Positions 1-64,000 of a stretch of 64,000 bases of DNA are shown piece by piece (the stretch's first letter is position 1; each line of letters opens with the position of its first letter). The translations under genes and the position numbers were made by a program. Source of the DNA: an uncultured Clostridia bacterium (lineage in GTDB: Bacteria; Bacillota; Clostridia; Lachnospirales; Lachnospiraceae); assembly GCA_948467395.1 (NCBI GenBank), contig CAOKDX010000009.1, positions 1-64,000 of the forward strand, in the 5' to 3' direction. The notes beneath the pieces were generated by a model. The model saw only the letters and a program-made list of their open reading frames with translations. It ran no database searches and was not told where the DNA came from.

Positions 1-450
1 GTTTCCTACTATGCACAGGGCGGCATCATGGACAGCCCGACGCTTTTCGGCATGGTAGGCGGGGAAGCCGGGCCGGAAGGAATTATTCCGCTTGATCCTT
101 TCTGGAACCAGCTTGACAGCGCAGTTTCGGCAGCAGTCGAAAATTTTGGCGGAGTATCACAGGCAAGGCAGGACGCGGACGCCCTTTCCGGGATGCATTC
201 GGCGGCCGGCGGCATGGATTCCAGGGCAAAGGAGCTTTACGGAGATATAGCGGGCAGCCACACGGAAAATATATCAAATGATAACAGCACTTCGGAAAAT
301 TCGCCGAGGCTTGTATTTTCGCCGCAGATAACGATCCAGGGCAACGCAAGCAAGGAAGATGTTCAGTCCGCGCTTTCGTGGTCACAGGAAGAATTTAACC
401 GGATGATGCAGGAATATAACTGGCAGAATGGCAGAACGGCCATGGCATAA
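1..450 (+). CDS. Phage tail tape measure protein, C-terminal fragment
   Basis: The frame is open from the first base, so only the last 149 codons of a longer gene are visible. The segment GGEAGPEGIIPLDPFW is the conserved C-terminal signature of tail tape measure proteins of Gram-positive phages, and tail genes follow directly. In the family this protein sets tail length and is threaded through the tail tube. An ATG at 28 exists but has no ribosome site and the homologous signature begins upstream of it, so it is not the real start. The tail end is polar and Asn/Gln rich with helical character. Confidence 0.85.
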   Translation, partial: VSYYAQGGIMDSPTLFGMVGGEAGPEGIIPLDPFWNQLDSAVSAAVENFGGVSQARQDADALSGMHSAAGGMDSRAKELYGDIAGSHTENISNDNSTSENSPRLVFSPQITIQGNASKEDVQSALSWSQEEFNRMMQEYNWQNGRTAMA

Positions 451-468
451 CAGGAAGGGGGCTGGTGT

Positions 469-678
469 ATGGACGAAAATAGAATGTATACCACGGTACA
501 GGGCGATATGTGGGATTATATCGCATGGAAATTTTACGGGGATGAAAAATATATCAGCCTTCTTTTTAATGGAAATCCGGATCTTTTGGAAATCAGCGTT
601 TTTTCGGCCGGAACAAAGGTTTATATCCCGGAGCTTCCGGAAGAATTTGACGAGGATATGCCGGAATGGAGAGTGTAA
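469..678 (+). CDS. Phage tail protein X (LysM-like)
   Basis: This 69-residue protein has the pattern of P2 gpX-type tail proteins: a short LysM-like fold opening with YTTVQGDMWDYIAWKFYG and closing with GTKVYIPELP. The family joins the tail tube completion region to the baseplate hub, although its exact job is not settled. An AGGAAGGGGG ribosome site precedes the ATG. It lies 18 bp after the tape measure stop and 3 bp before the next gene, as expected for a late structural operon. Order and length agree with P2-like tail modules. Confidence 0.85.
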   Translation: MDENRMYTTVQGDMWDYIAWKFYGDEKYISLLFNGNPDLLEISVFSAGTKVYIPELPEEFDEDMPEWRV

Positions 679-681
679 GGG

Positions 682-1944
682 ATGCAGGCTAGACAATCAT
701 ATGTTGTCGTGAAATATAACGGAAAAGACATTTCAAAGACAATAACGGATTATACAGAGGGATTCCAGTACACGGACAACGCTTCCGGGAAAGCTGACAC
801 TGTAAAATTAACGCTGAATGACCGGAGCGGGAAATGGTCGGGGAGCTGGATCCCCATTCAGGGGGATTATGTGGAAACCACGATCCGGCTGACGAATTGG
901 AGTTCTGAAGGGGATAACCGGAAATTTAATTGCGGATTTTTCCTTCTGGATGATATGGAGTTTTCGGGGCCGCCGTCCATTGCATCAATCGGCGGTATAT
1001 CAACGCCGATCAGTACGGATTTTAACGTCACGGAAAAATCAAAGACATGGAAAAAGACAACGGTAAAAGGCATCCTGAGTAAAATAGCGGCATCCGCCGG
1101 GGTCGGGCTTTACTTTTCCGGGCAGGATTACCCGGTTGATGAGCTGGAACAATCCGGGGAAACGGATCAATCCTTCGCATTCAAATTATGCAGTTCTTAC
1201 AATCTGGCAATGAAACTATACAACAAAAAGATTGTTGTTTTTGACCAGACGGATTATGAGAATAAAAAAGCAAGCCTTACCATCAAAAAAACGCAATGCG
1301 ACAACTGGCGTTTCAAAAAGAAAATGACAAAGGCCTATGACGGGGTATCAATCGAATACACAGATTCAAAGACGGAAAAAACGCTGAAATATAAATACAT
1401 GATGCGGAACGGAAGCCGGATCCTGAAACTGAATGAATCCGCTGAAAGTTTGCAGGATGCAGAAATCAAGGCAAAGGCCAAACTGTTAGAATTTAACCGA
1501 TCATGCCAGACGGCCACGCTGAAATTAAAAGGCGATACAAAATATATTGCAAGTAAATGTTGCAACCTTTCCGGATTCGGAAAGCTGGACGGGAAATATT
1601 ATATTGATACAGTCACGCACACCAAAAACCCGCGCGGCGGTTATAGTTGTTCCCTGGAAATGCACTTGTGTATTGTTGTAAAGGGTGTAACGGTTGCGAA
1701 AGTGGATTCCGGGAAAACCACAAAGACGGCTTCTGGTTCTTCCACGGGTGGAAAGACGTATACAATCGTTTCCGGCGATACGCTATGGAAAATCAGTACG
1801 AAATTTCTTGGAAACGGATCAAAGTATATGCAGATATACAACCCAAATTCCGGGGTAATAGAAGCGGCGGCAAAGTCGCACGGGAAATCTTCATCCAGTA
1901 ACGGACACTGGATTTATCCTGGAACTACATTGAATATACCATGA
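682..1944 (+). CDS. Baseplate hub protein, gpD-like, with C-terminal LysM domain
   Basis: This 420-residue protein fits the late control D / baseplate hub family, the central spike-holding hub of contractile tails. The N-terminal two thirds carry the hub-type beta-rich region (YNGKDISKTITDYTEGFQY near the start). From about residue 355 a LysM domain is visible, starting TYTIVSGDTLWKIS and ending GTTLNIP, which would bind glycan chains of peptidoglycan. A Ser/Thr/Gly-rich linker separates the two parts. It starts 3 bp after the gpX stop and is followed by the gpV-like spike gene, the usual order. Confidence 0.8.
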   Translation: MQARQSYVVVKYNGKDISKTITDYTEGFQYTDNASGKADTVKLTLNDRSGKWSGSWIPIQGDYVETTIRLTNWSSEGDNRKFNCGFFLLDDMEFSGPPSIASIGGISTPISTDFNVTEKSKTWKKTTVKGILSKIAASAGVGLYFSGQDYPVDELEQSGETDQSFAFKLCSSYNLAMKLYNKKIVVFDQTDYENKKASLTIKKTQCDNWRFKKKMTKAYDGVSIEYTDSKTEKTLKYKYMMRNGSRILKLNESAESLQDAEIKAKAKLLEFNRSCQTATLKLKGDTKYIASKCCNLSGFGKLDGKYYIDTVTHTKNPRGGYSCSLEMHLCIVVKGVTVAKVDSGKTTKTASGSSTGGKTYTIVSGDTLWKISTKFLGNGSKYMQIYNPNSGVIEAAAKSHGKSSSSNGHWIYPGTTLNIP

Positions 1945-1960
1945 TAAGGGGGGATATAAA

Positions 1961-2404
1961 TTGTCTGATACAATAAGGGCCGGCTTCATATCAGCCATAA
2001 ACTATGAGGAAGGCACGGCGCAGGTCGTTTACAAGGATCGGGACGAACAAGTTTCCCCTTATCTTCCTTTTTGGTCAAACGAATACAATATGCCGGACAT
2101 TGACACACTTGTTTATGTGGTGCATTTACAGAACGGCAGCACAAAGGGGATGATCCTGATCCCCCCATTCACAAACGAACATCCCCCCGTTGAGGGTAAA
2201 AAAGGGATCTGGCGGAAGGATTTTGGAGACGGTTCCTATTTGCGTTATGATTATGAAACGCTGCATCTTGACATTGTTACCCATTCCGTGAAAATCCAAC
2301 AACTGGAAATAGAGGGGGATCTGACCGTTGGCGGGGAAGTTGATATAACCGGGAATGTGCATATCAAAGGGCATCTTACCGTTGACGGCGGCATTTCAGG
2401 GTAA
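1961..2404 (+). CDS. Baseplate assembly protein V (tail spike)
   Basis: The 147-residue product matches the gpV family in position and pattern: an N-terminal OB-like domain (GFISAINYEEGTAQVVYKDR) and a C-terminal beta-helix built of short repeats (GDLTVGGEVDITGNVHIKGH), the typical membrane-piercing needle tip. The start is a TTG preceded by the strong ribosome site AAGGGGGG. The gene sits between the hub gene and the gpU-like gene, as in P2-like baseplates. The repeated G-x-hydrophobic-x pattern near the C-terminus supports a trimeric beta-helix; trimerisation is inferred from the family. Confidence 0.85.
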   Translation: MSDTIRAGFISAINYEEGTAQVVYKDRDEQVSPYLPFWSNEYNMPDIDTLVYVVHLQNGSTKGMILIPPFTNEHPPVEGKKGIWRKDFGDGSYLRYDYETLHLDIVTHSVKIQQLEIEGDLTVGGEVDITGNVHIKGHLTVDGGISG

Positions 2405-2419
2405 AGGGGGCGGCGCGGG

Positions 2420-2809
2420 ATGATAGGATATTTTGGGGATGTTATCTTTGAAACATCAAGCAAAAAGATTTGCACATTCAGCAATATGAAGCGGTCAATA
2501 TCTGCATCTTATTCCGATCACAAGCGGTATAAAAAGAAATCGCAACGGGAATTTGAGGGTCCGGAGAACCAGACCGTTTCTTTTGACATGAAATTTGTGG
2601 CCGGCCACGGTGTAAAGCCCTGGAGCATGGTTCATAAAATCACGCTTTATTGTGAAAAAGGCACAGTTTGCCCTTTTGTGGTCGGCGGCCACAAGATAGG
2701 CGGCGGTCAGTGGACGATTGACAGCATAGACGAAGATTATAAAACGGTATGGAATCGCGGTGAGCTTGTTTCCGTGGAAATTACGGTCAAGGCCACAGAA
2801 TACCACTAG
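2420..2809 (+). CDS. Phage tail protein U-like
   Basis: This 129-residue protein has the features of the P2 gpU tail-terminator family: the opening MIGYFGDVIFETSSKKICTF, the segment PENQTVSFDMKF and a closing run resembling EVSVEITVKATEYH. In P2 this protein forms the ring that caps the tail. Here it lies between the V-like and W-like genes, as in many Firmicute P2-like prophages. A GGGGGCGG ribosome site stands before the ATG. The family assignment is by pattern, not by search. Confidence 0.7.
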   Translation: MIGYFGDVIFETSSKKICTFSNMKRSISASYSDHKRYKKKSQREFEGPENQTVSFDMKFVAGHGVKPWSMVHKITLYCEKGTVCPFVVGGHKIGGGQWTIDSIDEDYKTVWNRGELVSVEITVKATEYH

Positions 2810-2822
2810 AGGGGGCGGATTT

Positions 2823-3137
2823 ATGATTGTTATAGACGGGGTTCAGATTGTCATAAATGGAGTATATGAGCGGGAACTTCGCAATGACATATTGAATAAA
2901 TGCGAGTTCCTTTTGTCGGTGTTTAAAGGCACGGTTCCCATGAACCGGGATATAGGAATAGATCCGGGGATTGTTTCACAGCCGCTTTATATAGCGCAGC
3001 AGATGTATACCATGAGCGCAATAGAAACGATAGAAAAATATGAAACGCGGGCAATCGTGGAAGAAGTGCAGTTTGAAACAACGCCGGGAGCCGGAAATAT
3101 GATCCCGAAAGTGAGGTTGATATATAATGGCGAATGA
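2823..3137 (+). CDS. Baseplate protein W / gp25-like
   Basis: I place the start at the ATG at 2823 because GAGGGGGCGG lies just upstream; longer in-frame starts overlap the preceding gene and lack a ribosome site. The 104-residue product has the gp25/W-like pattern (NKCEFLLSVFKGTVPMNRDIGIDP, paraphrased as an LxxxxGtxPmnrdyGid motif) found in wedge proteins of contractile tails and type VI secretion baseplates. It overlaps the next gene by 11 bp, which suggests translational coupling. It would form part of the baseplate wedge together with the gpJ-like protein. Confidence 0.8.
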   Translation: MIVIDGVQIVINGVYERELRNDILNKCEFLLSVFKGTVPMNRDIGIDPGIVSQPLYIAQQMYTMSAIETIEKYETRAIVEEVQFETTPGAGNMIPKVRLIYNGE

Positions 3138-4284
3138 TATACAGAAACTTTATAACTTGCCGGAAATTTCTTTTATCGAGGGTATCACTTATGAGGGAAT
3201 CTTAAATGAAATGGTGGCGGACTATGAAGCGAAATACGAAGAGGATACAAAAAGGAAAATCCGATTAAGGCCCGGAGATAAAGAACATATTCATTTAAGG
3301 GTGCTGGCCGGTCAGTATTACCAGATGTACAGACAGCTAGACTATGCCGCAAAAATGAACTTGCTGAAGTATTCAAAGGGGGATTTTTTAAAGCACTTGG
3401 GAGCGTTCAAAAAAACATTCATCCAGGAGCCGAGGGCGGCAGTTGTAAAAGTGCGCTTCACGCTTTCGGAGGCCCGGAAAGATGTTATATACATACCAGA
3501 GGGAACGCGGGTAACGGCTGGGGATGGTGTATATTTTGCAACGGATGATTATGCCGAGGTTGCCGCCGGGGAAACCTATGCAGATGTTACTTGCACTTGC
3601 GAAACAACCGGGGATATAGGAAACGAATATCAGCCCGGAACACTCGAAATAATCGTGGATCCCGTGCCATATGTGAAAAGCGTTACAAATATCACGAAAT
3701 CGGAAGGGGGTTCCGGCGAGGAATCGGAAGAGAGTTTCCGGGAGCGGATTTTTCTGGCGTCTTCATCCTATTCCGTGGCCGGCCCGGCTGATGCTTACGA
3801 ATATTGGGTTAAACAGTACAACAGCGCAGCGATTGAGGATGTAAAGATTTATGAGCCGGTGGAAGCGGTGGTTGATATACGGATCCTTTTGCAAGGCGGT
3901 GTTCTTCCTAGTGAAACATTTTGTTCCGGTTGCCTGCAATATCTGAAGGATAATCCGATTATCCCGTTGACAGATAACAACTATGTATTGCCGCCGGATG
4001 TTGTAAATTATGACCTAAAAGCCACTTACTATATATCCAGGTCGGATATAAACAATGTGAAATCAATCCAGGATTCCATAGAATCAGCGAAAGACACATA
4101 TCTGAACTGGCAGCGGACAAAGATCGGGCGCGATCTGAATCCAGATGCGCTGATTGAGTTCGTCCGGGCGGCCGGCGGGAAAAGGTGCGTCATAGAATCC
4201 CCTGTTTTCACGGTGATCCCAGAAACATCCGTTGCACAGGAAGTAAATGTTGAATTTGTCTATGGGGGAATCGAGGATGATTAA
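3127..4284 (+). CDS. Baseplate J-like protein
   Basis: The 385-residue protein fits the baseplate_J/gp47 family, which forms the wedge of contractile tails. Supporting segments are FIPEGTRVTAGDGVYFAT-like (IPEGTRVTAGDGVYFATD) in the N-terminal third, the GSGEESEESFRERI motif near the middle and AGPADAYEYWVKQYN after it; these are conserved across J-like proteins. The gene overlaps the W-like gene upstream by 11 bp and the I-like gene downstream by 8 bp, so the three wedge genes are translationally coupled. Confidence 0.9.
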   Translation: MANDIQKLYNLPEISFIEGITYEGILNEMVADYEAKYEEDTKRKIRLRPGDKEHIHLRVLAGQYYQMYRQLDYAAKMNLLKYSKGDFLKHLGAFKKTFIQEPRAAVVKVRFTLSEARKDVIYIPEGTRVTAGDGVYFATDDYAEVAAGETYADVTCTCETTGDIGNEYQPGTLEIIVDPVPYVKSVTNITKSEGGSGEESEESFRERIFLASSSYSVAGPADAYEYWVKQYNSAAIEDVKIYEPVEAVVDIRILLQGGVLPSETFCSGCLQYLKDNPIIPLTDNNYVLPPDVVNYDLKATYYISRSDINNVKSIQDSIESAKDTYLNWQRTKIGRDLNPDALIEFVRAAGGKRCVIESPVFTVIPETSVAQEVNVEFVYGGIEDD

Positions 4285-5599
4285 ACTATCAGATTACAGG
4301 ACGCAGAACGCCCTTCCGGCCGAAATGAAAACGCCGGAGCGGATCGCCCTTTCCTATGCTTTCGACAGGCAGAAAAAGAAATACATAAACCGGATGCGGC
4401 GGGCCTATATATGGGCTGACCTGGAAAGCGTGGACGATAACAAGCTGGACTTCCTGGCGGTGGAATGCCGCGTTCTTTTTTACAGTTCGGATCTTGTACC
4501 GGATGTAAAAAGGCAGTTGATCAGAAACTCAATTTACTGGTATATGAAATTAGGGACGCGCCAGGTCATGGAAGAAATGGTGGATATAGTTTTCGGCAAC
4601 GAAAATACATCCGTTGAGGAATGGTATACATACGCCGGGGAACCTTTCCATTTCCGGATTGCGGTCGGAACGGTCGTGACGCAGACTTCCATAAAAGATT
4701 TTTTGCGGTATCTGAACCGCATTAAGAACGCACGGTCAAGATTTGACTATATGGTTTTCCAGAATGGGATCACGCTGACTATTTACCAGGTATCAGAATA
4801 CCAGAATTTTATATACACTTTTTGCGGTGAATATGAATGCGGGGTGTACCCAAATACAGAAATCGGGCTGCAACCGCACGAAATCACATTGACGCTTGAA
4901 GGGGATGAAGAAACCGGGCGCACGGCATACGACGAAGCCGGAACAAAACCGGATATAGCGGTCGGCGCGGCTTTCGTGGAAAATGCGCTGGAAATCCAGC
5001 CGGAAAGCATGGAAAACGGCGTTGCTTACCCGACAGGCGCAGAAACCGAAAGCGGCACATATCCGGATCCGGCGGCGGCGCTCATACCGGCGGCGGCAGA
5101 TCTTACCGTGCATCCGGAAGGCGCAGAAAACAATTTCCCATATCCGGAAAACGAGGAATCCGGGGTATATCCGGATGTTATGACGGCGCTGCATCCGTCC
5201 GGATCGGAAATATCCATAGACGGGGAAACGGCATCCGGGGAAACAGAATACGTCCATTCTGGCACGTTTCCGGACGTTTCCAGAGGGTTTTCGGTTGCCG
5301 GTGCGGAAATATCCGCACAGGGAGAAACGAGCGCAGGAAACGGCTTGTATGAGGTCACAGGCACATATCCGGATCCGGCGGTCGGAACAAAATTCACTGA
5401 AGTTCAGGTCGGGCTTGATGGAGAGTCCGCAGAGGATGAAATAAATTATCCCGCGGATGCTGAATCCGAGAGCGGTTCCGTTCCGGTTCCGACGGCCATC
5501 CTTGCGGCGGCAGAAAGCGGCGTTTCCGTTTCCGCAGACGGCGCCGGCCTTGACTTATATTATAGCACTGACGCGGACAAAGAAACCGCGGAGGAATGA
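4277..5599 (+). CDS. Phage tail protein I with long repeated C-terminal extension
   Basis: The start at 4277 is chosen because GGGGGA and GAGG lie just upstream; it overlaps the J-like gene by 8 bp. Residues 1 to about 180 match P2 gpI-type tail proteins, which close the baseplate wedge and carry the fibre (MIKLSDYRTQNALP, then RRAYIWADLESVDDNKLDFL and GTRQVMEEMVDIVFG). The family is usually about 180-220 residues, so the 440-residue length is unusual. The extra half consists of seven imperfect repeats of about 35 residues, acidic and rich in Gly, Pro and Tyr. The extension may be a stalk or fibre attachment point; that is inference. Confidence 0.8.
   Translation: MIKLSDYRTQNALPAEMKTPERIALSYAFDRQKKKYINRMRRAYIWADLESVDDNKLDFLAVECRVLFYSSDLVPDVKRQLIRNSIYWYMKLGTRQVMEEMVDIVFGNENTSVEEWYTYAGEPFHFRIAVGTVVTQTSIKDFLRYLNRIKNARSRFDYMVFQNGITLTIYQVSEYQNFIYTFCGEYECGVYPNTEIGLQPHEITLTLEGDEETGRTAYDEAGTKPDIAVGAAFVENALEIQPESMENGVAYPTGAETESGTYPDPAAALIPAAADLTVHPEGAENNFPYPENEESGVYPDVMTALHPSGSEISIDGETASGETEYVHSGTFPDVSRGFSVAGAEISAQGETSAGNGLYEVTGTYPDPAVGTKFTEVQVGLDGESAEDEINYPADAESESGSVPVPTAILAAAESGVSVSADGAGLDLYYSTDADKETAEE
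4835..5572 (+). repeat. Seven imperfect ~35-codon repeats in the gpI-like gene
   Basis: The encoded repeats follow a loose consensus ESGtYPDpavgl-p--a-isi-gE-a-gen-YP. Clear examples are ECGVYPNTEIGLQP, ESGTYPDPAAALIP, ESGVYPDVMTALHP, SGTFPDVSRGFSV and TGTYPDPAVGTKF. Each unit holds one Tyr/Phe-Pro-Asp turn followed by an alternating hydrophobic stretch, as in small beta-sandwich or stalk repeats. The DNA is diverged between units, so the duplication is old or under diversifying selection. Confidence 0.75.
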
Positions 5600-5615
5600 A
5601 AGGAGATTTCAGACT

Positions 5616-5951
5616 ATGGCAGCAGAAGCAAGCTATATTCCACTGACCGAAGAAGCACTGGATGATTTCAAAGAGTATATCAAACATTGCGTTGCTTATG
5701 CGGAATACCGATCCGGGGATACCTGGACAAAAATACCCATTTACAAAGTTGAAACGCTTCCGGATGGGCGGGTTGCTATTTTCGTTCTGTTTGACCACGA
5801 AGCGCCGGATCAGATTACCGGGATCCGCTTTTATCATAAGGCGGGATTTTTGTGGGCCGGCGGCAATGAGAATTTAAACAAGGCGGAGTTTGACGAAGGG
5901 ATCCTTTACCGTTATACGCTGAAACTTGTCCAGTCGTCGGGCAAAAGCTAA
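5616..5951 (+). CDS. Unknown tail-tip protein
   Basis: The ATG at 5616 follows an AAAGGAG ribosome site and gives 111 residues; upstream in-frame starts overlap the gpI-like gene without such a site. I do not recognise a family. The protein is mixed alpha/beta with a central stretch resembling a small beta-sandwich (KIPIYKVETLPDGRVAIFVLF). Its place between the gpI-like protein and the DGR target gene suggests a fibre, chaperone or collar component. No signal peptide or membrane segment is visible. Confidence 0.6.
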   Translation: MAAEASYIPLTEEALDDFKEYIKHCVAYAEYRSGDTWTKIPIYKVETLPDGRVAIFVLFDHEAPDQITGIRFYHKAGFLWAGGNENLNKAEFDEGILYRYTLKLVQSSGKS

Positions 5952-5970
5952 AGAAAGGCAGGTGTGAAAA

Positions 5971-6462
5971 ATGTATATTCCGGTATTTTGGAAAGACAGG
6001 ATTGTTCAATATCCGCGGCGTTTCACTCATGAAAGCCTGGGAAATGGGCTTTATGATGTAAAACCGGCGCCGGGTGAGATTGAGCAGAGAGGAACGCCGC
6101 AGAGTTCAACGAATTTTGGCAATATGGACTTCGGCGTCCTGGAAAATGCGCTGATGGCATCTTTTATGGCCATGAACCTTCGGCTGACGCAGGAATCCGT
6201 GGACGATATGCGGGGGCAGGTCATAACGGTGGAACTTAAAAACACGCTGAAATTCCCCGCCACAAATGCGGAAAAGACAATCACGCTTCCGCAGATGGTA
6301 AACAATACGGATTACAGCGTGGAAGCGGAGATTGTTTCCGCAGATGGCCCCGTGGAGCGTGTGGAAACATACGGAAAGGCTTTAAATGCCTTTAAAGTCT
6401 GCTATTCCGGCAGCGCGCGCAATGTGGCGTTAAAACTTCATGTGACAGGGGGGCTTTACTGA
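5971..6462 (+). CDS. Unknown structural protein upstream of the DGR target gene
   Basis: The ATG follows a GAAAGGCAGG ribosome site. The 163-residue product opens with MYIPVFWKDRIVQYPRRF and later has a beta-rich half with the pattern of an adhesion or fibre-linking domain. It starts 20 bp after the preceding gene, and its stop codon overlaps the next start by one base. I do not recognise the family. Position suggests a component connecting the baseplate with the variable receptor-binding protein; this is inference from context only. Confidence 0.6.
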   Translation: MYIPVFWKDRIVQYPRRFTHESLGNGLYDVKPAPGEIEQRGTPQSSTNFGNMDFGVLENALMASFMAMNLRLTQESVDDMRGQVITVELKNTLKFPATNAEKTITLPQMVNNTDYSVEAEIVSADGPVERVETYGKALNAFKVCYSGSARNVALKLHVTGGLY

Positions 6463-6635
6463 TGGCGGCGAATGTGATCATAAAATCAGACGATCGCCGC
6501 CGGCAGGAAGCGGCGATTCTTAGACAGTTTGGCGGCGGTTCCCGTAAAAATTCCCCCCGCGAGAACCGGGAGTATGCGGAAGAAATCAATGCCAGGATGA
6601 ACGAGGTTAAAAGAGAGGTAGGGATCAGAATATGA
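6462..6635 (+). CDS. Small basic protein, unknown
   Basis: This 57-residue ORF begins with an ATG that shares its A with the TGA of the previous gene and ends in an ATGA overlap with the next gene, so it is translationally coupled on both sides. The product (MAANVIIKSDDRRRQEAAIL at its start) is highly charged, with Arg-rich helices and a Gly-rich turn in the middle, and could be a helical linker or chaperone. The two tight couplings and the shared base composition are the main evidence that it is real. Confidence 0.6.
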   Translation: MAANVIIKSDDRRRQEAAILRQFGGGSRKNSPRENREYAEEINARMNEVKREVGIRI

Positions 6636-7003
6636 AAATTATCGAAGCGAACGAGGGGCCGAAAATTTCCCATGTTGTTACGGGAAACTGGTTGAACCTT
6701 GGGGATCAGATCATGTTAAATCTGGCAACTATGGAATCCGAAAAGCCGGAACATAGGGATATATGCGCGGATGCTTTTGGAAAGCTGCATACAGGCGAAG
6801 GGCTTTACTATGTGGCGCAGATCGACATTCCGGCCAGAGGGTTCACGGAAAAAGAAGTTGAAAATCCGGACTATGATGCAGAAATTGAGGACGGATCCGG
6901 CATGAGTGGGAAAAGCCCGGTTATCATCCAGAGGGAGCCGATCCCGTTCTCTATGGACAATGTAACGCTGACGCTTTACGCATTAAAAGAGGGGGTGTTT
7001 TAA
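6632..7003 (+). CDS. Unknown protein coupled to the DGR target gene
   Basis: The ATG at 6632 overlaps the preceding stop codon (ATGA) and has AGAGAGGTAGGG just upstream. The 123-residue product has a beta-rich N-terminal part containing IEANEGPKISHVVTGNW and a long acidic linker before a final beta segment. I do not recognise it. Its stop codon abuts the TTG start of the DGR variable protein, so the two products are made together; an obvious but unproven idea is that it supports folding or attachment of the variable protein. Confidence 0.65.
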   Translation: MKIIEANEGPKISHVVTGNWLNLGDQIMLNLATMESEKPEHRDICADAFGKLHTGEGLYYVAQIDIPARGFTEKEVENPDYDAEIEDGSGMSGKSPVIIQREPIPFSMDNVTLTLYALKEGVF

Positions 7004-8050
7004 TTGAAAGCCTATAATTTTGACAGCTTGAAATTTGCAACGGAAGGACTGACCGGGTTCGGGTGTACCGTCATCCAGGATGATATAAACCTTCCATCTT
7101 TCATGATTCCAATTAACAAGCGGACAAATGCACAGCTTTTCACGGGTGGATCTGAAAAGACGCATTCCGCTTTTCTTGTGGATGATGTGGAATATAAACG
7201 CTTTTTTGCCAGCAAGTTTATAAACTGCATCATTAACGGAAGGGCGTATTCATGGCCCGGAATGGATCCGGCAGCAGTTATCAATTTTGATGATTCCATG
7301 GCGGCCTGCAACGCAAAGGGCGCAGGCTGGCATATGCTTTCTATCCCGGAAAGGGCGGTTATTAACCACTTGATCCATAAGTCCAGTTTTGAGCCGCACG
7401 GAAATACGCAGTACGGAAAAAATCACACATACACATATGAGGCCGGAGAGCAGACCGCAGACGAGGGCGACGGAAGCGGCGGCAGAAGGACAACCAGGAC
7501 AGCAACCGGATCCGGGCCGGCCACATGGTTTTCAGACGGCACAAGGGAAGGGATCGCCGATTGGGTCGGCAATGTCTGGAAATGGTGTTCCGGTATGCGC
7601 GTTGTGGATGGCAAAATCCAGATCATGAACCAGAATATGCCCGCAAAACAGGTATCTCATGCGGCGGTTAGCACGTACTGGAAAGAAATTCTTCCTTCCG
7701 GCGCCCTGGTGGATCCCGGTGCATCCGGAACGCTTGCCTATACGGCGGATTTCAAGGTCGGAACCGCAACCGGCGCGGCAGTCGCTAAACACATGGGGAA
7801 TTTTGCAAACATGGGCGCAGTAACCGGGCTTACAATTCCGGAAATCCTCTTTGAATTGTGCCTTGCGCCGAAAACTGGGGAAAACTATACCGGCGGCTTC
7901 TGGCTGAACAATGAAGGGGAACGCTTGCCGCTCGTTGGTGGCGGTTCCAACAGCACTTCCGGCGCTGGTTCGTCCGCGCTGAGCGTCGACGATCCCCGGT
8001 CGTACGTGAGCGCGGGCCTTGGCTTCTTTTCCGCTTTCCTTGAGTTGTGA
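7004..8050 (+). CDS. DGR variable (target) protein, C-type-lectin/formylglycine-enzyme-like fold
   Basis: This 348-residue protein starts at a TTG that directly follows the upstream TAA, with AGAGGGGGTG as ribosome site. The central region (MLSIPERAVINHLIH, then GIADWVGNVWKWCSGM) has the pattern of the formylglycine-generating-enzyme type of C-type lectin fold used by DGR receptor-binding proteins. The last 40 residues, about 307-346, are encoded by the variable repeat. Fourteen codons there differ from the template, among them six of the template's Asn codons now reading Ser, Gly, Asp or Tyr. It is likely the phage tail receptor-binding protein whose surface is diversified; the ligand is unknown. 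Confidence 0.9.
   Translation: MKAYNFDSLKFATEGLTGFGCTVIQDDINLPSFMIPINKRTNAQLFTGGSEKTHSAFLVDDVEYKRFFASKFINCIINGRAYSWPGMDPAAVINFDDSMAACNAKGAGWHMLSIPERAVINHLIHKSSFEPHGNTQYGKNHTYTYEAGEQTADEGDGSGGRRTTRTATGSGPATWFSDGTREGIADWVGNVWKWCSGMRVVDGKIQIMNQNMPAKQVSHAAVSTYWKEILPSGALVDPGASGTLAYTADFKVGTATGAAVAKHMGNFANMGAVTGLTIPEILFELCLAPKTGENYTGGFWLNNEGERLPLVGGGSNSTSGAGSSALSVDDPRSYVSAGLGFFSAFLEL
7921..8040 (+). repeat. DGR variable repeat (VR)
   Basis: This 120-bp segment aligns without gaps to the template repeat at 8585-8704 (offset 664). 104 positions are identical and 16 differ. All 16 differences are at template adenines: 11 A-to-G, 3 A-to-C and 2 A-to-T; the 94 non-adenine positions are all conserved. 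Examples are 7931, 7943, 7947, 7961-7962, 8003, 8015-8016 and 8037. The block 8021-8036 is unchanged and would serve as the initiation of mutagenic homology. It ends 7 bp before the stop codon. Confidence 0.97.
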
Positions 8051-8078
8051 TCTGCAATCTGAATACGGTGTTCTGTTT

Positions 8079-8098
8079 GGGGCTACGGTAGTAGCTCC
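8079..8098 (+). other. Hairpin with GGTA tetraloop downstream of the VR
   Basis: GGGGCTAC (8079-8086) can pair with GTAGCTCC (8091-8098) to give an 8-bp stem with one G-T pair, closed by the loop GGTA. In the Bordetella phage DGR a short GC-rich hairpin with a GRNA loop just downstream of the VR promotes retrohoming, and this loop fits GRNA. The spacing from the VR end, about 38 bp, is longer than in that phage. The T-rich tract that follows means it could instead, or also, act as a terminator. Confidence 0.55.
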
Positions 8099-8134
8099 TT
8101 TATTTTGGCGGGAAAGGGAAAAAGTAAAAATATT

Positions 8135-8545
8135 ATGGGAAATCTGAAAAGATATGACAACCGGCCGAAAGGTGATCCGGAAACCAACGAGGGACGGGAT
8201 CAAAGGAACGGTTTGATCATATTGCAGAAATCGAAAGATTTAATGCAGTACCTTTATACTTCGTGGGTGAAATATCCAAAAAGTGAAAAGCCGGGGTTCG
8301 TGGCAGATTACAAGAAATGTCTGTTTGATTTTCTGAAGCTGATTATCACGGCGCAGAAACGGTATTTCAAGAAAACCACTTTACAGGATGCAGATGTGCA
8401 GCTTGAATTATTGCGGCTTTTCAATGATCTTTCGTATGATCTGCATTTCATTGATGAAAAGCGTTATCAACTGATTTCTATGCGGCTATGTGAGATAGGA
8501 AGGCTTCTTGGCGGCTGGATCAAGTCGCAGAAAGAAAACAGTTAA
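8135..8545 (+). CDS. avd: DGR accessory variability determinant (Avd), four-helix bundle
   Basis: The product is a small basic helical protein whose C-terminus has the SMRLCEIGRLLGGWIKSQ pattern typical of Avd/four-helix-bundle proteins of DGRs. In Bordetella phage, Avd forms a barrel-shaped pentamer that binds the reverse transcriptase and template RNA. I chose the ATG at 8135, giving 136 residues, the usual size; an in-frame TTG at 8105 would add ten residues but lacks a ribosome site, while GGGAAAGGGA lies upstream of 8135 at a rather long spacing. It lies between VR and TR, the standard DGR order. Confidence 0.85.
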   Translation: MGNLKRYDNRPKGDPETNEGRDQRNGLIILQKSKDLMQYLYTSWVKYPKSEKPGFVADYKKCLFDFLKLIITAQKRYFKKTTLQDADVQLELLRLFNDLSYDLHFIDEKRYQLISMRLCEIGRLLGGWIKSQKENS

Positions 8546-8548
8546 AAT

Positions 8549-8967
8549 CCGGATGCGGTTTATCCGGTGGGAACGGGTCAAATAACGCTTGCCGATCGTT
8601 GGTGGCAGTTACAACAACACTTCCAACGCTGGTTCGTCCGCGCTGAACGTCAACAATCCCCGGTCGAACGTGAACACGAACATTGGCTTCTTTTCCGCTT
8701 ACCTTTTGAGCCAGAAGGGGAATGTTTACGGACATTCTCACAGTGCAAGGAAAAGGAAAGGGATCCGTTTCCGTTCTGGCAGATTGCCAGAAAAACTAAA
8801 GTTGCTATCAATGCAGTTAGTACCGGCATCCAGACGCGCCGCCGCAGAGGGTGTACAGGGCTTGAAGGGTGTAACGGGTAGCGCGGCATTTTCGGCCGAA
8901 AGCCGGAAACGCAATCCCCGCCGGCGGTGGATGCGGCGGGGAAATATCCTGGAAAGGAAAAGAAACA
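8549..8967 (+). ncRNA. DGR template RNA region (TR plus flanks)
   Basis: This 419-base stretch between avd and the reverse transcriptase has no convincing gene. In DGRs the template RNA extends beyond the TR on both sides, and cDNA synthesis depends on the downstream spacer. A hairpin just before the TR (CCGGAT 8549-8554 with ATCCGG 8562-8567) and a GC-rich hairpin just before the RT ribosome site (CCCCGCC 8916-8922 with GGCGGGG 8935-8941) bracket the element. Exact RNA ends cannot be read from the sequence. Confidence 0.55.
8585..8704 (+). repeat. DGR template repeat (TR)
   Basis: This is the 120-bp donor copy of the variable repeat at 7921-8040. It contains 26 adenines, many in AAC codons when read in the target frame, the arrangement that gives the widest amino acid choice after A-to-N mutagenesis. 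Sixteen of the 26 are changed in the VR. The reading frame through it is open but has no plausible start and is not a gene. It lies between avd and the reverse transcriptase. Confidence 0.97.
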
Positions 8968-10083
8968 TTGAAAACCTTTAATGTGACGCATGATGAAATA
9001 ATAAGTTTCGATAATCTGTTAGAAGCAGACCGGAACGCTTCCAAAAACAAGCGTTACCGTGACGAGAATCTAAAGTTTGCGGCACACAGGGAAGAGGAAC
9101 TTATAAATCTTAACAATGAGCTGACCTATTTTCCAAAAGATGGGGTTCCGGGGAATCCCCTGAAATCATCCTATCGCGTGGGAAAATACCGGATGAAGAA
9201 AATATATGAGCCGAAGCCGCGGATCATCATGGCCCTGCAATACCGGGATCGTGTCGTGCAATGGGCTTTCTATCAAAAGTTAAATCCATTGTTTGACCGG
9301 CAGTATATCACGCATAGTTACGGATGCAGAAATGGAAAGGGAACCACGGCGGCAAGGGCGCAGCTTCAGACATGGATCCGCAAGGCATCCAGGCGTTCCA
9401 AAAAGTGGTATGTACTGAAACTGGACATAGCAAAGTATTTTTACAGGGTTGACCATGAAATCCTCATGAAAATACTTGCAAAGCATATCAAAGACGAACT
9501 TATCCTTCGTGACCTCTATAATCTGATAAATTGTGAGGACACGGCCTTCGGACTTCCGGAAGGGGTGCAGCCGGAGTTATGCGATCAAGAGGACTGGATC
9601 TACAACCGCGGTATGCCTATCGGAAATTTGACAAGCCAGATGTTTGCTAATATCTATTTGAATGAGCTTGATCAGTTCTGCAAACATGATCTGCATATCC
9701 GGTATTATATCCGCTATATGGATGATATTATCATCCTATGGCCGGATAAAAAGGAATTGCAGGGCATCCGTGACGAAATAGAAAGGTTCCTGGATGAAAA
9801 ATTGCATCTTGAATTAAATAAAAAGACCTGCATCCGGCCAGTGAACCTTCCGGTCACTTTTGTAGGGGCGCAGATTACGGCGAAGCGGATCCGCATGAGG
9901 AAAAGCACAAGAAAGCGGATGTTTAGGCGGATGAAATTCATCCGGAAACTGTTTGAAGTCGGCCATATCACTTTTGAAAAGGTCAACAATACCATGCAGA
10001 GTTATTTTGGATTGATTGAGCATTTCACGGCTGGAAACCTTTTGAGGAAAATAATTGATGAATTTTCCTTCCACATATTTTAA
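8968..10083 (+). CDS. DGR reverse transcriptase
   Basis: This 371-residue enzyme starts at a TTG with GGAAAGG upstream. It has reverse transcriptase motif A with the catalytic Asp at 153 (LKLDIAKYFYRVD), the IGNLTSQ motif at 218-224, which marks DGR and related non-LTR-like enzymes, and the active-site YMDD at 250-253. Length fits the DGR class, which lacks nuclease domains. It copies the template RNA with errors at adenines and, with Avd, sends the mutated cDNA to the variable repeat. It is the last gene of the DGR; the gene order target-VR-avd-TR-RT is canonical. Confidence 0.95.
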   Translation: MKTFNVTHDEIISFDNLLEADRNASKNKRYRDENLKFAAHREEELINLNNELTYFPKDGVPGNPLKSSYRVGKYRMKKIYEPKPRIIMALQYRDRVVQWAFYQKLNPLFDRQYITHSYGCRNGKGTTAARAQLQTWIRKASRRSKKWYVLKLDIAKYFYRVDHEILMKILAKHIKDELILRDLYNLINCEDTAFGLPEGVQPELCDQEDWIYNRGMPIGNLTSQMFANIYLNELDQFCKHDLHIRYYIRYMDDIIILWPDKKELQGIRDEIERFLDEKLHLELNKKTCIRPVNLPVTFVGAQITAKRIRMRKSTRKRMFRRMKFIRKLFEVGHITFEKVNNTMQSYFGLIEHFTAGNLLRKIIDEFSFHIF

Positions 10084-10146
10084 CAATACATAGTTCGGGA
10101 AACCGGGCTTTTTTATTGTCTAAAAACAAAGAAAGGGGGTTTTCCT

Positions 10147-10410
10147 ATGGAAACAACTTTTGAACGTGAAGTCCTAGACCGTCTGACAAAGATTGAAGCA
10201 AAACTGGATAGTTTCGACGCCGCAAAGAAAAAGACCTATGACAATGAAAACGACATTATCCGGCTGAATGGGGATGTTGAAGGACTGAAAGAGCGCGTCA
10301 ATCAGTTGGAAGATTCCAACAAATGGCTGGCCCGGACATTGGCGGCGGCTATTATAACGGCCGTTGTCGGCGTTGTGGTCGTGCTGATCCGCATGGGAGC
10401 GGGGATTTAA
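10147..10410 (+). CDS. xhlA: XhlA-type haemolysin/lysis accessory protein
   Basis: The 87-residue product has an N-terminal coiled-coil (EREVLDRLTKIEAKLDSF, then a second heptad stretch around residues 40-60) and one C-terminal membrane segment (LAAAIITAVVGVVVVLIRMG), the layout of XhlA. In Bacillus phage PBSX, XhlA works with a holin to disturb the membrane and allow endolysin export. A GAAAGGGGG ribosome site precedes the ATG. Two small membrane proteins and an endolysin follow, so this opens the lysis module. Confidence 0.85.
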   Translation: METTFEREVLDRLTKIEAKLDSFDAAKKKTYDNENDIIRLNGDVEGLKERVNQLEDSNKWLARTLAAAIITAVVGVVVVLIRMGAGI

Positions 10411-10427
10411 GAAGGGAAAGGCTGAAA

Positions 10428-10730
10428 ATGAATTATTCAAGGAATTACAGACGGCGAAGGCGGGCGGCGCCCGCTGCAAAAAAGAAACGGAAAACAATGG
10501 ATATTGTTCTTGTTGTGGTTGGCTTTTTGCTGATTGCCTTTACTTTGAAAATGATCCATGTGTTTGAAACAACCGGAGCGATTCCGGATACTTTATGTAC
10601 TTGCGTATTTGCCGCATTGTCCGGAGAGTGCGGGATCATGGGGTGGATCAAGGTCACAAAAGACAAATACACGGATCGAAAATGGCAGCAAGAGGACAGA
10701 GAAAGAGAGGAAAAAGAAAATGACGTTTGA
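10428..10730 (+). CDS. Small two-TM membrane protein of the lysis module
   Basis: The ATG at 10428 follows GAAGGGAAAGG and gives 100 residues; longer in-frame versions run back into xhlA without a ribosome site. The N-terminus is very basic (RRRRRAAPAAKKKRK), followed by two membrane segments at about 24-45 and 55-75 and a charged C-terminal tail. The basic N-terminus predicts a cytoplasmic start. Its place between XhlA and a holin-like gene suggests a holin partner or antiholin, but the sequence alone does not settle it. It overlaps the next gene by 11 bp. Confidence 0.6.
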   Translation: MNYSRNYRRRRRAAPAAKKKRKTMDIVLVVVGFLLIAFTLKMIHVFETTGAIPDTLCTCVFAALSGECGIMGWIKVTKDKYTDRKWQQEDREREEKENDV

Positions 10731-11025
10731 AATTTTTATGTTCGGGCTTTTGGTTGTGTCAGTATTGACCGGGCTTTTCACGGAAGCGATCAAGGGATGG
10801 CTTTCAGAGCGTGGGAAGAAATTCTATTGCAACGCATTGGCCGGATATGTTGCCGCGGCGGTGTCCGTCCTGGTATCGGTCGGCTATCTGATCATTACGG
10901 AAACGGCCTTTAATTTGAAAATGGCGGTGTATCTGATCGCCCTTGTGCTTTTGTCATGGCTGGCCGCAATGGTAGGCTATGACAAAGTTATCCAGTCCAT
11001 AACGCAATTTAAGAAGGGGGCTTGA
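10720..11025 (+). CDS. Holin-like protein
   Basis: The 101-residue product has three hydrophobic stretches (about 4-22, 40-62 and 68-88) separated by short charged loops, with a basic tail, the pattern of class I phage holins. A GAGAGGAAAAAG ribosome site lies inside the upstream gene, with which it overlaps by 11 bp. It directly precedes the endolysin. Holins form timed membrane holes that release the endolysin. No specific family signature is clear, so the name rests on size, topology and neighbours. Confidence 0.7.
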   Translation: MTFEIFMFGLLVVSVLTGLFTEAIKGWLSERGKKFYCNALAGYVAAAVSVLVSVGYLIITETAFNLKMAVYLIALVLLSWLAAMVGYDKVIQSITQFKKGA

Positions 11026-11027
11026 TC

Positions 11028-12476
11028 ATGGCACTTACTGGAAAAGATACAGCGGAAAAAATCTGGAATTTTTTGATCGCCGCAGGGCTGAACAAATACG
11101 GCGCCGCCGGCCTTATGGGAAATCTGGAAAAGGAATCCGGACTGAATCCGGAGAACTTGGAAAATTTGTGTGAAAGGCGGCTGAAAGAAGCCGGAAAGCC
11201 CTATTGCACAGATAAGGCATACACGGCGGCGGTTGACGCCGGACAGATCAGCCGCGCGGAATTTCTGAATCCCCTTCCCGGTAAACAATACGGGTACGGA
11301 CTGGCACAGTGGACTTCTGCAGGCCGCAAGGTGGGGCTTTACGATCTGGCAAAGTCAAAAGGTGTTTCAATCGGGGATCTGGAAATGCAGCTTGAATTTT
11401 TGATCAAGGAGCTTTCCACAAGTTACAAGGGCGTGCTTTCCGTCTTAAAGGCGGCCGCAGATGTGAAAACGGCATCCGACAAAGTTTTGACCGGATTTGA
11501 GCGGCCGGCCGATCAGTCTGAAGGAGTAAAAGCAGAGCGCGCCAGATGCGGGCAGGCGTATTTTGATAAATACGCGGCATCCGGCGGCGGAAAGGGGAAT
11601 AATATCATGGGAATAAGAATTGGACACGCGAGCATTTCAGAAAACGGAACCACAAGCGGAAAAGCCGGGGATCAGACCGGAAAAGAAGTCTGCATCCGGG
11701 AATGGTACTCTAAACCGTGGGATTATGTGGCGATCCATCCGGATGCAAACGTCCGGGAGAAACACGCGGCGGCAGTTGAAGCGGCTTGCAAAAATGACAA
11801 TATCGGTTATAACTGGTTCGGAGAGAATGACCGGAACAGCCTTTACAAGCTGGCAAAGGCGGCAAATTTTGATCTGTCAAAAGTCGGGAAATGTAATTGT
11901 GATTGCAGCAGCCTTCAGAACGTGGCGGCGGTTGCATCCGGATCCGGCGCAACATACGGTTCCAACGGCTGGACTACATCCACAATGAAGGCCGCCCTGG
12001 TTGCCCTGGGATATAAAATCATTACGGCCAGTACATACTTGACAAGTTCGGCGTATTGCGTCCGCGGTGCAATCTATGTAAATTCCGGATCCCATACGGT
12101 TACTGGCCTTGACAATGGGGCGAACGCAAGTAAAACACTGGCGGCGGCCGGCATTTCATCCGGAGCGGTTTCTTCTGGCGGATCCGGTGGGGGAAATTCT
12201 ATTGACCAGATCGCAAGGGAAGTTATAGCTGGTAAGTGGGGAACCGGCGGAACCAGACAGGTGAAACTTGCGGCGGCGGGTTACGATTACCAGACAGTAC
12301 AAAACCGGGTAAATGAAATCTTGAAATCCGGAAACAGTGCGAAAAAATCCAATGAGGAAATCGCAAGGGAAGTTATAGCTGGCAAGTGGGGCAATGGAGA
12401 GGATCGGAAAAACCGTCTGAAAGCGGCGGGGTATGATCCGGCCGCCGTCCAGAAATGCGTCAATAAAATGTTATAG
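11028..12476 (+). CDS. Modular phage endolysin (tail-lysozyme-like, NlpC/P60-like, two CW_7 repeats)
   Basis: The start at 11028 has AAGAAGGGGG seven bases upstream; a TTG at 11022 is less likely. The 482 residues show three parts. Residues about 5-180 match the phage tail lysozyme domain (LIAAGLNKYGAAGLMGNLEKES, with E as likely catalytic residue). Residues about 190-375 resemble an NlpC/P60-type amidohydrolase, with the Cys-rich CNCDCSSLQ as likely active-site Cys region. The C-terminus carries two CW_7 cell-wall-binding repeats, each with EIAREVIAGKWG or a close variant. It should cut host peptidoglycan at lysis. The linker before the repeats is Gly/Ser rich. Confidence 0.85.
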   Translation: MALTGKDTAEKIWNFLIAAGLNKYGAAGLMGNLEKESGLNPENLENLCERRLKEAGKPYCTDKAYTAAVDAGQISRAEFLNPLPGKQYGYGLAQWTSAGRKVGLYDLAKSKGVSIGDLEMQLEFLIKELSTSYKGVLSVLKAAADVKTASDKVLTGFERPADQSEGVKAERARCGQAYFDKYAASGGGKGNNIMGIRIGHASISENGTTSGKAGDQTGKEVCIREWYSKPWDYVAIHPDANVREKHAAAVEAACKNDNIGYNWFGENDRNSLYKLAKAANFDLSKVGKCNCDCSSLQNVAAVASGSGATYGSNGWTTSTMKAALVALGYKIITASTYLTSSAYCVRGAIYVNSGSHTVTGLDNGANASKTLAAAGISSGAVSSGGSGGGNSIDQIAREVIAGKWGTGGTRQVKLAAAGYDYQTVQNRVNEILKSGNSAKKSNEEIAREVIAGKWGNGEDRKNRLKAAGYDPAAVQKCVNKML

Positions 12477-12505
12477 TAAATAGTATTTTATTTTAAAAAA
12501 TACAT

Positions 12506-12534
12506 TTGACAGTTTATAAAATGTGTGATACAAT
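12506..12534 (+). promoter_or_regulatory. Sigma-A promoter after the endolysin gene
   Basis: TTGACA (12506-12511), a 17-bp spacer and TACAAT (12529-12534) make a near-consensus promoter pointing right. The spacer contains TTTATAAAATGTGT, a degraded relative of the palindrome found in the four promoters at 13.4-15.1 kb. No start codon follows within a useful distance, although two AAGGGGG tracts do. Confidence 0.6.
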
Positions 12535-12540
12535 GGGCGG

Positions 12541-12780
12541 CGAAGGGGGTTCTAAAGGGGGTAGAAAATCAGGCGGCGGCAGAAAGCCGCTATTTGCCTT
12601 TTTAAGCCGTTTTTATTTTCAGTGTGAGGAAATCCCCACGCACGGCCAGAAAATGGAACGTGGGGCAAAATAGAGGGCATGGCGGCGGCCGGTTCTGCAT
12701 TATTGCGAAAGGATCTGGACACATTGCGGATTATTTGCCCTTTCTGGCGCACTGACAGCCCCAAATTGCCGCTTTAAACA
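12541..12780 (+). other. Non-coding stretch, possible short RNA
   Basis: I see no credible gene here. Transcription from 12506 would run through two AAGGGGG tracts with no start codon after them, then a GC-rich fold (GCGGC near 12571 with GCCGC near 12586) followed by TTGCCTTTTT, which resembles a terminator. Further on CCCCACG (12634-12640) and CGTGGGG (12659-12665) form a 7-bp stem with an 18-base loop. A short regulatory RNA of about 60-70 bases is possible but unproven. Confidence 0.35.
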
Positions 12781-12795
12781 TCCAGACAGTAAAAT

Positions 12796-12839
12796 ACACG
12801 CTAAAGGCCGTAAAATCGAAATATGAGCCTTTAGCGTGT
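12796..12839. repeat. Perfect 13-bp inverted repeat with 18-base loop
   Basis: ACACGCTAAAGGC (12796-12808) is exactly repeated in inverse orientation as GCCTTTAGCGTGT (12827-12839). It could be a terminator for the leftward genes, though no T-run follows on either strand, or a protein-binding site. It abuts the 10-bp tandem repeats at 12841. Confidence 0.7.
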
Positions 12840-12840
12840 T

Positions 12841-12900
12841 TCTCTGATATTCTCTGATATATTCTGATATTCTCTGATTTACTCTGACAAACTCTGATTT
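12841..12900. repeat. Six tandem copies of a 10-bp repeat
   Basis: The consensus is TCTCTGATAT. The first two copies are identical; the others read ATTCTGATAT, TCTCTGATTT, ACTCTGACAA and ACTCTGATTT. The 10-bp period would place every copy on the same face of the helix, as in iteron-like protein-binding sites. The array overlaps the last codons of the leftward gene at 12879-13112. Confidence 0.85.
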
Positions 12901-13112
12901 TCTATCCCTAACATTTCAGCCACTTTCCGGCAGAAAATAGATTCAACGGTTCCTTTAGGCTGACGGCCATATTTTTTCGTGCGTTCATCCAGTACGGAAA
13001 AGGCATAACAACGAGCCTTTTCAATTTCCGGATCTGTCAACCGTTCCATTGCTTCTTCCCCATGCGCTTTAATTCCATATGCTTTAAATTGCCTATCAAT
13101 AAAAGATAACAT
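12879..13112 (-). CDS. Small protein, unknown (prophage accessory region)
   Basis: The 77-residue product is charged and helical (MERLTDPEIEKARCYAFSVL in the middle) with no membrane segment. On the minus strand GGAAAGGATG lies before the ATG. It is 45 bp downstream of the next leftward gene and probably shares its transcript; a GC-rich 10-bp hairpin lies between them (13124-13149). Its last six residues are encoded by two copies of the 10-bp tandem repeat, so repeat growth has probably changed this C-terminus. No family recognised. Confidence 0.6.
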   Translation of the reverse strand: MLSFIDRQFKAYGIKAHGEEAMERLTDPEIEKARCYAFSVLDERTKKYGRQPKGTVESIFCRKVAEMLGIENQSLSE

Positions 13113-13157
13113 TTTTCATCCTTTCCGGCCAGCGGCAGCGCCGCCGGCCTATGTGTT

Positions 13158-13370
13158 TTATGCGGCCACTTCGTCGAAAGCGTCTATTGTTACATCCCCC
13201 CATATGGCAACTTCTCTATTATCCCATATCTGGATCTTAACTCTTTTTTCCTTGCCAAATTTCTTGAATGTGGCGAATTTTGCGGTTCTTGCGGTTACTT
13301 CAACGGTTACATCCCCGTAAAAATCAACGTGTCCGATCACATACTGTTTTCCAATTTCAAATTTTTTCAT
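13158..13370 (-). CDS. Small protein, unknown (prophage accessory region)
   Basis: I place the start at the ATG at 13370, nine bases after AAAGGACGG on the minus strand; a longer frame to 13394 would begin within the ribosome site. The 70-residue protein (MKKFEIGKQYVIGHVDFYGD at its start) is predicted beta-rich and resembles small SH3-like or nucleic-acid-binding folds, but I cannot name a family. It is driven by the consensus promoter at 13406-13434 with the shared operator, so it belongs to the regulon of the HTH protein at 15093. Confidence 0.65.
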   Translation of the reverse strand: MKKFEIGKQYVIGHVDFYGDVTVEVTARTAKFATFKKFGKEKRVKIQIWDNREVAIWGDVTIDAFDEVAA

Positions 13371-13380
13371 TTTTATATTC

Positions 13381-13500
13381 CGTCCTTTCCTCAACTTCTG
13401 ATATTATTATACACTTTAAAATGTATTTTGTCAAGAGAAAATATAATATTTCCTTTAAAAAGTTATAGAAATTATTATCAAAATACATTTTAAAATGAAT
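13381..13500. repeat. 120-bp promoter/leader cassette, copy A
   Basis: This segment matches 13999-14118 with only a handful of differences over 120 bp (offset 618). It contains, on the minus strand, a ribosome site and leader, a consensus promoter with operator (ATACACTTTAAAATGTAT, 13409-13426) and, further upstream, a second palindrome-like site at 13483-13500 (ATACATTTTAAAATGAAT). Copy B lies in front of the next gene upstream. The two copies point to duplication of a whole control cassette. Confidence 0.85.
13406..13434 (-). promoter_or_regulatory. Perfect sigma-A promoter with internal palindromic operator
   Basis: Read on the minus strand, TTGACA (13434-13429), exactly 17 bases and TATAAT (13411-13406) form a perfect consensus promoter for the gene at 13158-13370. 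The spacer is filled by an 18-bp palindrome (13409-13426) with 16 symmetric positions. A protein bound there would cover the promoter, so repression is the likely mode. Confidence 0.85.
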
Positions 13501-13532
13501 ATGGAAAGCGGCCATCCGGCTGCCGTCCGTTC

Positions 13533-13988
13533 CTATGCTGACATGATTTCTTTTGCAACGCTTTCCAGAAAAGCCTTCCTTTCTTTCTGATCCTTGGTGC
13601 ATTGGCAATCATCCCCGAAATTCCATGAAAGCCGCTCAATTTCCGGAATCATGCCTTCGGCTTCTTCCATGAAATGTTCAGCCACTTTTGAGCGGTCAAT
13701 ATCGTTTCTGACTTGGATCCGTGCGTGTTCAGCGTTCCATTGTTTGGCTTCAGCCCTTTTTATCCAGCTATTTGTTGTTATCATGATAGGCCAAAAGCAA
13801 ATATTATGTTTTGCCGTGCTTAACTTTCCGGTTTTGGAGATTTTCCGCAGGCTATGATCGGATCCAGACCATCCCGGATCACCGGCAGAGCGTTCCACGA
13901 AATAAAGTCCGTTATCATTCTTGAAATATGCGCCGCTGATTTCCACTACATCCCCCGTTTTGATTTCCACATTGTTCATATCTAACAT
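13533..13988 (-). CDS. Unknown protein of the prophage accessory region
   Basis: The 151-residue product opens with MLDMNNVEIKTGDVVEISGA and contains AGDPGWSGSDHSLRKISK, a pattern I associate with uncharacterised proteins of clostridial mobile elements. The N-terminal half is beta-rich, the C-terminal half is a long helix with Asp/Glu/Lys (RIQVRNDIDRSKVAEHFMEE). There is no membrane segment. The start follows AAGGACGG by nine bases on the minus strand. It has its own operator-controlled promoter at 14024-14052. Confidence 0.65.
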   Translation of the reverse strand: MLDMNNVEIKTGDVVEISGAYFKNDNGLYFVERSAGDPGWSGSDHSLRKISKTGKLSTAKHNICFWPIMITTNSWIKRAEAKQWNAEHARIQVRNDIDRSKVAEHFMEEAEGMIPEIERLSWNFGDDCQCTKDQKERKAFLESVAKEIMSA

Positions 13989-13998
13989 TTTTTGTTAC

Positions 13999-14118
13999 CG
14001 TCCTTTCCTTAACTTCTGATTACATTATACACTTTAAAATGTATTTTGTCAAGAGAAAATATAATATTTTCTTTAAAAAATTATACAAATTATTATCAAA
14101 ATACATTTTAAAATGAAT
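13999..14118. repeat. 120-bp promoter/leader cassette, copy B
   Basis: This is the second copy of the cassette at 13381-13500, again placed directly upstream of a leftward gene. The promoter, the operator (14027-14044), the AT-rich segment and the second palindrome-like site (14101-14118) are all kept. A shorter related copy with only the leader, promoter and operator precedes the gene at 14614-14922. Confidence 0.85.
14024..14052 (-). promoter_or_regulatory. Perfect sigma-A promoter with internal palindromic operator
   Basis: On the minus strand TTGACA (14052-14047), 17 bases and TATAAT (14029-14024) drive the gene at 13533-13988. The operator ATACACTTTAAAATGTAT at 14027-14044 is identical to the one at 13409-13426. 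Confidence 0.85.
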
Positions 14119-14124
14119 AATAAA

Positions 14125-14143
14125 AGCGGCCTTTTTCTGGCCG
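14125..14143 (-). terminator. Terminator after the 14155-14568 gene
   Basis: On the minus strand GCGGCC, a loop AGAAAAA and GGCCGC are followed by TTTTATTATT. The 6-bp all-GC stem with a T-rich tail lies just after the stop codon of the leftward gene and before cassette copy B, so it should insulate the downstream promoter. Confidence 0.7.
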
Positions 14144-14154
14144 CCGGTGCAGTT

Positions 14155-14568
14155 TTATTTTACGGTGGAAACATCCAGTTTTAAAACCATTTCAACAACT
14201 TGTTCCCGGTATTTGATGCTTGTTTTTACCGCTTTTGTCAGTGTTTCGCGTTCTTTCTGAAATGGGATGATAGAAAGCGCATACTGGACAAGCGCTTCTT
14301 CTGCAATCCTGAAATCCTCTTTTGCCTTTTTGAGTTTTTCCCACAATCCAGAATCTTCCACGATTTTTCCGAAATCCTCAATAGCTTTTTCTGCGATTTC
14401 GTCATTATCTATCATCCATGTTCTTGACGGGATGGATCCATCCTCATTTGTCACGCCTAAAGATTTGACGAAATCTTCTTCCATTTCATGTTCCATTGTT
14501 TCCAGAGTTTCAAGGGCTGCCTTCGCTTTCACATATGCTTTTTGTTGTTTGTTGGTTGTCCTTTTCAT
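14155..14568 (-). CDS. Coiled-coil protein, unknown
   Basis: The 137-residue product is almost wholly helical and charged: an N-terminal coiled-coil (KAKAALETLETMEHEMEEDF), a short Gly/Ser/Pro turn (EDGSIPSRTW) and a second long helix. No catalytic motif or membrane segment is visible. The 45-bp gap to the upstream gene at 14614 has a GC-rich hairpin but no promoter, so the two genes probably share the transcript from 14958-14986. The mRNA-leader AAAGGACAAAT stands before the ATG on the minus strand. Confidence 0.65.
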   Translation of the reverse strand: MKRTTNKQQKAYVKAKAALETLETMEHEMEEDFVKSLGVTNEDGSIPSRTWMIDNDEIAEKAIEDFGKIVEDSGLWEKLKKAKEDFRIAEEALVQYALSIIPFQKERETLTKAVKTSIKYREQVVEMVLKLDVSTVK

Positions 14569-14584
14569 TTTATTTGTCCTTTCC

Positions 14585-14602
14585 GGCGGCCGGTTGGCCG
14601 CC
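14585..14602 (-). other. GC-rich hairpin between two co-transcribed genes
   Basis: GGCGGCC (14585-14591) and GGCCGCC (14596-14602) form a perfect 7-bp stem around the loop GGTT. No T-run follows, so it is more likely an mRNA-stability or processing structure than a full terminator. Similar GC-rich hairpins lie between the other leftward genes here. Confidence 0.55.
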
Positions 14603-14613
14603 TATATGATTGA

Positions 14614-14922
14614 TTATGCAGTTGCAATTTTTTCTACCTGGTCAGCCGTGAAAAGAAACGCTTTTGCAAGGTAATAATGGTTGAGTGATTCGCCGTCCGT
14701 TTCTCCATCCGCTTCAGCAGATTTTTTCTTGCTGGTGTATTTCCAGAGCCGGGTTGTGATTTTTGCGTGTTCGCCTTTTCTTACGATATATCCGGCACTT
14801 TTCCACGTCTGGAAAGTATGCAGCGGAATCATGTGTCCAGTTTCAAGGATTGCTTCGACTTCCTCTTTTGTGTAAAGTCCGTTTGCGATTGCTTCATTGA
14901 TGATGATTTGTGTATTTGTCAT
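14614..14922 (-). CDS. ArdC-N-like small protein (possible antirestriction or ssDNA-binding)
   Basis: The 102-residue product contains IPLHTFQTWKSAGYIVRKGE followed by a HAKITTRLWKY stretch. The pattern of an aromatic W, then G-Y-x-V-x-K-G-E and a beta strand is that of the N-terminal ssDNA-binding domain of ArdC-type antirestriction proteins, though the metallopeptidase part is absent. Related short proteins are frequent in clostridial plasmids and phages. A shielding role against host defence is plausible but inferred. The gene has the operator-controlled promoter at 14958-14986, divergent from the regulator gene. Confidence 0.55.
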   Translation of the reverse strand: MTNTQIIINEAIANGLYTKEEVEAILETGHMIPLHTFQTWKSAGYIVRKGEHAKITTRLWKYTSKKKSAEADGETDGESLNHYYLAKAFLFTADQVEKIATA

Positions 14923-14957
14923 TTTTATGTACCGTCCTTTTCTTAACTTCTGATATT

Positions 14958-14986
14958 ATTATACACTTTAAAATGTATTTTGTCAA
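14958..14986 (-). promoter_or_regulatory. Perfect sigma-A promoter with palindromic operator (divergent control region, left side)
   Basis: TTGACA (14986-14981), 17 bases and TATAAT (14963-14958) read on the minus strand toward the ArdC-like gene. The operator ATACACTTTAAAATGTAT lies at 14961-14978. Only 47 bp separate its -35 from the -35 of the rightward promoter. Confidence 0.85.
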
Positions 14987-15033
14987 GTAAAAATGTAAAG
15001 AAAAATGATAAAAAATAAAATATATTTTTCAGA

Positions 15034-15062
15034 TTGACATTTTAAAGTGTATAAATTATAAT
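15034..15062 (+). promoter_or_regulatory. Perfect sigma-A promoter with operator over the -35 (regulator gene)
   Basis: TTGACA (15034-15039), 17 bases and TATAAT (15057-15062) drive the HTH gene at 15093. The operator, in the opposite sense, covers 15037-15052 (ACATTTTAAAGTGTAT) and so overlaps the -35. This suggests that the HTH protein controls its own synthesis. Confidence 0.85.
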
Positions 15063-15092
15063 ATAGTCACAAAAAAGAAAGGGGGCGGCATC

Positions 15093-15314
15093 ATGGCAGA
15101 AATGAACACGCCGGAAAAAATCCGTCTTTTAATTAGGCGCCGGAGCATGATTCTTGGATCTATCGCTGACCAGACAGGGCAGACGCGCCAGAATTTTTCA
15201 AACAAAATCAAAAGGGGAGATTTTAAGGAATCAGAGCTTCGGCAGATTGCGGAAGTCCTGGGATGTGATTTAAAAATTGTATTTGTAGACCGGGAAACCG
15301 GGGAAGAATTTTAG
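15093..15314 (+). CDS. Small XRE/Cro-type helix-turn-helix regulator
   Basis: The 73-residue product is a single HTH domain: IRLLIRRRSMILGSIADQTG followed by QTRQNFSNKIKRGDF matches the Cro/CI layout with the recognition helix around QNFSNKIKR. AAAGAAAGGGGG stands before the ATG. It is divergent from the five leftward genes, and its own promoter and theirs share one palindromic operator, so it is the best candidate for the protein that binds it. It has no second domain for inducer sensing or RecA cleavage, unlike full CI repressors. Confidence 0.85.
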   Translation: MAEMNTPEKIRLLIRRRSMILGSIADQTGQTRQNFSNKIKRGDFKESELRQIAEVLGCDLKIVFVDRETGEEF

Positions 15315-15319
15315 GGGTT

Positions 15320-15390
15320 TGAACCGGAATAAAATCAGGGAATGCTGAAAAATTAAGGGTTTTTCTTTCCTTACATACTCAAACGGTAGG
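15320..15390. other. Probable right prophage boundary (att site region)
   Basis: Gene content switches here from phage-type small genes to a bacterial operon. The downstream frame is open back to 15349 and lacks the N-terminal ATPase domain expected of its family, suggesting the phage entered this gene. The core sequence cannot be defined because the other end of the prophage lies outside the window. No strong terminator is seen between 15314 and 15391. Confidence 0.45.
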
Positions 15391-16983
15391 TTGAGCCTTT
15401 ATATCGACAGGAACGAATTTGATTTTGGGGATGAAGAGGACGAGGTAATACGGGAGGCAGGCATAGACAGGGAAGAAATTCCCTATTTTCATGGGGAGAC
15501 CCGTCAGTTGGAGTATACCTTTTCTGAGATCGGAGAGAAGGCAAATCTCATCGGAAATTATAAGGGAGTTCTCTATTTTTATAAGATAACATGCCCGAAA
15601 AAGGAAATGGAAAAGTTTTATTATAAAGATTTCAGGGGCAGGAAAAATCTTACCAAAGAATTTGGCGGGATCAAGATATACCGGGATCATTTCCGTGTTC
15701 GTCCCTATGGGGAATACGGAGACAATGATTTTGACTGGCTGGAGTTGTCCGCCCGGAGAAACCGTTCTCCGGCAGGTCTGGGACACCAGAAAGGGAACTG
15801 GCGTGTCGGCTCGGAGCAGATGACCGGTCTGGTGGATATATCCAGGGAGAACAGCAATCTGGAAGACGCGGCAAACCGGAATGGAATCCAGGAGGGTCCC
15901 GGTTTTGACCAGTTAAAAAGAGTTTTGATCGCCGTGATCAGTGAATTTGAACGGGACAGACAGGGAGTCGGCAGAAAGCTGGCGGAGTATGCAAAGAAAA
16001 AGGATGCGCTCCAGGCAGAGCTCGAAGAGATGCGCAGGATGGCAGAGGCGCGTAAAAGATGGGAAGAAGAGCAGCAAAAAAAGCAGCAGGATCGGGCGGC
16101 AGATAACCGGAAAGAAGCGGAAGAAAGCGAAGCGTCAGATCACGAAGAAGGAGCCCCGGAAGTAAATCCCAATAAAGTTTTGGATCTTTTGGAATCCATG
16201 GGTGAAAGGCAGGAGCAGGAGATCCAGGAATTAGAAGATGAGATGAAGCTGCTTCAGACCCTGGCAACGACAGGGATTATCGCAAATATGTTTATGCATG
16301 AGATCCGTACGCTGACAAATAATATCGGTCAGGAACTGGATTCAGCATTTGAAGCGATCAAGTATGACCAGGATACTGAAGAAGCATTTCATAATATTCA
16401 GCAGGCAATTGTTTTTAAAAAACATTTTGCTTCCTGGTTTGGCGTGACGATTGAATCGGTCCGCAAGGATAAGAGAAAACGAAAATGGTGTAATATCAAA
16501 GAAATTCTGAAAGATTTTATGGAAACATGGCAGGAGATACTGGAAAGAAATAATGTCCGGCTGTTATTCTCCTGTGATGAGGATATTTCGTTCCGATGTT
16601 TTGCTTTTGATATCGAGAATGTGATCAGCAACCTTATTTCAAACAGTCTTGTATCGTTTGAGCGCGAAAATGACGAGGTGCTGGAGGAAAAGGAGATCAG
16701 GATAACGATTGAAAAAAGAGAAGAAGGATTTATTATTTATTATGAAGACACAGGATGGGGGCTGACGCAAAAATATAAAAAGCGGCCGGAACGGATCCTG
16801 GAGGCACTGGAAAGCGACAGGGGGATTCCAGGTGAGAGGGAAGATGAGGACGGGACAGGCATGGGAATGTGGATTGTAAACCGTACGGTACTGGAGTATA
16901 ATGGAGAGATCGATCTATCAGAAAATAAATTGCTGAGCAAAGGGTTTAAGGCAAATATAAGCTTTGGAGGAAAATATGTATAG
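15391..16983 (+). CDS. Histidine-kinase-like ATPase, probably 5'-truncated by prophage insertion
   Basis: The visible 530 residues start abruptly in SLYIDRNEFDFGDEEDE, a segment that I expect in the middle of larger proteins with an N-terminal Hsp90-like ATPase domain. Then come a linker with long coiled-coil (residues about 175-295), an H-box with His303 (MFMHEIRTLTNN), an N-box (ENVISNLISNSLVSFE), and G-boxes (YEDTGWGL and GTGMGMWIV). These are the phosphoacceptor and ATP-binding motifs of sensor histidine kinases. No membrane segment is present, so it senses something in the cytoplasm. The TTG at 15391 has only a weak ribosome site (GGTAGG). It overlaps the receiver gene by 8 bp. Confidence 0.75.
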   Translation: MSLYIDRNEFDFGDEEDEVIREAGIDREEIPYFHGETRQLEYTFSEIGEKANLIGNYKGVLYFYKITCPKKEMEKFYYKDFRGRKNLTKEFGGIKIYRDHFRVRPYGEYGDNDFDWLELSARRNRSPAGLGHQKGNWRVGSEQMTGLVDISRENSNLEDAANRNGIQEGPGFDQLKRVLIAVISEFERDRQGVGRKLAEYAKKKDALQAELEEMRRMAEARKRWEEEQQKKQQDRAADNRKEAEESEASDHEEGAPEVNPNKVLDLLESMGERQEQEIQELEDEMKLLQTLATTGIIANMFMHEIRTLTNNIGQELDSAFEAIKYDQDTEEAFHNIQQAIVFKKHFASWFGVTIESVRKDKRKRKWCNIKEILKDFMETWQEILERNNVRLLFSCDEDISFRCFAFDIENVISNLISNSLVSFERENDEVLEEKEIRITIEKREEGFIIYYEDTGWGLTQKYKKRPERILEALESDRGIPGEREDEDGTGMGMWIVNRTVLEYNGEIDLSENKLLSKGFKANISFGGKYV

Positions 16984-17620
16984 GATTGGGTATATAGATG
17001 ACCAGCCGGCCCAGTATGAGAATTATAGAAAAAAACTCCAACGAAGATACAGGGATGTGGAACTGATTTTGCTGGAAGGCTGTAACACGAGAGAAGAGTT
17101 TCTGGAAAAGATATATGAGGAGCGGATCGAGGTGCTGTTAGTCGATTATAAGATGGCGGGATCTTATGGGTTTAATGGTTCGACACTGATCAATTATATC
17201 AACGACCAGATGAGAGATCTGGAGTGCTTTATCCTGACGGCAGTGGAACAGGATCAGATCAACGATGGTCTTGTGACGCGGCGCAACAGGTATTCGAAAA
17301 CGATATTTGATACGGAGGGCGATGATCCCGGCCGGGTGGAACAGTTAGATGAATTTGTTGAAACACTCAGACAAAGTGCAGACGTATTCAAACGGCGCAG
17401 TGAAGAGAAAAAGGAGAAATATTTTTTACTGCTTGAAAAAAGGAAAGAGAAAAAACTTTCCCTGTCGGAGGAAGAGGAATATCTCAGATTATATGAGGTA
17501 TTATCCTCCTATGGTATGATCGAGAAACTGCCGGAAAAGGTTTTGACAACGGATTTTGAGGAGAAACTGGATAAGCTGCTCGCCATGGGAGACCGGATCA
17601 TTAAAAAATATGATCAGTAG
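16976..17620 (+). CDS. Receiver-domain (REC) protein of the kinase-HNH-methylase operon
   Basis: The ATG at 16976 lies six bases after GGAGG and overlaps the kinase stop codon by 8 bp. The 214 residues form a REC domain with the acidic pair near the start (IGYIDDQ), the phosphoacceptor Asp57 (VLLVDYKMAG), a Thr in FILTAV and a Lys in YSKTIF, all the residues needed for phosphotransfer. A helical, Lys/Glu-rich C-terminal part of about 90 residues follows, with no DNA-binding domain. It should receive phosphate from the upstream kinase and act on a partner protein rather than a promoter. Confidence 0.85.
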   Translation: MYRIGYIDDQPAQYENYRKKLQRRYRDVELILLEGCNTREEFLEKIYEERIEVLLVDYKMAGSYGFNGSTLINYINDQMRDLECFILTAVEQDQINDGLVTRRNRYSKTIFDTEGDDPGRVEQLDEFVETLRQSADVFKRRSEEKKEKYFLLLEKRKEKKLSLSEEEEYLRLYEVLSSYGMIEKLPEKVLTTDFEEKLDKLLAMGDRIIKKYDQ

Positions 17621-17629
17621 GAGGAAATA

Positions 17630-18214
17630 GTGAGAGTACATGGTGATAAGATGATCCGGCGGAGAACGGATGTGGGAGAACTGAAACAGTACCAGGAAGC
17701 CAGGGATGAGTTGACAGAGGATTTTCACGGGATGTGTGGGTATTGCGGGAAAAGCGGGATGATCATGCACCAAAGATTTCATATCGACCATTTTGTCCCT
17801 CAGAGTCTGGCGCCCGAACGGATCAATGATTATAACAATCTGGTTCTTGCCTGTCCGAAATGTAACCGCACGAAATCCAAAAAGTGGCCGACGAAAGATA
17901 AAAAGATACATCATGATGGGCGGGTTGGTTTTGTTGATCCAGCGACGGAAGAATTTGACCGGCATATCGGGAGGGATGAACAGGGTTATATAAACGGAAT
18001 AACCGAACTGGGAAGACATATGTGCAAAAATCTTCATTTTGATATCCGTAGGACAGATCTCTACTGGAAGATACAGCTTTTGTATCAGACGCAGAACCGG
18101 CTTGAGGAGTTGTTTCATGACGATATGCTGGATGAATCAGAAAAAGATTTTTATATATGTTCCAATATTATGCTAAAAGAGTACATACAGGACGCATTTG
18201 AAAAAGGTGAGTAG
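17630..18214 (+). CDS. HNH endonuclease
   Basis: The GTG start follows GAGGAAAT. The 194-residue product carries a full HNH motif: Cys36-x2-Cys39, then HIDHFVPQS with His51, Asp53 and His54, then NLVLACPKCN with Cys75 and Cys78, so both the catalytic His and the structural zinc site are intact. The C-terminal 90 residues are helical and could contact DNA or a partner. The gene follows the receiver gene by 9 bp and directly abuts the methyltransferase start, consistent with the cutting half of a restriction system. Confidence 0.85.
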   Translation: MRVHGDKMIRRRTDVGELKQYQEARDELTEDFHGMCGYCGKSGMIMHQRFHIDHFVPQSLAPERINDYNNLVLACPKCNRTKSKKWPTKDKKIHHDGRVGFVDPATEEFDRHIGRDEQGYINGITELGRHMCKNLHFDIRRTDLYWKIQLLYQTQNRLEELFHDDMLDESEKDFYICSNIMLKEYIQDAFEKGE

Positions 18215-19822
18215 ATGAGCGACGATAAAAAGACAGGTTCCTATTATACGCCGACAGAGCTGATTGATTTTATGGTGACCTATTTAAGAAAGGAAGAACA
18301 GGATTTTTCTAACATTTTAGAACCTTCTGCCGGGGACGGAAGGTTTTTTTCTTCGCTGCTTCCGTTATGCGGTGCGGCAAAGGCGATCGAGAGATTTGCT
18401 CATAAAGTGCAGGAGATCCGGGAAAGATATGGGGACAGGAAACTGGAGGTAATAGAAGACGATTTTATCCATTTTTCCATGACGTGCAAAGATAAATATT
18501 CTCTTATTATCGGAAATCCCCCGTATATAAACCCTAAAACGATGGATAAAGATGATTTGGAAAGAGCAAAACAATTGTGCATGATGGAGGGATTGAAGCC
18601 TTCTGTGATGCAGAATATGTGGCTGGCCTTTGTACTGGGAGCCTGCCGTGTGCTTGAAAAGAATGGCACGATTTTTTTTGTGCTTCCCATGGAGTTTCTG
18701 CAGGTACAATACGCAGAAAAACTTCGGGAACATCTGGAAAAAAGGTTTAACACCATACATATTATTACGTTTGAAGTCCCTGTTTTTCCTGATATCGAAC
18801 AGGAGATTTGCCTGGTTTACCTGACGAACCGCAGGACGGTACCTCCTTATATCTTATATGAAAAATATAAGGATGCCCGTGCCTGTAAACCGGTTTATCA
18901 GAATATGATAAAGAAGAACAAACCATTAAAGAAGTGGTCCAATGCGATCCTGTCAGATGATGATATTATGCTGCTTCAGGACACGGCAAAGTGCTATAGT
19001 GCCATAAATGCAATGGGCATCAGCGCCCCGGGTATTGTGACGGGGGGGAATAAGTATTTCATTATTACGGAGCAGGAGAAGGAAAAATATGATTGTGAGG
19101 GCCAGGTGTTAGAGATTCTTCAGAAATCTGCTTATGTTTCGGAAAATACAATTATGATTGATGAAAGGGTGGTTAATAAACTCAGGGAGGAGAACAAACC
19201 AATGTATCTGCTGAACCTTGCCGGGACATCCGAGTCCGATCTCTCCCGGAGACTGTCTGCGTATCTGGAATGGGCGGGAAATCAGAAAACAGGAGACAGG
19301 AAACTCAAAGAACGATATAAATGTGCCAATCGGACACCTTGGTATGGCGTACCCATCGTAAACAAGGGCGATGTAATATTTTTCAAGCGGTATCATATGA
19401 TTCCAAGGGTGTACAGCAACCGTGCGGATATTCACACTACAGATGCGGGATATCATATCCGGCTGGATCAGGGATGGGATAAGGATAGTCTGGTATTTTG
19501 TTTTTATAATTCCCTGACACTGGCTCAATGTGAGTTTGAGGGCAGATATTATGGCGGCGGTGTCAGCGAACTGGTTCCCAGTGAATTTAAAAAACTCAGG
19601 ATACCTTATCGACATATTGAAAAACAGGATATGGAAGCTTTGGACCAGATGTTTCGTGAGAAGAAACCGGTAGAGGAGATCGTTTCCTTTGTGAATGCCA
19701 GAACATTGGCAGGAGAAGTGGACGGGAGAACGATCCAGAGACTGGAGGAGATCCGGATTAAACTGCTTCAGAGACGGTATCCGGACAGCCTGGCGGCGTC
19801 TCCCAGTGAAGAAAGCAGATGA
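18215..19822 (+). CDS. N6-adenine DNA methyltransferase (TaqI/Eco57I-like)
   Basis: The ATG immediately follows the HNH stop codon. Of 535 residues the N-terminal third carries methyltransferase motif I (EPSAGDGRF, 36-44) and the catalytic NPPY at 101-104, both typical of N6-adenine enzymes. The C-terminal third (HMIPRVYSNRADIHTTDAGY, then FYNSLTLAQCEFEGRYYGGG) matches TaqI-type target recognition domains. There is no fused nuclease, so the upstream HNH protein is the probable partner. It would mark self DNA in a restriction-modification pair. The target site cannot be inferred. Confidence 0.9.
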   Translation: MSDDKKTGSYYTPTELIDFMVTYLRKEEQDFSNILEPSAGDGRFFSSLLPLCGAAKAIERFAHKVQEIRERYGDRKLEVIEDDFIHFSMTCKDKYSLIIGNPPYINPKTMDKDDLERAKQLCMMEGLKPSVMQNMWLAFVLGACRVLEKNGTIFFVLPMEFLQVQYAEKLREHLEKRFNTIHIITFEVPVFPDIEQEICLVYLTNRRTVPPYILYEKYKDARACKPVYQNMIKKNKPLKKWSNAILSDDDIMLLQDTAKCYSAINAMGISAPGIVTGGNKYFIITEQEKEKYDCEGQVLEILQKSAYVSENTIMIDERVVNKLREENKPMYLLNLAGTSESDLSRRLSAYLEWAGNQKTGDRKLKERYKCANRTPWYGVPIVNKGDVIFFKRYHMIPRVYSNRADIHTTDAGYHIRLDQGWDKDSLVFCFYNSLTLAQCEFEGRYYGGGVSELVPSEFKKLRIPYRHIEKQDMEALDQMFREKKPVEEIVSFVNARTLAGEVDGRTIQRLEEIRIKLLQRRYPDSLAASPSEESR

Positions 19823-19857
19823 ATAATTTGACAAGTAAGTTATTTTTCATTTTTTTC

Positions 19858-19886
19858 TTGCAATACAGAACAAAAGGTGTTATGAT
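19858..19886 (+). promoter_or_regulatory. Promoter of a short transcription unit
   Basis: TTGCAA (19858-19863), 17 bases and TATGAT (19881-19886) make a good sigma-A promoter after the methyltransferase gene. A strong ribosome site follows at 19936-19944 and a terminator at 20103-20137, so the unit is about 245 bases long. Confidence 0.6.
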
Positions 19887-19948
19887 TTAGAAACAGAAAA
19901 GACAGACACAAAAAATGGTAAAAATATAAATAATCGGAGGAAGGAATC

Positions 19949-20078
19949 ATGGGTATCTCAAATCGCTAATTGTTATAGAACTTCAGAACAAGATTATGAT
20001 TATTCTTGTTGTGCAGGTGTTAGCGAGAAAGATTTGATTCCAGCCGATCCATTGACTATCATGTGTATCCGTACATAA
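19949..20078 (+). CDS. Possible small Cys-containing peptide, reading frame broken after six codons
   Basis: An ATG at 19949 follows GGAGGAAGG at ideal spacing, but reads only MGISNR before TAA (19967-19969). A shift of one base at that stop continues for 36 codons to TAA at 20076-20078, with a protein-like sequence that includes NCYRTSEQDYDYSCCAGVSE and ends in CIRT. The unit has its own promoter and terminator. Options are a real six-codon leader peptide, a +1 programmed frameshift at the CGC-TAA, a sequencing slip, or a dead gene. No family recognised. Confidence 0.3.
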
Positions 20079-20102
20079 AGATACATTATACCGGTATCCA
20101 TG

Positions 20103-20137
20103 GACCCGTAAGAAATCACTTTCTTGCGGGTCTTTTT
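20103..20137 (+). terminator. Strong rho-independent terminator
   Basis: GACCCGTAAGAAA (20103-20115) pairs with TTTCTTGCGGGTC (20120-20132) in a 13-bp stem with one G-T pair and the loop TCAC, followed by TTTTT. It ends the short unit started at 19858. Confidence 0.9.
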
Positions 20138-20253
20138 GTATACATAAACGATTGGTTTACCATCCTCAAAAAGCTCTCTATTGCGGACTTGTGGGTTTTG
20201 GAATAGCATATGTGGGGGAAGAGGATGGCTGCACTTCGGAAAGGGGGTATTAT

Positions 20254-20667
20254 ATGGTGAAACGTTTTGATTCTCTGACAGAAGAAGCAAAAAGGATCAG
20301 AGAGGAAGTATTTGTGGAGGAACAGGGATTTCATCAGGAATTTGATGAGACGGATGAGAAGGCGGAGCATCTGGTATGGTATGAGGCGGGTGAGGCGGCT
20401 GCCACCTGCCGGTATTATGCCGGAGAAGAGAAGGGAGCATACTGGCTGGGACGGCTTGCTGTGAGAAAGAGATTCCGGGGCAGGCAGATCGGTGCGAAGC
20501 TTCTTTCTGCCGCCGAGGGGGAGATCCGCGCAAAGGGAGGCTCAGTGGTTCACCTGTCTTCCCAGATAAGAGCAAAGGAATTTTATGTAAAATGTGGATA
20601 TCATGCCATGGGGGAGGAATACCGGGATGAATATTGTCCGCATATTGAGATGAAGAAGGAGTTGTAA
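20254..20667 (+). CDS. GNAT-family N-acetyltransferase
   Basis: The ATG at 20254 is preceded by AAAGGGGGT; the longer in-frame version lacks a ribosome site. The 137 residues show the GNAT core: LGRLAVRKRFRGRQIGAKLL contains the RxxGxG/A acetyl-CoA pyrophosphate loop, and IRAKEFYVKCGYHAMGEEY is the final motif with Tyr as likely general acid. The N-terminus (REEVFVEEQGFHQEFDETDE) matches the ElaA-like subgroup. The substrate is unknown. It lies 5 bp upstream of an ABC exporter pair, so the three may form one operon. Confidence 0.85.
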   Translation: MVKRFDSLTEEAKRIREEVFVEEQGFHQEFDETDEKAEHLVWYEAGEAAATCRYYAGEEKGAYWLGRLAVRKRFRGRQIGAKLLSAAEGEIRAKGGSVVHLSSQIRAKEFYVKCGYHAMGEEYRDEYCPHIEMKKEL

Positions 20668-20672
20668 TATAT

Positions 20673-22475
20673 ATGAGCATACTGAAAAAGTCGTATCCAT
20701 ATTACGCGAGAATATATGGAGTTTTGGTAGTCTGTATCCTGTTCGGTCTGATGCAGAGTGTGGTGAGGCTTGTGGAGCCGCAGATCGTCACGCTGATCGT
20801 GGACAATGTGATCAATCCGGCACTGGGGAAGAGCCCGAAACCGAACAGCAGTATCTTTGCCGCCTTTATCGCTGATATCCCGGCAGGGAATCTGTGGGAG
20901 ATCATGACGGTGCTGGTGGGGATCTTACTGGTTATTTTAGTGATCTATTTTATTACTTTTTATGCGCGCTGGAATCTGGCTCATTATTTTTCAATCAAGT
21001 GTGACAATGCCCTGCGCCTGGATATACTGAAGAAGATCAATTCCTTTGGGGAACCGCTGTTAAAGGAGTACAGCGCCGGGGATCTGATCACCATCGTGAA
21101 TAGCGATGCACAGAATATCAGGAATTTTCATGTGCATACGATTCCCTTTATGGCGGAATCCGTTTTCTATATTGTAGTGGCGGCTTATATGCTGTCCCGG
21201 ATCAATATCGGCCTGATGCTGATTCCGCTTATGACCCTGGTTCTATTTGCACTGATCACCCGGGGATTTCTCAGGCTCTGTAAGGAGATGTTTGGGAAGC
21301 TGTGGGAGAAGAACTCTGAACTGAACACCGAGACACAGGAGAGCATCTATGGCATCCGCACCATCAAATCTTATGCCAGGGAGGAGATGCGGGCAAAGCG
21401 TTTTCATAGCAGGAGTGAGGATCTGAGGGATTTCTCTACCGCCTTTGGCATAAAGAGGTACAAATACTTTCTGGCATTTGACACAGTGGATCAGGTGGTG
21501 ATGCTGATGAGTATGGCGGTCAGCATCTGGCTTGCCACAAAATTTGAGATGACAAGCGGGGAATATACGGCATTTCTCACCTACCTGCTCTCAATCTGCG
21601 GCCACTTTGTGGATATTATCTTCTACGCGTCGGATCTGCAGGGAGAGAAGGTCAGTGTGGAACGGATTTTTGGCCTGCTGGATAAAAAGGATGAGATACA
21701 GGAGAGCTATGGTACGAAGGAGGTATCCCACACGCCGCATATCGCACTGGAACATGTGTCGGCAAGAGCAGATGAAAATGAGCTGCTGGATGATATATCC
21801 CTTGATATTCCCTATGGAAAGAAGGTAGGGATCATGGGGAAGACAGGAAGTGGAAAATCCGTGCTCCTGCGGGTGCTGCAGGCATTTGAAGAGATCCACG
21901 GGGGTTCTGTCACCATTGACGGGGAGGATATCAAGGCATACAACCGGGGTGAGATCGCCAGAACCTATGGCTACGCGATGCAGAATGTATTTCTGTTTTC
22001 AAATACCATCGCAGCGAACATCGCATATTACAACCCGGACGCCACGGACGAAGAGATCATTGCCTGTGGAGAGACGGCACAGGTCAGCGAATTTGCGGAT
22101 GCGATGCCGGACGGCTATCATACGGTGATCGGAGAGAAGGGCTTTGGTTTGTCCGGCGGACAAAAACAGCGTGTGGCGATCGCCCGGGCGCTGCTGAAAA
22201 ATGCCCCGGTAACGATACTTGACGACTGTACCAGCGCCCTTGATATCGAGACAGAGAGTAAGATTTTTAAGAATCTGGACAAATATTTTCAGGGGAAAAC
22301 CCTGCTCATGGCTACCCATCGCGCCATGGCGTTAAAAAATTTTGACGAGATCATTTTTATGGACGCCGGGAAGATTGTGGAGCGGGGAAGTTTTACGGAG
22401 CTTATGGAATTAAACGGACGTTATGCCGATATTTACCGGCAGCAGATGGATAAGGAGGTGTTCGTCAGTGAGTAG
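20673..22475 (+). CDS. ABC exporter half (permease-ATPase), degenerate catalytic site
   Basis: The 600 residues comprise six predicted membrane helices (about 15-320) and an ATPase domain with Walker A GKTGSGKS at 389-396, signature LSGGQKQR and Walker B VTILDDCTSALD. Residue 518 is Asp where the catalytic Glu is expected. In heterodimeric type IV exporters such as BmrCD and TM287/288 one subunit has this change and forms the degenerate site. The gene overlaps its partner by 8 bp. The substrate is unknown; multidrug or peptide export is common in this group. Confidence 0.9.
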   Translation: MSILKKSYPYYARIYGVLVVCILFGLMQSVVRLVEPQIVTLIVDNVINPALGKSPKPNSSIFAAFIADIPAGNLWEIMTVLVGILLVILVIYFITFYARWNLAHYFSIKCDNALRLDILKKINSFGEPLLKEYSAGDLITIVNSDAQNIRNFHVHTIPFMAESVFYIVVAAYMLSRINIGLMLIPLMTLVLFALITRGFLRLCKEMFGKLWEKNSELNTETQESIYGIRTIKSYAREEMRAKRFHSRSEDLRDFSTAFGIKRYKYFLAFDTVDQVVMLMSMAVSIWLATKFEMTSGEYTAFLTYLLSICGHFVDIIFYASDLQGEKVSVERIFGLLDKKDEIQESYGTKEVSHTPHIALEHVSARADENELLDDISLDIPYGKKVGIMGKTGSGKSVLLRVLQAFEEIHGGSVTIDGEDIKAYNRGEIARTYGYAMQNVFLFSNTIAANIAYYNPDATDEEIIACGETAQVSEFADAMPDGYHTVIGEKGFGLSGGQKQRVAIARALLKNAPVTILDDCTSALDIETESKIFKNLDKYFQGKTLLMATHRAMALKNFDEIIFMDAGKIVERGSFTELMELNGRYADIYRQQMDKEVFVSE

Positions 22476-24261
22476 GAATCTATATTATGAGGATGAGCTG
22501 CTGGAAGAAAATTTCAACGGTTTTATGCTGAAGCGGCTGGTATCCTATGCGGGCGAATATAAATGGGATTATATCAAGGTGATCCTGCTGATGATCGGAT
22601 CGAGTTTTCTTTCATTGATTCCGGCAGCCATTAATATGGAGATTATCAATAGGGTGCTGCCGCAGAATGGCGTCGTACCGGGGAATGTGCTGAGCCTGAC
22701 GGTGTTCTTTCTCAGTATGTGGTTTGCCCTCAGCATCGGCTCGGTATTTGCCAATTTTATTACATCCAAGGCGTCGACAACCGTGGGGAATCATATTATC
22801 TGTAAGCTCCGGGAGGATCTTTTTGAAAAACTAATGGATCTGAGTTTTGATTATTATGACAGCAGACCGACGGGGAAGATCCTGATCCGTATTACGAATT
22901 ATACGGATGAGGTGGCAAACTTCTTTATCAATGACATGACCCGTATCACGGAATGCGCTTTTATCATGATCATTACCATTGTCTGTATCTGCTTTGTGGA
23001 GATCCGTATGGCGGCCATGGCGCTGCTGGTGAGTATTCCGCTGGCAGTGGCGTTGTTCTTTATCGCCAGGGCGCTGCACCGCTGTATGAGGGTGGAGAGA
23101 AATAAGCAGAGCAACCGGACCGCATTTGTGGCCGAGGATATCAACGGACTGGAAGTGATCAAGGCGTTTAACCGGGAAGAGTTAAATAACGACATATTTG
23201 AGGAATTGTCTCACCAGTACCATAAGGCATATATGCACTCCACCAGATACCGGGAAATGTTTTTTCCACTGTCCTGGCTGGGTGTGGAAGTGATCTGTTC
23301 TGTCGCGATGTACCTGACGGCGCTGTTTATTATTACCCATCAAATCGGCGCGGATCTGACACTGGGGGCGCTGGTAGTCGTTACGACATATATGCAGCGT
23401 TTCTCCAACTCTCTCTATGTGATCTGCCAGAGACTGCAGTCGATCACCAATGTGACCTCCAATGTGGAGCGTATCTTCGAGGTGCTGGATACCGAAAGTG
23501 AGATCGTGGAAAAAGAGGATGCAAAAGAGCTGCGCGTCTCACAGGGAGCGGTGGACTTTGAGGATGTGACGTTTTCTTATATAGAGGGAGTTCCGGTGCT
23601 GGAGCATGTGGACCTGAAGGTAGAGCCGGGACAGATGATCGCGCTGGTGGGACCTACCGGGGCGGGAAAGACGACGATCGTCAGTCTGATCAGCCGTTTT
23701 TATGATATTGATGAAGGGAAGATAAAGATTGATGGCACCGACGTCCGTGATGTAACACTGGATTCCCTTCGGGAGAGCGTGGGCGTTATGATGCAGGATA
23801 CGTTCCTGTTCCGGGGAGAAATTATTGAGAATATCCGGTTCTCCAGACCGGAGGCGACAGATGAAGAGTGCATGGAGGCGGCGAAAAAAGTCTATGCCCA
23901 TGATTTCATTATGAAAAAGCCGGACGGCTATCATACGGTGATCACCAGTCAGGGGAATGAACTGTCCGGCGGGGAGAGACAGCTCCTGTCCTTTGCCCGG
24001 CTGCTTCTGAAAAATCCGGATATTATCATTCTGGATGAGGCAACCAGTAATATTGACACAGAGACGGAGAAACTGATCCAGAAAATGTTTTCCACCGTAC
24101 TGAAAGGGAAGACCAGCTTCGTCATCGCCCACCGACTGTCCACGATCAAGAATGCAGACCGGATCCTGTATATTGATGACAAGGGAATACAGGAGGACGG
24201 CAGCCACGAAGACCTGCTGCAGAAGAAAGGGTTATACTATGCCCTGGTGAATAAGGGGTAA
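22468..24261 (+). CDS. ABC exporter half (permease-ATPase), catalytic partner
   Basis: The GTG at 22468 follows AAGGAGGTG by seven bases and lies within the last codons of the first subunit, so the two are translationally coupled. The 597 residues hold six membrane helices and an ATPase domain with Walker A GPTGAGKT (395-402), signature LSGGERQL and Walker B with the intact catalytic Glu524 (IIILDEATSN). Together with the upstream subunit it should form a heterodimeric exporter in the cytoplasmic membrane. An in-frame ATG at 22423 lacks a ribosome site and is unlikely. Confidence 0.9.
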   Translation: MSRNLYYEDELLEENFNGFMLKRLVSYAGEYKWDYIKVILLMIGSSFLSLIPAAINMEIINRVLPQNGVVPGNVLSLTVFFLSMWFALSIGSVFANFITSKASTTVGNHIICKLREDLFEKLMDLSFDYYDSRPTGKILIRITNYTDEVANFFINDMTRITECAFIMIITIVCICFVEIRMAAMALLVSIPLAVALFFIARALHRCMRVERNKQSNRTAFVAEDINGLEVIKAFNREELNNDIFEELSHQYHKAYMHSTRYREMFFPLSWLGVEVICSVAMYLTALFIITHQIGADLTLGALVVVTTYMQRFSNSLYVICQRLQSITNVTSNVERIFEVLDTESEIVEKEDAKELRVSQGAVDFEDVTFSYIEGVPVLEHVDLKVEPGQMIALVGPTGAGKTTIVSLISRFYDIDEGKIKIDGTDVRDVTLDSLRESVGVMMQDTFLFRGEIIENIRFSRPEATDEECMEAAKKVYAHDFIMKKPDGYHTVITSQGNELSGGERQLLSFARLLLKNPDIIILDEATSNIDTETEKLIQKMFSTVLKGKTSFVIAHRLSTIKNADRILYIDDKGIQEDGSHEDLLQKKGLYYALVNKG

Positions 24262-24305
24262 GGCTTTGGTATTAGGGAATGGCGGCCGGGAGCGGAGTTA
24301 ATAAC

Positions 24306-25784
24306 TTAAAATTTCTTTTTCGTCCTCTTCCTGATCCCCTGTGTGACAACGCCCTTCCAGAGTCCCGGATGGAAGAGGATGAGAAGAGGGAACAGCTCCA
24401 GTCTTCCGGCCAGCATATCGAACATCAGCACCCATTTGGAAAATCCGGAGAGGATGCCGAAGCTGCAGGTGGGACCTACTTCAGACAGTCCGGGTCCGAT
24501 ATTGTTCAGTGTGGCCAGGACAGCGGAAAAATTTGTGGTGAAATCCCTTCCCTCGATGGAGACAAGGAATACGGAGGTCACCAGTATAAGGATAAAGGTA
24601 ATGAAATAGACGTTAATGGAACGAACCACATCATGCTCCACCGGTTTTCCTTCAAAGTTAATTTTCTTAATGCTTTTCGGATGGATATAGGACTGGAGTT
24701 CCTTGATCACAGTCTTGATCATAATGACAAGGCGGGATACCTTGATACCGCCTCCCGTACTTCCGGCACAGGCGCCGCAGAACATCAGGAGGAGAAGGGT
24801 TGTCTTACATACCGAGGACCAGGTGTCAAAATCCACGGTGGAGAATCCGGTTGTGGTCATGATGGAAGAGACCTGGAAGGCGGAGTCTGTCAGCGCCTGG
24901 AAGGCGCTTGCAGACGTTCCCAGCAGGCTGATAAAAAGTACGGCGGTGGCGGAGAGGGCGATGATCAGATAGTAGCGCACCTCCTCTACTAAAAACGCTT
25001 TTTTGAATTTACGGTAAATAATATAGTAGTAGGCGTTGAAGTTTACACCGAATAGAAACATAAAAATGGTGACTACCCATTGGAGATAGGGGGAATAGCT
25101 GGCAATACTGTCATTTTTTATTCCGAACCCGCCGGTTCCGGCCGTCCCGAAGCTGATGGTGACGGCATCGAAAAGAGGCATGCTGCCGCATATGAGGAAC
25201 AGGATTTCCAACAGGGTCATACCAAGATAGATCAGATACAGGATCCGGGCAGTGGATTTGATCTTTGGCACCAGCTTTCCCACAGATGGTCCCGGGCTCT
25301 CGGCGCGCATCAGGTTCATATTAGAACCGCCGCCCATGGGGATGATGGCGAGAATGAAGACGAGAACCCCCATACCGCCGATCCAGTGTGTGAAGCTGCG
25401 CCAGAAGATGGAGCAGTGGCTCAGCGCCTCTACATCACTCAGTACGCTTGCCCCGGTAGTAGTGAAACCGGAGACGGTTTCGAATAAGGCATCTGTAAAA
25501 GAGGGGATCTCACCTGTCATAATAAAAGGCAGGCAGCCTGTGAGACTGATCAGGAGCCAGCTCAGAGAGGTGGCGACACAGCCCTCTTTTAGATAGAAAA
25601 CATTGTTCTTTGATTTGCGGAGCGTCATAAGCACTCCGAGAATGCCGCATATGCCTGCCACCAGCAGGTAACAGAACCCCTGGCGTTCCTGATAGATCAC
25701 AGCGATCAGACAGGGCAGCAGAAGCAGGATACATTCTGTTTTCAAAAGAGTACCCAGTATATATCGTACGATGGAACCGTTCAT
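24306..25784 (-). CDS. trkH: TrkH-type potassium transporter
   Basis: The 492-residue membrane protein has the fourfold membrane-pore-membrane repeat of TrkH, with filter-like segments such as VSGFTTTGASVLSD, FGTAGTGGFGIKND and TTTGFSTVDFD. It would take up K+ through the membrane pore under control of the cytoplasmic TrkA ring. It lies 72 bp downstream of trkA on the minus strand and probably shares its transcript. It converges with the ABC exporter genes, 45 bp apart. Confidence 0.95.
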   Translation of the reverse strand: MNGSIVRYILGTLLKTECILLLLPCLIAVIYQERQGFCYLLVAGICGILGVLMTLRKSKNNVFYLKEGCVATSLSWLLISLTGCLPFIMTGEIPSFTDALFETVSGFTTTGASVLSDVEALSHCSIFWRSFTHWIGGMGVLVFILAIIPMGGGSNMNLMRAESPGPSVGKLVPKIKSTARILYLIYLGMTLLEILFLICGSMPLFDAVTISFGTAGTGGFGIKNDSIASYSPYLQWVVTIFMFLFGVNFNAYYYIIYRKFKKAFLVEEVRYYLIIALSATAVLFISLLGTSASAFQALTDSAFQVSSIMTTTGFSTVDFDTWSSVCKTTLLLLMFCGACAGSTGGGIKVSRLVIMIKTVIKELQSYIHPKSIKKINFEGKPVEHDVVRSINVYFITFILILVTSVFLVSIEGRDFTTNFSAVLATLNNIGPGLSEVGPTCSFGILSGFSKWVLMFDMLAGRLELFPLLILFHPGLWKGVVTQGIRKRTKKKF

Positions 25785-25856
25785 ATTCCTATTATTTCCT
25801 CCCGTTTTTTACAAACTACACATTGCTGGTAACGGCGGTCCCCAGCCGGTTCTTTT

Positions 25857-27248
25857 CTATATCATAATATCCAGAATATCGTTAAATCCGGTGTGGGTTG
25901 TCACTATGATCACCCGGTCGCCTACCTGGATGGTATCCTGGCCGCTGGGAATCAGCACCTTACTTCTGCGGTAGATACAGCAGATCAGGAGATTCCTCTT
26001 TAATTTCAGATTCATAAGAGGAACATCTGTCACTTCCGAGGTCTCCTTTACAAGAAATTCAATGGCCTCTACCCTGTGATCAAACATATGATACAGGGAT
26101 TCGATATTGCTGTCCATGGAATTTTTCTTGGCACGGACATAGGCGATGATCGCCTCGGATGTAATATATCTTGGATATACGACACTGCCCAGGTCCAGAC
26201 TGTTGATGACGCTGATAAAGGAACTGCGGTTAATCTTGGTAATGGTTTTGGCCGTGGAAATCTGTCTGGCGTGAAGGGTCAGCATAATATTTTCTTCATC
26301 AATACCGGTGAGGGGGACGAAGGATTCCGTATGTTCAATCCCCTCCTCCTTCAGTAGCTCCTGATCGCTGCCGTCCCCATTGATAATAATGGCTTTGGGA
26401 AGGAGTATGCTGAGTTCTTCGCAGCGTTTCTGGTTTTTTTCAATGATCTTGACGTCAATGCCCATCTGCAGCAGCTGGCTTGCCAGATAGTAGGCGGCGC
26501 GTCCTCCTCCTACGATCATTGTGTTTTTCACCTGTTTTGTCTTAAATCCAATCTTTTCCAGGAAGGACCGGATATGTTTGCGGGAGGACACGATGGATAT
26601 AATATCCCCCTTTTTGATCCGGAAATCACCGCCGGGTATCGTTACCTCCCCGCCGCGCTCTACGGCGCATATCAATATATCATTGGTTATGTTTCTGCCC
26701 AGATTGGCAATGGTCATGCCGTCCAGCGTATTTTTTTCCGGTATTTTGAATTTGATAATCTCAGCCTGTCCATTGGCGAAGGAGGTGACCTCCAGTGCAG
26801 TGGGCAGGAACAGGATCCGGGCGATCTCACGGGAGGCTTCCAGCTCCGGGTTGATCACCATGGCAAGTCCCAGCCTTGCACGGAGATAACCTACCTCCTT
26901 GCTGTAATCCGGGGTGCGGACCCGGGCGATGGCGTCGCAGTCGTCCCCCACCTGTTTGGCGATGGTACAGCAGAGAAGATTCAGCTCGTCGGAGGCGGTG
27001 ACGGCGATGATCAGATTTGCTGTCTCTATGCCGGCTTCCATCTGCGTACTGTAGCTGGCACCGTTTCCGGCAACCCCCATAATATCATAAAAATTTGCGA
27101 TTTCCTGTACCTTGCCGGCATCCTGGTCAATAATCGTGATGTCGTGCCCTTCCCGGCTGAGCTGCTCAACCAGTGTCGTTCCCACCTTCCCACAGCCCAC
27201 AATGATTATATGCAGCCCGCTGGTAATGGGCTTCTTTATCATAGACAT
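25857..27248 (-). CDS. trkA: TrkA-type potassium channel regulator (two RCK units)
   Basis: I choose the ATG at 27248 because GGAGG lies five bases before it on the minus strand; the longer frame begins inside that site. The 463 residues contain two RCK units, each a Rossmann domain (IIIVGCGKVGTTLVEQL near residue 12 and MIVGGGRAAYYLASQLLQ near 230) followed by a RCK_C domain. It binds NAD(H)/ATP and gates TrkH. The tandem arrangement is that of classical TrkA rather than the single KtrA. It is followed by trkH. Confidence 0.95.
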   Translation of the reverse strand: MSMIKKPITSGLHIIIVGCGKVGTTLVEQLSREGHDITIIDQDAGKVQEIANFYDIMGVAGNGASYSTQMEAGIETANLIIAVTASDELNLLCCTIAKQVGDDCDAIARVRTPDYSKEVGYLRARLGLAMVINPELEASREIARILFLPTALEVTSFANGQAEIIKFKIPEKNTLDGMTIANLGRNITNDILICAVERGGEVTIPGGDFRIKKGDIISIVSSRKHIRSFLEKIGFKTKQVKNTMIVGGGRAAYYLASQLLQMGIDVKIIEKNQKRCEELSILLPKAIIINGDGSDQELLKEEGIEHTESFVPLTGIDEENIMLTLHARQISTAKTITKINRSSFISVINSLDLGSVVYPRYITSEAIIAYVRAKKNSMDSNIESLYHMFDHRVEAIEFLVKETSEVTDVPLMNLKLKRNLLICCIYRRSKVLIPSGQDTIQVGDRVIIVTTHTGFNDILDIMI

Positions 27249-27424
27249 AATTTCCTCCATCTAATGCACCTTGCATATTGTTTTCATAATTCTGTCACTA
27301 TAGTTATAACACATTTTGTTAAGATATGCTATACTATTTAAGGCAGTTGTATTATAATATTGACGGGGAGTAAAATGTGGCAGATCATTGTCACTGACAT
27401 GATATAAAGGCAGGGAAAAAATAA

Positions 27425-28825
27425 ATGGATATGAAGAAAATGATCCGGAGAGAGCTGTCTACCACGCAGCTCATCACACTGGGATTCCTGATGGCTATCC
27501 TGGCAGGGGCGTTACTGCTGACGCTGCCCTGCTCTTCTGCAGAGGGCACAGCGACCTCCTTTGTGGACAGCTTATTTACTTCGGCGACTTCGGTATGTGT
27601 CACCGGACTGGTAGTAGTTACCACGGCGACGCACTGGAGTTTCTTTGGAAAACTTGTTATACTCGGGTTAATACAGCTGGGAGGACTGGGCATTATTTCT
27701 TTTACCACCGGCATGATGATGGTACTGAGGAAGAGAATCACACTGCGGGACAGGGTGCTTTTGGAGGATTCGCTGAATCTGAATACGCTGAAAGGGCTTG
27801 TCCGCTTTTTGAAGAGGATCTTTAAGGGAACCTTTCTGGTAGAGGGTGTGGGGGCGCTGTGCTATTCCTTTCTATTCATTCCCATGTTTGTCAGGGAGTC
27901 CGGCGTATTGGAAGGGGTGCTTCGAGGAATATGGTATTCCGTATTCCACGCCGTATCGGCTTTCTGCAATGCGGGCATAGATCTGTTTGGGGATGCGGGA
28001 GTGACGTCCTTCGCCGCCAGTCCCTGGTTTAATATTGTCACAATGCTGCTGATCATTTTCGGCGGGCTGGGCTTTATTGTGTGGTGGGATATTATTGAAA
28101 ATATAAAGAGATCGGCGGAGGTGGGATTTTCCCTTCGGCAGAGCTTCCGCCGGCTGAAGCTCCATTCCAAGATTACGCTGGTGACAACCGTCTCTCTTAT
28201 TGTGGCAGGGGCCGTATTCGTCTTCTGTCTGGAGTATACAAATCCGGAGACTATAGGAAACTTTTCCCTGCCACAGAAGATCATGGCAAGTTTTTTTCAG
28301 TCAGTGACCCTGAGGACGGCGGGATTTTCCACCTTCTCCCAGAGTGGTCTTCGGATCGGCAGTGTGCTTGTCTGTCTCTTTCTCATGCTGATCGGGGGAT
28401 CCTCCATATCTACTGCCGGGGGGATTAAGACTTCCACCTTTGCGGCCCTGGTGCTGAGTACCAGGATGACGATACAGGGAAGAGACCATCTGGTGGTTTT
28501 TCACCGGCACATTCCCCACAAAACGGTGCAGAAGGCTTTAGCGGTATCCATGGTAAGCATGCTGGTGTTTGTGGCGGCGGTGTTTACCCTGTATATGACA
28601 GAGGGAGGGAGCATAGTGGACGTAGCCTTTGAGACGGCCAGCGCCATCGCTACGGTGGGGCTCTCCCGGGATTACACGGGAAAACTGCATGTGGCGGGAA
28701 AACTCATTATTACGCTGTGCATGTACCTTGGCCGGATCGGTCCGATTTCCCTGGCCATATTTTTTGAGAGGAAGAAAAAGGCTGCGGTATTCCGTTATGC
28801 CGAGGAGGATATTACAGTTGGTTAG
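27425..28825 (+). CDS. ktrB: KtrB-type potassium transporter
   Basis: The 466-residue membrane protein has four pore loops with the conserved Gly filter residues: TSVCVTGLVVV, SAFCNAGIDLF, LRTAGFSTFSQ and ATVGLSRDY. It is shorter than TrkH at the N-terminus and pairs with KtrA encoded 68 bp downstream. K+ uptake through KtrB is Na+-dependent in several bacteria. The gene is divergent from trkA over a 176-bp AT-rich gap, so two different K+ uptake systems share one control region. Confidence 0.95.
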   Translation: MDMKKMIRRELSTTQLITLGFLMAILAGALLLTLPCSSAEGTATSFVDSLFTSATSVCVTGLVVVTTATHWSFFGKLVILGLIQLGGLGIISFTTGMMMVLRKRITLRDRVLLEDSLNLNTLKGLVRFLKRIFKGTFLVEGVGALCYSFLFIPMFVRESGVLEGVLRGIWYSVFHAVSAFCNAGIDLFGDAGVTSFAASPWFNIVTMLLIIFGGLGFIVWWDIIENIKRSAEVGFSLRQSFRRLKLHSKITLVTTVSLIVAGAVFVFCLEYTNPETIGNFSLPQKIMASFFQSVTLRTAGFSTFSQSGLRIGSVLVCLFLMLIGGSSISTAGGIKTSTFAALVLSTRMTIQGRDHLVVFHRHIPHKTVQKALAVSMVSMLVFVAAVFTLYMTEGGSIVDVAFETASAIATVGLSRDYTGKLHVAGKLIITLCMYLGRIGPISLAIFFERKKKAAVFRYAEEDITVG

Positions 28826-28893
28826 CGGGGCGGCTGGTTCGAAACGGTGCCATGGGATTAAGGGGAAAAAGAGAGAAAGAAGGTTTGAGTGGT

Positions 28894-29544
28894 ATGAATA
28901 AATCATTTGCAGTGTTGGGACTTGGGAAATTCGGCGTCAGTGTGGTACATGAGCTGTACGAGGCTGGTGCCGATGTTCTGGCGGTGGACCGCAATAAGGA
29001 GAGGCTGCAGGCAGTGACCCAGTATGCCACCTATGCGGCGGCAGCGGATATCGAGGATGCGGAGGCAATGAATTCCCTGGGACTCTCCAATATGGACGGG
29101 GTTGTGATCGCCGTGACGGAGAACCTCAATGCCAGTATTCTGGCGACGATCTATGCCAAGGAGGCCGGCGTGCCCAATGTGATCGCCAAGGCAAAGGATG
29201 AGACCCATATCAAAATCCTTAAGAAGCTGGGAGCGGATATGACCGTCCTGCCGGAATATGAGTCCGGGATTCGCATTGCAAGGCATCTTGCCACAGGAAA
29301 TGTTTTGAATTTTGTGGAGCTTTCTGATGATATCCGCATGGTTGAGATCTCTATCCGGGAGGAATGGGCAGGGCATTCCCTGAAAGAACTGGATCTGCGC
29401 AAAAGGGAGCATATCAATGTGATCGCCCTGCGAAGCAGGGGGGAGATCTCGACAAACCTGGATCCTGACAGACCTCTGGAAAAGGGAAGTTCCATGCTGA
29501 TCACAGTGGACAAAAAGGTTTTAAACAGACTTACGAGAGAATAA
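28894..29544 (+). CDS. ktrA: KtrA-type potassium channel regulator
   Basis: The ATG at 28894 gives 216 residues, the family's usual size; a 14-residue longer version from 28852 is possible but unlikely. The Rossmann motif VLGLGKFGVSVVHEL near the start binds nucleotide, and the C-terminal RCK_C domain begins near residue 140. It forms a cytoplasmic ring that gates KtrB and in related bacteria responds to ATP/ADP and c-di-AMP. AAAGAAGG lies upstream at a wide spacing. Confidence 0.9.
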   Translation: MNKSFAVLGLGKFGVSVVHELYEAGADVLAVDRNKERLQAVTQYATYAAAADIEDAEAMNSLGLSNMDGVVIAVTENLNASILATIYAKEAGVPNVIAKAKDETHIKILKKLGADMTVLPEYESGIRIARHLATGNVLNFVELSDDIRMVEISIREEWAGHSLKELDLRKREHINVIALRSRGEISTNLDPDRPLEKGSSMLITVDKKVLNRLTRE

Positions 29545-29568
29545 AGACAGGAAAAGGAGATTTCCAAT

Positions 29569-30306
29569 ATGTATCGGATCACAATTTGTGATGATGAGCC
29601 GGGGGAACTGGACAAGGCTGAAAGATTATTGAGGCAGTATCAGAAGCAGCATGTGGAATATGGTTTTATTATAGACAGATTTACGGATGCAGAAGAGCTT
29701 GTCAGCAGGATGAAAAAAGAAGATTATGTGACGGATCTTATGTTTATGGACATTTATATGCCGGGAAGACTGGGCATCGATATAGTAAGGGAGATGCGGG
29801 ATATGGGAAATGGATGCCGGCTTATCTTCCTCACTGCCTCTACAGACTTTGCCCTGGATGCATTTCAGGTGGATGCGGACCAGTATCTGGTGAAACCGGT
29901 TCGGGAGAAGGATCTCTTTCCGATTCTCGATAAGCTGCTGTCAAATATTGAGAGGGAACAGAAGAAATATGTGTCCCTGCGCATTGATAACAGGATCCGC
30001 CGGATAGAGGTACACGATATCGTATTCTGCGAGGCGCAGAAAAAGAGCCAGTGTATCTGGATGGCGGACGGCTCGCAGCATCTGATACGGATGACTATGG
30101 CGAAGGTTTATGAGAAACTGTCGGATTTTCCGGAATTTGTCAGAGTGGGGGTCAGCTATGCCGTCAATCTGGAGCATGTGGAGAGTCTGAATGCCAGAGA
30201 GCTGAATATGGACAATGGGAAGAGGATATATCTGCCCCGGGGATCGTATGCCTCCCTTCGGGAGAGCTATTTTGGCTTTTATTGTGAGGAGGGTGAGGAC
30301 GGATGA
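29569..30306 (+). CDS. LytTR-family response regulator
   Basis: The 245 residues consist of a REC domain (phosphoacceptor Asp61 in LMFMDIYMPG, acidic pair CDDE, Lys in YLVKPV) and a LytTR DNA-binding domain from about 140 (KYVSLRIDNRIRRIEVHDIV, FVRVGVSYAVNLEHVES). AAAGGAG precedes the ATG. It is coupled to the sensor gene by an ATGA overlap and is the first gene of a unit that also contains an ECF transporter component, so vitamin or nutrient uptake may be its target; that link is inferred. Confidence 0.9.
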   Translation: MYRITICDDEPGELDKAERLLRQYQKQHVEYGFIIDRFTDAEELVSRMKKEDYVTDLMFMDIYMPGRLGIDIVREMRDMGNGCRLIFLTASTDFALDAFQVDADQYLVKPVREKDLFPILDKLLSNIEREQKKYVSLRIDNRIRRIEVHDIVFCEAQKKSQCIWMADGSQHLIRMTMAKVYEKLSDFPEFVRVGVSYAVNLEHVESLNARELNMDNGKRIYLPRGSYASLRESYFGFYCEEGEDG

Positions 30307-31601
30307 TGCAGATCGGGCTAATTGGGGGGTGGCACAGGCTGTTTGGTCTTATTTTTCTCTTTGTGCTCCATGCCATTGCCGTGCTGCTGGTGTGCCGTAC
30401 GAAGTACAGCAGGAGGGTCACAGTATGGTTCTGTGCAGGAGAGGTGGTGGCACAATTTATTTTTACCATACTGATTTTGATCACCTCAATACCGTATTCG
30501 GCCAAGACGGCTCTTGCGTTTATGGCAGCCCTGGGTATTTTAGTAGCTAATTATCTTCTTTTATCCAGGGACAGGCTGCCGGTGAATCTATTTGCACTCT
30601 TTACCTATGCGCTGGCATTTATGGTGATCCTGTATCTGGCAGGGATGATGTCCTACTGGCTTGTGGGCGGGAGCGAGGTGATTGCACTCTGGATAAGGAC
30701 GCTGCTGCATATATTGCTGCTGGTTCTCTATGGGGCATGTCTCAGGAAGCGGTTCGATGTCCTGCGCCAGGAGGATATCTCTGGCAGCTGGTGGTGGATC
30801 AGCCTGCTGTCCTTTCTGTTTATGGTGTATGTCAGCTATATTGGAGTGAAGGCACAGGGAAAGATGTTCCGCCAGATGGAAGTCATTCATTTTCTTTTTC
30901 TGATCATAATGGTATTGGTTGGATATGTTGTGATCTTCCACACGATATATTATATGCGCAGGAATGCCAGGAACAGCCAAATTGAGATGCAGCAGGAGAT
31001 CGTGTTTGAGAAGATGGAGATCATGCAGCAGCTGCAGGAGGAGACGAAACGCATCCGGCACGATGTCCGGCACCATATTATGAATATCGCCGAATATGCG
31101 AGAAATGGGGAAAATAAGGCACTGCTCCGCTATCTGGGAGAGTACAGCAGGGAGATTGATCAGACAGAATTTCCCTGTATCAGCACGGATCCTGCCATTG
31201 ATAATGTATTGTCCGTATATGCGAAACGGGCGGCACAGCATGGCATCCGTACGGATTTTCAAGTGTCTGCAGGACAGGAGACGGGCATTCGGGAGGTGGA
31301 TATGGTGGCTCTTCTGGCCAATCTGATGGAAAATGCCATTCATGGCTGTCTGGACTCCGGCAGGGAGGATATGTTTCTCAAGGTGCAGATGAAAAAGAGG
31401 GCGGGTAAGCTGTCGATTCTGGTGAGAAATACTTGTGATGAAGGGATGTCGGCTGGAGACAGGCTGCCAGAGGCAGGCATCGGGTTATCCAGCATCAGGA
31501 GAAGCGTCAGCAGATATGATGGGGATATGGATGTGAGAAGCAGCCAGGGAGTATTTGAGAGCAGGATTATCCTAAATGTAGAAAGGAATTATCAATTATG
31601 A
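30303..31601 (+). CDS. GHKL-type sensor histidine kinase
   Basis: The 432 residues start with about six membrane helices (to about residue 210), a typical sensor part of peptide- or nutrient-sensing AgrC-like kinases, then the H-box with His253 (RIRHDVRHHIMNI) and an ATPase domain with N-box LANLMENAIHGCLD and a G-box region GIGLSSIRRSV. The start overlaps the regulator stop codon (ATGA), with GAGGAG upstream. It would phosphorylate the LytTR regulator. No peptide precursor gene is seen nearby. Confidence 0.9.
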   Translation: MMQIGLIGGWHRLFGLIFLFVLHAIAVLLVCRTKYSRRVTVWFCAGEVVAQFIFTILILITSIPYSAKTALAFMAALGILVANYLLLSRDRLPVNLFALFTYALAFMVILYLAGMMSYWLVGGSEVIALWIRTLLHILLLVLYGACLRKRFDVLRQEDISGSWWWISLLSFLFMVYVSYIGVKAQGKMFRQMEVIHFLFLIIMVLVGYVVIFHTIYYMRRNARNSQIEMQQEIVFEKMEIMQQLQEETKRIRHDVRHHIMNIAEYARNGENKALLRYLGEYSREIDQTEFPCISTDPAIDNVLSVYAKRAAQHGIRTDFQVSAGQETGIREVDMVALLANLMENAIHGCLDSGREDMFLKVQMKKRAGKLSILVRNTCDEGMSAGDRLPEAGIGLSSIRRSVSRYDGDMDVRSSQGVFESRIILNVERNYQL

Positions 31602-32164
31602 GAGACAGAAAAAATATTGCAAATATAACCATGACGGCCATGTTTACGGCCATCGGCCTGGTACTTCCGTTCCTGACAGGGCAGATCCAGCAGATTGGAA
31701 ATATGCTTCTGCCAATGCATATCCCGGTTCTTCTGTGCGGACTGATCTGCGGCTGGCAGTACGGCCTTGTGACTGGTCTGACATTGCCGTTACTGCGTTA
31801 TTTTCTCTTCGGGATGCCGGTACTGTTTCCCACCGGTATTGCCATGGCCTTTGAACTGGCGGCGTATGGCGCTGTGTCGGGCCTGCTCTATTCCCGTTCC
31901 CGGTGGAAATGTATGATCGCCCTGTACCGCAGCCTGCTGGCGGCTATGTTATCGGGACGGATCGTGTGGGCTGTTGTCCAGATGCTGCTTCTCGGCGCCG
32001 GGGGGGATGGTTTTACCTGGAAGATGTTTATAACAGGGGCTTTTGTCAATGCCGTTCCGGGAATCATCCTTCAGCTGATTCTGATCCCGGCTGTCATGCT
32101 TGCTCTAGACCGTACCGGGCTGGTACATTTCGCCCGGAAGAGAACAGCGGAAAGCGGGGAGTGA
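31598..32164 (+). CDS. ECF transporter S component
   Basis: The 188-residue protein has about six membrane helices and the conserved segment QQIGNMLLPMHIPVLLCGLI, a hallmark of ECF substrate-binding (S) subunits of the pantothenate/folate-like group. The A, A' and T subunits are not nearby, as in group II ECF systems where the energy module is shared. It overlaps the kinase gene by four bases (ATGA). Its substrate cannot be read, but the P-loop kinase that follows often acts on the imported compound. Confidence 0.85.
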   Translation: MRDRKNIANITMTAMFTAIGLVLPFLTGQIQQIGNMLLPMHIPVLLCGLICGWQYGLVTGLTLPLLRYFLFGMPVLFPTGIAMAFELAAYGAVSGLLYSRSRWKCMIALYRSLLAAMLSGRIVWAVVQMLLLGAGGDGFTWKMFITGAFVNAVPGIILQLILIPAVMLALDRTGLVHFARKRTAESGE

Positions 32165-32171
32165 TGCCGAT

Positions 32172-32750
32172 ATGCAGGAGGCTTTTTGTTATCTTTTGGA
32201 GAGAATCCGGCGGCGCAGGGGGGAGACTGTGCTGATGGCCATTGACGGCAGATGTGCGGCGGGCAAGACAACGCTCGCCGCGCGTCTGCAGAGGGAGACA
32301 GGATGCTCCCTGATCCATATGGATGATTTTTTCCTGCGACCCGAACAGAGGACGGAGAAACGCATTCAGGAATCTGGCGGCAATGTGGATTATGAGAGAT
32401 TTTTGGAGGAGGTAATGCTTCCCCTCAGCCGGTGGGAGCCGTTTGCATACCGGAAATATAATTGCAGACAGCAAACAATGTCCCCCGCCATCCAGGTGGA
32501 GCCGGGGGACATTGTTATTATTGAGGGATCCTACAGCTGTCATCCCGTTTTATGGGATTATTATGATCTCCATGTCTTTCTGGATATCGACCCGCAGGAG
32601 CAGCTCCGGCGAATCCGGCATCGAAACGGAAGTCAGGCCGTTCCGGTATTCCGTGACCGGTGGATCCCTCTGGAAGAGCAGTATTTTGATGCGTACCGGG
32701 TGCGGGAGAGATGTGATTTCATTTATACCTCAAAAAGCATATCTCCGTAA
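32172..32750 (+). CDS. P-loop kinase, uridine kinase-like
   Basis: The 192-residue protein shows Walker A AIDGRCAAGKTTLA near residue 23 and a Walker B-like VIIEGSYSCHPVLWDYYDLH near residue 116, the layout of uridine kinase/phosphoribulokinase-like enzymes acting on nucleosides, pantothenate or vitamins. It starts 7 bp after the ECF S component and is probably co-transcribed. Its 3' end overlaps the convergent glutamine synthetase gene by 28 bp. The substrate is inferred only broadly. Confidence 0.8.
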   Translation: MQEAFCYLLERIRRRRGETVLMAIDGRCAAGKTTLAARLQRETGCSLIHMDDFFLRPEQRTEKRIQESGGNVDYERFLEEVMLPLSRWEPFAYRKYNCRQQTMSPAIQVEPGDIVIIEGSYSCHPVLWDYYDLHVFLDIDPQEQLRRIRHRNGSQAVPVFRDRWIPLEEQYFDAYRVRERCDFIYTSKSISP

Positions 32751-34834
32751 GCAGGTACGGGCCAGCAGGTTTTATCCACAATATCTTCCAGTGTATCAAT
32801 AGGATTGCGGAGATCTGCCATTGCCGGAATCACCACATCGCGGTAATATTCTGCCTGCCCTTTCCCTTCATCCATTGTATTTGCTTTGTCATTCACTTCC
32901 TTCAGTACGAGTACGGCTTTCCGTGCATCTGCCAGAAGAGAGGAGCATTTCTTCAGAAGTTCTGTCTGTACCGATACATCGGCGTCGCCACAGGCGCCCT
33001 GAATGCTGTTGATGGATTCGGCCAGCCTGGTTACATAGCCGATGACGGATGGGATATATTGCTTGGATGCCATTTTCACCATAGTCTTTGCCTCGATATT
33101 GATGGCCTTTGCGTATGCCTCATAGTTGATCTCAGCGCGGGACTCCAGCTCGGTACGGCTGAATACGTTCTGGCCTTCAAACATGGCGATGGTCTTTTCA
33201 TCTGTCAGGGAGGCGGTAGCGTCTACCATTGTGCGGACATTGGGCAGTCCCCGGCGCTCCGCCTCTGAGATCCAGTCATCGGAATATCCGTTGCCGTTGA
33301 AGATGATCTTCTGATGTTCCTTCAGTGTTTCGCAGACGAGCTCATCTACTGCCTTGTCAAAGTCTTCTGCCTTTTCCAGCCGGTCAGCCATTCTCTCCAG
33401 AACATCCGCCACCGTTGCATTGAGGACGGTATTGGCGTCCGCGATGGACATGGAAGAGGCCACCATGCGGAATTCAAATTTATTGCCGGTGAAGGCAAAG
33501 GGCGATGTTCTGTTGCGGTCGGTGGCATCCTTCTTGATCGGCGGAATCGTGTGGACGCCGATGTCCATCTTTTCTCCCTTGTTGCTGTGGGTGGCAGTAC
33601 CGGTTGCGAGGATCTGTTCCACGATATCCTCCAGCTGTTCACCCAGGAAGATAGAGATAATCGCCGGAGGAGCTTCATTGGCGCCCAGACGGTGGTCATT
33701 GCCCGGATTGGATGCCGACATGCGGAGCAGGGCGGCGTGGTCGTCCACCGCGGCAATGACAGCGGAGAGGAACAGCAGGAACTGTTTGTTGTCATAGGGG
33801 GCGGAGCCCGGACGGAGGAGGTTCTTGCCGGTGTTGGTCACAAGGGACCAGTTGTCGTGTTTGCCGGAGCCATTTACGCCGGCAAATGGTTTCTCGTGCA
33901 GGAGGCACTCCAGATTGTGGCGGCGTGCTACCTTTTTCATGGTCTCCATAACTAACTGGTTGTGGTCGGTGGCGATATTGGCAGTATCAAAGATTGGCGC
34001 CATCTCGTGCTGGGCGGGGGCAACCTCATTGTGCTGTGTCTTGGAAAGGATACCCAGCTTCCAGAGCTCGATATTCAGTTCCTTCATAAAAGATGCCTGG
34101 CGTTCCCGGATGCTGCCGAAATAGTGGTCATCCAGCTCCTGTCCTTTAGGGGGCATGGAGCCGAACAGGGTGCGGCCGGTGAAGATCAGATCATCGCGGC
34201 GCAAATACTGGCCGCGGTCGATCAGGAAATATTCCTGTTCCGCACCGACGGAACATCTGACATTGCTCACCTCTTCATCGCCAAAGAGCCTCAGAATGCG
34301 GACTGCCTGTTTACTGATGGCTTCCATGGAGCGGAGAAGAGGAGTTTTCTTATCCAGAGCCTCCCCCGTATAGGAACAGAATGCAGTGGGAATACACAGT
34401 ACCGTTCCGATGGCGTCTTCCCGCAGAAATGCCGGTGATGTACAATCCCAGGCGGTATAGCCCCTTGCTTCGAAGGTGGCGCGCAGGCCGCCGGATGGAA
34501 AGGAGGAAGCATCGGGTTCTCCCTTGATCAGCTCCTTGCCGGAAAATTCCAGAACGGCGCGGGAATCGGATTCTGCGCTCAGGAAAGAATCATGTTTTTC
34601 CGCCGTCACGCCTGTCATGGGCTGGAACCAGTGGGTATAATGGGTGGCGCCGTTGTTCAGCGCCCATTCCTTCATTGCGTGGGCAACCACGTTGGCGATC
34701 TCAGGAGCCAGTTCATTTCCGTTTTCAATGGTGCTCTTCAGGGCAGCATAGGTCTTTTTGGGAAGATATTCCTGCATGACCGCATCGTTGAAAACCTTTG
34801 TTCCAAAGACATCTTCAATAACATTTTTTTGCAT
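32723..34834 (-). CDS. glnN: Glutamine synthetase type III
   Basis: I place the start at the ATG at 34834 because GGAGG lies five bases upstream on the minus strand; the result, 703 residues, is the usual size of GSIII and twice that of the other types. Characteristic segments are EQEYFLIDR, NEVAPAQHEMAP, GVNGSGKHDNWS, GSAPYDNKQFLLFL and NRTSPFAFTGNKFEFR, which supply the glutamate-, ATP- and metal-binding residues. It makes glutamine from glutamate, ammonia and ATP. A promoter and a terminator-like hairpin in its leader suggest regulation at 34910-34990. Confidence 0.95.
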   Translation of the reverse strand: MQKNVIEDVFGTKVFNDAVMQEYLPKKTYAALKSTIENGNELAPEIANVVAHAMKEWALNNGATHYTHWFQPMTGVTAEKHDSFLSAESDSRAVLEFSGKELIKGEPDASSFPSGGLRATFEARGYTAWDCTSPAFLREDAIGTVLCIPTAFCSYTGEALDKKTPLLRSMEAISKQAVRILRLFGDEEVSNVRCSVGAEQEYFLIDRGQYLRRDDLIFTGRTLFGSMPPKGQELDDHYFGSIRERQASFMKELNIELWKLGILSKTQHNEVAPAQHEMAPIFDTANIATDHNQLVMETMKKVARRHNLECLLHEKPFAGVNGSGKHDNWSLVTNTGKNLLRPGSAPYDNKQFLLFLSAVIAAVDDHAALLRMSASNPGNDHRLGANEAPPAIISIFLGEQLEDIVEQILATGTATHSNKGEKMDIGVHTIPPIKKDATDRNRTSPFAFTGNKFEFRMVASSMSIADANTVLNATVADVLERMADRLEKAEDFDKAVDELVCETLKEHQKIIFNGNGYSDDWISEAERRGLPNVRTMVDATASLTDEKTIAMFEGQNVFSRTELESRAEINYEAYAKAINIEAKTMVKMASKQYIPSVIGYVTRLAESINSIQGACGDADVSVQTELLKKCSSLLADARKAVLVLKEVNDKANTMDEGKGQAEYYRDVVIPAMADLRNPIDTLEDIVDKTCWPVPAYGDMLFEV

Positions 34835-34909
34835 AGTTTCCTCCATTCCGCCGGACAAACGGCATACAACATTTTTGATCCTTACATATTTTAATAAAAA
34901 GAAAGAGAA

Positions 34910-34940
34910 AAAGGTGTCCTCACTGAATGAGAACACCTTT
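34910..34940 (-). terminator. Terminator-like hairpin in the glnN leader
   Basis: On the minus strand AAAGGTGT...ACACCTTT (arms 34940-34933 and 34917-34910) with an inner CTCA/TGAG pair is followed by TTCTCTTTCTTTTT. It lies after the dac stop codon but also downstream of the likely glnN promoter, so it may work as an attenuator rather than only as the dac terminator. Confidence 0.7.
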
Positions 34941-34961
34941 GTTCTGATATACTACGCATAT

Positions 34962-34990
34962 ACCATAGCACTTTTTTTCAGACTTGTAAA
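34962..34990 (-). promoter_or_regulatory. Probable glnN promoter
   Basis: On the minus strand TTTACA (34990-34985), 17 bases and TATGGT (34967-34962) with the extended -10 base pair TG two bases upstream. It would start transcription near 34955, about 15 bases before the hairpin at 34940-34910. Confidence 0.5.
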
Positions 34991-35009
34991 GTCTTTTTTG
35001 AAAAAAATA

Positions 35010-36236
35010 TCAGCAGTCAAAGTTTTCCATCCACAGCTGCAGCACATTCCTTATTGTATCAGAAAAGACAGATTTTTCAATGCTTTCTGAGGGAAAAACC
35101 GGTTCCCTGCAATAAAGTTCGTCGTTGATATAGAAAGAAATGCTTCCTGCAGGGGTGTCGGCATGAACCGGTGCATACAGCTTTTCCGGGATTTCATAGA
35201 CCACGGTGATGGATTCGGAACGGCCGGCCAGCGTCTGGATCTCATCCGGCTGCCGGCAGGAGACGAAATTGCTTTTTCCATCTTCTACCGGGATCCGCAG
35301 GGCGGTGAGATCCTGTACCGGCATGGTGAGAGGAGTATAATTTGTGAATCCGTGATCCATTAAATTTTTTGTGTCGGTCCATTTAAAGCTTTTGTTGGGC
35401 GGCCATCCGGAGGCCAGGACGCAGCTTGTCAGCGTTGTATTGTTTCTGCGGGCGGCGCCTACGAAACAGTAGCCCGCTTTGCCGGTAAAGCCGGTTTTGA
35501 TCCCCAGGGCACCGTCATAGTAGGAAAGGAAGGCGTCTTTATTGGATACGGCATAGCTGTGCTTTCCATCTGTTGTGGTGAAACGGTGGTTTTTTGTCTG
35601 TATCAGAGCGCAGAATTCTTTATTCTGGACGGCATAGGAAGCGAGCCGGCACATATCGGCGGCCGTACTGTAGTGATCCTCCGCGTCCAGGCCGTTGGGA
35701 GTGACAAAATGGGTGTCGGACATACCCAGCTCGGCGGCCTTCTGGTTCATCTGTCCGGCGAAGGCCTGGACAGATCCTGCCATGTGTTCGGCGATGGCCA
35801 CAGCAGAATCATTGTGGGATTCCAGCATCAGCGAGTAGAGCAGGTCCTTCATAATGTATTGAAAGCCCTTCTGCATACCGAGATGGACCTTGGGCATGGA
35901 GGCGGCATAGGAGCTGGCGCACACTGTCTCACCAGTGCGTCCGGATTCCAGCACGAGGATCGCGGTCATGATCTTGGTGGTGCTGGCCATGGGGGCTCTC
36001 TGGCCGCACTCCTTTCCGTAGAGGATGCGTCCCGATCCGCTGTCCATGACACAGGCGTATTTTGCCTTTAGGACGGGAGCGGCTGGGACATTGGCGGTGG
36101 CGGGGATATGTATTTTCTTTTCAGGAAGGAAAACGGGCTCCTCCGAAGGGGAGGGGCGGCCCTGAAGATCCAGAAAAATTCCGGCTGCGATCAGGATTCC
36201 CAGAAGAAGGACGGACAGGATTTTTTTATGTTTCAT
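35010..36236 (-). CDS. D-alanyl-D-alanine carboxypeptidase (penicillin-binding, DacF-like)
   Basis: The 408-residue exported protein starts with a signal peptide (MKHKKILSVLLLGILIAAGI). It holds the three active-site motifs of low-molecular-weight penicillin-binding proteins: SxxK as STTK (PMASTTKIMTAI), SxN as SHN (LESHNDSAVAIA) and KTG (GIKTGFTGKAGYC). It trims the terminal D-Ala of peptidoglycan stem peptides at the outer face of the membrane. A C-terminal beta-rich region without a clear anchor helix follows. Confidence 0.9.
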   Translation of the reverse strand: MKHKKILSVLLLGILIAAGIFLDLQGRPSPSEEPVFLPEKKIHIPATANVPAAPVLKAKYACVMDSGSGRILYGKECGQRAPMASTTKIMTAILVLESGRTGETVCASSYAASMPKVHLGMQKGFQYIMKDLLYSLMLESHNDSAVAIAEHMAGSVQAFAGQMNQKAAELGMSDTHFVTPNGLDAEDHYSTAADMCRLASYAVQNKEFCALIQTKNHRFTTTDGKHSYAVSNKDAFLSYYDGALGIKTGFTGKAGYCFVGAARRNNTTLTSCVLASGWPPNKSFKWTDTKNLMDHGFTNYTPLTMPVQDLTALRIPVEDGKSNFVSCRQPDEIQTLAGRSESITVVYEIPEKLYAPVHADTPAGSISFYINDELYCREPVFPSESIEKSVFSDTIRNVLQLWMENFDC

Positions 36237-36355
36237 TATAAGTACCCCGGAGTCGTTATTAACACATTATATGAGAGGCTCACAAAAGTATTACTTCTCT
36301 GAAAAAATGGTTGCTATTTGCCCCCAAAAGCGTTACAATTAAAATCGGATAAAAT

Positions 36356-36384
36356 TTGAGTTTTACATAAAATATGACTATTAA
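36356..36384 (+). promoter_or_regulatory. Possible promoter of the carboxyltransferase cluster
   Basis: TTGAGT (36356-36361), 17 bases and TATTAA (36379-36384) lie 19 bp before the start codon of the first gene of the cluster. The match to consensus is only moderate and no other candidate upstream is better. Confidence 0.35.
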
Positions 36385-36402
36385 GAAAGTGGAGGACTGC
36401 AA

Positions 36403-37779
36403 ATGAGTAACTCAGCTACATTATCAGCGAGAGACCGCATTGAGAATCTTGTTGATGCAAACAGTTTTGTTGAGATCGGTGGTTTGATCACAAAGAGAAA
36501 TACCGATTTCAATATGCAGGAAAAAGCAGTGCCGGCCGATGGTGTGATCACTGGTTATGGTATTATAGACTCCAGTCTGGTTTATGTCTACAGTCAGGAT
36601 GTCTCTGCCATGGGCGGTTCTGTCGGAGAGATGCACGCAAAGAAGATCGCATCCCTGTATGAGATGGCGTTAAAGGCCGGGGCACCAGTGATCGGCCTGA
36701 TCGACTGTGCCGGCGTCCGTGTCCAGGAGGCGGTGGATGCCCTTGCCGGGTTTGGAGAAATTTATATGGCGAAGGTAAAGGCGGCAGGAGTGATCCCGCA
36801 GATCAGCGCGATTCTGGGTTCCTGCGGCGGCGGTGTGGCTGTCTCGTCCAGACTGAGCGACATTACCCTGATGGATGCGCAGCATGGACAGCTATTTGTG
36901 AACTCACCGAATGCTATCGACGGCAACCGCGTGGAAAAGCTGGATACCGCAGGAGCAGCATTCCAGGCAGAGGCGGGTAATGTGGATATCGTGTGCCAGA
37001 GTGAGCAGGAGGTGCTGGAGAAGCTCCGTGAACTGGTGGGCCTTCTTCCGGCCAATGCGGCGGTATCTGCCGTGGAGGAGCCCGGGGATGACCTGAACCG
37101 TATGCTGACAGGCTTTGACGGATATGCTTCGGATGCTTCCGCGGCGCTGACACAGATCGCGGACGATACGAAATTTATAGAATTAAAGGCAGATTACGGC
37201 AGGGAAATGGTGGTTGGCCTTATGAAGCTTGCCGGTGTAACAGTGGGAGCGGTGGCAAATTCGGCGGAAGGCGTTCTTTCCACCAGCGGCTGCAAGAAGG
37301 CGGAACAGTTCCTGTATTTCTGTGATTCCTTCGGCATTCCTGTCATCACCCTGACCAATGTAAAAGGATATTCTTCCGCACTGGAGGAAGAAAAGACCAT
37401 AGCCCAGGCAGTGGCGGATATGACATATGCCTTTGCCAGTGCAGACGTTCCCAAGATCAACGTGATCACAGGGGAGGCTTATGGGAGCGCTTATGTAGCC
37501 ATGAATTCAAAGCATGTGGGGGCGGATCTGGTAATGGCCCTGGAGAAGGCAAATGTCGGCGTGATGGATGCGGCGGTGGCAGCGAAGATCCTATGCGAGG
37601 ATGATATTAAGGGATCTGATGATGTAAAACAGGCACTGGAGGAGAAGAAGAAGGAATTCGATGCCCTGCAGGCGGGTGCAGACGCGGCGGCCAGAAGAGG
37701 ATATGTGGACAATATTATTGAGGGCGATTCGGTGCGCAAGCATCTCATCTATGCCCTTCAGATGTTTGGAATGAGGTGA
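36403..37779 (+). CDS. Acyl-CoA carboxyltransferase subunit (12S/MmdA-like)
   Basis: The 458-residue protein belongs to the carboxyl transferase family (beta subunit of acetyl/propionyl-CoA carboxylase, 12S transcarboxylase, alpha subunit of methylmalonyl-CoA decarboxylase). Crotonase-like CoA-binding segments are seen: ISAILGSCGGGVAVSSRLSD in the N-terminal half and INVITGEAYGSAYVAMNSKH in the C-terminal half. At about 460 residues it is shorter than typical 510-residue homologues. Its neighbours encode a gamma subunit, biotin carrier, sodium-pump beta subunit and a 5S-like subunit, so it probably moves the carboxyl group between acyl-CoA and biotin. An AGGAGG-like GGAGG precedes the ATG. 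Confidence 0.8.
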   Translation: MSNSATLSARDRIENLVDANSFVEIGGLITKRNTDFNMQEKAVPADGVITGYGIIDSSLVYVYSQDVSAMGGSVGEMHAKKIASLYEMALKAGAPVIGLIDCAGVRVQEAVDALAGFGEIYMAKVKAAGVIPQISAILGSCGGGVAVSSRLSDITLMDAQHGQLFVNSPNAIDGNRVEKLDTAGAAFQAEAGNVDIVCQSEQEVLEKLRELVGLLPANAAVSAVEEPGDDLNRMLTGFDGYASDASAALTQIADDTKFIELKADYGREMVVGLMKLAGVTVGAVANSAEGVLSTSGCKKAEQFLYFCDSFGIPVITLTNVKGYSSALEEEKTIAQAVADMTYAFASADVPKINVITGEAYGSAYVAMNSKHVGADLVMALEKANVGVMDAAVAAKILCEDDIKGSDDVKQALEEKKKEFDALQAGADAAARRGYVDNIIEGDSVRKHLIYALQMFGMR

Positions 37780-37786
37780 TGGAAGG

Positions 37787-38152
37787 ATGGCAGAAGCAGT
37801 AACTGAAGTTACGACTATGTCAGAGGCGCTGATCAATACCGGAATCGGTATGGGTACTGTATTTGTCGTTCTGATCCTGATCTCTTTCATTATATATCTC
37901 TTTAAGTTTATACCGAAACTGATGAACAGGGAAAAGAAGGCGGAGACAGTGAAAGCTCCAGCAGCAGCGCCTGCGGCATCTGCGGCAAAGGCAGAGGTGC
38001 CCGCACAGGAGACAGCGGCGCCGGACGACAGGCAGCTTATCGCGGTGATCGCAGCGGCGGTTGCGGCACAGATGACAGAAGAGACCGGCATACCGGTGGC
38101 AGCGGACGGACTGGTGATCCGTTCCATTAAAAAACGTATTTTATCTAATTGA
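37787..38152 (+). CDS. oadG: Sodium-pump decarboxylase gamma subunit (OadG-like)
   Basis: The 121-residue protein has one N-terminal membrane helix (about 12-35: INTGIGMGTVFVVLILISFI), an Ala/Pro-rich linker and a C-terminal part ending RSIKKRILSN, the layout of OadG-type gamma subunits that tether the biotin carrier and the beta pump. It begins 7 bp after the carboxyltransferase stop codon with GGAAGG as ribosome site. The linker ends in residues resembling a biotinyl-like tail, common in this family. Confidence 0.85.
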   Translation: MAEAVTEVTTMSEALINTGIGMGTVFVVLILISFIIYLFKFIPKLMNREKKAETVKAPAAAPAASAAKAEVPAQETAAPDDRQLIAVIAAAVAAQMTEETGIPVAADGLVIRSIKKRILSN

Positions 38153-38171
38153 TCGAAGGAGGATTTGACTC

Positions 38172-38561
38172 ATGAAAAGTTATACAATTACAGTAAATGG
38201 CAGTGTTTATGATGTAACAGTGGAAGAAAAGGGGGGCGCTTCTGCCCCGGCAGCCACAGCATCTGCGCCAGTGGCAGCACCTGCACCAGCCGCAGCACCT
38301 GCGCCGGCACCAGTACCGGCAGCGGCTTCTGCGGCAGGCAGTGCAGGCTCTGTTGAGATTCCTGCGCCGATGCCGGGCAAGATTCTTTCTGTCAGGGCTT
38401 CCGTAGGACAGGAAGTGAAAAAGGGTGATGTGATCCTTCTTTTGGAGGCGATGAAGATGGAGAACGAGGTGGTTGCACCTCAGGACGGCAAGGTTGCCAG
38501 CATCAATGTAGCCTCCGGGGCAATGGTTGAGTCCGGGGATGTATTAGCTACGATGGACTGA
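38172..38561 (+). CDS. Biotin carboxyl carrier protein
   Basis: The 129-residue protein has a short N-terminal domain, a long Ala/Pro linker (about 23-58) and a biotinyl domain with the biotin-accepting Lys95 in EAMKMENEV. GAAGGAGG precedes the ATG. It follows the gamma subunit by 19 bp. It would carry CO2 on biotin between the 5S-like and 12S-like carboxyltransferases and the OadB-type pump. The separate carrier explains why the OadA-like subunit downstream lacks a biotin domain. Confidence 0.95.
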   Translation: MKSYTITVNGSVYDVTVEEKGGASAPAATASAPVAAPAPAAAPAPAPVPAAASAAGSAGSVEIPAPMPGKILSVRASVGQEVKKGDVILLLEAMKMENEVVAPQDGKVASINVASGAMVESGDVLATMD

Positions 38562-38626
38562 TAAGAAATCTAAGTAAACTAACATGTCTGCTGGCGCGGA
38601 CATCACCATGACCGGAGGTAATTAAG

Positions 38627-39745
38627 ATGGAAGTATTACAAAATCTTATTGACCAGACAGCATTTTTCAACGGTACACTGGATTGGCGCAGTTATGTTAT
38701 GATCCTGGTTGCCTTTGTATTCCTGTATCTGGCGATCAAGAAAGGGTATGAGCCTCTTTTGCTCGTTCCCATCGCTTTTGGTATGCTGCTGGTAAATATT
38801 TATCCAGATATTATGAATGAAGGGGGCCTGCTGTCCTACTTCTTCCTGCTGGATGAGTGGAGTATCCTGCCGTCCCTGATCTTCATGGGCGTGGGAGCTA
38901 TGACGGACTTTGGTCCGCTGATCGCCAATCCCAAGAGCTTTCTCCTGGGTGCGGCTGCGCAGTTTGGTATTTTCGGTGCCTACCTGCTGGCGATCCTTAT
39001 GGGATTCAACGGCAAGGCGGCAGCGGCAATCTCGATCATCGGTGGAGCGGACGGCCCTACCTCGATCTTCCTGGCAGGTAAGCTGGGACAGACCGATCTT
39101 ATGGGACCCATTGCAGTGGCAGCCTATTCGTATATGTCACTGGTGCCCATTATCCAGCCGCCGATTATGAAACTTCTGACTTCTAAAAAGGAACGGGAGA
39201 TCAAGATGGAACAGCTTCGCCCTGTATCCAAGCTGGAAAGAATCCTGTTCCCGATTGTGGTAACAGTAGTGGTATGTATGATCCTGCCAACGACAGCGCC
39301 CCTTGTAGGTATGCTGATGTTAGGTAATCTCTTTAAGGAGTCTGGCGTGGTAAAACAGCTTTCCGAGACAGCCTCCAATGCAATGATGTACATCGTGGTT
39401 ATTCTGCTGGGTACTTCCGTAGGGGCAAAGACCAGCGGGGCTAATTTCCTTCAGGTGGATACGCTGAAGATCGTCGTACTTGGCCTGGTGGCATTTGCCG
39501 TTGGCACGGCGGCCGGCGTCCTGTTCGGTAAACTGATGTGTATTGCCACAAAGGGCAAGGTAAATCCGCTGATCGGTTCTGCCGGTGTGTCGGCAGTGCC
39601 TATGGCAGCCCGGGTATCCCAGAAGGTGGGGGCGGAAGCAGATCCCACCAATTTCCTTTTGATGCATGCCATGGGACCCAACGTGGCCGGCGTTATTGGA
39701 ACTGCCGTGGCGGCGGGTGTGTTTATGGCAATCTTCGGAGTGTAA
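38627..39745 (+). CDS. oadB: Sodium-pump decarboxylase beta subunit (OadB-like)
   Basis: The 372-residue membrane protein has about nine helices and the conserved segments [19 protein letters not shown] and [19 protein letters not shown], where the Asp and neighbouring polar residues lie in the sodium/carboxybiotin site of OadB, GcdB and MmdB. It couples decarboxylation of carboxybiotin to Na+ export. GGAGGTAAT precedes the ATG. The neighbours decide which acid feeds it; with both 5S- and 12S-like subunits present the substrate is uncertain. Confidence 0.95.
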
Positions 39746-39806
39746 GAACGGATTCGTCAGAAATTTCCAACAAGATTATGAGAAAATGTAAGGAGGATAT
39801 ATATAA

Positions 39807-41219
39807 ATGGCTGAAATAACCAAAAGACCGATCAAGATCACGGAGACAATTCTTCGTGATGCCCATCAGTCACTGATCGCTACCCGTATGACCACGGAGC
39901 AGATGCTGCCGATCATCGATAAGATGGACAGGGTAGGTTATCATGCGGTAGAGTGCTGGGGCGGCGCTACCTTTGATGCATCCCTGCGTTTCCTGAAGGA
40001 AGATCCCTGGGAACGGCTCCGCAAGCTGCGTGACGGATTTAAAAATACAAAGCTTCAGATGCTTTTCCGCGGACAGAATATTCTGGGGTATAACCACTAT
40101 GCAGATGATGTGGTGGAGTATTTCGTACAGAAATCCATTTCCAATGGTATTGACATTATCCGTATCTTCGACTGCCTGAATGATATGAGAAACCTGAAGA
40201 CAGCAGTGCAGGCGGCAAACCGGGAGAAGGGCCACGCCCAGATTGCGCTTTCTTATACGCTGGGTGATGCTTATACAATGGATTACTGGAAGAACATTGC
40301 GAAAGAGATCGAAGATATGGGCGCGAAATCCCTCTGTATCAAAGATATGGCGGGGCTTCTGACGCCGTATCAGGCCACGGAGCTGGTGACGGCGCTGAAG
40401 GAGGCAGTGGATATCCCGATTGACCTGCATACCCATTATACATCCGGCGTGGCTGCCATGACATATATGAAGGCCGTGGAAGCGGGCTGTGATATTATTG
40501 ATACCGCCATGAGCCCCTTTGCCCTTGGCACCAGCCAGCCGGCAACGGAAGTTATGGTGGAGACCTTCCGGGGCACACCGTATGATACCGGCCTGGATCA
40601 AAACCTTCTGGCAGAGATCGGGGACTATTTCCGTCCGATGCGGGAAGAGGCTCTGGAAAGCGGCCTGATGAATACGAAGGTGCTCGGTGTAAATATCAAT
40701 ACACTTCGATACCAGGTGCCGGGAGGCATGCTCTCGAACCTTGTTTCCCAGCTGAAGGAGATGGGACAGGAGGACAAATACGAAGAGGTGCTGGAGGAAG
40801 TGCCGCGGGTGCGTAAGGACTTCGGCGAGCCGCCCCTGGTTACGCCCTCTTCCCAGATCGTGGGAACCCAGGCTGTGTTGAATGTAGTGGCCGGCGAGCG
40901 CTATAAGATGGTGACGAAGGAGTCCAAGAAGCTTCTTTCCGGTGAGTTCGGTCAGACCGTTAAGCCCTTTGATCCAGAGGTTCAGAAAAAATGTATCGGT
41001 GATGTGGAACCCATTACCTGCCGTCCGGCGGATCTTCTGGAGCCCCAGCTTGAGAAGCTGGAGGGAGAGATGTCCCAGTGGAAACAGCAGGATGAGGATG
41101 TTCTTTCCTATGCCCTTTTCCCACAGGTGGCGACAGATTTCTTTAAGTACCGTGAGGCACAGAGGACAAAGGTGGACGCCACGCTGGCAGATAAGGAAAA
41201 TCAGGTGTATCCGGTATAA
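39807..41219 (+). CDS. oadA: Oxaloacetate decarboxylase alpha / 5S-like carboxyltransferase subunit, no biotin domain
   Basis: The 470-residue protein has the HMGL-like TIM barrel of pyruvate/oxaloacetate carboxyltransferases: TILRDAHQSLIATRMTTEQM near the start, the metal ligands in IDLHTHYTSG, and the PYC_OADA tail after it. It stops at KENQVYPV and lacks the biotinyl domain found at the end of complete OadA; the free carrier two genes upstream fills that role, as in 5S transcarboxylase. AAGGAGG precedes the start. It should exchange CO2 between oxaloacetate/pyruvate and biotin. Confidence 0.9.
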   Translation: MAEITKRPIKITETILRDAHQSLIATRMTTEQMLPIIDKMDRVGYHAVECWGGATFDASLRFLKEDPWERLRKLRDGFKNTKLQMLFRGQNILGYNHYADDVVEYFVQKSISNGIDIIRIFDCLNDMRNLKTAVQAANREKGHAQIALSYTLGDAYTMDYWKNIAKEIEDMGAKSLCIKDMAGLLTPYQATELVTALKEAVDIPIDLHTHYTSGVAAMTYMKAVEAGCDIIDTAMSPFALGTSQPATEVMVETFRGTPYDTGLDQNLLAEIGDYFRPMREEALESGLMNTKVLGVNINTLRYQVPGGMLSNLVSQLKEMGQEDKYEEVLEEVPRVRKDFGEPPLVTPSSQIVGTQAVLNVVAGERYKMVTKESKKLLSGEFGQTVKPFDPEVQKKCIGDVEPITCRPADLLEPQLEKLEGEMSQWKQQDEDVLSYALFPQVATDFFKYREAQRTKVDATLADKENQVYPV

Positions 41220-41248
41220 GATTTTATAAAGCTAATAGGGACTGTCGT

Positions 41249-41315
41249 ACCGGCGTTTTCGTATGCCGGTGCGGCAGCCATTGTAATTCAACGGCGTATT
41301 CCAATTGGCGCCGTT
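41249..41315. other. Two hairpins after the carboxyltransferase cluster
   Basis: ACCGGC (41249-41254) pairs with GCCGGT (41265-41270), and AACGGCG (41290-41296) pairs with CGCCGTT (41309-41315). Neither is followed by a T-run. They may end transcription weakly, stabilise the cluster mRNA, or control the methyltransferase gene starting at 41324. Confidence 0.45.
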
Positions 41316-41323
41316 GCGTTTGT

Positions 41324-42478
41324 ATGAGGATTGTGATGGAGAGATTAACGGAGCTGCTGACGGCGTGCATGGATGAACATTTATCCCGGGTGATCATCAG
41401 CAACAGACGAAGAACGGAAGTGTCAGAAAAAATGGTGGCCAGGCCGTACCGGGAGAGAGGAAGCCTCTGGTTTCAGATGGAGGAATATCGGAATAATCAG
41501 GTATTTCACAAAAATTTCGGGAAGGCGGAGGCGGTCCAGTACCTCCTGTCATTTTTTCCGGACAGCTATAAGCAGATTGAGATATACAGGGAAGACTGTC
41601 AGTATTCTGTGCTGGTGAGCAAAAAGGGAAAAGCGAAAATCAATAAAAGGACCTGTGAAAATTTTAGAAAGATCGATCTGAATCATAACCGCAGAAAGCA
41701 ATATATTCTGCCGCAGAATGAACGGGTTCCCTTTCTGGTGGAATTGGGCGTCCAGTCGGAATCTGGAAAGATCCTAGACAAAAAGCAGAAAAAATTTCGT
41801 CAGATCAACCGCTTTCTGGAATTCGTTAGGGATGTTCTCCCGGTTCTTCCAAAAGACCGGAGAATTACGGTAATTGATTTCGGATGCGGCAAATCCTATC
41901 TTACTTTTGCCATGTATTATTACCTGAAGATAATGAATGGGTATGACGTCCGTATGATCGGCCTCGACCTGAAGAAGGATGTGATCGATACATGCAGCAG
42001 GCTGGCGCGCAAATTCGCATATGAGGATCTGACCTTTCTCCAGGGGGACATCGCATCCTTTGAGGGAGCGGACCAGGTGGATATGGTAGTCACCCTGCAT
42101 GCCTGCGACACGGCTACGGATCATGCCCTGGATAAGGCGGTGCGGTGGGGAGCCAGGGTGATCTTATCGGTGCCCTGCTGTCAGCACGAGTTAAATCGTC
42201 AGATCTCCAGCGAGCTTTTGGAACCGGTGCTGAAATATGGTATTCTGAGGGAGCGGATCGCCGCCCTGATGACGGATGGGCTCCGGGCCGGACTGTTGGA
42301 ACAAAAAGGATACGAGGTACAGATTCTCGAGTTTATCGACATGGAACATACACCTAAGAATCTGTTGATAAGGGCTGTCTGGCGGGACAGGAGACAGCCG
42401 GAAACGGATTCATATAACAGGCTTTGCGACAGTATGAATCTTCATGGTACTTTAGAACGGTTATTACAGAATAAATAA
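41324..42478 (+). CDS. SAM-dependent methyltransferase, Methyltransf_32-like
   Basis: The 384-residue protein has an N-terminal helical part with many basic residues (about 1-180) and a Rossmann methyltransferase domain with motif I VIDFGCGKSYLTFAMYYY near 190, an acidic GLDLKKDVI and the later TLHACDTATDHAL and SVPCCQHELN. This last pair is typical of a family of presumed RNA methyltransferases. The ATG at 41324 has no strong ribosome site (TGTATGAGG region). The substrate is unknown. It is followed by the REC/HD-GYP/GGDEF gene at 20 bp. Confidence 0.75.
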   Translation: MRIVMERLTELLTACMDEHLSRVIISNRRRTEVSEKMVARPYRERGSLWFQMEEYRNNQVFHKNFGKAEAVQYLLSFFPDSYKQIEIYREDCQYSVLVSKKGKAKINKRTCENFRKIDLNHNRRKQYILPQNERVPFLVELGVQSESGKILDKKQKKFRQINRFLEFVRDVLPVLPKDRRITVIDFGCGKSYLTFAMYYYLKIMNGYDVRMIGLDLKKDVIDTCSRLARKFAYEDLTFLQGDIASFEGADQVDMVVTLHACDTATDHALDKAVRWGARVILSVPCCQHELNRQISSELLEPVLKYGILRERIAALMTDGLRAGLLEQKGYEVQILEFIDMEHTPKNLLIRAVWRDRRQPETDSYNRLCDSMNLHGTLERLLQNK

Positions 42479-42497
42479 TCAAAGGAGCTTGATAATT

Positions 42498-44567
42498 ATG
42501 GCAGGTAAACCAATTATTTTACTGGTTGATGCGCAGAAAGAAGAGAGCCGGTATATAGAAAAGATTCTGGGTAATAAATACAGCGTTCATATAGAGGAAG
42601 ATTGTGAGGGGGCCGGGGACTTTCTTAAGAGAGAAAGTCCTGATCTTATTTTACTAAATGGGGATATGGGAGAGGGCGGCTGCATCCCGGTTCTGCAGGG
42701 CTGGAAATCGGAGCCGGAATATAAGGATATTCCGGTTATCCTGCTTCTGGACAGCGGGCAGAATGCGGATGGTGCGAAAGGACTCCAGGCAGGGGCGGCG
42801 GACCTGATCATACAACCTGTGCCGGATGAGGTGGTGAGGCTGCGTGTGGACAAAACACTGGAGCTCACCGGACTTCACAGGAGGGTAGAGCACAGGGAGG
42901 AACAGATGGATCAGATCTCCCTGCAGTCGGTGATGACCATTGCCCATGCCATTGACGCCAAGGACCGGTATGCCGACGGCCGCACGGTGCGCGTGGCGAT
43001 GTGCTGCTGCGAGATAGCCAGAAAGCTTGGCTGGGATGAGAAGCGTATAGAGGATCTGTATTATGTGGCGCTGCTTCACGATATTGGCAATATCGCAGTG
43101 GAGGATGCGATCCTCAATAAGACGTCGGAGCTGACGGAAGAAGAATATGAAGTGATCAAGCAGCACACGGTAATCGGCAGTGAGATGGTGAAGGATACGA
43201 ACTTTATCCCTGGCGTGGAGGAGGGGGTCCGGTATCACCACGAGCACTATGACGGCAGGGGCTATGACGGGCTGGCGGGGAAGGATATACCCAAAATCGC
43301 CCGGATCATTGCGGTGGCGGATGCCTATGAGGCCATGGCCTCCAACCGTGCATACCGGAAGAAGATGCCTCCGGAACAGGTTAAGGAGGAGCTGCTGACC
43401 GGAAGGGGCAGCCAGTTTGATCCGGAAATCGTAGACGCCCTGATGGAACTGCTGGAAGAGGGACTGGTGATTGATGAGAAGAATGCGGAGCAGAATTTCG
43501 AATCAAAGGAGAGGCTCGGCGAGATCGGAAAGCTTCTGCGGGATGTGTTTACCGAGACGGTACATGAGATCCAGAACGAGCTGGAGAAGGATTCCCTGAC
43601 GGGCTTTCTGACCCGCAATTATTTCGAGGGAAAGATCAACGCCTATCTGATGAAGCCCAATGCCCACGGCACATTTTTCATGATGGACCTGGATAATTTT
43701 AAATATGTCAATGATACATACGGCCATGCGGCCGGCGATACGCTGATCATTGAATTTGCCAATGTCCTGAAAGAGAATACAAGGGAAAACGACTATGTCT
43801 GCCGTATGGGGGGCGATGAATTCGCCATCTTCTTCCCGGGGCTGGATAAGGACCATGTGATCCGGCAGCGGGCAGAAAATATTATCCGGCTCTTTAAGCT
43901 CAAACGGTCAGAGCTGGGCTATGATAAATGCTCCGTCTCCATCGGGATATTTACCAAATATGTGGGGAGCAGTGAGGTGACCTGCGAGTCGCTGTATGGA
44001 TATGCCGATAAGGCGCTGTACTTTGTGAAGAATAATGGAAAGGACGATTATTATCTCTATTCCCATATGTCCTTCGACGATAGAAATGCCCACCTGCTGG
44101 ACGATCAGATGAAGCTGCCCCAGATCCTTGCCCAGGTAACCGAGCGCAAATTCCGGAAGGGCGCCTATCTGGTGGAGTATGACCGCTTTACCTATATCTA
44201 TCAGTTCATCGTGAGAAATATAGAGAGAAGCTGTCAGGAGGTGCAGATCATACTGCTGTCGCTGGAGACGGGAGAGGAGGGCAGTGTGCCGCCAGAGAGG
44301 ATTGAGGACTGTATGATGCTGATGGAGACGGCGGTTACCCACTCCCTCCGCCGGGGTGATGTAACCACCCGGCTCAGTGCGGCGCAGCAGATCGTGATTC
44401 TTATGGATACCAATGCCGAAAATGGCCGGATGGTGGCAGAACGGATTGTGGCAAAGTATAATTCCCTGGCGGGTGACAGGAGACTTCCGGTTTCCTATGA
44501 CATGTCGGAGATTCCGGTGGGAGAGACAGGATCCGGCGCTGTACAAAAAAGCGGGGAGGAGCATTAA
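42498..44567 (+). CDS. REC / HD-GYP / GGDEF cyclic-di-GMP protein
   Basis: The ATG at 42498 follows AAAGGAG; a TTG nine bases earlier is less likely. The 689 residues contain a receiver-like domain (1-120) in which the phosphoacceptor Asp is replaced by Asn54 (LILLNGDMGEGG), an HD-GYP-like domain with His194-Asp195 (LLHDIGN) and a HHEHYDGRGYD site instead of GYP, and a GGDEF at 438-442 preceded by REND, an intact product-binding I-site. A C-terminal domain of about 150 residues is beta/alpha and unnamed. It can both make and break c-di-GMP on paper. Type IV pilus genes nearby are possible outputs. Confidence 0.9.
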   Translation: MAGKPIILLVDAQKEESRYIEKILGNKYSVHIEEDCEGAGDFLKRESPDLILLNGDMGEGGCIPVLQGWKSEPEYKDIPVILLLDSGQNADGAKGLQAGAADLIIQPVPDEVVRLRVDKTLELTGLHRRVEHREEQMDQISLQSVMTIAHAIDAKDRYADGRTVRVAMCCCEIARKLGWDEKRIEDLYYVALLHDIGNIAVEDAILNKTSELTEEEYEVIKQHTVIGSEMVKDTNFIPGVEEGVRYHHEHYDGRGYDGLAGKDIPKIARIIAVADAYEAMASNRAYRKKMPPEQVKEELLTGRGSQFDPEIVDALMELLEEGLVIDEKNAEQNFESKERLGEIGKLLRDVFTETVHEIQNELEKDSLTGFLTRNYFEGKINAYLMKPNAHGTFFMMDLDNFKYVNDTYGHAAGDTLIIEFANVLKENTRENDYVCRMGGDEFAIFFPGLDKDHVIRQRAENIIRLFKLKRSELGYDKCSVSIGIFTKYVGSSEVTCESLYGYADKALYFVKNNGKDDYYLYSHMSFDDRNAHLLDDQMKLPQILAQVTERKFRKGAYLVEYDRFTYIYQFIVRNIERSCQEVQIILLSLETGEEGSVPPERIEDCMMLMETAVTHSLRRGDVTTRLSAAQQIVILMDTNAENGRMVAERIVAKYNSLAGDRRLPVSYDMSEIPVGETGSGAVQKSGEEH

Positions 44568-44711
44568 TTTCTGGTGGAAAAAGACCGATACATATAATAG
44601 AGGAGACAACGGATTGTCGCCTGACGCAACTGCTCAAATAAGCTCAAGGAGGAGATTAAAGCAAATGAAATATATGAAAGAGTCATCAAACCAGTACAAC
44701 CCGTAAACAAT

Positions 44712-44930
44712 GTGATCAAGGCAGGCCGCTATCAGGACCGGAACAGGCGGAACGCCGGTGCGGACCAGCCTTTTGGAGAGATGTTCCGGAAAGAACAGGA
44801 AAGGGTTCGCGAACAGAGTGAGGAGAAGAAAGAAGAGGGACTCCGCCGCATGGAGGGACAGAACCAGTACAACAGCCAGGCCATGGAAGTTTTTTTCTTA
44901 CTTTCCCGCACGATGGATTACAAAGCCTGA
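44712..44930 (+). CDS. Small charged protein, N-terminus probably frameshifted
   Basis: The frame starting at GTG 44712 (VIKAGRYQDRNRRNAGADQ) has no ribosome site. The same frame is open and protein-like back to about 44625, with NEIYERVIKPVQPVNN before the GTG, but it lacks a start codon. A strong AAGGAGGAG and an ATG at 44665 lie in another frame and read only 13 codons. A one-base deletion after that ATG would explain everything. The C-terminus is a Glu/Arg-rich coiled-coil. Function unknown; it stands upstream of the ylxM-ffh promoter. Confidence 0.4.
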   Translation: MIKAGRYQDRNRRNAGADQPFGEMFRKEQERVREQSEEKKEEGLRRMEGQNQYNSQAMEVFFLLSRTMDYKA

Positions 44931-44959
44931 CCAGATGGCAGCCCAGATCACAAAAACAC

Positions 44960-44988
44960 TTGACAACGCGGCACGCCTGCGTTATACT
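44960..44988 (+). promoter_or_regulatory. Promoter of the ylxM-ffh operon
   Basis: TTGACA (44960-44965), 17 bases and TATACT (44983-44988) form a strong sigma-A promoter. Transcription should begin around 44995, inside the 5' arm of the hairpin described next. Confidence 0.8.
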
Positions 44989-44989
44989 A

Positions 44990-45026
44990 CCACCTGTAAA
45001 GAAAATTACTTTACAGGTGGTGTTTT
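44990..45026 (+). promoter_or_regulatory. Hairpin at the very 5' end of the ylxM-ffh mRNA, covering the ylxM ribosome site
   Basis: CCACCTGTAAAG (44990-45001) pairs with CTTTACAGGTGG (45009-45020) in a perfect 12-bp stem with a 7-base loop. The 3' arm includes AGGTGG, the ribosome site of the GTG at 45029, and is followed by TGTTTTTTG. It can act as an early terminator or hide the ribosome site. Part of the 5' arm may precede the transcription start, which would weaken the stem in RNA. Confidence 0.65.
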
Positions 45027-45028
45027 TT

Positions 45029-45385
45029 GTGGAAAAATCATTTTCGGAGCCCGATGAGATCGTGGAATTATCCTATCTGTATGATTTTTATGGGGCGCTT
45101 CTGAAGGAAAACCACAGACAGATCTTTGAAGATTATGTGCTGAACAATCTGTCGCTGGGTGAGATTGCCGGGGAGAGGCAGATCACCAGACAGGGCGTAT
45201 ATGATATTGTCCGGCGCTGCCGGATCCGCCTTAAGGAATACGAAGACAAGCTGCGGCTGGTGAGCAAATTCCAGCTGACGAAGCAGAAGCTGCAGGAGAT
45301 TGAGCGGATCGTCCGAGAGGGTGCAGATGGAGAGGTGTCTCAGCAGATCACCAGACTGGCAGAAGAGATTTATGATGTGATATAG
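45029..45385 (+). CDS. ylxM: YlxM-like helix-turn-helix protein
   Basis: The GTG at 45029 gives 118 residues, the family's normal size; the longer frame begins before the promoter hairpin and is not credible. The protein has a sigma-4-like HTH (LSLGEIAGERQITRQGVYDI) in the N-terminal half and helical C-terminal region. YlxM is encoded next to ffh in Gram-positive bacteria and is thought to assist the signal recognition particle, modulating Ffh activity. It precedes ffh by 44 bp in the same transcript. Confidence 0.9.
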   Translation: MEKSFSEPDEIVELSYLYDFYGALLKENHRQIFEDYVLNNLSLGEIAGERQITRQGVYDIVRRCRIRLKEYEDKLRLVSKFQLTKQKLQEIERIVREGADGEVSQQITRLAEEIYDVI

Positions 45386-45429
45386 CGCGGCGGCATGGCT
45401 GGCTATTATTGCAGGAAAGGGGCCGTTCC

Positions 45430-46776
45430 ATGGCATTTGACAGTTTATCTGAAAAATTACAGAATGTGTTTAAGGGACTGCGAAGCAAGGGCCGTCTGAC
45501 GGAAGCGGATGTGAAAGCGGCTCTGAGGGAAGTTAAGATGGCTCTTCTGGAGGCAGATGTAAACTTCAAGGTAGTGAAGCAGTTTATCAAAGCGGTACAG
45601 GAGAAGGCCACAGGGGAAGATGTTCTGAACAGCCTTACTCCAGGACAGACCGTGATCAAATATGTAAATGAAGAGATGGTCCGGATGATGGGTGAGACCA
45701 CCGCTGAGATCGATCTTCTTCCGGGCAGTGAAGTGACGGTAATAATGATGTGCGGCCTGCAGGGCGCAGGAAAGACTACCACGACAGCCAAGATTGCCGG
45801 CAAGCTGAAGGCGAAGGGAAGACGCCCGCTGCTGGTGGCATGTGATGTGTACCGCCCGGCAGCCATCGAGCAGCTTCAGATCAACGGCGATAAGCAGGAG
45901 GTTCCAGTATTTTCCATGGGAACCGGCCATGATCCGGTGGATATCGCCAAAGCAGGTGTGCAGCATGCCAAAGCCAATGGAAACAATGTGGTGATCCTGG
46001 ATACTGCCGGACGTCTTCATGTAGATGAGGATATGATGGAGGAACTTGCCCGGATCAAGGAAAATGTAACGGTTCACCAGACAATCCTGGTGGTGGATTC
46101 CATGACGGGACAGGATGCTGTCAATGTGGCGGGGATCTTTAATGAAAAGCTGGATGTCAGCGGCGTCATACTGACGAAGCTGGACGGGGATACCCGCGGC
46201 GGTGCGGCACTCTCTATCCGTGCTGTGACAGGAACCCCGATTTATTACGTTGGTATGGGGGAGAAGCTCTCGGATCTGGAACAGTTTTATCCAGACCGGA
46301 TGGCGTCCCGCATTCTCGGTATGGGAGACGTGCTTACCCTGATCGAGAAGGCCGAGGCACAGATGGATGAGGATAAGGCGGCGGAGCTGGCGAAGAAGAT
46401 CAAGAAGGCGGAGTTTGATTTTAATGACTTTCTGGATCAGATGCAGCAGATGAAGAAGATGGGCGGCCTTTCCAGTATACTGAGCATGCTGCCGGGGATG
46501 GGTCTCCCGTCGGACCTGGAGATTGACGATGACGCCCTGAAGGGGACGGAGGCCATTATTTATTCCATGACGAGGGAGGAGCGCACGCATCCGAATATTA
46601 TCAATCCATCCCGCAAGCGCCGCATTGCCAATGGCGCCGGTGTGGATATCAGTGAGGTAAACCGTTTGATCAAGCAATTCGAGCAGAGCCGGAAGATGAT
46701 GAAACAGATGTCCGGCATGATGGGCGGCAAGGGCCGCAGGAAAGGCGGTTTCCGGTTCCCCTTCGGGGGCATGTGA
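45430..46776 (+). CDS. ffh: Signal recognition particle protein Ffh
   Basis: The ATG at 45430 is preceded by GGAAAGGGG. The 448 residues show the N domain helices, the GTPase G domain with the P-loop GLQGAGKTTTTAKIAGKL near residue 102 and DVYRPAAIEQL and TKLDGDTRGGAALS, and the Met-rich M domain (DQMQQMKKMGGLSS, then SRKMMKQMSGMMGG). It binds signal peptides and SRP RNA, and docks with FtsY. The M domain ends in a basic GKGRRKGG tail. Confidence 0.98.
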   Translation: MAFDSLSEKLQNVFKGLRSKGRLTEADVKAALREVKMALLEADVNFKVVKQFIKAVQEKATGEDVLNSLTPGQTVIKYVNEEMVRMMGETTAEIDLLPGSEVTVIMMCGLQGAGKTTTTAKIAGKLKAKGRRPLLVACDVYRPAAIEQLQINGDKQEVPVFSMGTGHDPVDIAKAGVQHAKANGNNVVILDTAGRLHVDEDMMEELARIKENVTVHQTILVVDSMTGQDAVNVAGIFNEKLDVSGVILTKLDGDTRGGAALSIRAVTGTPIYYVGMGEKLSDLEQFYPDRMASRILGMGDVLTLIEKAEAQMDEDKAAELAKKIKKAEFDFNDFLDQMQQMKKMGGLSSILSMLPGMGLPSDLEIDDDALKGTEAIIYSMTREERTHPNIINPSRKRRIANGAGVDISEVNRLIKQFEQSRKMMKQMSGMMGGKGRRKGGFRFPFGGM

Positions 46777-46846
46777 GACAGGCATTCAATGAGGCGTTAA
46801 GCCCTTTGAATATAGATCAACATAGAAAGAGAAGGAGGTGAAAGAC

Positions 46847-47092
46847 ATGGCAGTAAAAATCAGATTGAAAAGATTAGGTCAGAAGAAGTCACCATTTTAT
46901 AGAATTGTGGTTGCTGATGAGAGATCTCCGAGAGACGGCAAAAATATCGCTGAGATTGGTACTTATGACCCAAATCAGGAACCAAGCGTCATTAAGGTAG
47001 ATGAGGAAGCAGCCAGAAAATGGCTGTCTAACGGTGCTCAGCCAACAGATGTTGTTGCTCGTCTGTTCAAGCAGGCAGGTATTGAAAAGTAA
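46847..47092 (+). CDS. rpsP: 30S ribosomal protein S16
   Basis: The ATG at 46847 follows GAAGGAGGTG at good spacing. The 81-residue product opens with [20 protein letters not shown] and contains [18 protein letters not shown], both diagnostic for S16. It is a small-subunit assembly protein. The order rpsP-khpA-rimM-trmD is the classical firmicute ribosome-maturation operon; here rplS, normally the last member, is missing and hisB follows. Confidence 0.98.
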
Positions 47093-47128
47093 TCTGTGTC
47101 TTTTGGCAGCACAGGATTGGAGGCTGGT

Positions 47129-47356
47129 ATGAAAGAGTTAGTAGAAGTGATCGCTAGTGCATTAGTGGATGATCCGGCGTCCGTTGTCGTCACTGAGACA
47201 GAAGACGATGATCAGATTGTCCTGAACCTGACCGTTGCGCCAGACGATATGGGTAAGGTCATCGGCAAACAGGGAAGGATTGCGAAAGCGATCCGTACCG
47301 TTGTGCGTGCAGCGGGTTCCAAAGGCGACAAGAAAATAATGGTAGACATACAGTAG
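47129..47356 (+). CDS. khpA: KH-domain RNA-binding protein KhpA
   Basis: The ATG at 47129 follows GGAGGCTGGT and gives 75 residues, the family's size. The KH motif GKVIGKQGRIAKAIRTVVRA is intact, including the GxxG loop. In streptococci KhpA pairs with KhpB/Jag to bind RNA and influence cell elongation. It lies 36 bp after rpsP. Confidence 0.95.
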   Translation: MKELVEVIASALVDDPASVVVTETEDDDQIVLNLTVAPDDMGKVIGKQGRIAKAIRTVVRAAGSKGDKKIMVDIQ

Positions 47357-47360
47357 TTGA

Positions 47361-47431
47361 AAGTTCATGTCAGAACAGCCGGATATCATAGCTTGGTCAA
47401 TGGTATGCCGGGCTGGTCAGGACATGAACTT
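47361..47431 (+). other. Long structured hairpin between khpA and rimM
   Basis: AAGTTCATGTC (47361-47371) pairs exactly with GACATGAACTT (47421-47431), an 11-bp base stem. Inside, CAGCCGG (47376-47382) pairs with CCGGGCTG (47408-47415) with one bulge, and ATATCA (47383-47388) pairs with TGGTAT (47401-47406) closing a 12-base loop. There is no T-run. It looks like a leader or processing structure within the operon. Confidence 0.7.
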
Positions 47432-47458
47432 CTTGTATTTGCGGGAGATTGATTGGAT

Positions 47459-48007
47459 ATGAATGGAAAAGAGATTGAAAAAACGTCAGAGAGCATCGAG
47501 GATATGCTTCGGATTGGAGTTGTGACGACGACACACGGGATCCGGGGGGAGATTAAGGTATTTCCTACGACAGATCAAGTCAGCCGCTTTGAGAAATGCG
47601 ATGAGGTGATTCTTGTAACAAAGGAAGGAAATCTGGTTTTACATGTCAATCGTGTAAAATATTTTAAAGATAGAGTGATTCTTGGTTTTCGGGAGTATGA
47701 CAATATCAATCAGGTAGAGGGATTTCAGAAGTGCGACCTGATGGTGACGCGGGAGAATGCCCTTCCCCTGAAAGAGGGGGAGTATTACCTGTGCGATGTT
47801 GTGGGGGCAGGAGTTGTGGAAGAGGATGGCTCGCCGGTGGGTGAGGTGACGGATGTAATAGAGACGGGGGCGAATCATGTCTTTGCTGTCCGGATGGATT
47901 CTGGGAAGGAGGTTCTTCTCCCTGTGATCCCGGACTGCATTAAGAAAGTAGACACGGAAGCGGGTGTTGTTACAGCGCATATTATGAAGGGGCTGATGGA
48001 TCTGTGA
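47459..48007 (+). CDS. rimM: Ribosome maturation factor RimM
   Basis: The start is taken as the ATG at 47459 with GGGAG upstream; a TTG at 47453 and an ATG at 47504 are other choices. The 182 residues show the N-terminal RimM domain ([20 protein letters not shown]) and a C-terminal PRC-barrel ([20 protein letters not shown]). RimM helps assemble the 30S head, next to S19. It overlaps trmD by four bases (GTGA). Confidence 0.95.
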
Positions 48008-48726
48008 GATATTATGTGATGACGCTGTTTCCGGATATGATCCGGCAGGGCATGAACACCAGTATACTTGGCCGGGCCATCCAGTCGGGAACTATTGAAC
48101 TGGATATAAAGAATATACGAGACTACACGAAGAACAGGCATTTGAAGGTGGACGACTATCCCTACGGCGGCGGGGCCGGTATGGTGATGGAGGCGGAACC
48201 GGTCTATTGCTGCTATGAGGAAATCTGCAGCGAGGCGGGGTGTGTGCCGCGGGTCGTGTATCTCACGCCTCAGGGGACCGTGTTCTCCCAGGAGATGGCA
48301 CAGGAGTATGCGGTTGAGCAGGATATTATATTCCTCTGCGGGCACTATGAGGGCATTGACGAGAGGGTACTGGAGGAGATTGTGACGGATTATGTATCCA
48401 TCGGGGATTATGTGCTGACAGGCGGAGAACTGCCCGCCATGGTGATGATGGATGCCATTGCCCGGCTGGTGCCTGGCGTGCTGAGCAACGAAGAATCGGC
48501 GGATACCGAGAGTTTTTCCGACGGACTGCTGGAATATCCCCAGTACACAAGACCTCCGGAGATTCTTGGAAGAAAGGTGCCGGAGGTGCTGCTCAGCGGA
48601 CATCATGAGAATATCCGGAGATGGCGGCAGGAACAGTCTGTCCGGCGTACCAGGGAGCGGCGTCCGGACCTGTATCAGAGCTGGAGGGACCGGTCCGGAA
48701 ACGGAGCGGAGCAGTGGCAAGAATAA
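48004..48726 (+). CDS. trmD: tRNA (guanine-N1)-methyltransferase TrmD
   Basis: The GTG start shares four bases with the rimM stop codon. The 240-residue protein carries the SPOUT trefoil-knot elements [12 protein letters not shown] and [20 protein letters not shown] and ends with a basic tail. It makes m1G37 in tRNAs to prevent frameshifting. The length is normal. Confidence 0.98.
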
Positions 48727-48805
48727 CTGGAATAATTCACGGAGTTATGTTATACTATTTCTTATGATAAGATAGTTTGTACCAGAAACATGAGGAGGAC
48801 TTTTC

Positions 48806-49393
48806 ATGGGTCGTTATGTCAGATGCGAAAGAAATACGAGAGAGACCGAGATCATAGTGGAGCTGGATCTGGATGGGACGGGAGAGTACGAGATTGATAC
48901 CGGCATCGGTTTTTTTGATCATATGCTGGAGGGATTTGCCAGACATGGGTTATTTGATCTGGAGGTGGCTGTCCGGGGCGATATCCATGTGGATGCCCAT
49001 CACACGGTGGAGGATACCGGTATCGTACTTGGCCAGGCCTTTCTCAGGGCATTGGGCGATAAGGAGGGCATATCCCGGTTCGGCTACTTTATCCTGCCCA
49101 TGGACGATGCTCTTGTACTGGCCTCTCTTGATTTTTCGGGGAGGGCATACTTTGCCTTTGACGCCGATCTGAAGGCGGAGCGTCTGGGAATGATGGAGAC
49201 GGAAGTGGTCCGGGAATTTTTTATGGGACTGGCAGGCGGCGCGGGGATGAACCTCCATATCCGCCAGCTGGCAGGCGAAAATACGCATCATATCGTAGAG
49301 GCCATGTTTAAGGCGGTGGCAAAAGCCATGGATATGGCGTCCCGGGTCGATAACAGGATAGACGGTGTGTTATCCACAAAGGGCGTTCTGTGA
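48806..49393 (+). CDS. hisB: Imidazoleglycerol-phosphate dehydratase
   Basis: The 195-residue enzyme has the duplicated fold with metal-binding His pairs: GFFDHMLEGFARHG, DAHHTVEDTGIVLGQ and AGENTHHIVEAMFKA. It removes water from imidazole glycerol phosphate in histidine synthesis and is the monofunctional type, without the phosphatase domain of enteric HisB. GAGGAGG precedes the ATG. It forms an operon with the hisIE fusion 36 bp downstream. Confidence 0.98.
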   Translation: MGRYVRCERNTRETEIIVELDLDGTGEYEIDTGIGFFDHMLEGFARHGLFDLEVAVRGDIHVDAHHTVEDTGIVLGQAFLRALGDKEGISRFGYFILPMDDALVLASLDFSGRAYFAFDADLKAERLGMMETEVVREFFMGLAGGAGMNLHIRQLAGENTHHIVEAMFKAVAKAMDMASRVDNRIDGVLSTKGVL

Positions 49394-49429
49394 GACCGTC
49401 CGGGAAGATTGACAGTAGGAGGATGAGAC

Positions 49430-50671
49430 GTGGAATACAAAAAAATCATTGCGTTTATCAATGGTGAGAACGAGATTTCAACGAATATAGTGAAGCTGGC
49501 AGAGGCATATAATTTTGCCGGGGCGGATGAATTATTTCTATACAATTATTCCAAGATAGAGAGTGAACGGGAAGAATTTCTGGCAGCGCTGAAGGAAGTG
49601 GGGGCGGCCATCGACATTCCGTTCTTTGCGGGGATGTACGCGTCCCGGTTTGAGGATGTGAAGAAGGCATTCTATACCGGCGCGGATAAGGTTGTGATCA
49701 AGTATGAAATCTGTCCATCCAAAGGCATTATAAGCGAGGCAGCGGGCCGGTTTGGCACCGATAAAATTATGATCGAGGTGGATGAGGATCTGGCTTTCGA
49801 CAAGATTGCATTTCCGGTTGACACACTGCTGCTCAAGCATGTGGATGCCGGGGAACTGCTGGCGAGAAAGATTCAGGACTGCGGGAAACATGTGGTGATC
49901 CGGGACAGCCTTCTGCGCAACGATCTGGAGGAGCTTCTCCGGATCGACGGCGTACTGGGTGTGGCTACGAATTATTTTGAAAATAAAAATCTGTATAAAG
50001 TGAAAAATAGCATGAAGAAGGCCGGAATAGCCATGAATACCTTTGAGTCCTCACTGCCCTTCTCGGAATTTAAGACAGATAACAGGGGTCTTATACCCTG
50101 CATTGTCCAGGATTACCGAACCAGCCAGGTTCTTATGATGGCATATATGAATGAGGAATCCTACCAGATGACATGTGATACTGGGAAAATGACCTATTAC
50201 AGCAGGAGCCGCCAGCAGCTCTGGGTCAAGGGAGAGGTTTCCGGTCATTTTCAATATGTAAAGGAACTGTCTCTGGATTGTGACAACGATACCATACTGG
50301 CCAGGGTTCACCAGATCGGGGCGGCGTGCCATACCGGCTCCTACAGCTGCTTTTTTAAAGAGCTGGCCCGGAGAGATTACAACGATACCAATCCACTTAC
50401 CATTCTGGAGGAGGATTTCGCTACGATAATGGAGCGCAAGAAGAATCCGAAGGAGGGTTCCTATACAAATTACCTCTTTACGAAAGGGATAGACAAAATA
50501 CTGAAGAAATGTGGAGAGGAGGCATCGGAGATCATTATAGCCGCGAAGAATCCGGACGCGGAAGAGCTGAAATATGAAATTGCTGATTTTCTGTATCATA
50601 TGATGGTCCTGATGGCAGAGTGCGGTATTACCTGGGAAGATGTGACAAAAGAACTGGCAAACCGCAGATAA
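49430..50671 (+). CDS. hisIE: HisIE fusion with an extra N-terminal HisA/HisF-like half-barrel
   Basis: The 413 residues hold an N-terminal TIM-barrel-like region (about 1-205: [20 protein letters not shown], then [14 protein letters not shown]) with no clear catalytic residues, then HisI ([20 protein letters not shown], with the zinc residues in [20 protein letters not shown]) and HisE from about 310 ([15 protein letters not shown]). HisI and HisE open the ring of phosphoribosyl-AMP and hydrolyse phosphoribosyl-ATP. The N-terminal part resembles HisA/HisF and may be structural. Normal HisIE has about 200 residues, so the extension is the odd part. Confidence 0.9.
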
Positions 50672-50701
50672 ACTATGAGTTATGGAAAAGGAGGTGCTTG
50701 T

Positions 50702-50848
50702 ATGCCGGAGACTTTGTTGGAGGCTTTTGTGTACTATCTGACCCGTCTGGTGGTGTTTGGGGCAGTTGCTGCAGGCGGTATCGCCATCGGGATCAGACTT
50801 CGCAGGAGCAAGAATGCAAAAGAGCAGTATACAGAAAATGAAAATTAG
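50702..50848 (+). CDS. Small single-helix membrane protein upstream of pilB
   Basis: The ATG at 50702 is preceded by AAAAGGAGGTG. The 48-residue product has one membrane helix (about 13-34: LTRLVVFGAVAAGGIAIGIR) followed by a basic-acidic tail. It ends 10 bp before pilB and starts the pilus cluster. Its size, topology and position suggest a pilus assembly or anchoring factor, but no family was recognised. Confidence 0.6.
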   Translation: MPETLLEAFVYYLTRLVVFGAVAAGGIAIGIRLRRSKNAKEQYTENEN

Positions 50849-50858
50849 GTGATGTTAT

Positions 50859-52559
50859 ATGTTGGGGAGAAAGAAAAGACTAGGGGATATGCTGGTAGAC
50901 GCCGGCGTTATCACGAATGAACAGCTTGGCGAGGCGCTGAAGAAACAGCGGGAGCTGGGAATCCGGCTGGGGCAGACGCTGATCGAGCTGAACTTTACAA
51001 ATGAGGGCGAGATCGTGGAAGCCCTTCACCGGCAGATGGGGCTGCCCATCGCCCATATAAGGGAAGCGAAGCTGGCGCCGGAGGTCATAGGGCTTCTCTC
51101 GGAGAAGATTGTCCGCAAGCACAATGTCCTGCCCTTCGAGATCCATCCGGAGAACCCGAATATACTGAGAGTGGCCATGGCAGACCCGCTGGACATTCTC
51201 GCTGTGGACGATCTGAGTATTGTGACAAATATGATCATAGAGCCCATGGTGGCGACTCCGTCGGATATTCATTTCGGTATTGAACGATATTATGGGAACG
51301 AACAGGTTGCCAAGATGGCGGACGCCTTTTCCGAGGAGCGCAAGAAGCAGCAGGAGGCAAGGGGCAGGCATCAGGAGGAAGAAAATGAGGAAGTAGATAA
51401 TGCACCTATCGTCGTTCTGGTTAATAAGATTATCGAACAGGCAGTAAATGAGCGCGCCAGTGATATCCATATTGAAGCCATGGAGACCAGTGTCCGGGTT
51501 CGTTTCCGCATTGATGGCGTTATGCAGGAAATGATGCGGTACGAGCATGAGCTTCTGGCCGCCATTGTGGCCCGGGTCAAGATTATCAGCGGGATGGACA
51601 TCTCAGAAAAACGCGCGCCGCAGGATGGCCGAATGACACAGCGGTTCGACCGGGTAGAATATGATATCCGTGTCTCCAGCCTTCCTACCGTGTTTGGTGA
51701 GAAGATCGTTATGCGTCTCGCCTCCAAGCAGGCGCTGACAAGAGATAAAAAGGATCTGGGATTTCCGCCGGAGGAGCTGCGCCGGTTTGACCAGCTGGTG
51801 CGCAATCCCCATGGGATCATACTGGTTACGGGACCTACCGGAAGCGGTAAGTCTACCACCCTGTATACGGTGCTCAGCGAACTAAATTCCGGCGACGTCA
51901 ATATTATTACGGTGGAGGATCCGGTTGAGGCCGATGTGGACGGCATCAATCAGGTTCAGGTGAACGAGAAGGCGGGACTCACCTTTGCCTCCGCACTCCG
52001 TTCCATCCTCCGACAGGATCCCGATATTATTATGATCGGTGAGATCCGGGATGAGGAGACTGCCGGTATCGCGGTGAAGGCCGCCATTACAGGACATCTT
52101 GTGGTTTCCACACTTCATACAAACAGTGCGGCCAGCTCCATCACCCGTATGGAGGATATGGGAGTGGAGCCCTATCTCATCGCCGACTCTACTGTGGGCA
52201 TCATTGCCCAGCGCCTTGTGCGCAGGCTCTGTCCCAAATGCAAAAAGCCCCATGTGATCACGGAACTGGATAAGCAGAGACTTCATTTGAGGGGAGACGC
52301 TGCCCCCACCATCTATGAGCCGGGGGGAGGCACCTGTGCTTTCTGTAACGGAACCGGATACCGCGGGCGGATCGGCGTCTATGAGATTATGCCGGTGGGC
52401 AGCAATATACGCCGTGTGATATCTGCCGGCGGCGGGGCTGAGGAGATTCAGAAGGTGGCTCTGCAGGAGGGAATGACGACGCTCCGCCACGGTGCGGCAA
52501 AGCTTGTTTTACAGGGTGTGACCTCTATCTCCGAGGTAGAACGAATTGCAACTGAATAA
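50859..52559 (+). CDS. pilB: Type IV pilus assembly ATPase PilB
   Basis: The 566 residues comprise an N-terminal MshEN/GspE_N region (about 1-150) and a hexameric ATPase domain with Walker A GPTGSGKST, the Asp-box and Walker B PDIIMIGEIRDEETAG, and the zinc-binding CPKCKK...CAFCNG tail that marks PilB rather than PilT. It drives pilus extension from the inner face of the membrane. The start is taken at the ATG with AGGTGA upstream. Confidence 0.95.
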   Translation: MLGRKKRLGDMLVDAGVITNEQLGEALKKQRELGIRLGQTLIELNFTNEGEIVEALHRQMGLPIAHIREAKLAPEVIGLLSEKIVRKHNVLPFEIHPENPNILRVAMADPLDILAVDDLSIVTNMIIEPMVATPSDIHFGIERYYGNEQVAKMADAFSEERKKQQEARGRHQEEENEEVDNAPIVVLVNKIIEQAVNERASDIHIEAMETSVRVRFRIDGVMQEMMRYEHELLAAIVARVKIISGMDISEKRAPQDGRMTQRFDRVEYDIRVSSLPTVFGEKIVMRLASKQALTRDKKDLGFPPEELRRFDQLVRNPHGIILVTGPTGSGKSTTLYTVLSELNSGDVNIITVEDPVEADVDGINQVQVNEKAGLTFASALRSILRQDPDIIMIGEIRDEETAGIAVKAAITGHLVVSTLHTNSAASSITRMEDMGVEPYLIADSTVGIIAQRLVRRLCPKCKKPHVITELDKQRLHLRGDAAPTIYEPGGGTCAFCNGTGYRGRIGVYEIMPVGSNIRRVISAGGGAEEIQKVALQEGMTTLRHGAAKLVLQGVTSISEVERIATE

Positions 52560-52578
52560 TGATGAATAAAAGGTAAGA

Positions 52579-53646
52579 ATGGGGATTAGTATGAAAATCG
52601 ATGAACTGCTTGCAAAAGCAAGACAGATAGGGGCTTCGGATCTTCATGTCTCGGTGGGAATCCCGCCCAAATGCCGTATCAACGGCGAATTAAAGGCACT
52701 GACCAGGGATGCGGTTATGCCGAAGGACTCAAAGGAACTGGTAGAACAGATGATTCCGGGACGACTGGTGGAGCGTTTTAATCAGGACGGCGAGATTGAC
52801 TTCTCATATGCCATCAATGGACTGGGACGTTTTCGTGTCAATGTATTCAAGCAGAGGGGAACCCTCTCTTTTGTTATCCGGGTGGTAAATTCCGAGATTC
52901 CGGACCCGGAAAAGCTGGGACTGTCGCCGTCGGTGATCGAGCTGGCGACGAAAAAGAGGGGACTGGTTCTGGTTACAGGACCGACCGGAAGTGGAAAATC
53001 CACCACCCTGGCTTCTCTGATCAATATTATCAATCAGAATTACAGCAAGCATATTATAACACTGGAGGATCCCATCGAGTATCTGCACCGGCACGGCAAG
53101 TCCATTGTGAACCAGCGCGAGGTGGGTATTGATACCCAGTCCTATGCGGGGGCGCTCCGGGCGGCGCTCCGTGAGGATCCGGATGTTATACTGGTGGGAG
53201 AGATGAGGGATCTGGACACCATCGCCACGGCAGTTACGGCGGCGGAGACGGGGCATCTTGTGTTTTCCACCCTACATACCATCGGCGCGGTGCCGACCAT
53301 AGAGCGGATTATAGATGTGTTTCCGACGAACCAGCAGGGGCAGATCCGTATCCAGCTGGCAACCCTGCTGGAGGCGATCATCTCCCAGCAGCTTCTTCCC
53401 ACGGCGGACCGTAAGGGGCGTGTGGCTGCCTTTGAGGTGATGTATGCCAACAGCGCCATCCGGAATCTGATCCGTGAGGCGAAGCCTCATCAGATTCCGT
53501 CTATCATCCAGACCAGCCGTTCGGTGGGTATGATCACGATGGACGATGCCATCACCGAATTGTACGAACGCAGGAAGATCACAAGGGAGGATGCGATCCT
53601 GTTTGCACAGGACAAGTCGAATCTTAAGAAGCGGCTGATTTATTGA
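52579..53646 (+). CDS. pilT: Type IV pilus retraction ATPase PilT
   Basis: The 355-residue protein lacks the long N-terminal region and zinc motif of PilB and has the PilT signature IGASDLHVSVG, Walker A GPTGSGKSTT and the AIRNLIRE motif in its C-terminal third. It powers pilus retraction and twitching. The start may be 52579 or 52591. It follows pilB by 19 bp. Both extension and retraction motors are therefore encoded side by side. Confidence 0.95.
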   Translation: MGISMKIDELLAKARQIGASDLHVSVGIPPKCRINGELKALTRDAVMPKDSKELVEQMIPGRLVERFNQDGEIDFSYAINGLGRFRVNVFKQRGTLSFVIRVVNSEIPDPEKLGLSPSVIELATKKRGLVLVTGPTGSGKSTTLASLINIINQNYSKHIITLEDPIEYLHRHGKSIVNQREVGIDTQSYAGALRAALREDPDVILVGEMRDLDTIATAVTAAETGHLVFSTLHTIGAVPTIERIIDVFPTNQQGQIRIQLATLLEAIISQQLLPTADRKGRVAAFEVMYANSAIRNLIREAKPHQIPSIIQTSRSVGMITMDDAITELYERRKITREDAILFAQDKSNLKKRLIY

Positions 53647-53663
53647 GATAAGGGAGGTTAGGT

Positions 53664-54881
53664 ATGGCGAGATATAAATATGTTATCACGGATAAATATG
53701 GCAAAGAGAAAAAGGGCATGATGGAATCCCAGTCAGAGGAACAGGCCATCGCCCGGTTAAAAGGCGATGGGAGTGTCGTTCTGCAGATCAAGGAGACGAA
53801 ATCATTGGATGATGCCGCCTGGAACATCCAGATTGGTTCGGGCGTAAAGAAAAAAGATATCACTATCTTCTGCAAGCAGTTTCACAGCATTCTCACGGCA
53901 GGCGTCACGGTGATCGACGGTCTGCAGATGGTACAGGACCAGACTGAGAATAAAAATCTCCGCAGGGCGCTGCTGAACGTCCAGGCCAACGTGTCGAAGG
54001 GGGAATCCCTTGCCGGCGCCATGGAGCAGGAGGGGAAGATATTCCCAGAGCTTCTGGTCCACATGGTGAGGGCGGGCGAGGCCACTGGTAATCTGGAGAT
54101 TGCCTTTGAACGAATCACTTCTCAGTTTGACAAGGATATGAAGCTGGTTTCCATGGTGCGCTCCGCCATGATATACCCCATTGTGGTGGTTATCGTTGCC
54201 GTTGCGGTGGTGATTATTCTGATGTCTACCGTAATTCCGAATTTCCGGGAGACCTTTGAGACGATGGGAGAGGAGCTTCCCGGACTGACTAAGATGGTCA
54301 TTGCCATGAGTGATTTCATCACCGGACATCTGGTGGGGGTTCTGGGAACCATTGCAGGTCTTGTTATTTTTATTGTTGTGGGAAAAGGGACGGAGCCTGG
54401 CAAACAGTTTCTCAGCAGAGTCGCTCTGCTTATTCCGATGATCAAGAATTTCTCCGTAAAAAATGCTTCTGCCCGTTTTTCCATGACGATGGCCACGCTT
54501 GTTATGTCCGGCGTCCCGCTGGTGGATGCGCTGGAGATCGCGGGGGACGTCATCAGCAACCGCCTGATCAGAAAGGCGGTAAAGGACTGCCGGGAAGAGG
54601 TGATGCAGGGGATCCCCATGTCGGAACCACTGGAGGCATCCGGCGTATTTCCGCCGATGCTGACGCATATGCTCCGCATCGGCGAGGAGACTGGTACGAC
54701 GGAACAGATGCTGGATAAGGTAGCGGAATACTATGAGGAAGAGGTGACGGAGGCCACCAGAAACCTTACTACAGCGATGGAACCCATGATCATTATCGTA
54801 CTGGCCGTGCTGGTTGGCGGTATCCTTGGAGCAGTTATGATGCCGATGCTTTCCATTTATGAAAATGCGGGGAATGCGTAA
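53664..54881 (+). CDS. pilC: Type IV pilus inner-membrane platform protein PilC
   Basis: The 405 residues show two T2SSF domains (about 60-190 and 265-390), each with a membrane helix and the conserved CKQFHSILTAGVTVIDGLQM and RFSMTMATLVMSGVPLVDAL segments. It is the platform on which PilB and PilT act. GGGAGGTTAGG precedes the ATG. It completes the pilB-pilT-pilC motor module. Confidence 0.95.
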   Translation: MARYKYVITDKYGKEKKGMMESQSEEQAIARLKGDGSVVLQIKETKSLDDAAWNIQIGSGVKKKDITIFCKQFHSILTAGVTVIDGLQMVQDQTENKNLRRALLNVQANVSKGESLAGAMEQEGKIFPELLVHMVRAGEATGNLEIAFERITSQFDKDMKLVSMVRSAMIYPIVVVIVAVAVVIILMSTVIPNFRETFETMGEELPGLTKMVIAMSDFITGHLVGVLGTIAGLVIFIVVGKGTEPGKQFLSRVALLIPMIKNFSVKNASARFSMTMATLVMSGVPLVDALEIAGDVISNRLIRKAVKDCREEVMQGIPMSEPLEASGVFPPMLTHMLRIGEETGTTEQMLDKVAEYYEEEVTEATRNLTTAMEPMIIIVLAVLVGGILGAVMMPMLSIYENAGNA

Positions 54882-54920
54882 GGGGAGTTACGGCTCTGCA
54901 TGGAGGAATAAGGATGGTGA

Positions 54921-56597
54921 ATGTTTATGCCAAGAGTAGTTTCCGTTGGTGAACAAGATTTTGAGAGATTGATAAAAGGGAATTGCTTTTATGTGGATAA
55001 AACCTTGTTTATTAAGGAATGGTGGGAGAACAGGGATATTGTGACACTGATCACCCGGCCAAGACGATTTGGAAAAACACTCAATATGAATATGCTGGAA
55101 CGGTTTTTCAGTATAGAGTATAAGGGGCAGGGGGGGGTTTTTGAACATCTTAATATATGGCAGGAGAGGAAGTATAGAGAACTGCAGGGATTATATCCGG
55201 TAATTTCTCTTTCTTTTGCCGGGGTAAAGGAAAGCAATTGTGAAACAGCATTGTATTTAATCTGTCAGCTTATAAAAATGTTATATAAAAAGCATTATTA
55301 TTTGACGGAATCGGATGCATTAACCGATGATGAAGCAAGGGAGGTCAGAAAATTTGCATCTGGGGTGTCTTTGCAGGATGCACCTTTGGCATTATACATT
55401 TTATGTAGTTATTTATATCGGCATTATGGAAAAAAGGTAATTATTTTGCTGGATGAATACGATACTCCTATACAGGAGGCGTATGTCGGCGGATATTGGG
55501 AAGAGATCGCCGCATTTACAAGGGTTTTGTTTAATAATACATTCAAGTCGAATCCTTATTTGGAGCGGGCGGTCATGACAGGAACCACCAGAGTGAGTAA
55601 AGAGTCTCTTTTTTCGGATTTAAATAATCTAAAAGTAGTAACCATGACTTCAAACAATTATGCCAGCTGCTTTGGATTTTCAGAGAACGAAGTTTTTTCT
55701 GCCATGGATGAATTTCACATGACGAATAAGCTTGAAGTAAAGAAATGGTATGATGGTTTTACAATAGGCTCGTGGCAGGACATTTATAATCCATGGTCAA
55801 TTATAAATTTTCTGGATGAGGGAGAACTAAGGCCATATTGGGCGAATACAAGTTCTAACGGGCTGGTGAGCAGTTTGATCCGAAAGGGCAGCAAGGACAT
55901 TAAAATGCAGTTTGAAGACCTTTTGTCCGGGAAAAAAATTGTGAGCCGTATAGATGAGGAAATTGTATTTAATCAGCTTGATGGCAGCGAACGGGCTGTC
56001 TGGAGTCTTCTCCTTGCAGCAGGTTATCTAAAGGTGACGAAAATACGAGGAAAAGACTATGAACTCTCTGTAACTAACTATGAAATAAAACAGACTTTTG
56101 AAGATATGGTGAGGGAATGGTTTGATGAAGGATCATCTGACTATAATGATTTTGTCAAAGCCCTTTTGAGAGGCGATGTGGAAGAGATGAATGAATATAT
56201 GTCTGAAATGGCAGATTCTATGTTCAGTTCTTTTGATGGGGGGAAAAAACCGTCTGAAAAGAAGACACCAGAACGTTTTTATCATGGATTTGTATTGGGT
56301 CTTCTTGTGGATCTGGCAGACAGATATGAGGTATTGTCAAATCGCGAGAGTGGTTTTGGGCGTTATGACGTAATGCTGAAGCCAAGGAGCCTCAAAGAGA
56401 ATGGCATAATTATGGAATTTAAGATTTTCAATCCTAAAAAAGAGAAATCGTTACGAGATACTGTTCAGGCAGCTTTGACGCAGATAAAAAAAAGAGGGTA
56501 CGAACAGTCTCTTTTGGATTCTGGATTAAAAAGACAACAGATTTGTCATTATGGTTTTGCCTTTAAGGGGAAAGAAGTTTTGATTGATACGGAATAG
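54921..56597 (+). CDS. AAA-ATPase with C-terminal PD-(D/E)XK nuclease-like domain
   Basis: The 558-residue protein belongs to the AAA-ATPase-like/PDDEXK_9 family that is common in gut Firmicutes and Bacteroidetes. The N-terminal ATPase has Walker A RPRRFGKTL near residue 48 and Walker B IILLDEYDTPIQEAY. The C-terminal domain has SGFGRYDVMLKP and GIIMEFKIFN, the D...ExK nuclease signature. Its role is unknown. It interrupts the pilus operon between pilC and pilin, is more AT-rich than its neighbours and has a different codon style, which suggests insertion by transfer. A terminator-like hairpin and a new promoter follow. Confidence 0.85.
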   Translation: MFMPRVVSVGEQDFERLIKGNCFYVDKTLFIKEWWENRDIVTLITRPRRFGKTLNMNMLERFFSIEYKGQGGVFEHLNIWQERKYRELQGLYPVISLSFAGVKESNCETALYLICQLIKMLYKKHYYLTESDALTDDEAREVRKFASGVSLQDAPLALYILCSYLYRHYGKKVIILLDEYDTPIQEAYVGGYWEEIAAFTRVLFNNTFKSNPYLERAVMTGTTRVSKESLFSDLNNLKVVTMTSNNYASCFGFSENEVFSAMDEFHMTNKLEVKKWYDGFTIGSWQDIYNPWSIINFLDEGELRPYWANTSSNGLVSSLIRKGSKDIKMQFEDLLSGKKIVSRIDEEIVFNQLDGSERAVWSLLLAAGYLKVTKIRGKDYELSVTNYEIKQTFEDMVREWFDEGSSDYNDFVKALLRGDVEEMNEYMSEMADSMFSSFDGGKKPSEKKTPERFYHGFVLGLLVDLADRYEVLSNRESGFGRYDVMLKPRSLKENGIIMEFKIFNPKKEKSLRDTVQAALTQIKKRGYEQSLLDSGLKRQQICHYGFAFKGKEVLIDTE

Positions 56598-56656
56598 TGC
56601 GGATGCAAACATGTGTTAGAGAATGATCTCCTGCAGACAAGGATATAAAAGGGAAT

Positions 56657-56697
56657 TTAACCAAAAAATTACGGAAAACCACGATTTTTTTGGTTAA
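56657..56697 (+). terminator. AT-rich hairpin, probable terminator before the pilin promoter
   Basis: TTAACCAAAAAA (56657-56668) pairs with TTTTTTGGTTAA (56686-56697) in a 12-bp stem around a 17-base loop. The AT-rich stem is weak for a terminator, but the place, right between the ATPase gene and the pilin promoter, fits. Confidence 0.5.
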
Positions 56698-56702
56698 AAG
56701 TA

Positions 56703-56731
56703 TTGAAAAAATATTATAAATGAATTATAAT
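56703..56731 (+). promoter_or_regulatory. Pilin gene promoter
   Basis: TTGAAA (56703-56708), 17 bases and TATAAT (56726-56731) give a strong promoter about 92 bp before the pilin start. This separate promoter would let the major pilin be made at higher levels than the motor genes. Confidence 0.75.
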
Positions 56732-56822
56732 ATTTAAATAAATATCTGAGATAGCGTTTATTTCAGAGTGGATTCCTGTGAAGTGGGGAGTCAAAAAAAG
56801 AACTAAAAAGGAGAGATTAAGT

Positions 56823-57323
56823 ATGAAAAAGAGAATTCAGAAGTATCTGAGTGGGGAAAGAGAAGGCTTTTCTCTTGTTGAGTTGATTATCGTAATTGCG
56901 ATCATGGCGATTCTGATCGGTGTAATTGCACTGGCAGTTATTCCATATCTGTCTCGTTCCAGAGAGAGTAAGGATCTGCAGGCACTGGGTTCTGTTTGTT
57001 CTTCGCTGGCATCTGCTGTAGCAAATACACAGGCGACAGGATCTGGAACATTTCATTACACAGGATCAAAAACTGGTGGAACAGCCGAAACGGATAAAGT
57101 GAACGATGAAATGGTTGATCTTTTGGGAACAGGATCTACTACATTATCGGTAGATTCCAGTGCAGAGATTTATTGCACGTATGATGTGTCAACAAATACA
57201 ATTATGGTTTATGCCAGCACAGATAGCGGAACAACTGCCGTTGAATTAGATACAAATGAAACTGGCTTTGGAACCGATTTGAAAAAGGCGAGTGGCGGCA
57301 AAGGCCTTGTTGTAAGCAACTAA
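56823..57323 (+). CDS. Type IV prepilin (major pilin)
   Basis: The ATG at 56823 follows AAAGGAGAG. The 166-residue product has a basic leader ending in Gly15, the cleavage site G|FSLVE with Glu at position +5 of the mature protein, and a hydrophobic N-terminal helix (ELIIVIAIMAILIGVIALAV). The C-terminal globular part has no Cys pair of Gram-negative type. After cleavage by PilD it should form the pilus fibre. The strong promoter suggests it is the major subunit. Confidence 0.9.
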   Translation: MKKRIQKYLSGEREGFSLVELIIVIAIMAILIGVIALAVIPYLSRSRESKDLQALGSVCSSLASAVANTQATGSGTFHYTGSKTGGTAETDKVNDEMVDLLGTGSTTLSVDSSAEIYCTYDVSTNTIMVYASTDSGTTAVELDTNETGFGTDLKKASGGKGLVVSN

Positions 57324-57351
57324 CAAGTCATACACATAAGGAGAACCCACA

Positions 57352-58128
57352 ATGGCACCAGTACACTTCATCCTCTATCTGATCATATTTCTATATGGCA
57401 TCGTGATTGGGAGCTTTCTCAACGTATGTATCTACCGGATGCCGAAAGGGGAAAATCTGGTGACAGTGGGTTCTCACTGTATGGAATGCGGCCATCACCT
57501 GAAATGGGTTGATCTGTTTCCGCTGTTCAGCTGGCTTTTTCTAAGAGGGAAGTGCCGGTACTGTGGTGCGGGGATATCGGTTCAATATCCGCTTGTAGAG
57601 GCGTTGAACGGCGTCCTGTATGTCCTTGTATTTGCCGTTAAGGGATGGAATGTGGACAGCATTTTGTGGTGCATTCTCGTGTCGGCCCTGATCGTTCTCG
57701 GCGTGATTGACTATCGGACGATGATGATTCCCACAGCAGTGGATGTAGTGATCCTGCTGGTTGGCATTTTTCATCTTATCTTACATCTGAATGACTGGGT
57801 TTATTATGTTACTGGCTTCATCTCGGCAAGCCTTTTTCTGTTATTATGTGCCTTTCTGTTCCGGGCCGTGACGGGAAAAGGGGGCCTGGGGATGGGAGAT
57901 GTGGAATTGATGGCATGTGCGGGACTTTGCATAGGCTGGGGGCACTCGCTTTTTGCCGTTGTTATTGGTTCGGTGCTGGGAGCCATCGTACAGGGGATCC
58001 GTATGGCTGTCACGAAGGAGAGGGGGAAGTTCCCTTTCGGACCCTATCTCTCTATTGGCGTCTTTATCGCCCTGCTCTGGGGAACGCAGCTGTATGAGTG
58101 GTATCTGGAACGATTTCTTTTTATGTAA
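57352..58128 (+). CDS. pilD: Prepilin peptidase PilD
   Basis: The 258-residue membrane protein shows the cytoplasmic zinc-type motif with two CxxC pairs (HCMECGHHL and GKCRYCGAG) and the two catalytic Asp residues in GVIDYRTMMIP and GLGMGDVELM. It cuts the leader peptide of prepilins and methylates the new N-terminus. AAGGAGAAC precedes the ATG. It directly follows the pilin gene. Confidence 0.95.
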   Translation: MAPVHFILYLIIFLYGIVIGSFLNVCIYRMPKGENLVTVGSHCMECGHHLKWVDLFPLFSWLFLRGKCRYCGAGISVQYPLVEALNGVLYVLVFAVKGWNVDSILWCILVSALIVLGVIDYRTMMIPTAVDVVILLVGIFHLILHLNDWVYYVTGFISASLFLLLCAFLFRAVTGKGGLGMGDVELMACAGLCIGWGHSLFAVVIGSVLGAIVQGIRMAVTKERGKFPFGPYLSIGVFIALLWGTQLYEWYLERFLFM

Positions 58129-58226
58129 TAAGAAATGAATTTTGTCCTTTTTGGAGCGATTGAAGGGAAGGAGCCTTGAATTGCTGCAAAAAGGGTGAAA
58201 TACTTTTAAAGAGGGAGGATATGAGA

Positions 58227-59897
58227 ATGTCAAAAAAGGTTGTTGTGGTCCGGGTTGGTACAAAAACCATCCATATTGTCCACATGGAATATATGACGAA
58301 TAATCCTACGATATACGGCTGTATGCGTGTCCCTACTCCCGAAGGGGCCTGCAATGACGGAACGATTATAGATGCCATGGAGGTGGGGCAGCGGATCAAG
58401 AAAGCATGCCAGGAGAAAGGAATACATACAACGGACGCTATTTTTACCATAGACTCGTCGAAGATTGCCAACAGGGAAACGACGATCCCCTATGTGGCCA
58501 AGGCGAAGATCCGTCAGAACGTTATGGCGAAGGTGCCGGACCTTTTTCCCATTGATTCAGAACGCTATGTGTTTTCCTATGTACTGCAGGGCAAGGAATA
58601 TGAGAATACAAATATGGCGGAGGGGGAGATCAATGGCAAGGTACAGGATGTCCATATCTTTGCCGCACCGGCGGAGCTGATCGACTCCTATTATGCCCTG
58701 GCGGACGCAGCGGGATTCCGCGTTGCGGCTATTGAGGCGGATGGCAACAGCGTCTTTCAGATGATGCGCCGGCAGGTGAAAAAGGATATAACCATGGCGG
58801 TCCAGGTGAATCAGGATTCCACACTGGTGAATATTATAGATAATGACAAATTGTATCTCCAGAGGGTGATTCCCTATGGGATCAATGTATTTACGGAAGT
58901 GATGACCCAGGAAGAGGTATTTGAAACTCCGGATACAGATCAGGCATTTAACCTTCTGTCCACGAAGAGGGTGTTGCTGAGTACGATGAATGCGGACAAT
59001 CCGGAGGGGGATTATTCGCTGGCAAAACGGGGGGAGGTCACGGATAATGCGGATTACCTTATCAGCAATATCTCCCGTGTTATGGAATATTATAATTCCA
59101 GATATAAAGAGAAGCCCATCCAGAATATTATGTGTATCGGACAGGGCTGCAGTGTAGCCGGTTTTCAGGAGCTGCTCACGAATGAGCTGGGAGTTCCGGT
59201 GAAGACACCCAATGAACTGGACGGTGTCCGGTTTAATCATAAGGTTGCCATCAACAGTACGATCCTTCAGTACGTCAACTGCTTCGGGTCCGTATTTTAT
59301 CCGGTGCGTTTTGTGCCCCGGGCGGTGGAGCTGCGGGAGGCAAACAAAGGGAGCCTGACGGGGGGGATTCTTGTCTTTGCCAGCCTGATGCTGGCAAGCA
59401 TCGTTCTGGCGGGCTTTTCCTTTCTGCAGGTACATGTGGCGACCCAGGACCGTGACCGGCTGCAGGCGCGGGTGCGTGCCCTGGAACCAGTACAGGGGGA
59501 ATATAATCGTCTCAAAAAGATTGAGAATGAATATATCCTGACGAGTCAGCTGAAATTTTTCGTAAATAGAAACAACAACGGTTTTCGCAAGACGATCAAG
59601 ACGCTTTCCAATATGACCCCGAAGTCATTCCGGATCGAGAGTATACAGTCGAATGATACAGAGGTGACCATCAGCGCCAGATCACAGGATAAGCTCTCGT
59701 CCCTGTCTGCGCTGCAGATTCAGCTGAATAAGATCGCAGGCTTTAAGGATGTCAGGATTGACACGATCTCAGAGTCTAAGGAACAGGCCACCAACAGAAG
59801 AGTATACTCCTATACGCTGACCTTCAAATATGTGGAGAAGCCGGAGGATATACTGGAGGAGCTGATAGCCATTCTGGAACAGGGAGGAGGACAGTAG
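58227..59897 (+). CDS. pilM: PilM-PilN fusion protein
   Basis: The ATG at 58227 has GAGGGAGG eight bases upstream; an ATG at 58221 is too close. Residues 1-365 are a PilM-like actin-fold ATPase (VVVVRVGTKTIHIVHMEYM at the start, ATP-site region near VDSSKIANRETT). From about 390 a membrane helix (GGILVFASLMLASIVLAGFS) and a coiled-coil plus beta domain follow, matching PilN. In most bacteria these are separate proteins that bind each other; here they are one chain, which fixes the 1:1 ratio. GC content is like that of its neighbours. Confidence 0.8.
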   Translation: MSKKVVVVRVGTKTIHIVHMEYMTNNPTIYGCMRVPTPEGACNDGTIIDAMEVGQRIKKACQEKGIHTTDAIFTIDSSKIANRETTIPYVAKAKIRQNVMAKVPDLFPIDSERYVFSYVLQGKEYENTNMAEGEINGKVQDVHIFAAPAELIDSYYALADAAGFRVAAIEADGNSVFQMMRRQVKKDITMAVQVNQDSTLVNIIDNDKLYLQRVIPYGINVFTEVMTQEEVFETPDTDQAFNLLSTKRVLLSTMNADNPEGDYSLAKRGEVTDNADYLISNISRVMEYYNSRYKEKPIQNIMCIGQGCSVAGFQELLTNELGVPVKTPNELDGVRFNHKVAINSTILQYVNCFGSVFYPVRFVPRAVELREANKGSLTGGILVFASLMLASIVLAGFSFLQVHVATQDRDRLQARVRALEPVQGEYNRLKKIENEYILTSQLKFFVNRNNNGFRKTIKTLSNMTPKSFRIESIQSNDTEVTISARSQDKLSSLSALQIQLNKIAGFKDVRIDTISESKEQATNRRVYSYTLTFKYVEKPEDILEELIAILEQGGGQ

Positions 59898-59898
59898 C

Positions 59899-60609
59899 AT
59901 GTCGTTATTACAGAAAAAAATTATACTGATCGTATCCGGTCTTGTGATACTTCTGGTTACTTTCTTTCTGGTGTTCCAGAAAAATCAGGAGACAGTGTAC
60001 ACGCTGGAGGCGGAGTCACGAAACTTTCAGAACCAGGTAAATCATCTTAGCTCCCTGCAGACGCAGGTGACCCTGATGAGCAAGCTGGCTCCCCAGAAAA
60101 AGAAGGAGACAGATACCTTTACGGGAGAGTTTCTCAGCAGAGTGCCGCAGCAGAAGGCAATCTATAATCTTTATCTTATGATGATAAAGAGCGGAATCCG
60201 TATCAGTGCCATCACTCCCGGGGATCCACAGACCTTTTTCCAGAACGGCAAATTTCTTGTGGGGAATGAGGGTGCAGCCGCCAGTACATCTGCAGTAGAG
60301 GCAAATCCGGAAAATAAGGTGGATATGGTACAGATGGTGGGCAAGAGGTCGGTGTATGACGTTCAGCTCACTGGAACACTCAGTCAGATTATGAAGGCCA
60401 TTGACTGGGTAGCTGGCAGTAAGGAGCACATGACTGTGTGGAATGTGAATCTTTCCTATGACGCCAGCACTGGAAAGCTCAGCGGCAATATGACCATTGC
60501 CTTCAATGAATTAAACGGGAATGGAAAACCATATGAGGAACCGGATGTATCGGATATTTCCGTGGGAATCGATGAAATGAATAAAATGTTTGGAACAGCA
60601 AAGAAATAG
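59899..60609 (+). CDS. pilO: PilO-like alignment protein
   Basis: The 236-residue protein has a short cytoplasmic start, one membrane helix (LIVSGLVILLVTFFLVFQ), a coiled-coil and a C-terminal alpha/beta domain, the PilO layout. PilO pairs with PilN to connect the cytoplasmic platform with the pilus. It follows the pilMN fusion by one base and shares its transcript. Sequence similarity to PilO is weak, so the call is by layout and place. Confidence 0.75.
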   Translation: MSLLQKKIILIVSGLVILLVTFFLVFQKNQETVYTLEAESRNFQNQVNHLSSLQTQVTLMSKLAPQKKKETDTFTGEFLSRVPQQKAIYNLYLMMIKSGIRISAITPGDPQTFFQNGKFLVGNEGAAASTSAVEANPENKVDMVQMVGKRSVYDVQLTGTLSQIMKAIDWVAGSKEHMTVWNVNLSYDASTGKLSGNMTIAFNELNGNGKPYEEPDVSDISVGIDEMNKMFGTAKK

Positions 60610-60646
60610 GAGAATAGAGAGTTCAGGATATAAGGAGTGAGGCAGT

Positions 60647-61789
60647 ATGGTTCATAATATTGACCGCAGTGGACATAGGGGAAAGTATGCCATGAAGGAA
60701 GGTTTTTCACTGGTAGAAGTGATTATTGCCGTGGCACTGCTTGCCTTTATGGCTCTGCCGATTCTTGCTTATTTTACCAATGCAGCGGTGACCACCTCCC
60801 GGGGAAAGAATTCCCAGAAAGCTACGATGGCGGCGGAATCCGTCCTGGAGGAACTGAATTCCTTCGACACACTGGAGCAGATGGAGGAGTACCTGAAAGC
60901 GGAATCAGCCGCTGATCCGGCATGGAGTATTACCCAGGCGGAGAGCGTCACCGGCGAGGCGGGCAAGACTACGGCCACCACCCTTACAAGGAAAAATATC
61001 GAGGTGGACGGCTCCTCTTATAATGCGAAGGTGACGCTGGAATACAATTATCCCTCCGGCTCCGGCGGATATACAAATCCCAATCTGCAGGAGCTGCCGG
61101 AATTAAAAGAGGTGTATTCCAGTGAGAATGCGGTGATCGCAGAGGAGGATCAGCTGGACCGTGCGGTGAGCCATTATCTCATGAAATATCCCGATGAGTC
61201 GAAGGTGGATATTATCAATAAGCTGGACAGGAAACTGTGTCTCGATATAACGGAAAAGGATGATATTTATACTGTCACGGGATCCTATCACTATACTTAT
61301 AATGGAAGTGAGAGCGATTCCTATGATGCTGTCGTCACAAGAACGAAGGTAAAAGATCCGGCCAATGTCTATTTCTTCTACAAACGCACCAGCTATGAAC
61401 AGGGCGGCGGCAGGATTGTCGTTAATGGGGAAGAGCAGGTGAGCGTATCGGCTGCCCCTGCTTCGGGTAACGCGGCGGATCAGATGGCTTTCGATGCCAT
61501 TATGGATAAATTGCACATCTATTTTATCTGTCAGAGGGAAGGAACAGAAAATAAGATCAATATCGCCCACCGGCTGAAATTTGAACTGCTTCTCCGGGCT
61601 TCGCGGGCGGTTTATCATACGAATCTGGATTCTGCAAATGTTGTGGGAATTGCTACAGACCACAGACAGGAGCTGGTTACCTCCAGTACCAAAAAGCGTA
61701 TTGCCAAAGTTGTGGTGGACGTCTATGGGAAAGAGGATTCGTCTATGTCTGAAAGCCTTGCCCATCTGGAGTCTTCGAAAGGGGAATAG
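60647..61789 (+). CDS. Prepilin-like minor pilin (PilV-type)
   Basis: The 380-residue product has a basic leader ending in G|FSLVE, with Glu at +5, followed by the hydrophobic helix (VIIAVALLAFMALPILAYF). The remaining 300 residues form an extended beta-rich exposed domain. The start at 60647 with GGAGTGAGG upstream gives a 20-residue leader; the inner ATG at 60692 would leave only three leader residues. It should be processed by PilD and sits in the pilus as a minor subunit. Confidence 0.85.
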   Translation: MVHNIDRSGHRGKYAMKEGFSLVEVIIAVALLAFMALPILAYFTNAAVTTSRGKNSQKATMAAESVLEELNSFDTLEQMEEYLKAESAADPAWSITQAESVTGEAGKTTATTLTRKNIEVDGSSYNAKVTLEYNYPSGSGGYTNPNLQELPELKEVYSSENAVIAEEDQLDRAVSHYLMKYPDESKVDIINKLDRKLCLDITEKDDIYTVTGSYHYTYNGSESDSYDAVVTRTKVKDPANVYFFYKRTSYEQGGGRIVVNGEEQVSVSAAPASGNAADQMAFDAIMDKLHIYFICQREGTENKINIAHRLKFELLLRASRAVYHTNLDSANVVGIATDHRQELVTSSTKKRIAKVVVDVYGKEDSSMSESLAHLESSKGE

Positions 61790-61791
61790 GG

Positions 61792-64000
61792 ATGAAATTT
61801 TCATGGATTCGCAGGAAAAAACAAAACAAGCGGAGAGAGGGAGCTTCCCTGGTGTCCGTTGTCATAGGCGTTCTGTTTCTTTCAGCCATCGGAGTTACGA
61901 TTCTTACAGTGGCGACGCGGTATGTGGTATCGGTATACACGGCGGGACATTCTTCCAATAATTTTTATGAGACGGAGGGGATCCTTACGGAGGTTCGTAC
62001 CGGTCTGATCGGATACGCTTCGGCAGCCAGCAGGGATTCCTATGAGGACGTGCTTCAGAATTATATGGCAGACGGAGCGGATGCCAAAATGAAATATTCG
62101 GAGCGGTATATAAACCGTCTTGTGGAAAAGCTTACCGGGCGCACGGGATTTCAGGTGGCGTCGGAGGTAAATAAAACGAATCCGGCCAAATCTTATCAGG
62201 CGGAAAACGGTGCTCCCCTGGCAAACATTAATAAGCTGACACAGGTGCCGGACGCGGTGAAGACAGACCTCTCCACCAAGGAAGATTATTTTGACTTTGA
62301 CATCCAGTTTGACGAGCTGAGAGGGTATACCCTGATCCTTAAAAATATAGATATCGATTATACAAACGAAGCCAGCTACCGTTCCCAGATATCTACGGAC
62401 ATTGTATTTACCACGCCGGATTACAAGTTTGACGGGGACAGTACATTTAATGAATTGAAGAATTATCTGGTGATATCGGATGGCATTTTGAAGAGGAGCG
62501 GTGTAAATTCATCGGGAACCACTTCCTTCACAGGAAATATTTATACGGGAGGAGCATCCGTCAAGGGATCCGGCGACAAGCCGGATATTGGGATCGACAT
62601 CCAGCACGACAAGAAGGTGGTCTTTCAATCCGACCGGATTATCAGCAGGGGCAGTCTGGATATCCAGTCCGGGTCGGATATTATGATAAATGGAGATTCT
62701 GGCACGGCCGATTCCGTTGCGGGGGATCTGTGGATCCAGAATGTGCGTCTGAAAAACTATAATTCTTCCCAGAAGGGAACGATATTGAAAATATTTGAAA
62801 ATTCGTATGTGTCAAACGATCTGGATATCGAGGACAACAATTCTAAAGTGTATCTGGCGGGGACATATTACGGATACAGCTATAATGAACAGAATCTTTC
62901 ATCTGAGGCGGCTACCAATGCGGAATACAGCAGTGCCGTCCTGGTAAACGGTCTGAATACGAGCCTGTTTACCAACTGGGATCCGTCGAAGGACGGGACG
63001 GCGGAGGCAGCCTCTGTTCCCACCCTGGATAAGCTGGTATTGGCGGGACATACATTTGTAGAGCGGGAGACCAATGCGGCAAACAAAGGAAATGATGATA
63101 TCGTGATGGGCGAATCCATTGCGGCGAAGAGTGACCAGATCGCGTATCTGGTACCGGATGATTACGTCATTGGTCCGGAACACAATCCCGTGATGGCGGC
63201 AGATTATGAGGATAAGGCGGTATTTCTTGCGGGAGTGAAAAATGCCCTGAACAACAGTCCACTGAAGGATTATCTGGATTCTGCCCAGCCGTATATTGAG
63301 AATCATATCAGCGTATCGGGTGAGGATGTGATGTACCTGTTCTTAAATTTTAAGAATATAAATGCGGCAAATCAGTATTTCTTTGATTATTTTGCTGGAA
63401 ATATTGTGGATTCTTCCCTGCCGGAGGACAGTTCGGCTGTTGCCAATAAAGACCTATTGAAGGATAAGGCCCAGACCTATCTCCGGGCATCCAATATGGA
63501 GGCGACGTTCTCTCCCAATCTGTATCTTCTGGCAGGCTATGTTGCCTACAACTATGAGGCGACGGATGCGGCGAACGGACTTCAGTCGCCGAATTATTTT
63601 ACGAATGAAGGGAATAATTCCAGACCAAAGGAAGTGCTGCTGGAGGACGCCAGAAAGATGGCCAATTCATACTATGCTTTCTGCAAGAGCCTCACTTCGT
63701 CGACAGCTGGGACAGGAGAGGCAAAAAGAATTAAGAATGGTGAAGAGAAGCTGGTGGCGGATACGATTCTTGATATGAGTAAGCTGGATGCCTCGGAGGT
63801 TAAGAAAAATACATCTGACCGGACAAAGGTTCTGGTGGAGGCGGTTGACGGAAACTACAGTACCAGTGCCTTGATGGATACGGCCGTGCAGGGAAAGGAC
63901 GTGCGGGGAATCTTGGTGGCGAAGGGGGATGTCGTGGTTGATAAATCCTTCCGGGGTCTTATCGTTGCCGGCGGCGAGGTTACGGTAGAGTCTGATTTTG
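61792..64000 (+). CDS. PilX/GspK-like pilus-associated protein, partial
   Basis: The ATG at 61792 begins 2 bp after the previous stop codon, and the frame stays open to the end of the window, 736 codons. The start is basic (MKFSWIRRKKQNKRREG), followed by a hydrophobic helix (ASLVSVVIGVLFLSAIGVTI). The Glu at +5 of prepilins is absent (Ser there), as in GspK-type tip pilins. The long exposed region has many polar repeats with Asn/Thr/Asp and short beta stretches, typical for a surface adhesin. The C-terminus is outside the window. Confidence 0.75.
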   Translation, partial: MKFSWIRRKKQNKRREGASLVSVVIGVLFLSAIGVTILTVATRYVVSVYTAGHSSNNFYETEGILTEVRTGLIGYASAASRDSYEDVLQNYMADGADAKMKYSERYINRLVEKLTGRTGFQVASEVNKTNPAKSYQAENGAPLANINKLTQVPDAVKTDLSTKEDYFDFDIQFDELRGYTLILKNIDIDYTNEASYRSQISTDIVFTTPDYKFDGDSTFNELKNYLVISDGILKRSGVNSSGTTSFTGNIYTGGASVKGSGDKPDIGIDIQHDKKVVFQSDRIISRGSLDIQSGSDIMINGDSGTADSVAGDLWIQNVRLKNYNSSQKGTILKIFENSYVSNDLDIEDNNSKVYLAGTYYGYSYNEQNLSSEAATNAEYSSAVLVNGLNTSLFTNWDPSKDGTAEAASVPTLDKLVLAGHTFVERETNAANKGNDDIVMGESIAAKSDQIAYLVPDDYVIGPEHNPVMAADYEDKAVFLAGVKNALNNSPLKDYLDSAQPYIENHISVSGEDVMYLFLNFKNINAANQYFFDYFAGNIVDSSLPEDSSAVANKDLLKDKAQTYLRASNMEATFSPNLYLLAGYVAYNYEATDAANGLQSPNYFTNEGNNSRPKEVLLEDARKMANSYYAFCKSLTSSTAGTGEAKRIKNGEEKLVADTILDMSKLDASEVKKNTSDRTKVLVEAVDGNYSTSALMDTAVQGKDVRGILVAKGDVVVDKSFRGLIVAGGEVTVESDF

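Follow-up and report, generated by a model that had tools for sequence, protein, structure and literature searches.

The locus at positions 7004-10083 of the window, as we call the whole 64,000-nucleotide stretch of Lachnospiraceae DNA analysed here, raises the question of whether it is a complete diversity-generating retroelement (DGR) of a phage, and whether such an element has been rewriting its target in recent times. In our judgement, a complete and recently active phage DGR with the copying mechanism proposed below is very probably the best explanation of the locus. The plus strand carries the canonical order, in which the target gene (7004-8050) is followed by avd, the template repeat (TR) and the DGR reverse transcriptase (RT), and the frames of RT, avd and target are open among the ORFs of the window (Table 1). 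The gene order, the repeat pair, Avd and the RT that the preliminary description had named were all found in place, and its assignment of the locus to the DGRs is upheld by curated Avd models, by the RT family, by structure matches in which an RT stands with Avd, by the adenine pattern of TR and variable repeat (VR) and by a TaqVP-homologous target.

Table 1 Features of the retroelement in window coordinates
Feature	Position	Strand	Basis
DGR target gene, TTG start, C-terminal VR; C-type-lectin-type variable protein by homology	7004..8050	+	5VF4, phrog_2889
Variable repeat (VR)	7920..8036	+	15 rewritten adenine positions
Repeat end, IMH side of boundary (IMH name by analogy)	8037..8041	+	fixed T, A in TR; 18/18 loci
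Hairpin, 8-bp stem (one G-T pair), loop GGTA fitting GRNA	8079..8098	+	17/17 distinct loci
avd (alternative start TTG 8105)	8135..8545	+	PF22296 E 4.8e-23; NF033474 94 bits, cut-off 80
Template repeat (TR)	8584..8700	+	repeat pair; identical in L041
TR-junction/spacer RNA, RT-14-like	8696..8853	+	R1 82.8 bits (window is an R1 training sequence); Rfam RF02921 below cut-off; covariation
DGR reverse transcriptase, IGNLTSQ and YMDD, open frame	8968..10083	+	PF00078, phrog_1423, 8ub7_A

Adenine-specific differences between the repeats

Without gaps, the repeat extends over 122 bp at 87% identity (VR 7920-8041 against TR 8584-8705), and all 16 differences fall on adenines of TR, a stretch composed of 27 A and 95 other bases; at such a base content, the chance of 16 out of 16 differences on A is about 3e-11. 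The preliminary description was right about the adenine-only pattern and the 16 differences, but had given the repeat as 120 bp with 26 adenines and 94 other bases. It had also taken all 16 adenines as rewritten; 15 of them lie in the core, whereas the last pairs VR 8037 with TR 8701, where the same T against A recurs in 18 of 18 loci (the window included). This position is therefore a fixed boundary difference outside the rewriting count, and the corrected count over the 116-bp core is 15 of 25 adenines changed and 0 of 91 other bases.

The comparison drew on 23 source loci, from which L042, L047 and L122 (no TR/VR pair found) and L121 and L123 (on the same contigs as L041 and L048) were dropped; L129 is identical to L044, and the set of distinct loci numbers 17. 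Over this set, TR and VR differ at 210 of 422 adenines and at 1 of 1550 other bases. Opposite the first core adenine, TR 8585, VR has only A (9 cases) or G (8 cases) among the 17 distinct pairs, and the rewritten stretch may not include this position. In AA codons, the first A (GAA context) often changes to T (24 T, 18 G and 17 C among 59 changes) and the second (AAC context) mostly to G (46 of 59). A reconstitution of the BPP-1 system in E. coli fits the bias of the first A towards T, and reports raised change to C, unlike the change of the second A to G seen here (PMC12875486). Since selection on VRs confounds both contexts, the base preference supports no conclusion.

Probable recent rewriting and the state of the prophage

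Locus L041 comes from nearly the same phage. Its TR differs from that of the window at 0 of 117 positions and its spacer at 0 of 267, whereas the VRs differ at 15 of 117 sites, all of them TR adenines, giving 14 nonsynonymous and 0 synonymous codons. Outside VR, the two target genes differ at 6 of 916 bases, with 0 nonsynonymous and 6 synonymous changes. An ungapped comparison of the two over 6632-7003 lost register (181 of 372 mismatches) and was left unused. Seven locus pairs have a TR in common; one is identical in VR, and the other six differ there by 9-17 bases, every difference lying at a TR adenine, as the preliminary description had expected of related VRs. Its claim that mutagenic homing has occurred is indirectly supported by such natural pairs, among them the window and L041, in which the TR is the same and VR differs. 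These sequence comparisons argue strongly for recent activity of the DGR. The RT was counted against this, as its 5 nonsynonymous and 4 synonymous codon differences between the window and L041 leave it without an excess of synonymous change.

We consider it unlikely that the DGR, once active, is now dormant or decaying in a prophage remnant, with VR as the record of past rewriting and no phage made. Searches of the host assembly (97.7% complete) with a relative's sheath and portal proteins, named by PHROGs, recovered no homologue of either, and the phage may therefore be a remnant; as a control, these two proteins had matches in 4 of 5 and 3 of 5 records of relatives, and the records missed were fragments of 15.9 and 25.6 kb. 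They took the place of the SPP1 portal family, which is absent from the relatives' records too and hence says nothing about whether the prophage is complete. The G-T pair in the hairpin downstream of VR also speaks for decay, and the window hairpin (DNA fold -5.1 kcal/mol) folds less well than that of L041. Against dormancy, the frames of RT, avd and target are open, and L041 points to rewriting since a recent common ancestor. Moreover, the contig starts inside the tape-measure gene and its end cuts the prophage, so that the absent genes may lie on unassembled or unbinned DNA.

Proteins of the element

The profile search for the RT that the preliminary description had called for detected it (PF00078, E 3.9e-24; phrog_1423, E 6.3e-122), and the structure match to 8ub7_A (E 8.5e-38) agrees, the structure entries matched containing an RT chain together with an Avd chain. 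The RT carries IGNLTSQ, which we take to be a DGR-type motif, and its frame is intact and adjacent to the other parts. The accessory protein Avd was recognised by PF22296 and by NF033474 over cut-off, and its start is more likely ATG 8135 than TTG 8105. That the RT is instead one of a group II intron or a defence system, the repeat pair being a coincidental tandem duplication, is already contradicted and can practically be dismissed: its best NCBIfam model is group_II_RT_mat and PADLOC reports it under general RT and DRT models, but the group II model TIGR04416 yields 120.7 bits where its cut-off is 300, the solved structure that matches it best is of an RT together with Avd, and avd, TR, VR and hairpin all adjoin it, with TR/VR differences confined to adenines.

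The target matches TaqVP (5VF4) at E 2.5e-51, or E 1.4e-72 in a profile search, and phrog_2889 at E 1.8e-97. It carries one VR, at its end, and its C-type-lectin fold is assigned by homology only, to TaqVP; a Pfam search of the target gave no match, and an AlphaFold model was discarded (mean pLDDT 39). The alignment of targets excluded L050, for which a wrong frame had been chosen. The protein may sit at the tail tip, as suggested by its gene neighbourhood, by analogy and by a weak match to the tail family phrog_5302 (E 3.7e-5), and neighbourhood and homology suggest that its variation would affect host recognition.

Hairpin, junction RNA and proposed mechanism

The hairpin is kept in all 17 distinct loci, with paired changes at three stem positions. 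Guo et al. (PMC3240598) described the DGR hairpin or cruciform after VR as having a GC-rich stem of 7-10 bp and a GRNA loop, 4-34 bp from the repeat. The window hairpin, which we count as this DGR element, lies 42 nt past the repeat end (41-43 nt in the family), outside that published distance.

At the TR junction, a permissive scan matched the full-length Rfam model RF02921 (RT-14) at 8698-8853 with 37.3 bits (E 0.0012) against a cut-off of 48.1, so that the window falls short of RT-14 membership, and the Rfam scan of the window at gathering threshold was empty. The cut-off is reached by 6 of 12 other DGR loci; the close relatives L043, L048 and L050 fall short of it. A new RNA family at this place was considered and dropped, because the permissive scan gives RT-14 and relatives reach its cut-off. 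The spacer RNA covaries; 4 of 500 shuffles reach its count of pairs with double changes and 68 of 500 match its further pair types, and neither measure stood out. Neither of the models built in this analysis, R1 and R2, matched BPP-1. L061, L175 and L181 were kept out of R2, because little lies between the start of their stretches and the RT, and an R2 match in L193 was false by position.

We propose that the avd-TR-spacer transcript would fold at the TR 3' junction into the RT-14-like RNA, and that RT and Avd would copy TR, starting from the foot of this RNA, into cDNA, with random incorporation wherever the template has an adenine. This cDNA would then take the place of VR at the C terminus of the target, with help from the fixed repeat end and from the GRNA-loop hairpin downstream, yielding diversified versions of a phage binding protein that probably belongs to the tail. 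The biochemical steps are carried over by analogy from BPP-1; the anatomy, the adenine-only variation, the natural pairs with the same TR and different VRs, the conserved hairpin and the covarying RNA are observed in the loci themselves.

Rewriting boundary and tandem templates

The sister DGRs L144, L209, L210 and L211 carry TR and junction RNA as a joint unit that recurs in tandem, giving arrays of 3-4 templates, most of them different. The origin of the single VR found could be settled for L144 and L209, and in both it derives from one of the four templates. These sister DGRs are a more unusual by-product than the window element.

A joint reading, which we hold tentatively and with some doubt, is that the RT-14-type fold determines the boundary of rewriting with a precision of a few nucleotides, and that DGRs with tandem templates could switch templates besides mutating adenines. 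The last TR bases, CGCU, would serve as foot to a covarying stem and face near-invariant spacer adenines, and the first spacer base (A 8701) would therefore never be copied into VR. If they hold, the link of TR boundary to RNA foot across about a hundred DGR loci and the tandem multi-template DGRs would matter more than the window element, since they bear on the choice of the rewritten stretch and on the diversity attainable per element.

Comparison with known systems

The window element is one more member of the well-known phage DGR kind, of which more than 30,000 have been reported from metagenomes (PMC8144416). Bordetella phage BPP-1 (mtd, avd, TR, brt) has, by its record annotation, the same order of target, avd, TR and RT, and both elements combine adenine-specific rewriting with a GRNA-loop hairpin after VR; the Avd and RT of the window are related to chains of 8ub7 and 4dwl, a further likeness to BPP-1. 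They differ in the spacer RNA, which is Rfam Phage_DGR in BPP-1 and RT-14-like in the window, and in the hairpin, which lies farther from the repeat in the window. The RT-14 RNA of Rfam is likewise a spacer RNA at the TR/RT junction, with the window scoring under its cut-off. The DGR of a Thermus aquaticus prophage has avd and a C-terminal VR, as does the window (PMC6328139), and a homologous target (TaqVP), although its host belongs to a different group. Gut prophages of Faecalibacterium (Roos, Pioen, Lagaffe_CP and others) also carry DGRs, and for two of them variation of VR among reads is reported as showing activity (PMC11792537). The window target is similar to a protein of Faecalibacterium phage FP_Lagaffe (40% over 70% of its length); however, several Faecalibacterium targets are described as carrying DUF6273 and some of these phages as having two VRs (PMC11792537), whereas the window target lacks a Pfam match and has one VR. 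The value of the window element lies in being a clean natural case, in which near-identical phages hold one TR and different VRs, within a family in which the hairpin is conserved and the spacer RNA covaries.

Anatomy and prophage setting

The DGR of the window is complete and an ordinary one of its kind, although a clean example. Its parts were found on the + strand in the place and order that the preliminary description had given them, i.e. a target gene carrying the VR, avd, the TR and the RT gene. The longest direct repeat within 6000-11500 measures 122 bp (7920-8041 and 8584-8705, 87% identity), and all 16 differences between its copies fall on adenines of the downstream one (27 A in 122), an outcome with a probability of about 3e-11 from base content alone. 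In the host assembly the TR significantly matched its own copy and the VR alone, two more matches having E 2.4 and 4.4; the target protein matched itself and the TR only.

Features of the window DGR (window positions) and of tandem template arrays in other DGR loci (positions within each record)
Feature	Location	Strand	Details
Target gene	7004-8050	+	348 aa
avd	8135 (ATG, the likelier start) or 8105 (TTG, frame open) to 8545	+	
Repeat copy (TR)	begins 8584	+	
RT gene	8968-10083	+	371 aa
Tandem TR + RT-14-type RNA units	L144:4885-5905		four units (R2), upstream of one RT
Tandem TR + RT-14-type RNA units	L209:2845-3895		four units (R2), upstream of one RT
Tandem TR + RT-14-type RNA units	L210:1-725		three units (R2), upstream of one RT
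Tandem TR + RT-14-type RNA units	L211:3110-3890		three units (R2), upstream of one RT

Avd was recognised by PF22296 (E 4.8e-23) and NF033474 (94 bits, cut-off 80), and the identity proposed for the RT was borne out by profile search (PF00078, E 3.9e-24; phrog_1423, E 6.3e-122). The RT scored far under the cut-offs of the NCBIfam group II intron and defence-RT models, and its closest solved structure is chain A of 8ub7 (E 8.5e-38), whose chain B is named Avd. Three other RT genes are present in the host, L001, L003 and L004 (contigs C26, C4 and C7). L001 passes the cut-off of the group II intron RT model (384 bits) and is such an RT; the shorter L003 (207 bits) and L004 (75 bits) hit that model with scores under the cut-off. 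For the target protein, Pfam gave nothing up to E 10; in PHROGs it matches phrog_2889, a family without assigned function (E 1.8e-97), and, weakly, the tail family phrog_5302 (E 3.7e-5). Its sequence is clearly homologous to that of 5VF4 (E 2.5e-51; by profile E 1.4e-72, plus a second stretch over chain residues 301-383), which is described in PMC6328139 as TaqVP, a DGR variable protein of C-type-lectin fold with its VR at residues 341-374. Related proteins occur in 52 records of the phage collection, all below 60% identity.

The genes upstream of the DGR include Baseplate_J and Tail_P2_I, and a holin and an endolysin lie downstream; the surroundings are therefore the tail and lysis region of a prophage, and we infer a tail-tip position for the target. 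The contig begins partway through the tape-measure gene: in an alignment with a relative's tape-measure protein, named by PHROGs, window 28-447 corresponds to the C-terminal end (39% identity, E 1e-26). Sheath and portal proteins, sought with PHROGs-named queries from the same relative, were not found in the 97.7%-complete host assembly; completeness is therefore claimed for the DGR alone and not for the prophage. As controls, the sheath and portal queries matched 4/5 and 3/5 relatives' records; those without a match are fragments of 15.9 and 25.6 kb. Beside the prophage end lie four consecutive genes (15391-19822), which may form a defence or restriction island. They encode a GHKL/HATPase protein, a receiver-like protein under the Pfam cut-off, an HNH nuclease with PtuB (E 3.4e-18) as its best match in PADLOC, and a methyltransferase of the Eco57I type, matched there by MTase_II (E 5.2e-120). 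A small protein at 14614-14922 (- strand) marginally matches the N-terminal domain of ArdC, an anti-restriction factor, with a score of 22.6 bits that just reaches the cut-off.

Adenine-specific rewriting of the VR

A screen of 23 sources gave 18 usable TR/VR pairs, the window included (3 had no pair and 2 were duplicates). In 18/18 loci the base just past the shared repeat reads T on the VR side and A on the TR side. The sixteenth change counted in the preliminary description is therefore a boundary difference that stays fixed, of the sort to be expected between IMH, the VR-side end of the repeat (named by analogy), and IMH*, its TR-side counterpart. All 16 differences do lie at TR adenines, but those rewritten number 15 of the 25 adenines in the 116-bp core, where 0/91 other bases changed. 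The expected restriction of VR variation to TR adenines held across the 17 distinct pairs, in which 210/422 adenines were changed (112 to G, 53 to C and 45 to T) as against 1/1550 other bases (G to C, in L044). At the first core adenine the VR has only A (9 of 17) or G (8 of 17), and this position may fall outside the part that is rewritten.

The phage of L041 (IMG/VR) is 96.4% identical to that of the window across 9.6 kb. The two VRs differ at 15 of 117 bases, all of them TR adenines, compared with 6/916 in the rest of the target (Fisher p 8e-11), 0/117 in TR, 0/267 in the TR-RT spacer, 11/441 in avd and 10/1116 in the RT gene. Codon changes are 14 nonsynonymous and 0 synonymous in the VR, 0 and 6 in the rest of the target, 0 and 11 in avd, and 5 and 4 in the RT gene. 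Among six further pairs that share a TR, the VR differs in five, by 9-17 bases, every one at a TR adenine; the remaining pair, L044 and L129, is identical. The comparison shows that the VR has been rewritten after near-identical phages diverged from a common ancestor. To this extent the activity proposed for the element stands, as recent rather than present-day activity.

An RNA at the TR junction

The TR-RT spacers of 14 loci share a covarying fold in which 94.2% of cells are paired and 15 pairs show double changes. The covariation score is 0.318, compared with 0.200 for shuffled alignments (reached by 0/500) and no more than 0.113 for slid ones; the structure came from the same alignment, which favours it. 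R1, an RNA model of 68 positions covering the last 5 TR bases and the spacer start, matched 43/141 other DGR loci (E up to 0.05). It also matches Vibrio phage VHML directly before the RT gene (L207:8948-9013, E 0.0033), where the TR ends at the same model position as elsewhere and Rfam at its cut-offs found nothing. A second model, R2, was trained on 9 close loci, 33 R1 hits and VHML. Run on 95 of the 98 loci still left, it recovered 63 (E up to 0.05) and one additional hit, L193, whose position shows it to be false. Together the models cover 106/141 DGR loci; of the 108 hits, counting L193 and VHML, 107 share the strand of the RT match and precede it by 80-460 nt.

TR ends located without the models fall 1-6 nt past the model start in 40/41 loci, a count favoured by choosing, among the five best pairs, the one nearest to the element, and 3-5 nt past it in 54/59 further loci, where the best-scoring pair was taken. 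The CGCU at the TR end is conserved in 90, 95, 94 and 93 of 95 matches, base by base, and the facing spacer AA-R-GG in 94/94 to 95/95. Over 93 distinct rows the covariation score is 0.702, where shuffling gives 0.231 and sliding no more than 0.167, in an alignment fitted to the structure. The junction RNA is not a new family, because the window matches Rfam RT-14 (RF02921) below its cut-off (37.3 bits against 48.1, E 0.0012) and, among 12 other DGR loci scored, 6 reach that cut-off; L043, L048, L050, L145, L115 and VHML stay under.

Comparison with known systems

Downstream of the VR, the window forms a hairpin at 8079-8098, GGGGCTAC-GGTA-GTAGCTCC. Each of 17 distinct loci has a 7-9 bp stem with a GRNA-type loop (GATA 11, GGTA 3, GGGA 2, GAGA 1), with paired changes at three stem positions and, in L046, one end position unpaired. 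It starts 41-43 nt past the repeat, whereas the consensus described in PMC3240598 places a GC-rich 7-10 bp stem with a GRNA loop 4-34 bp past the VR. Of 5000 single-base shuffles of this part of the window, none produced a stem of at least 8 with such a loop; the window hairpin contains one G-T pair and its DNA fold is weaker than that of L041 (-5.1 vs -8.5 kcal/mol). The linker before it (8037-8078, about 42 nt), in which ATCTG/TCTG words recur, is kept in 15 aligned loci.

Four sister DGRs carry tandem units of TR plus junction RNA, spaced 276-304 nt. L209, L210 and L211 were found among 12 relatives of the L144 RT; seven others have one R2 unit and two have none. All four L144 units reach the RT-14 cut-off. 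The L144 VR differs from its best TR at 6 adenines and 0 other bases in 105 nt (2 non-adenine differences over 118 nt), as against 14-18 non-adenine differences from the other three, and the L209 VR at 9 adenines and 1 other base, as against 17-24 for the remaining TRs; on these counts, the VR found in L144 and L209 derives from one of four different TRs. The L210 array, with no VR found in the stretch examined, matches three L209 TRs (0/68, 1/105 and 5/105 differences). Of the three L211 TRs two are identical, and the VR fits none of them well (10 or 17 non-adenine differences). DGRs having several TRs are already described in PMC6642488; arrays of TR with junction RNA were not found in a literature search that covered parts of PMC4891356, PMC6642488 and PMC8144416, which is far from proof of absence.

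The spacer RNA of BPP-1 is Rfam Phage_DGR, unlike the RT-14-like RNA of the window, and is matched by neither R1 nor R2. The conserved spacer adenines lie opposite the TR end, at about the distance of adenine 56, which we take to be the priming spacer adenine of BPP-1 and on which a literature search found nothing. For BPP-1, PMC12875486 describes a spacer that recruits the RT-Avd complex and cDNA primed from an internal spacer adenine, and the conserved adenines would fit a priming step of this kind.
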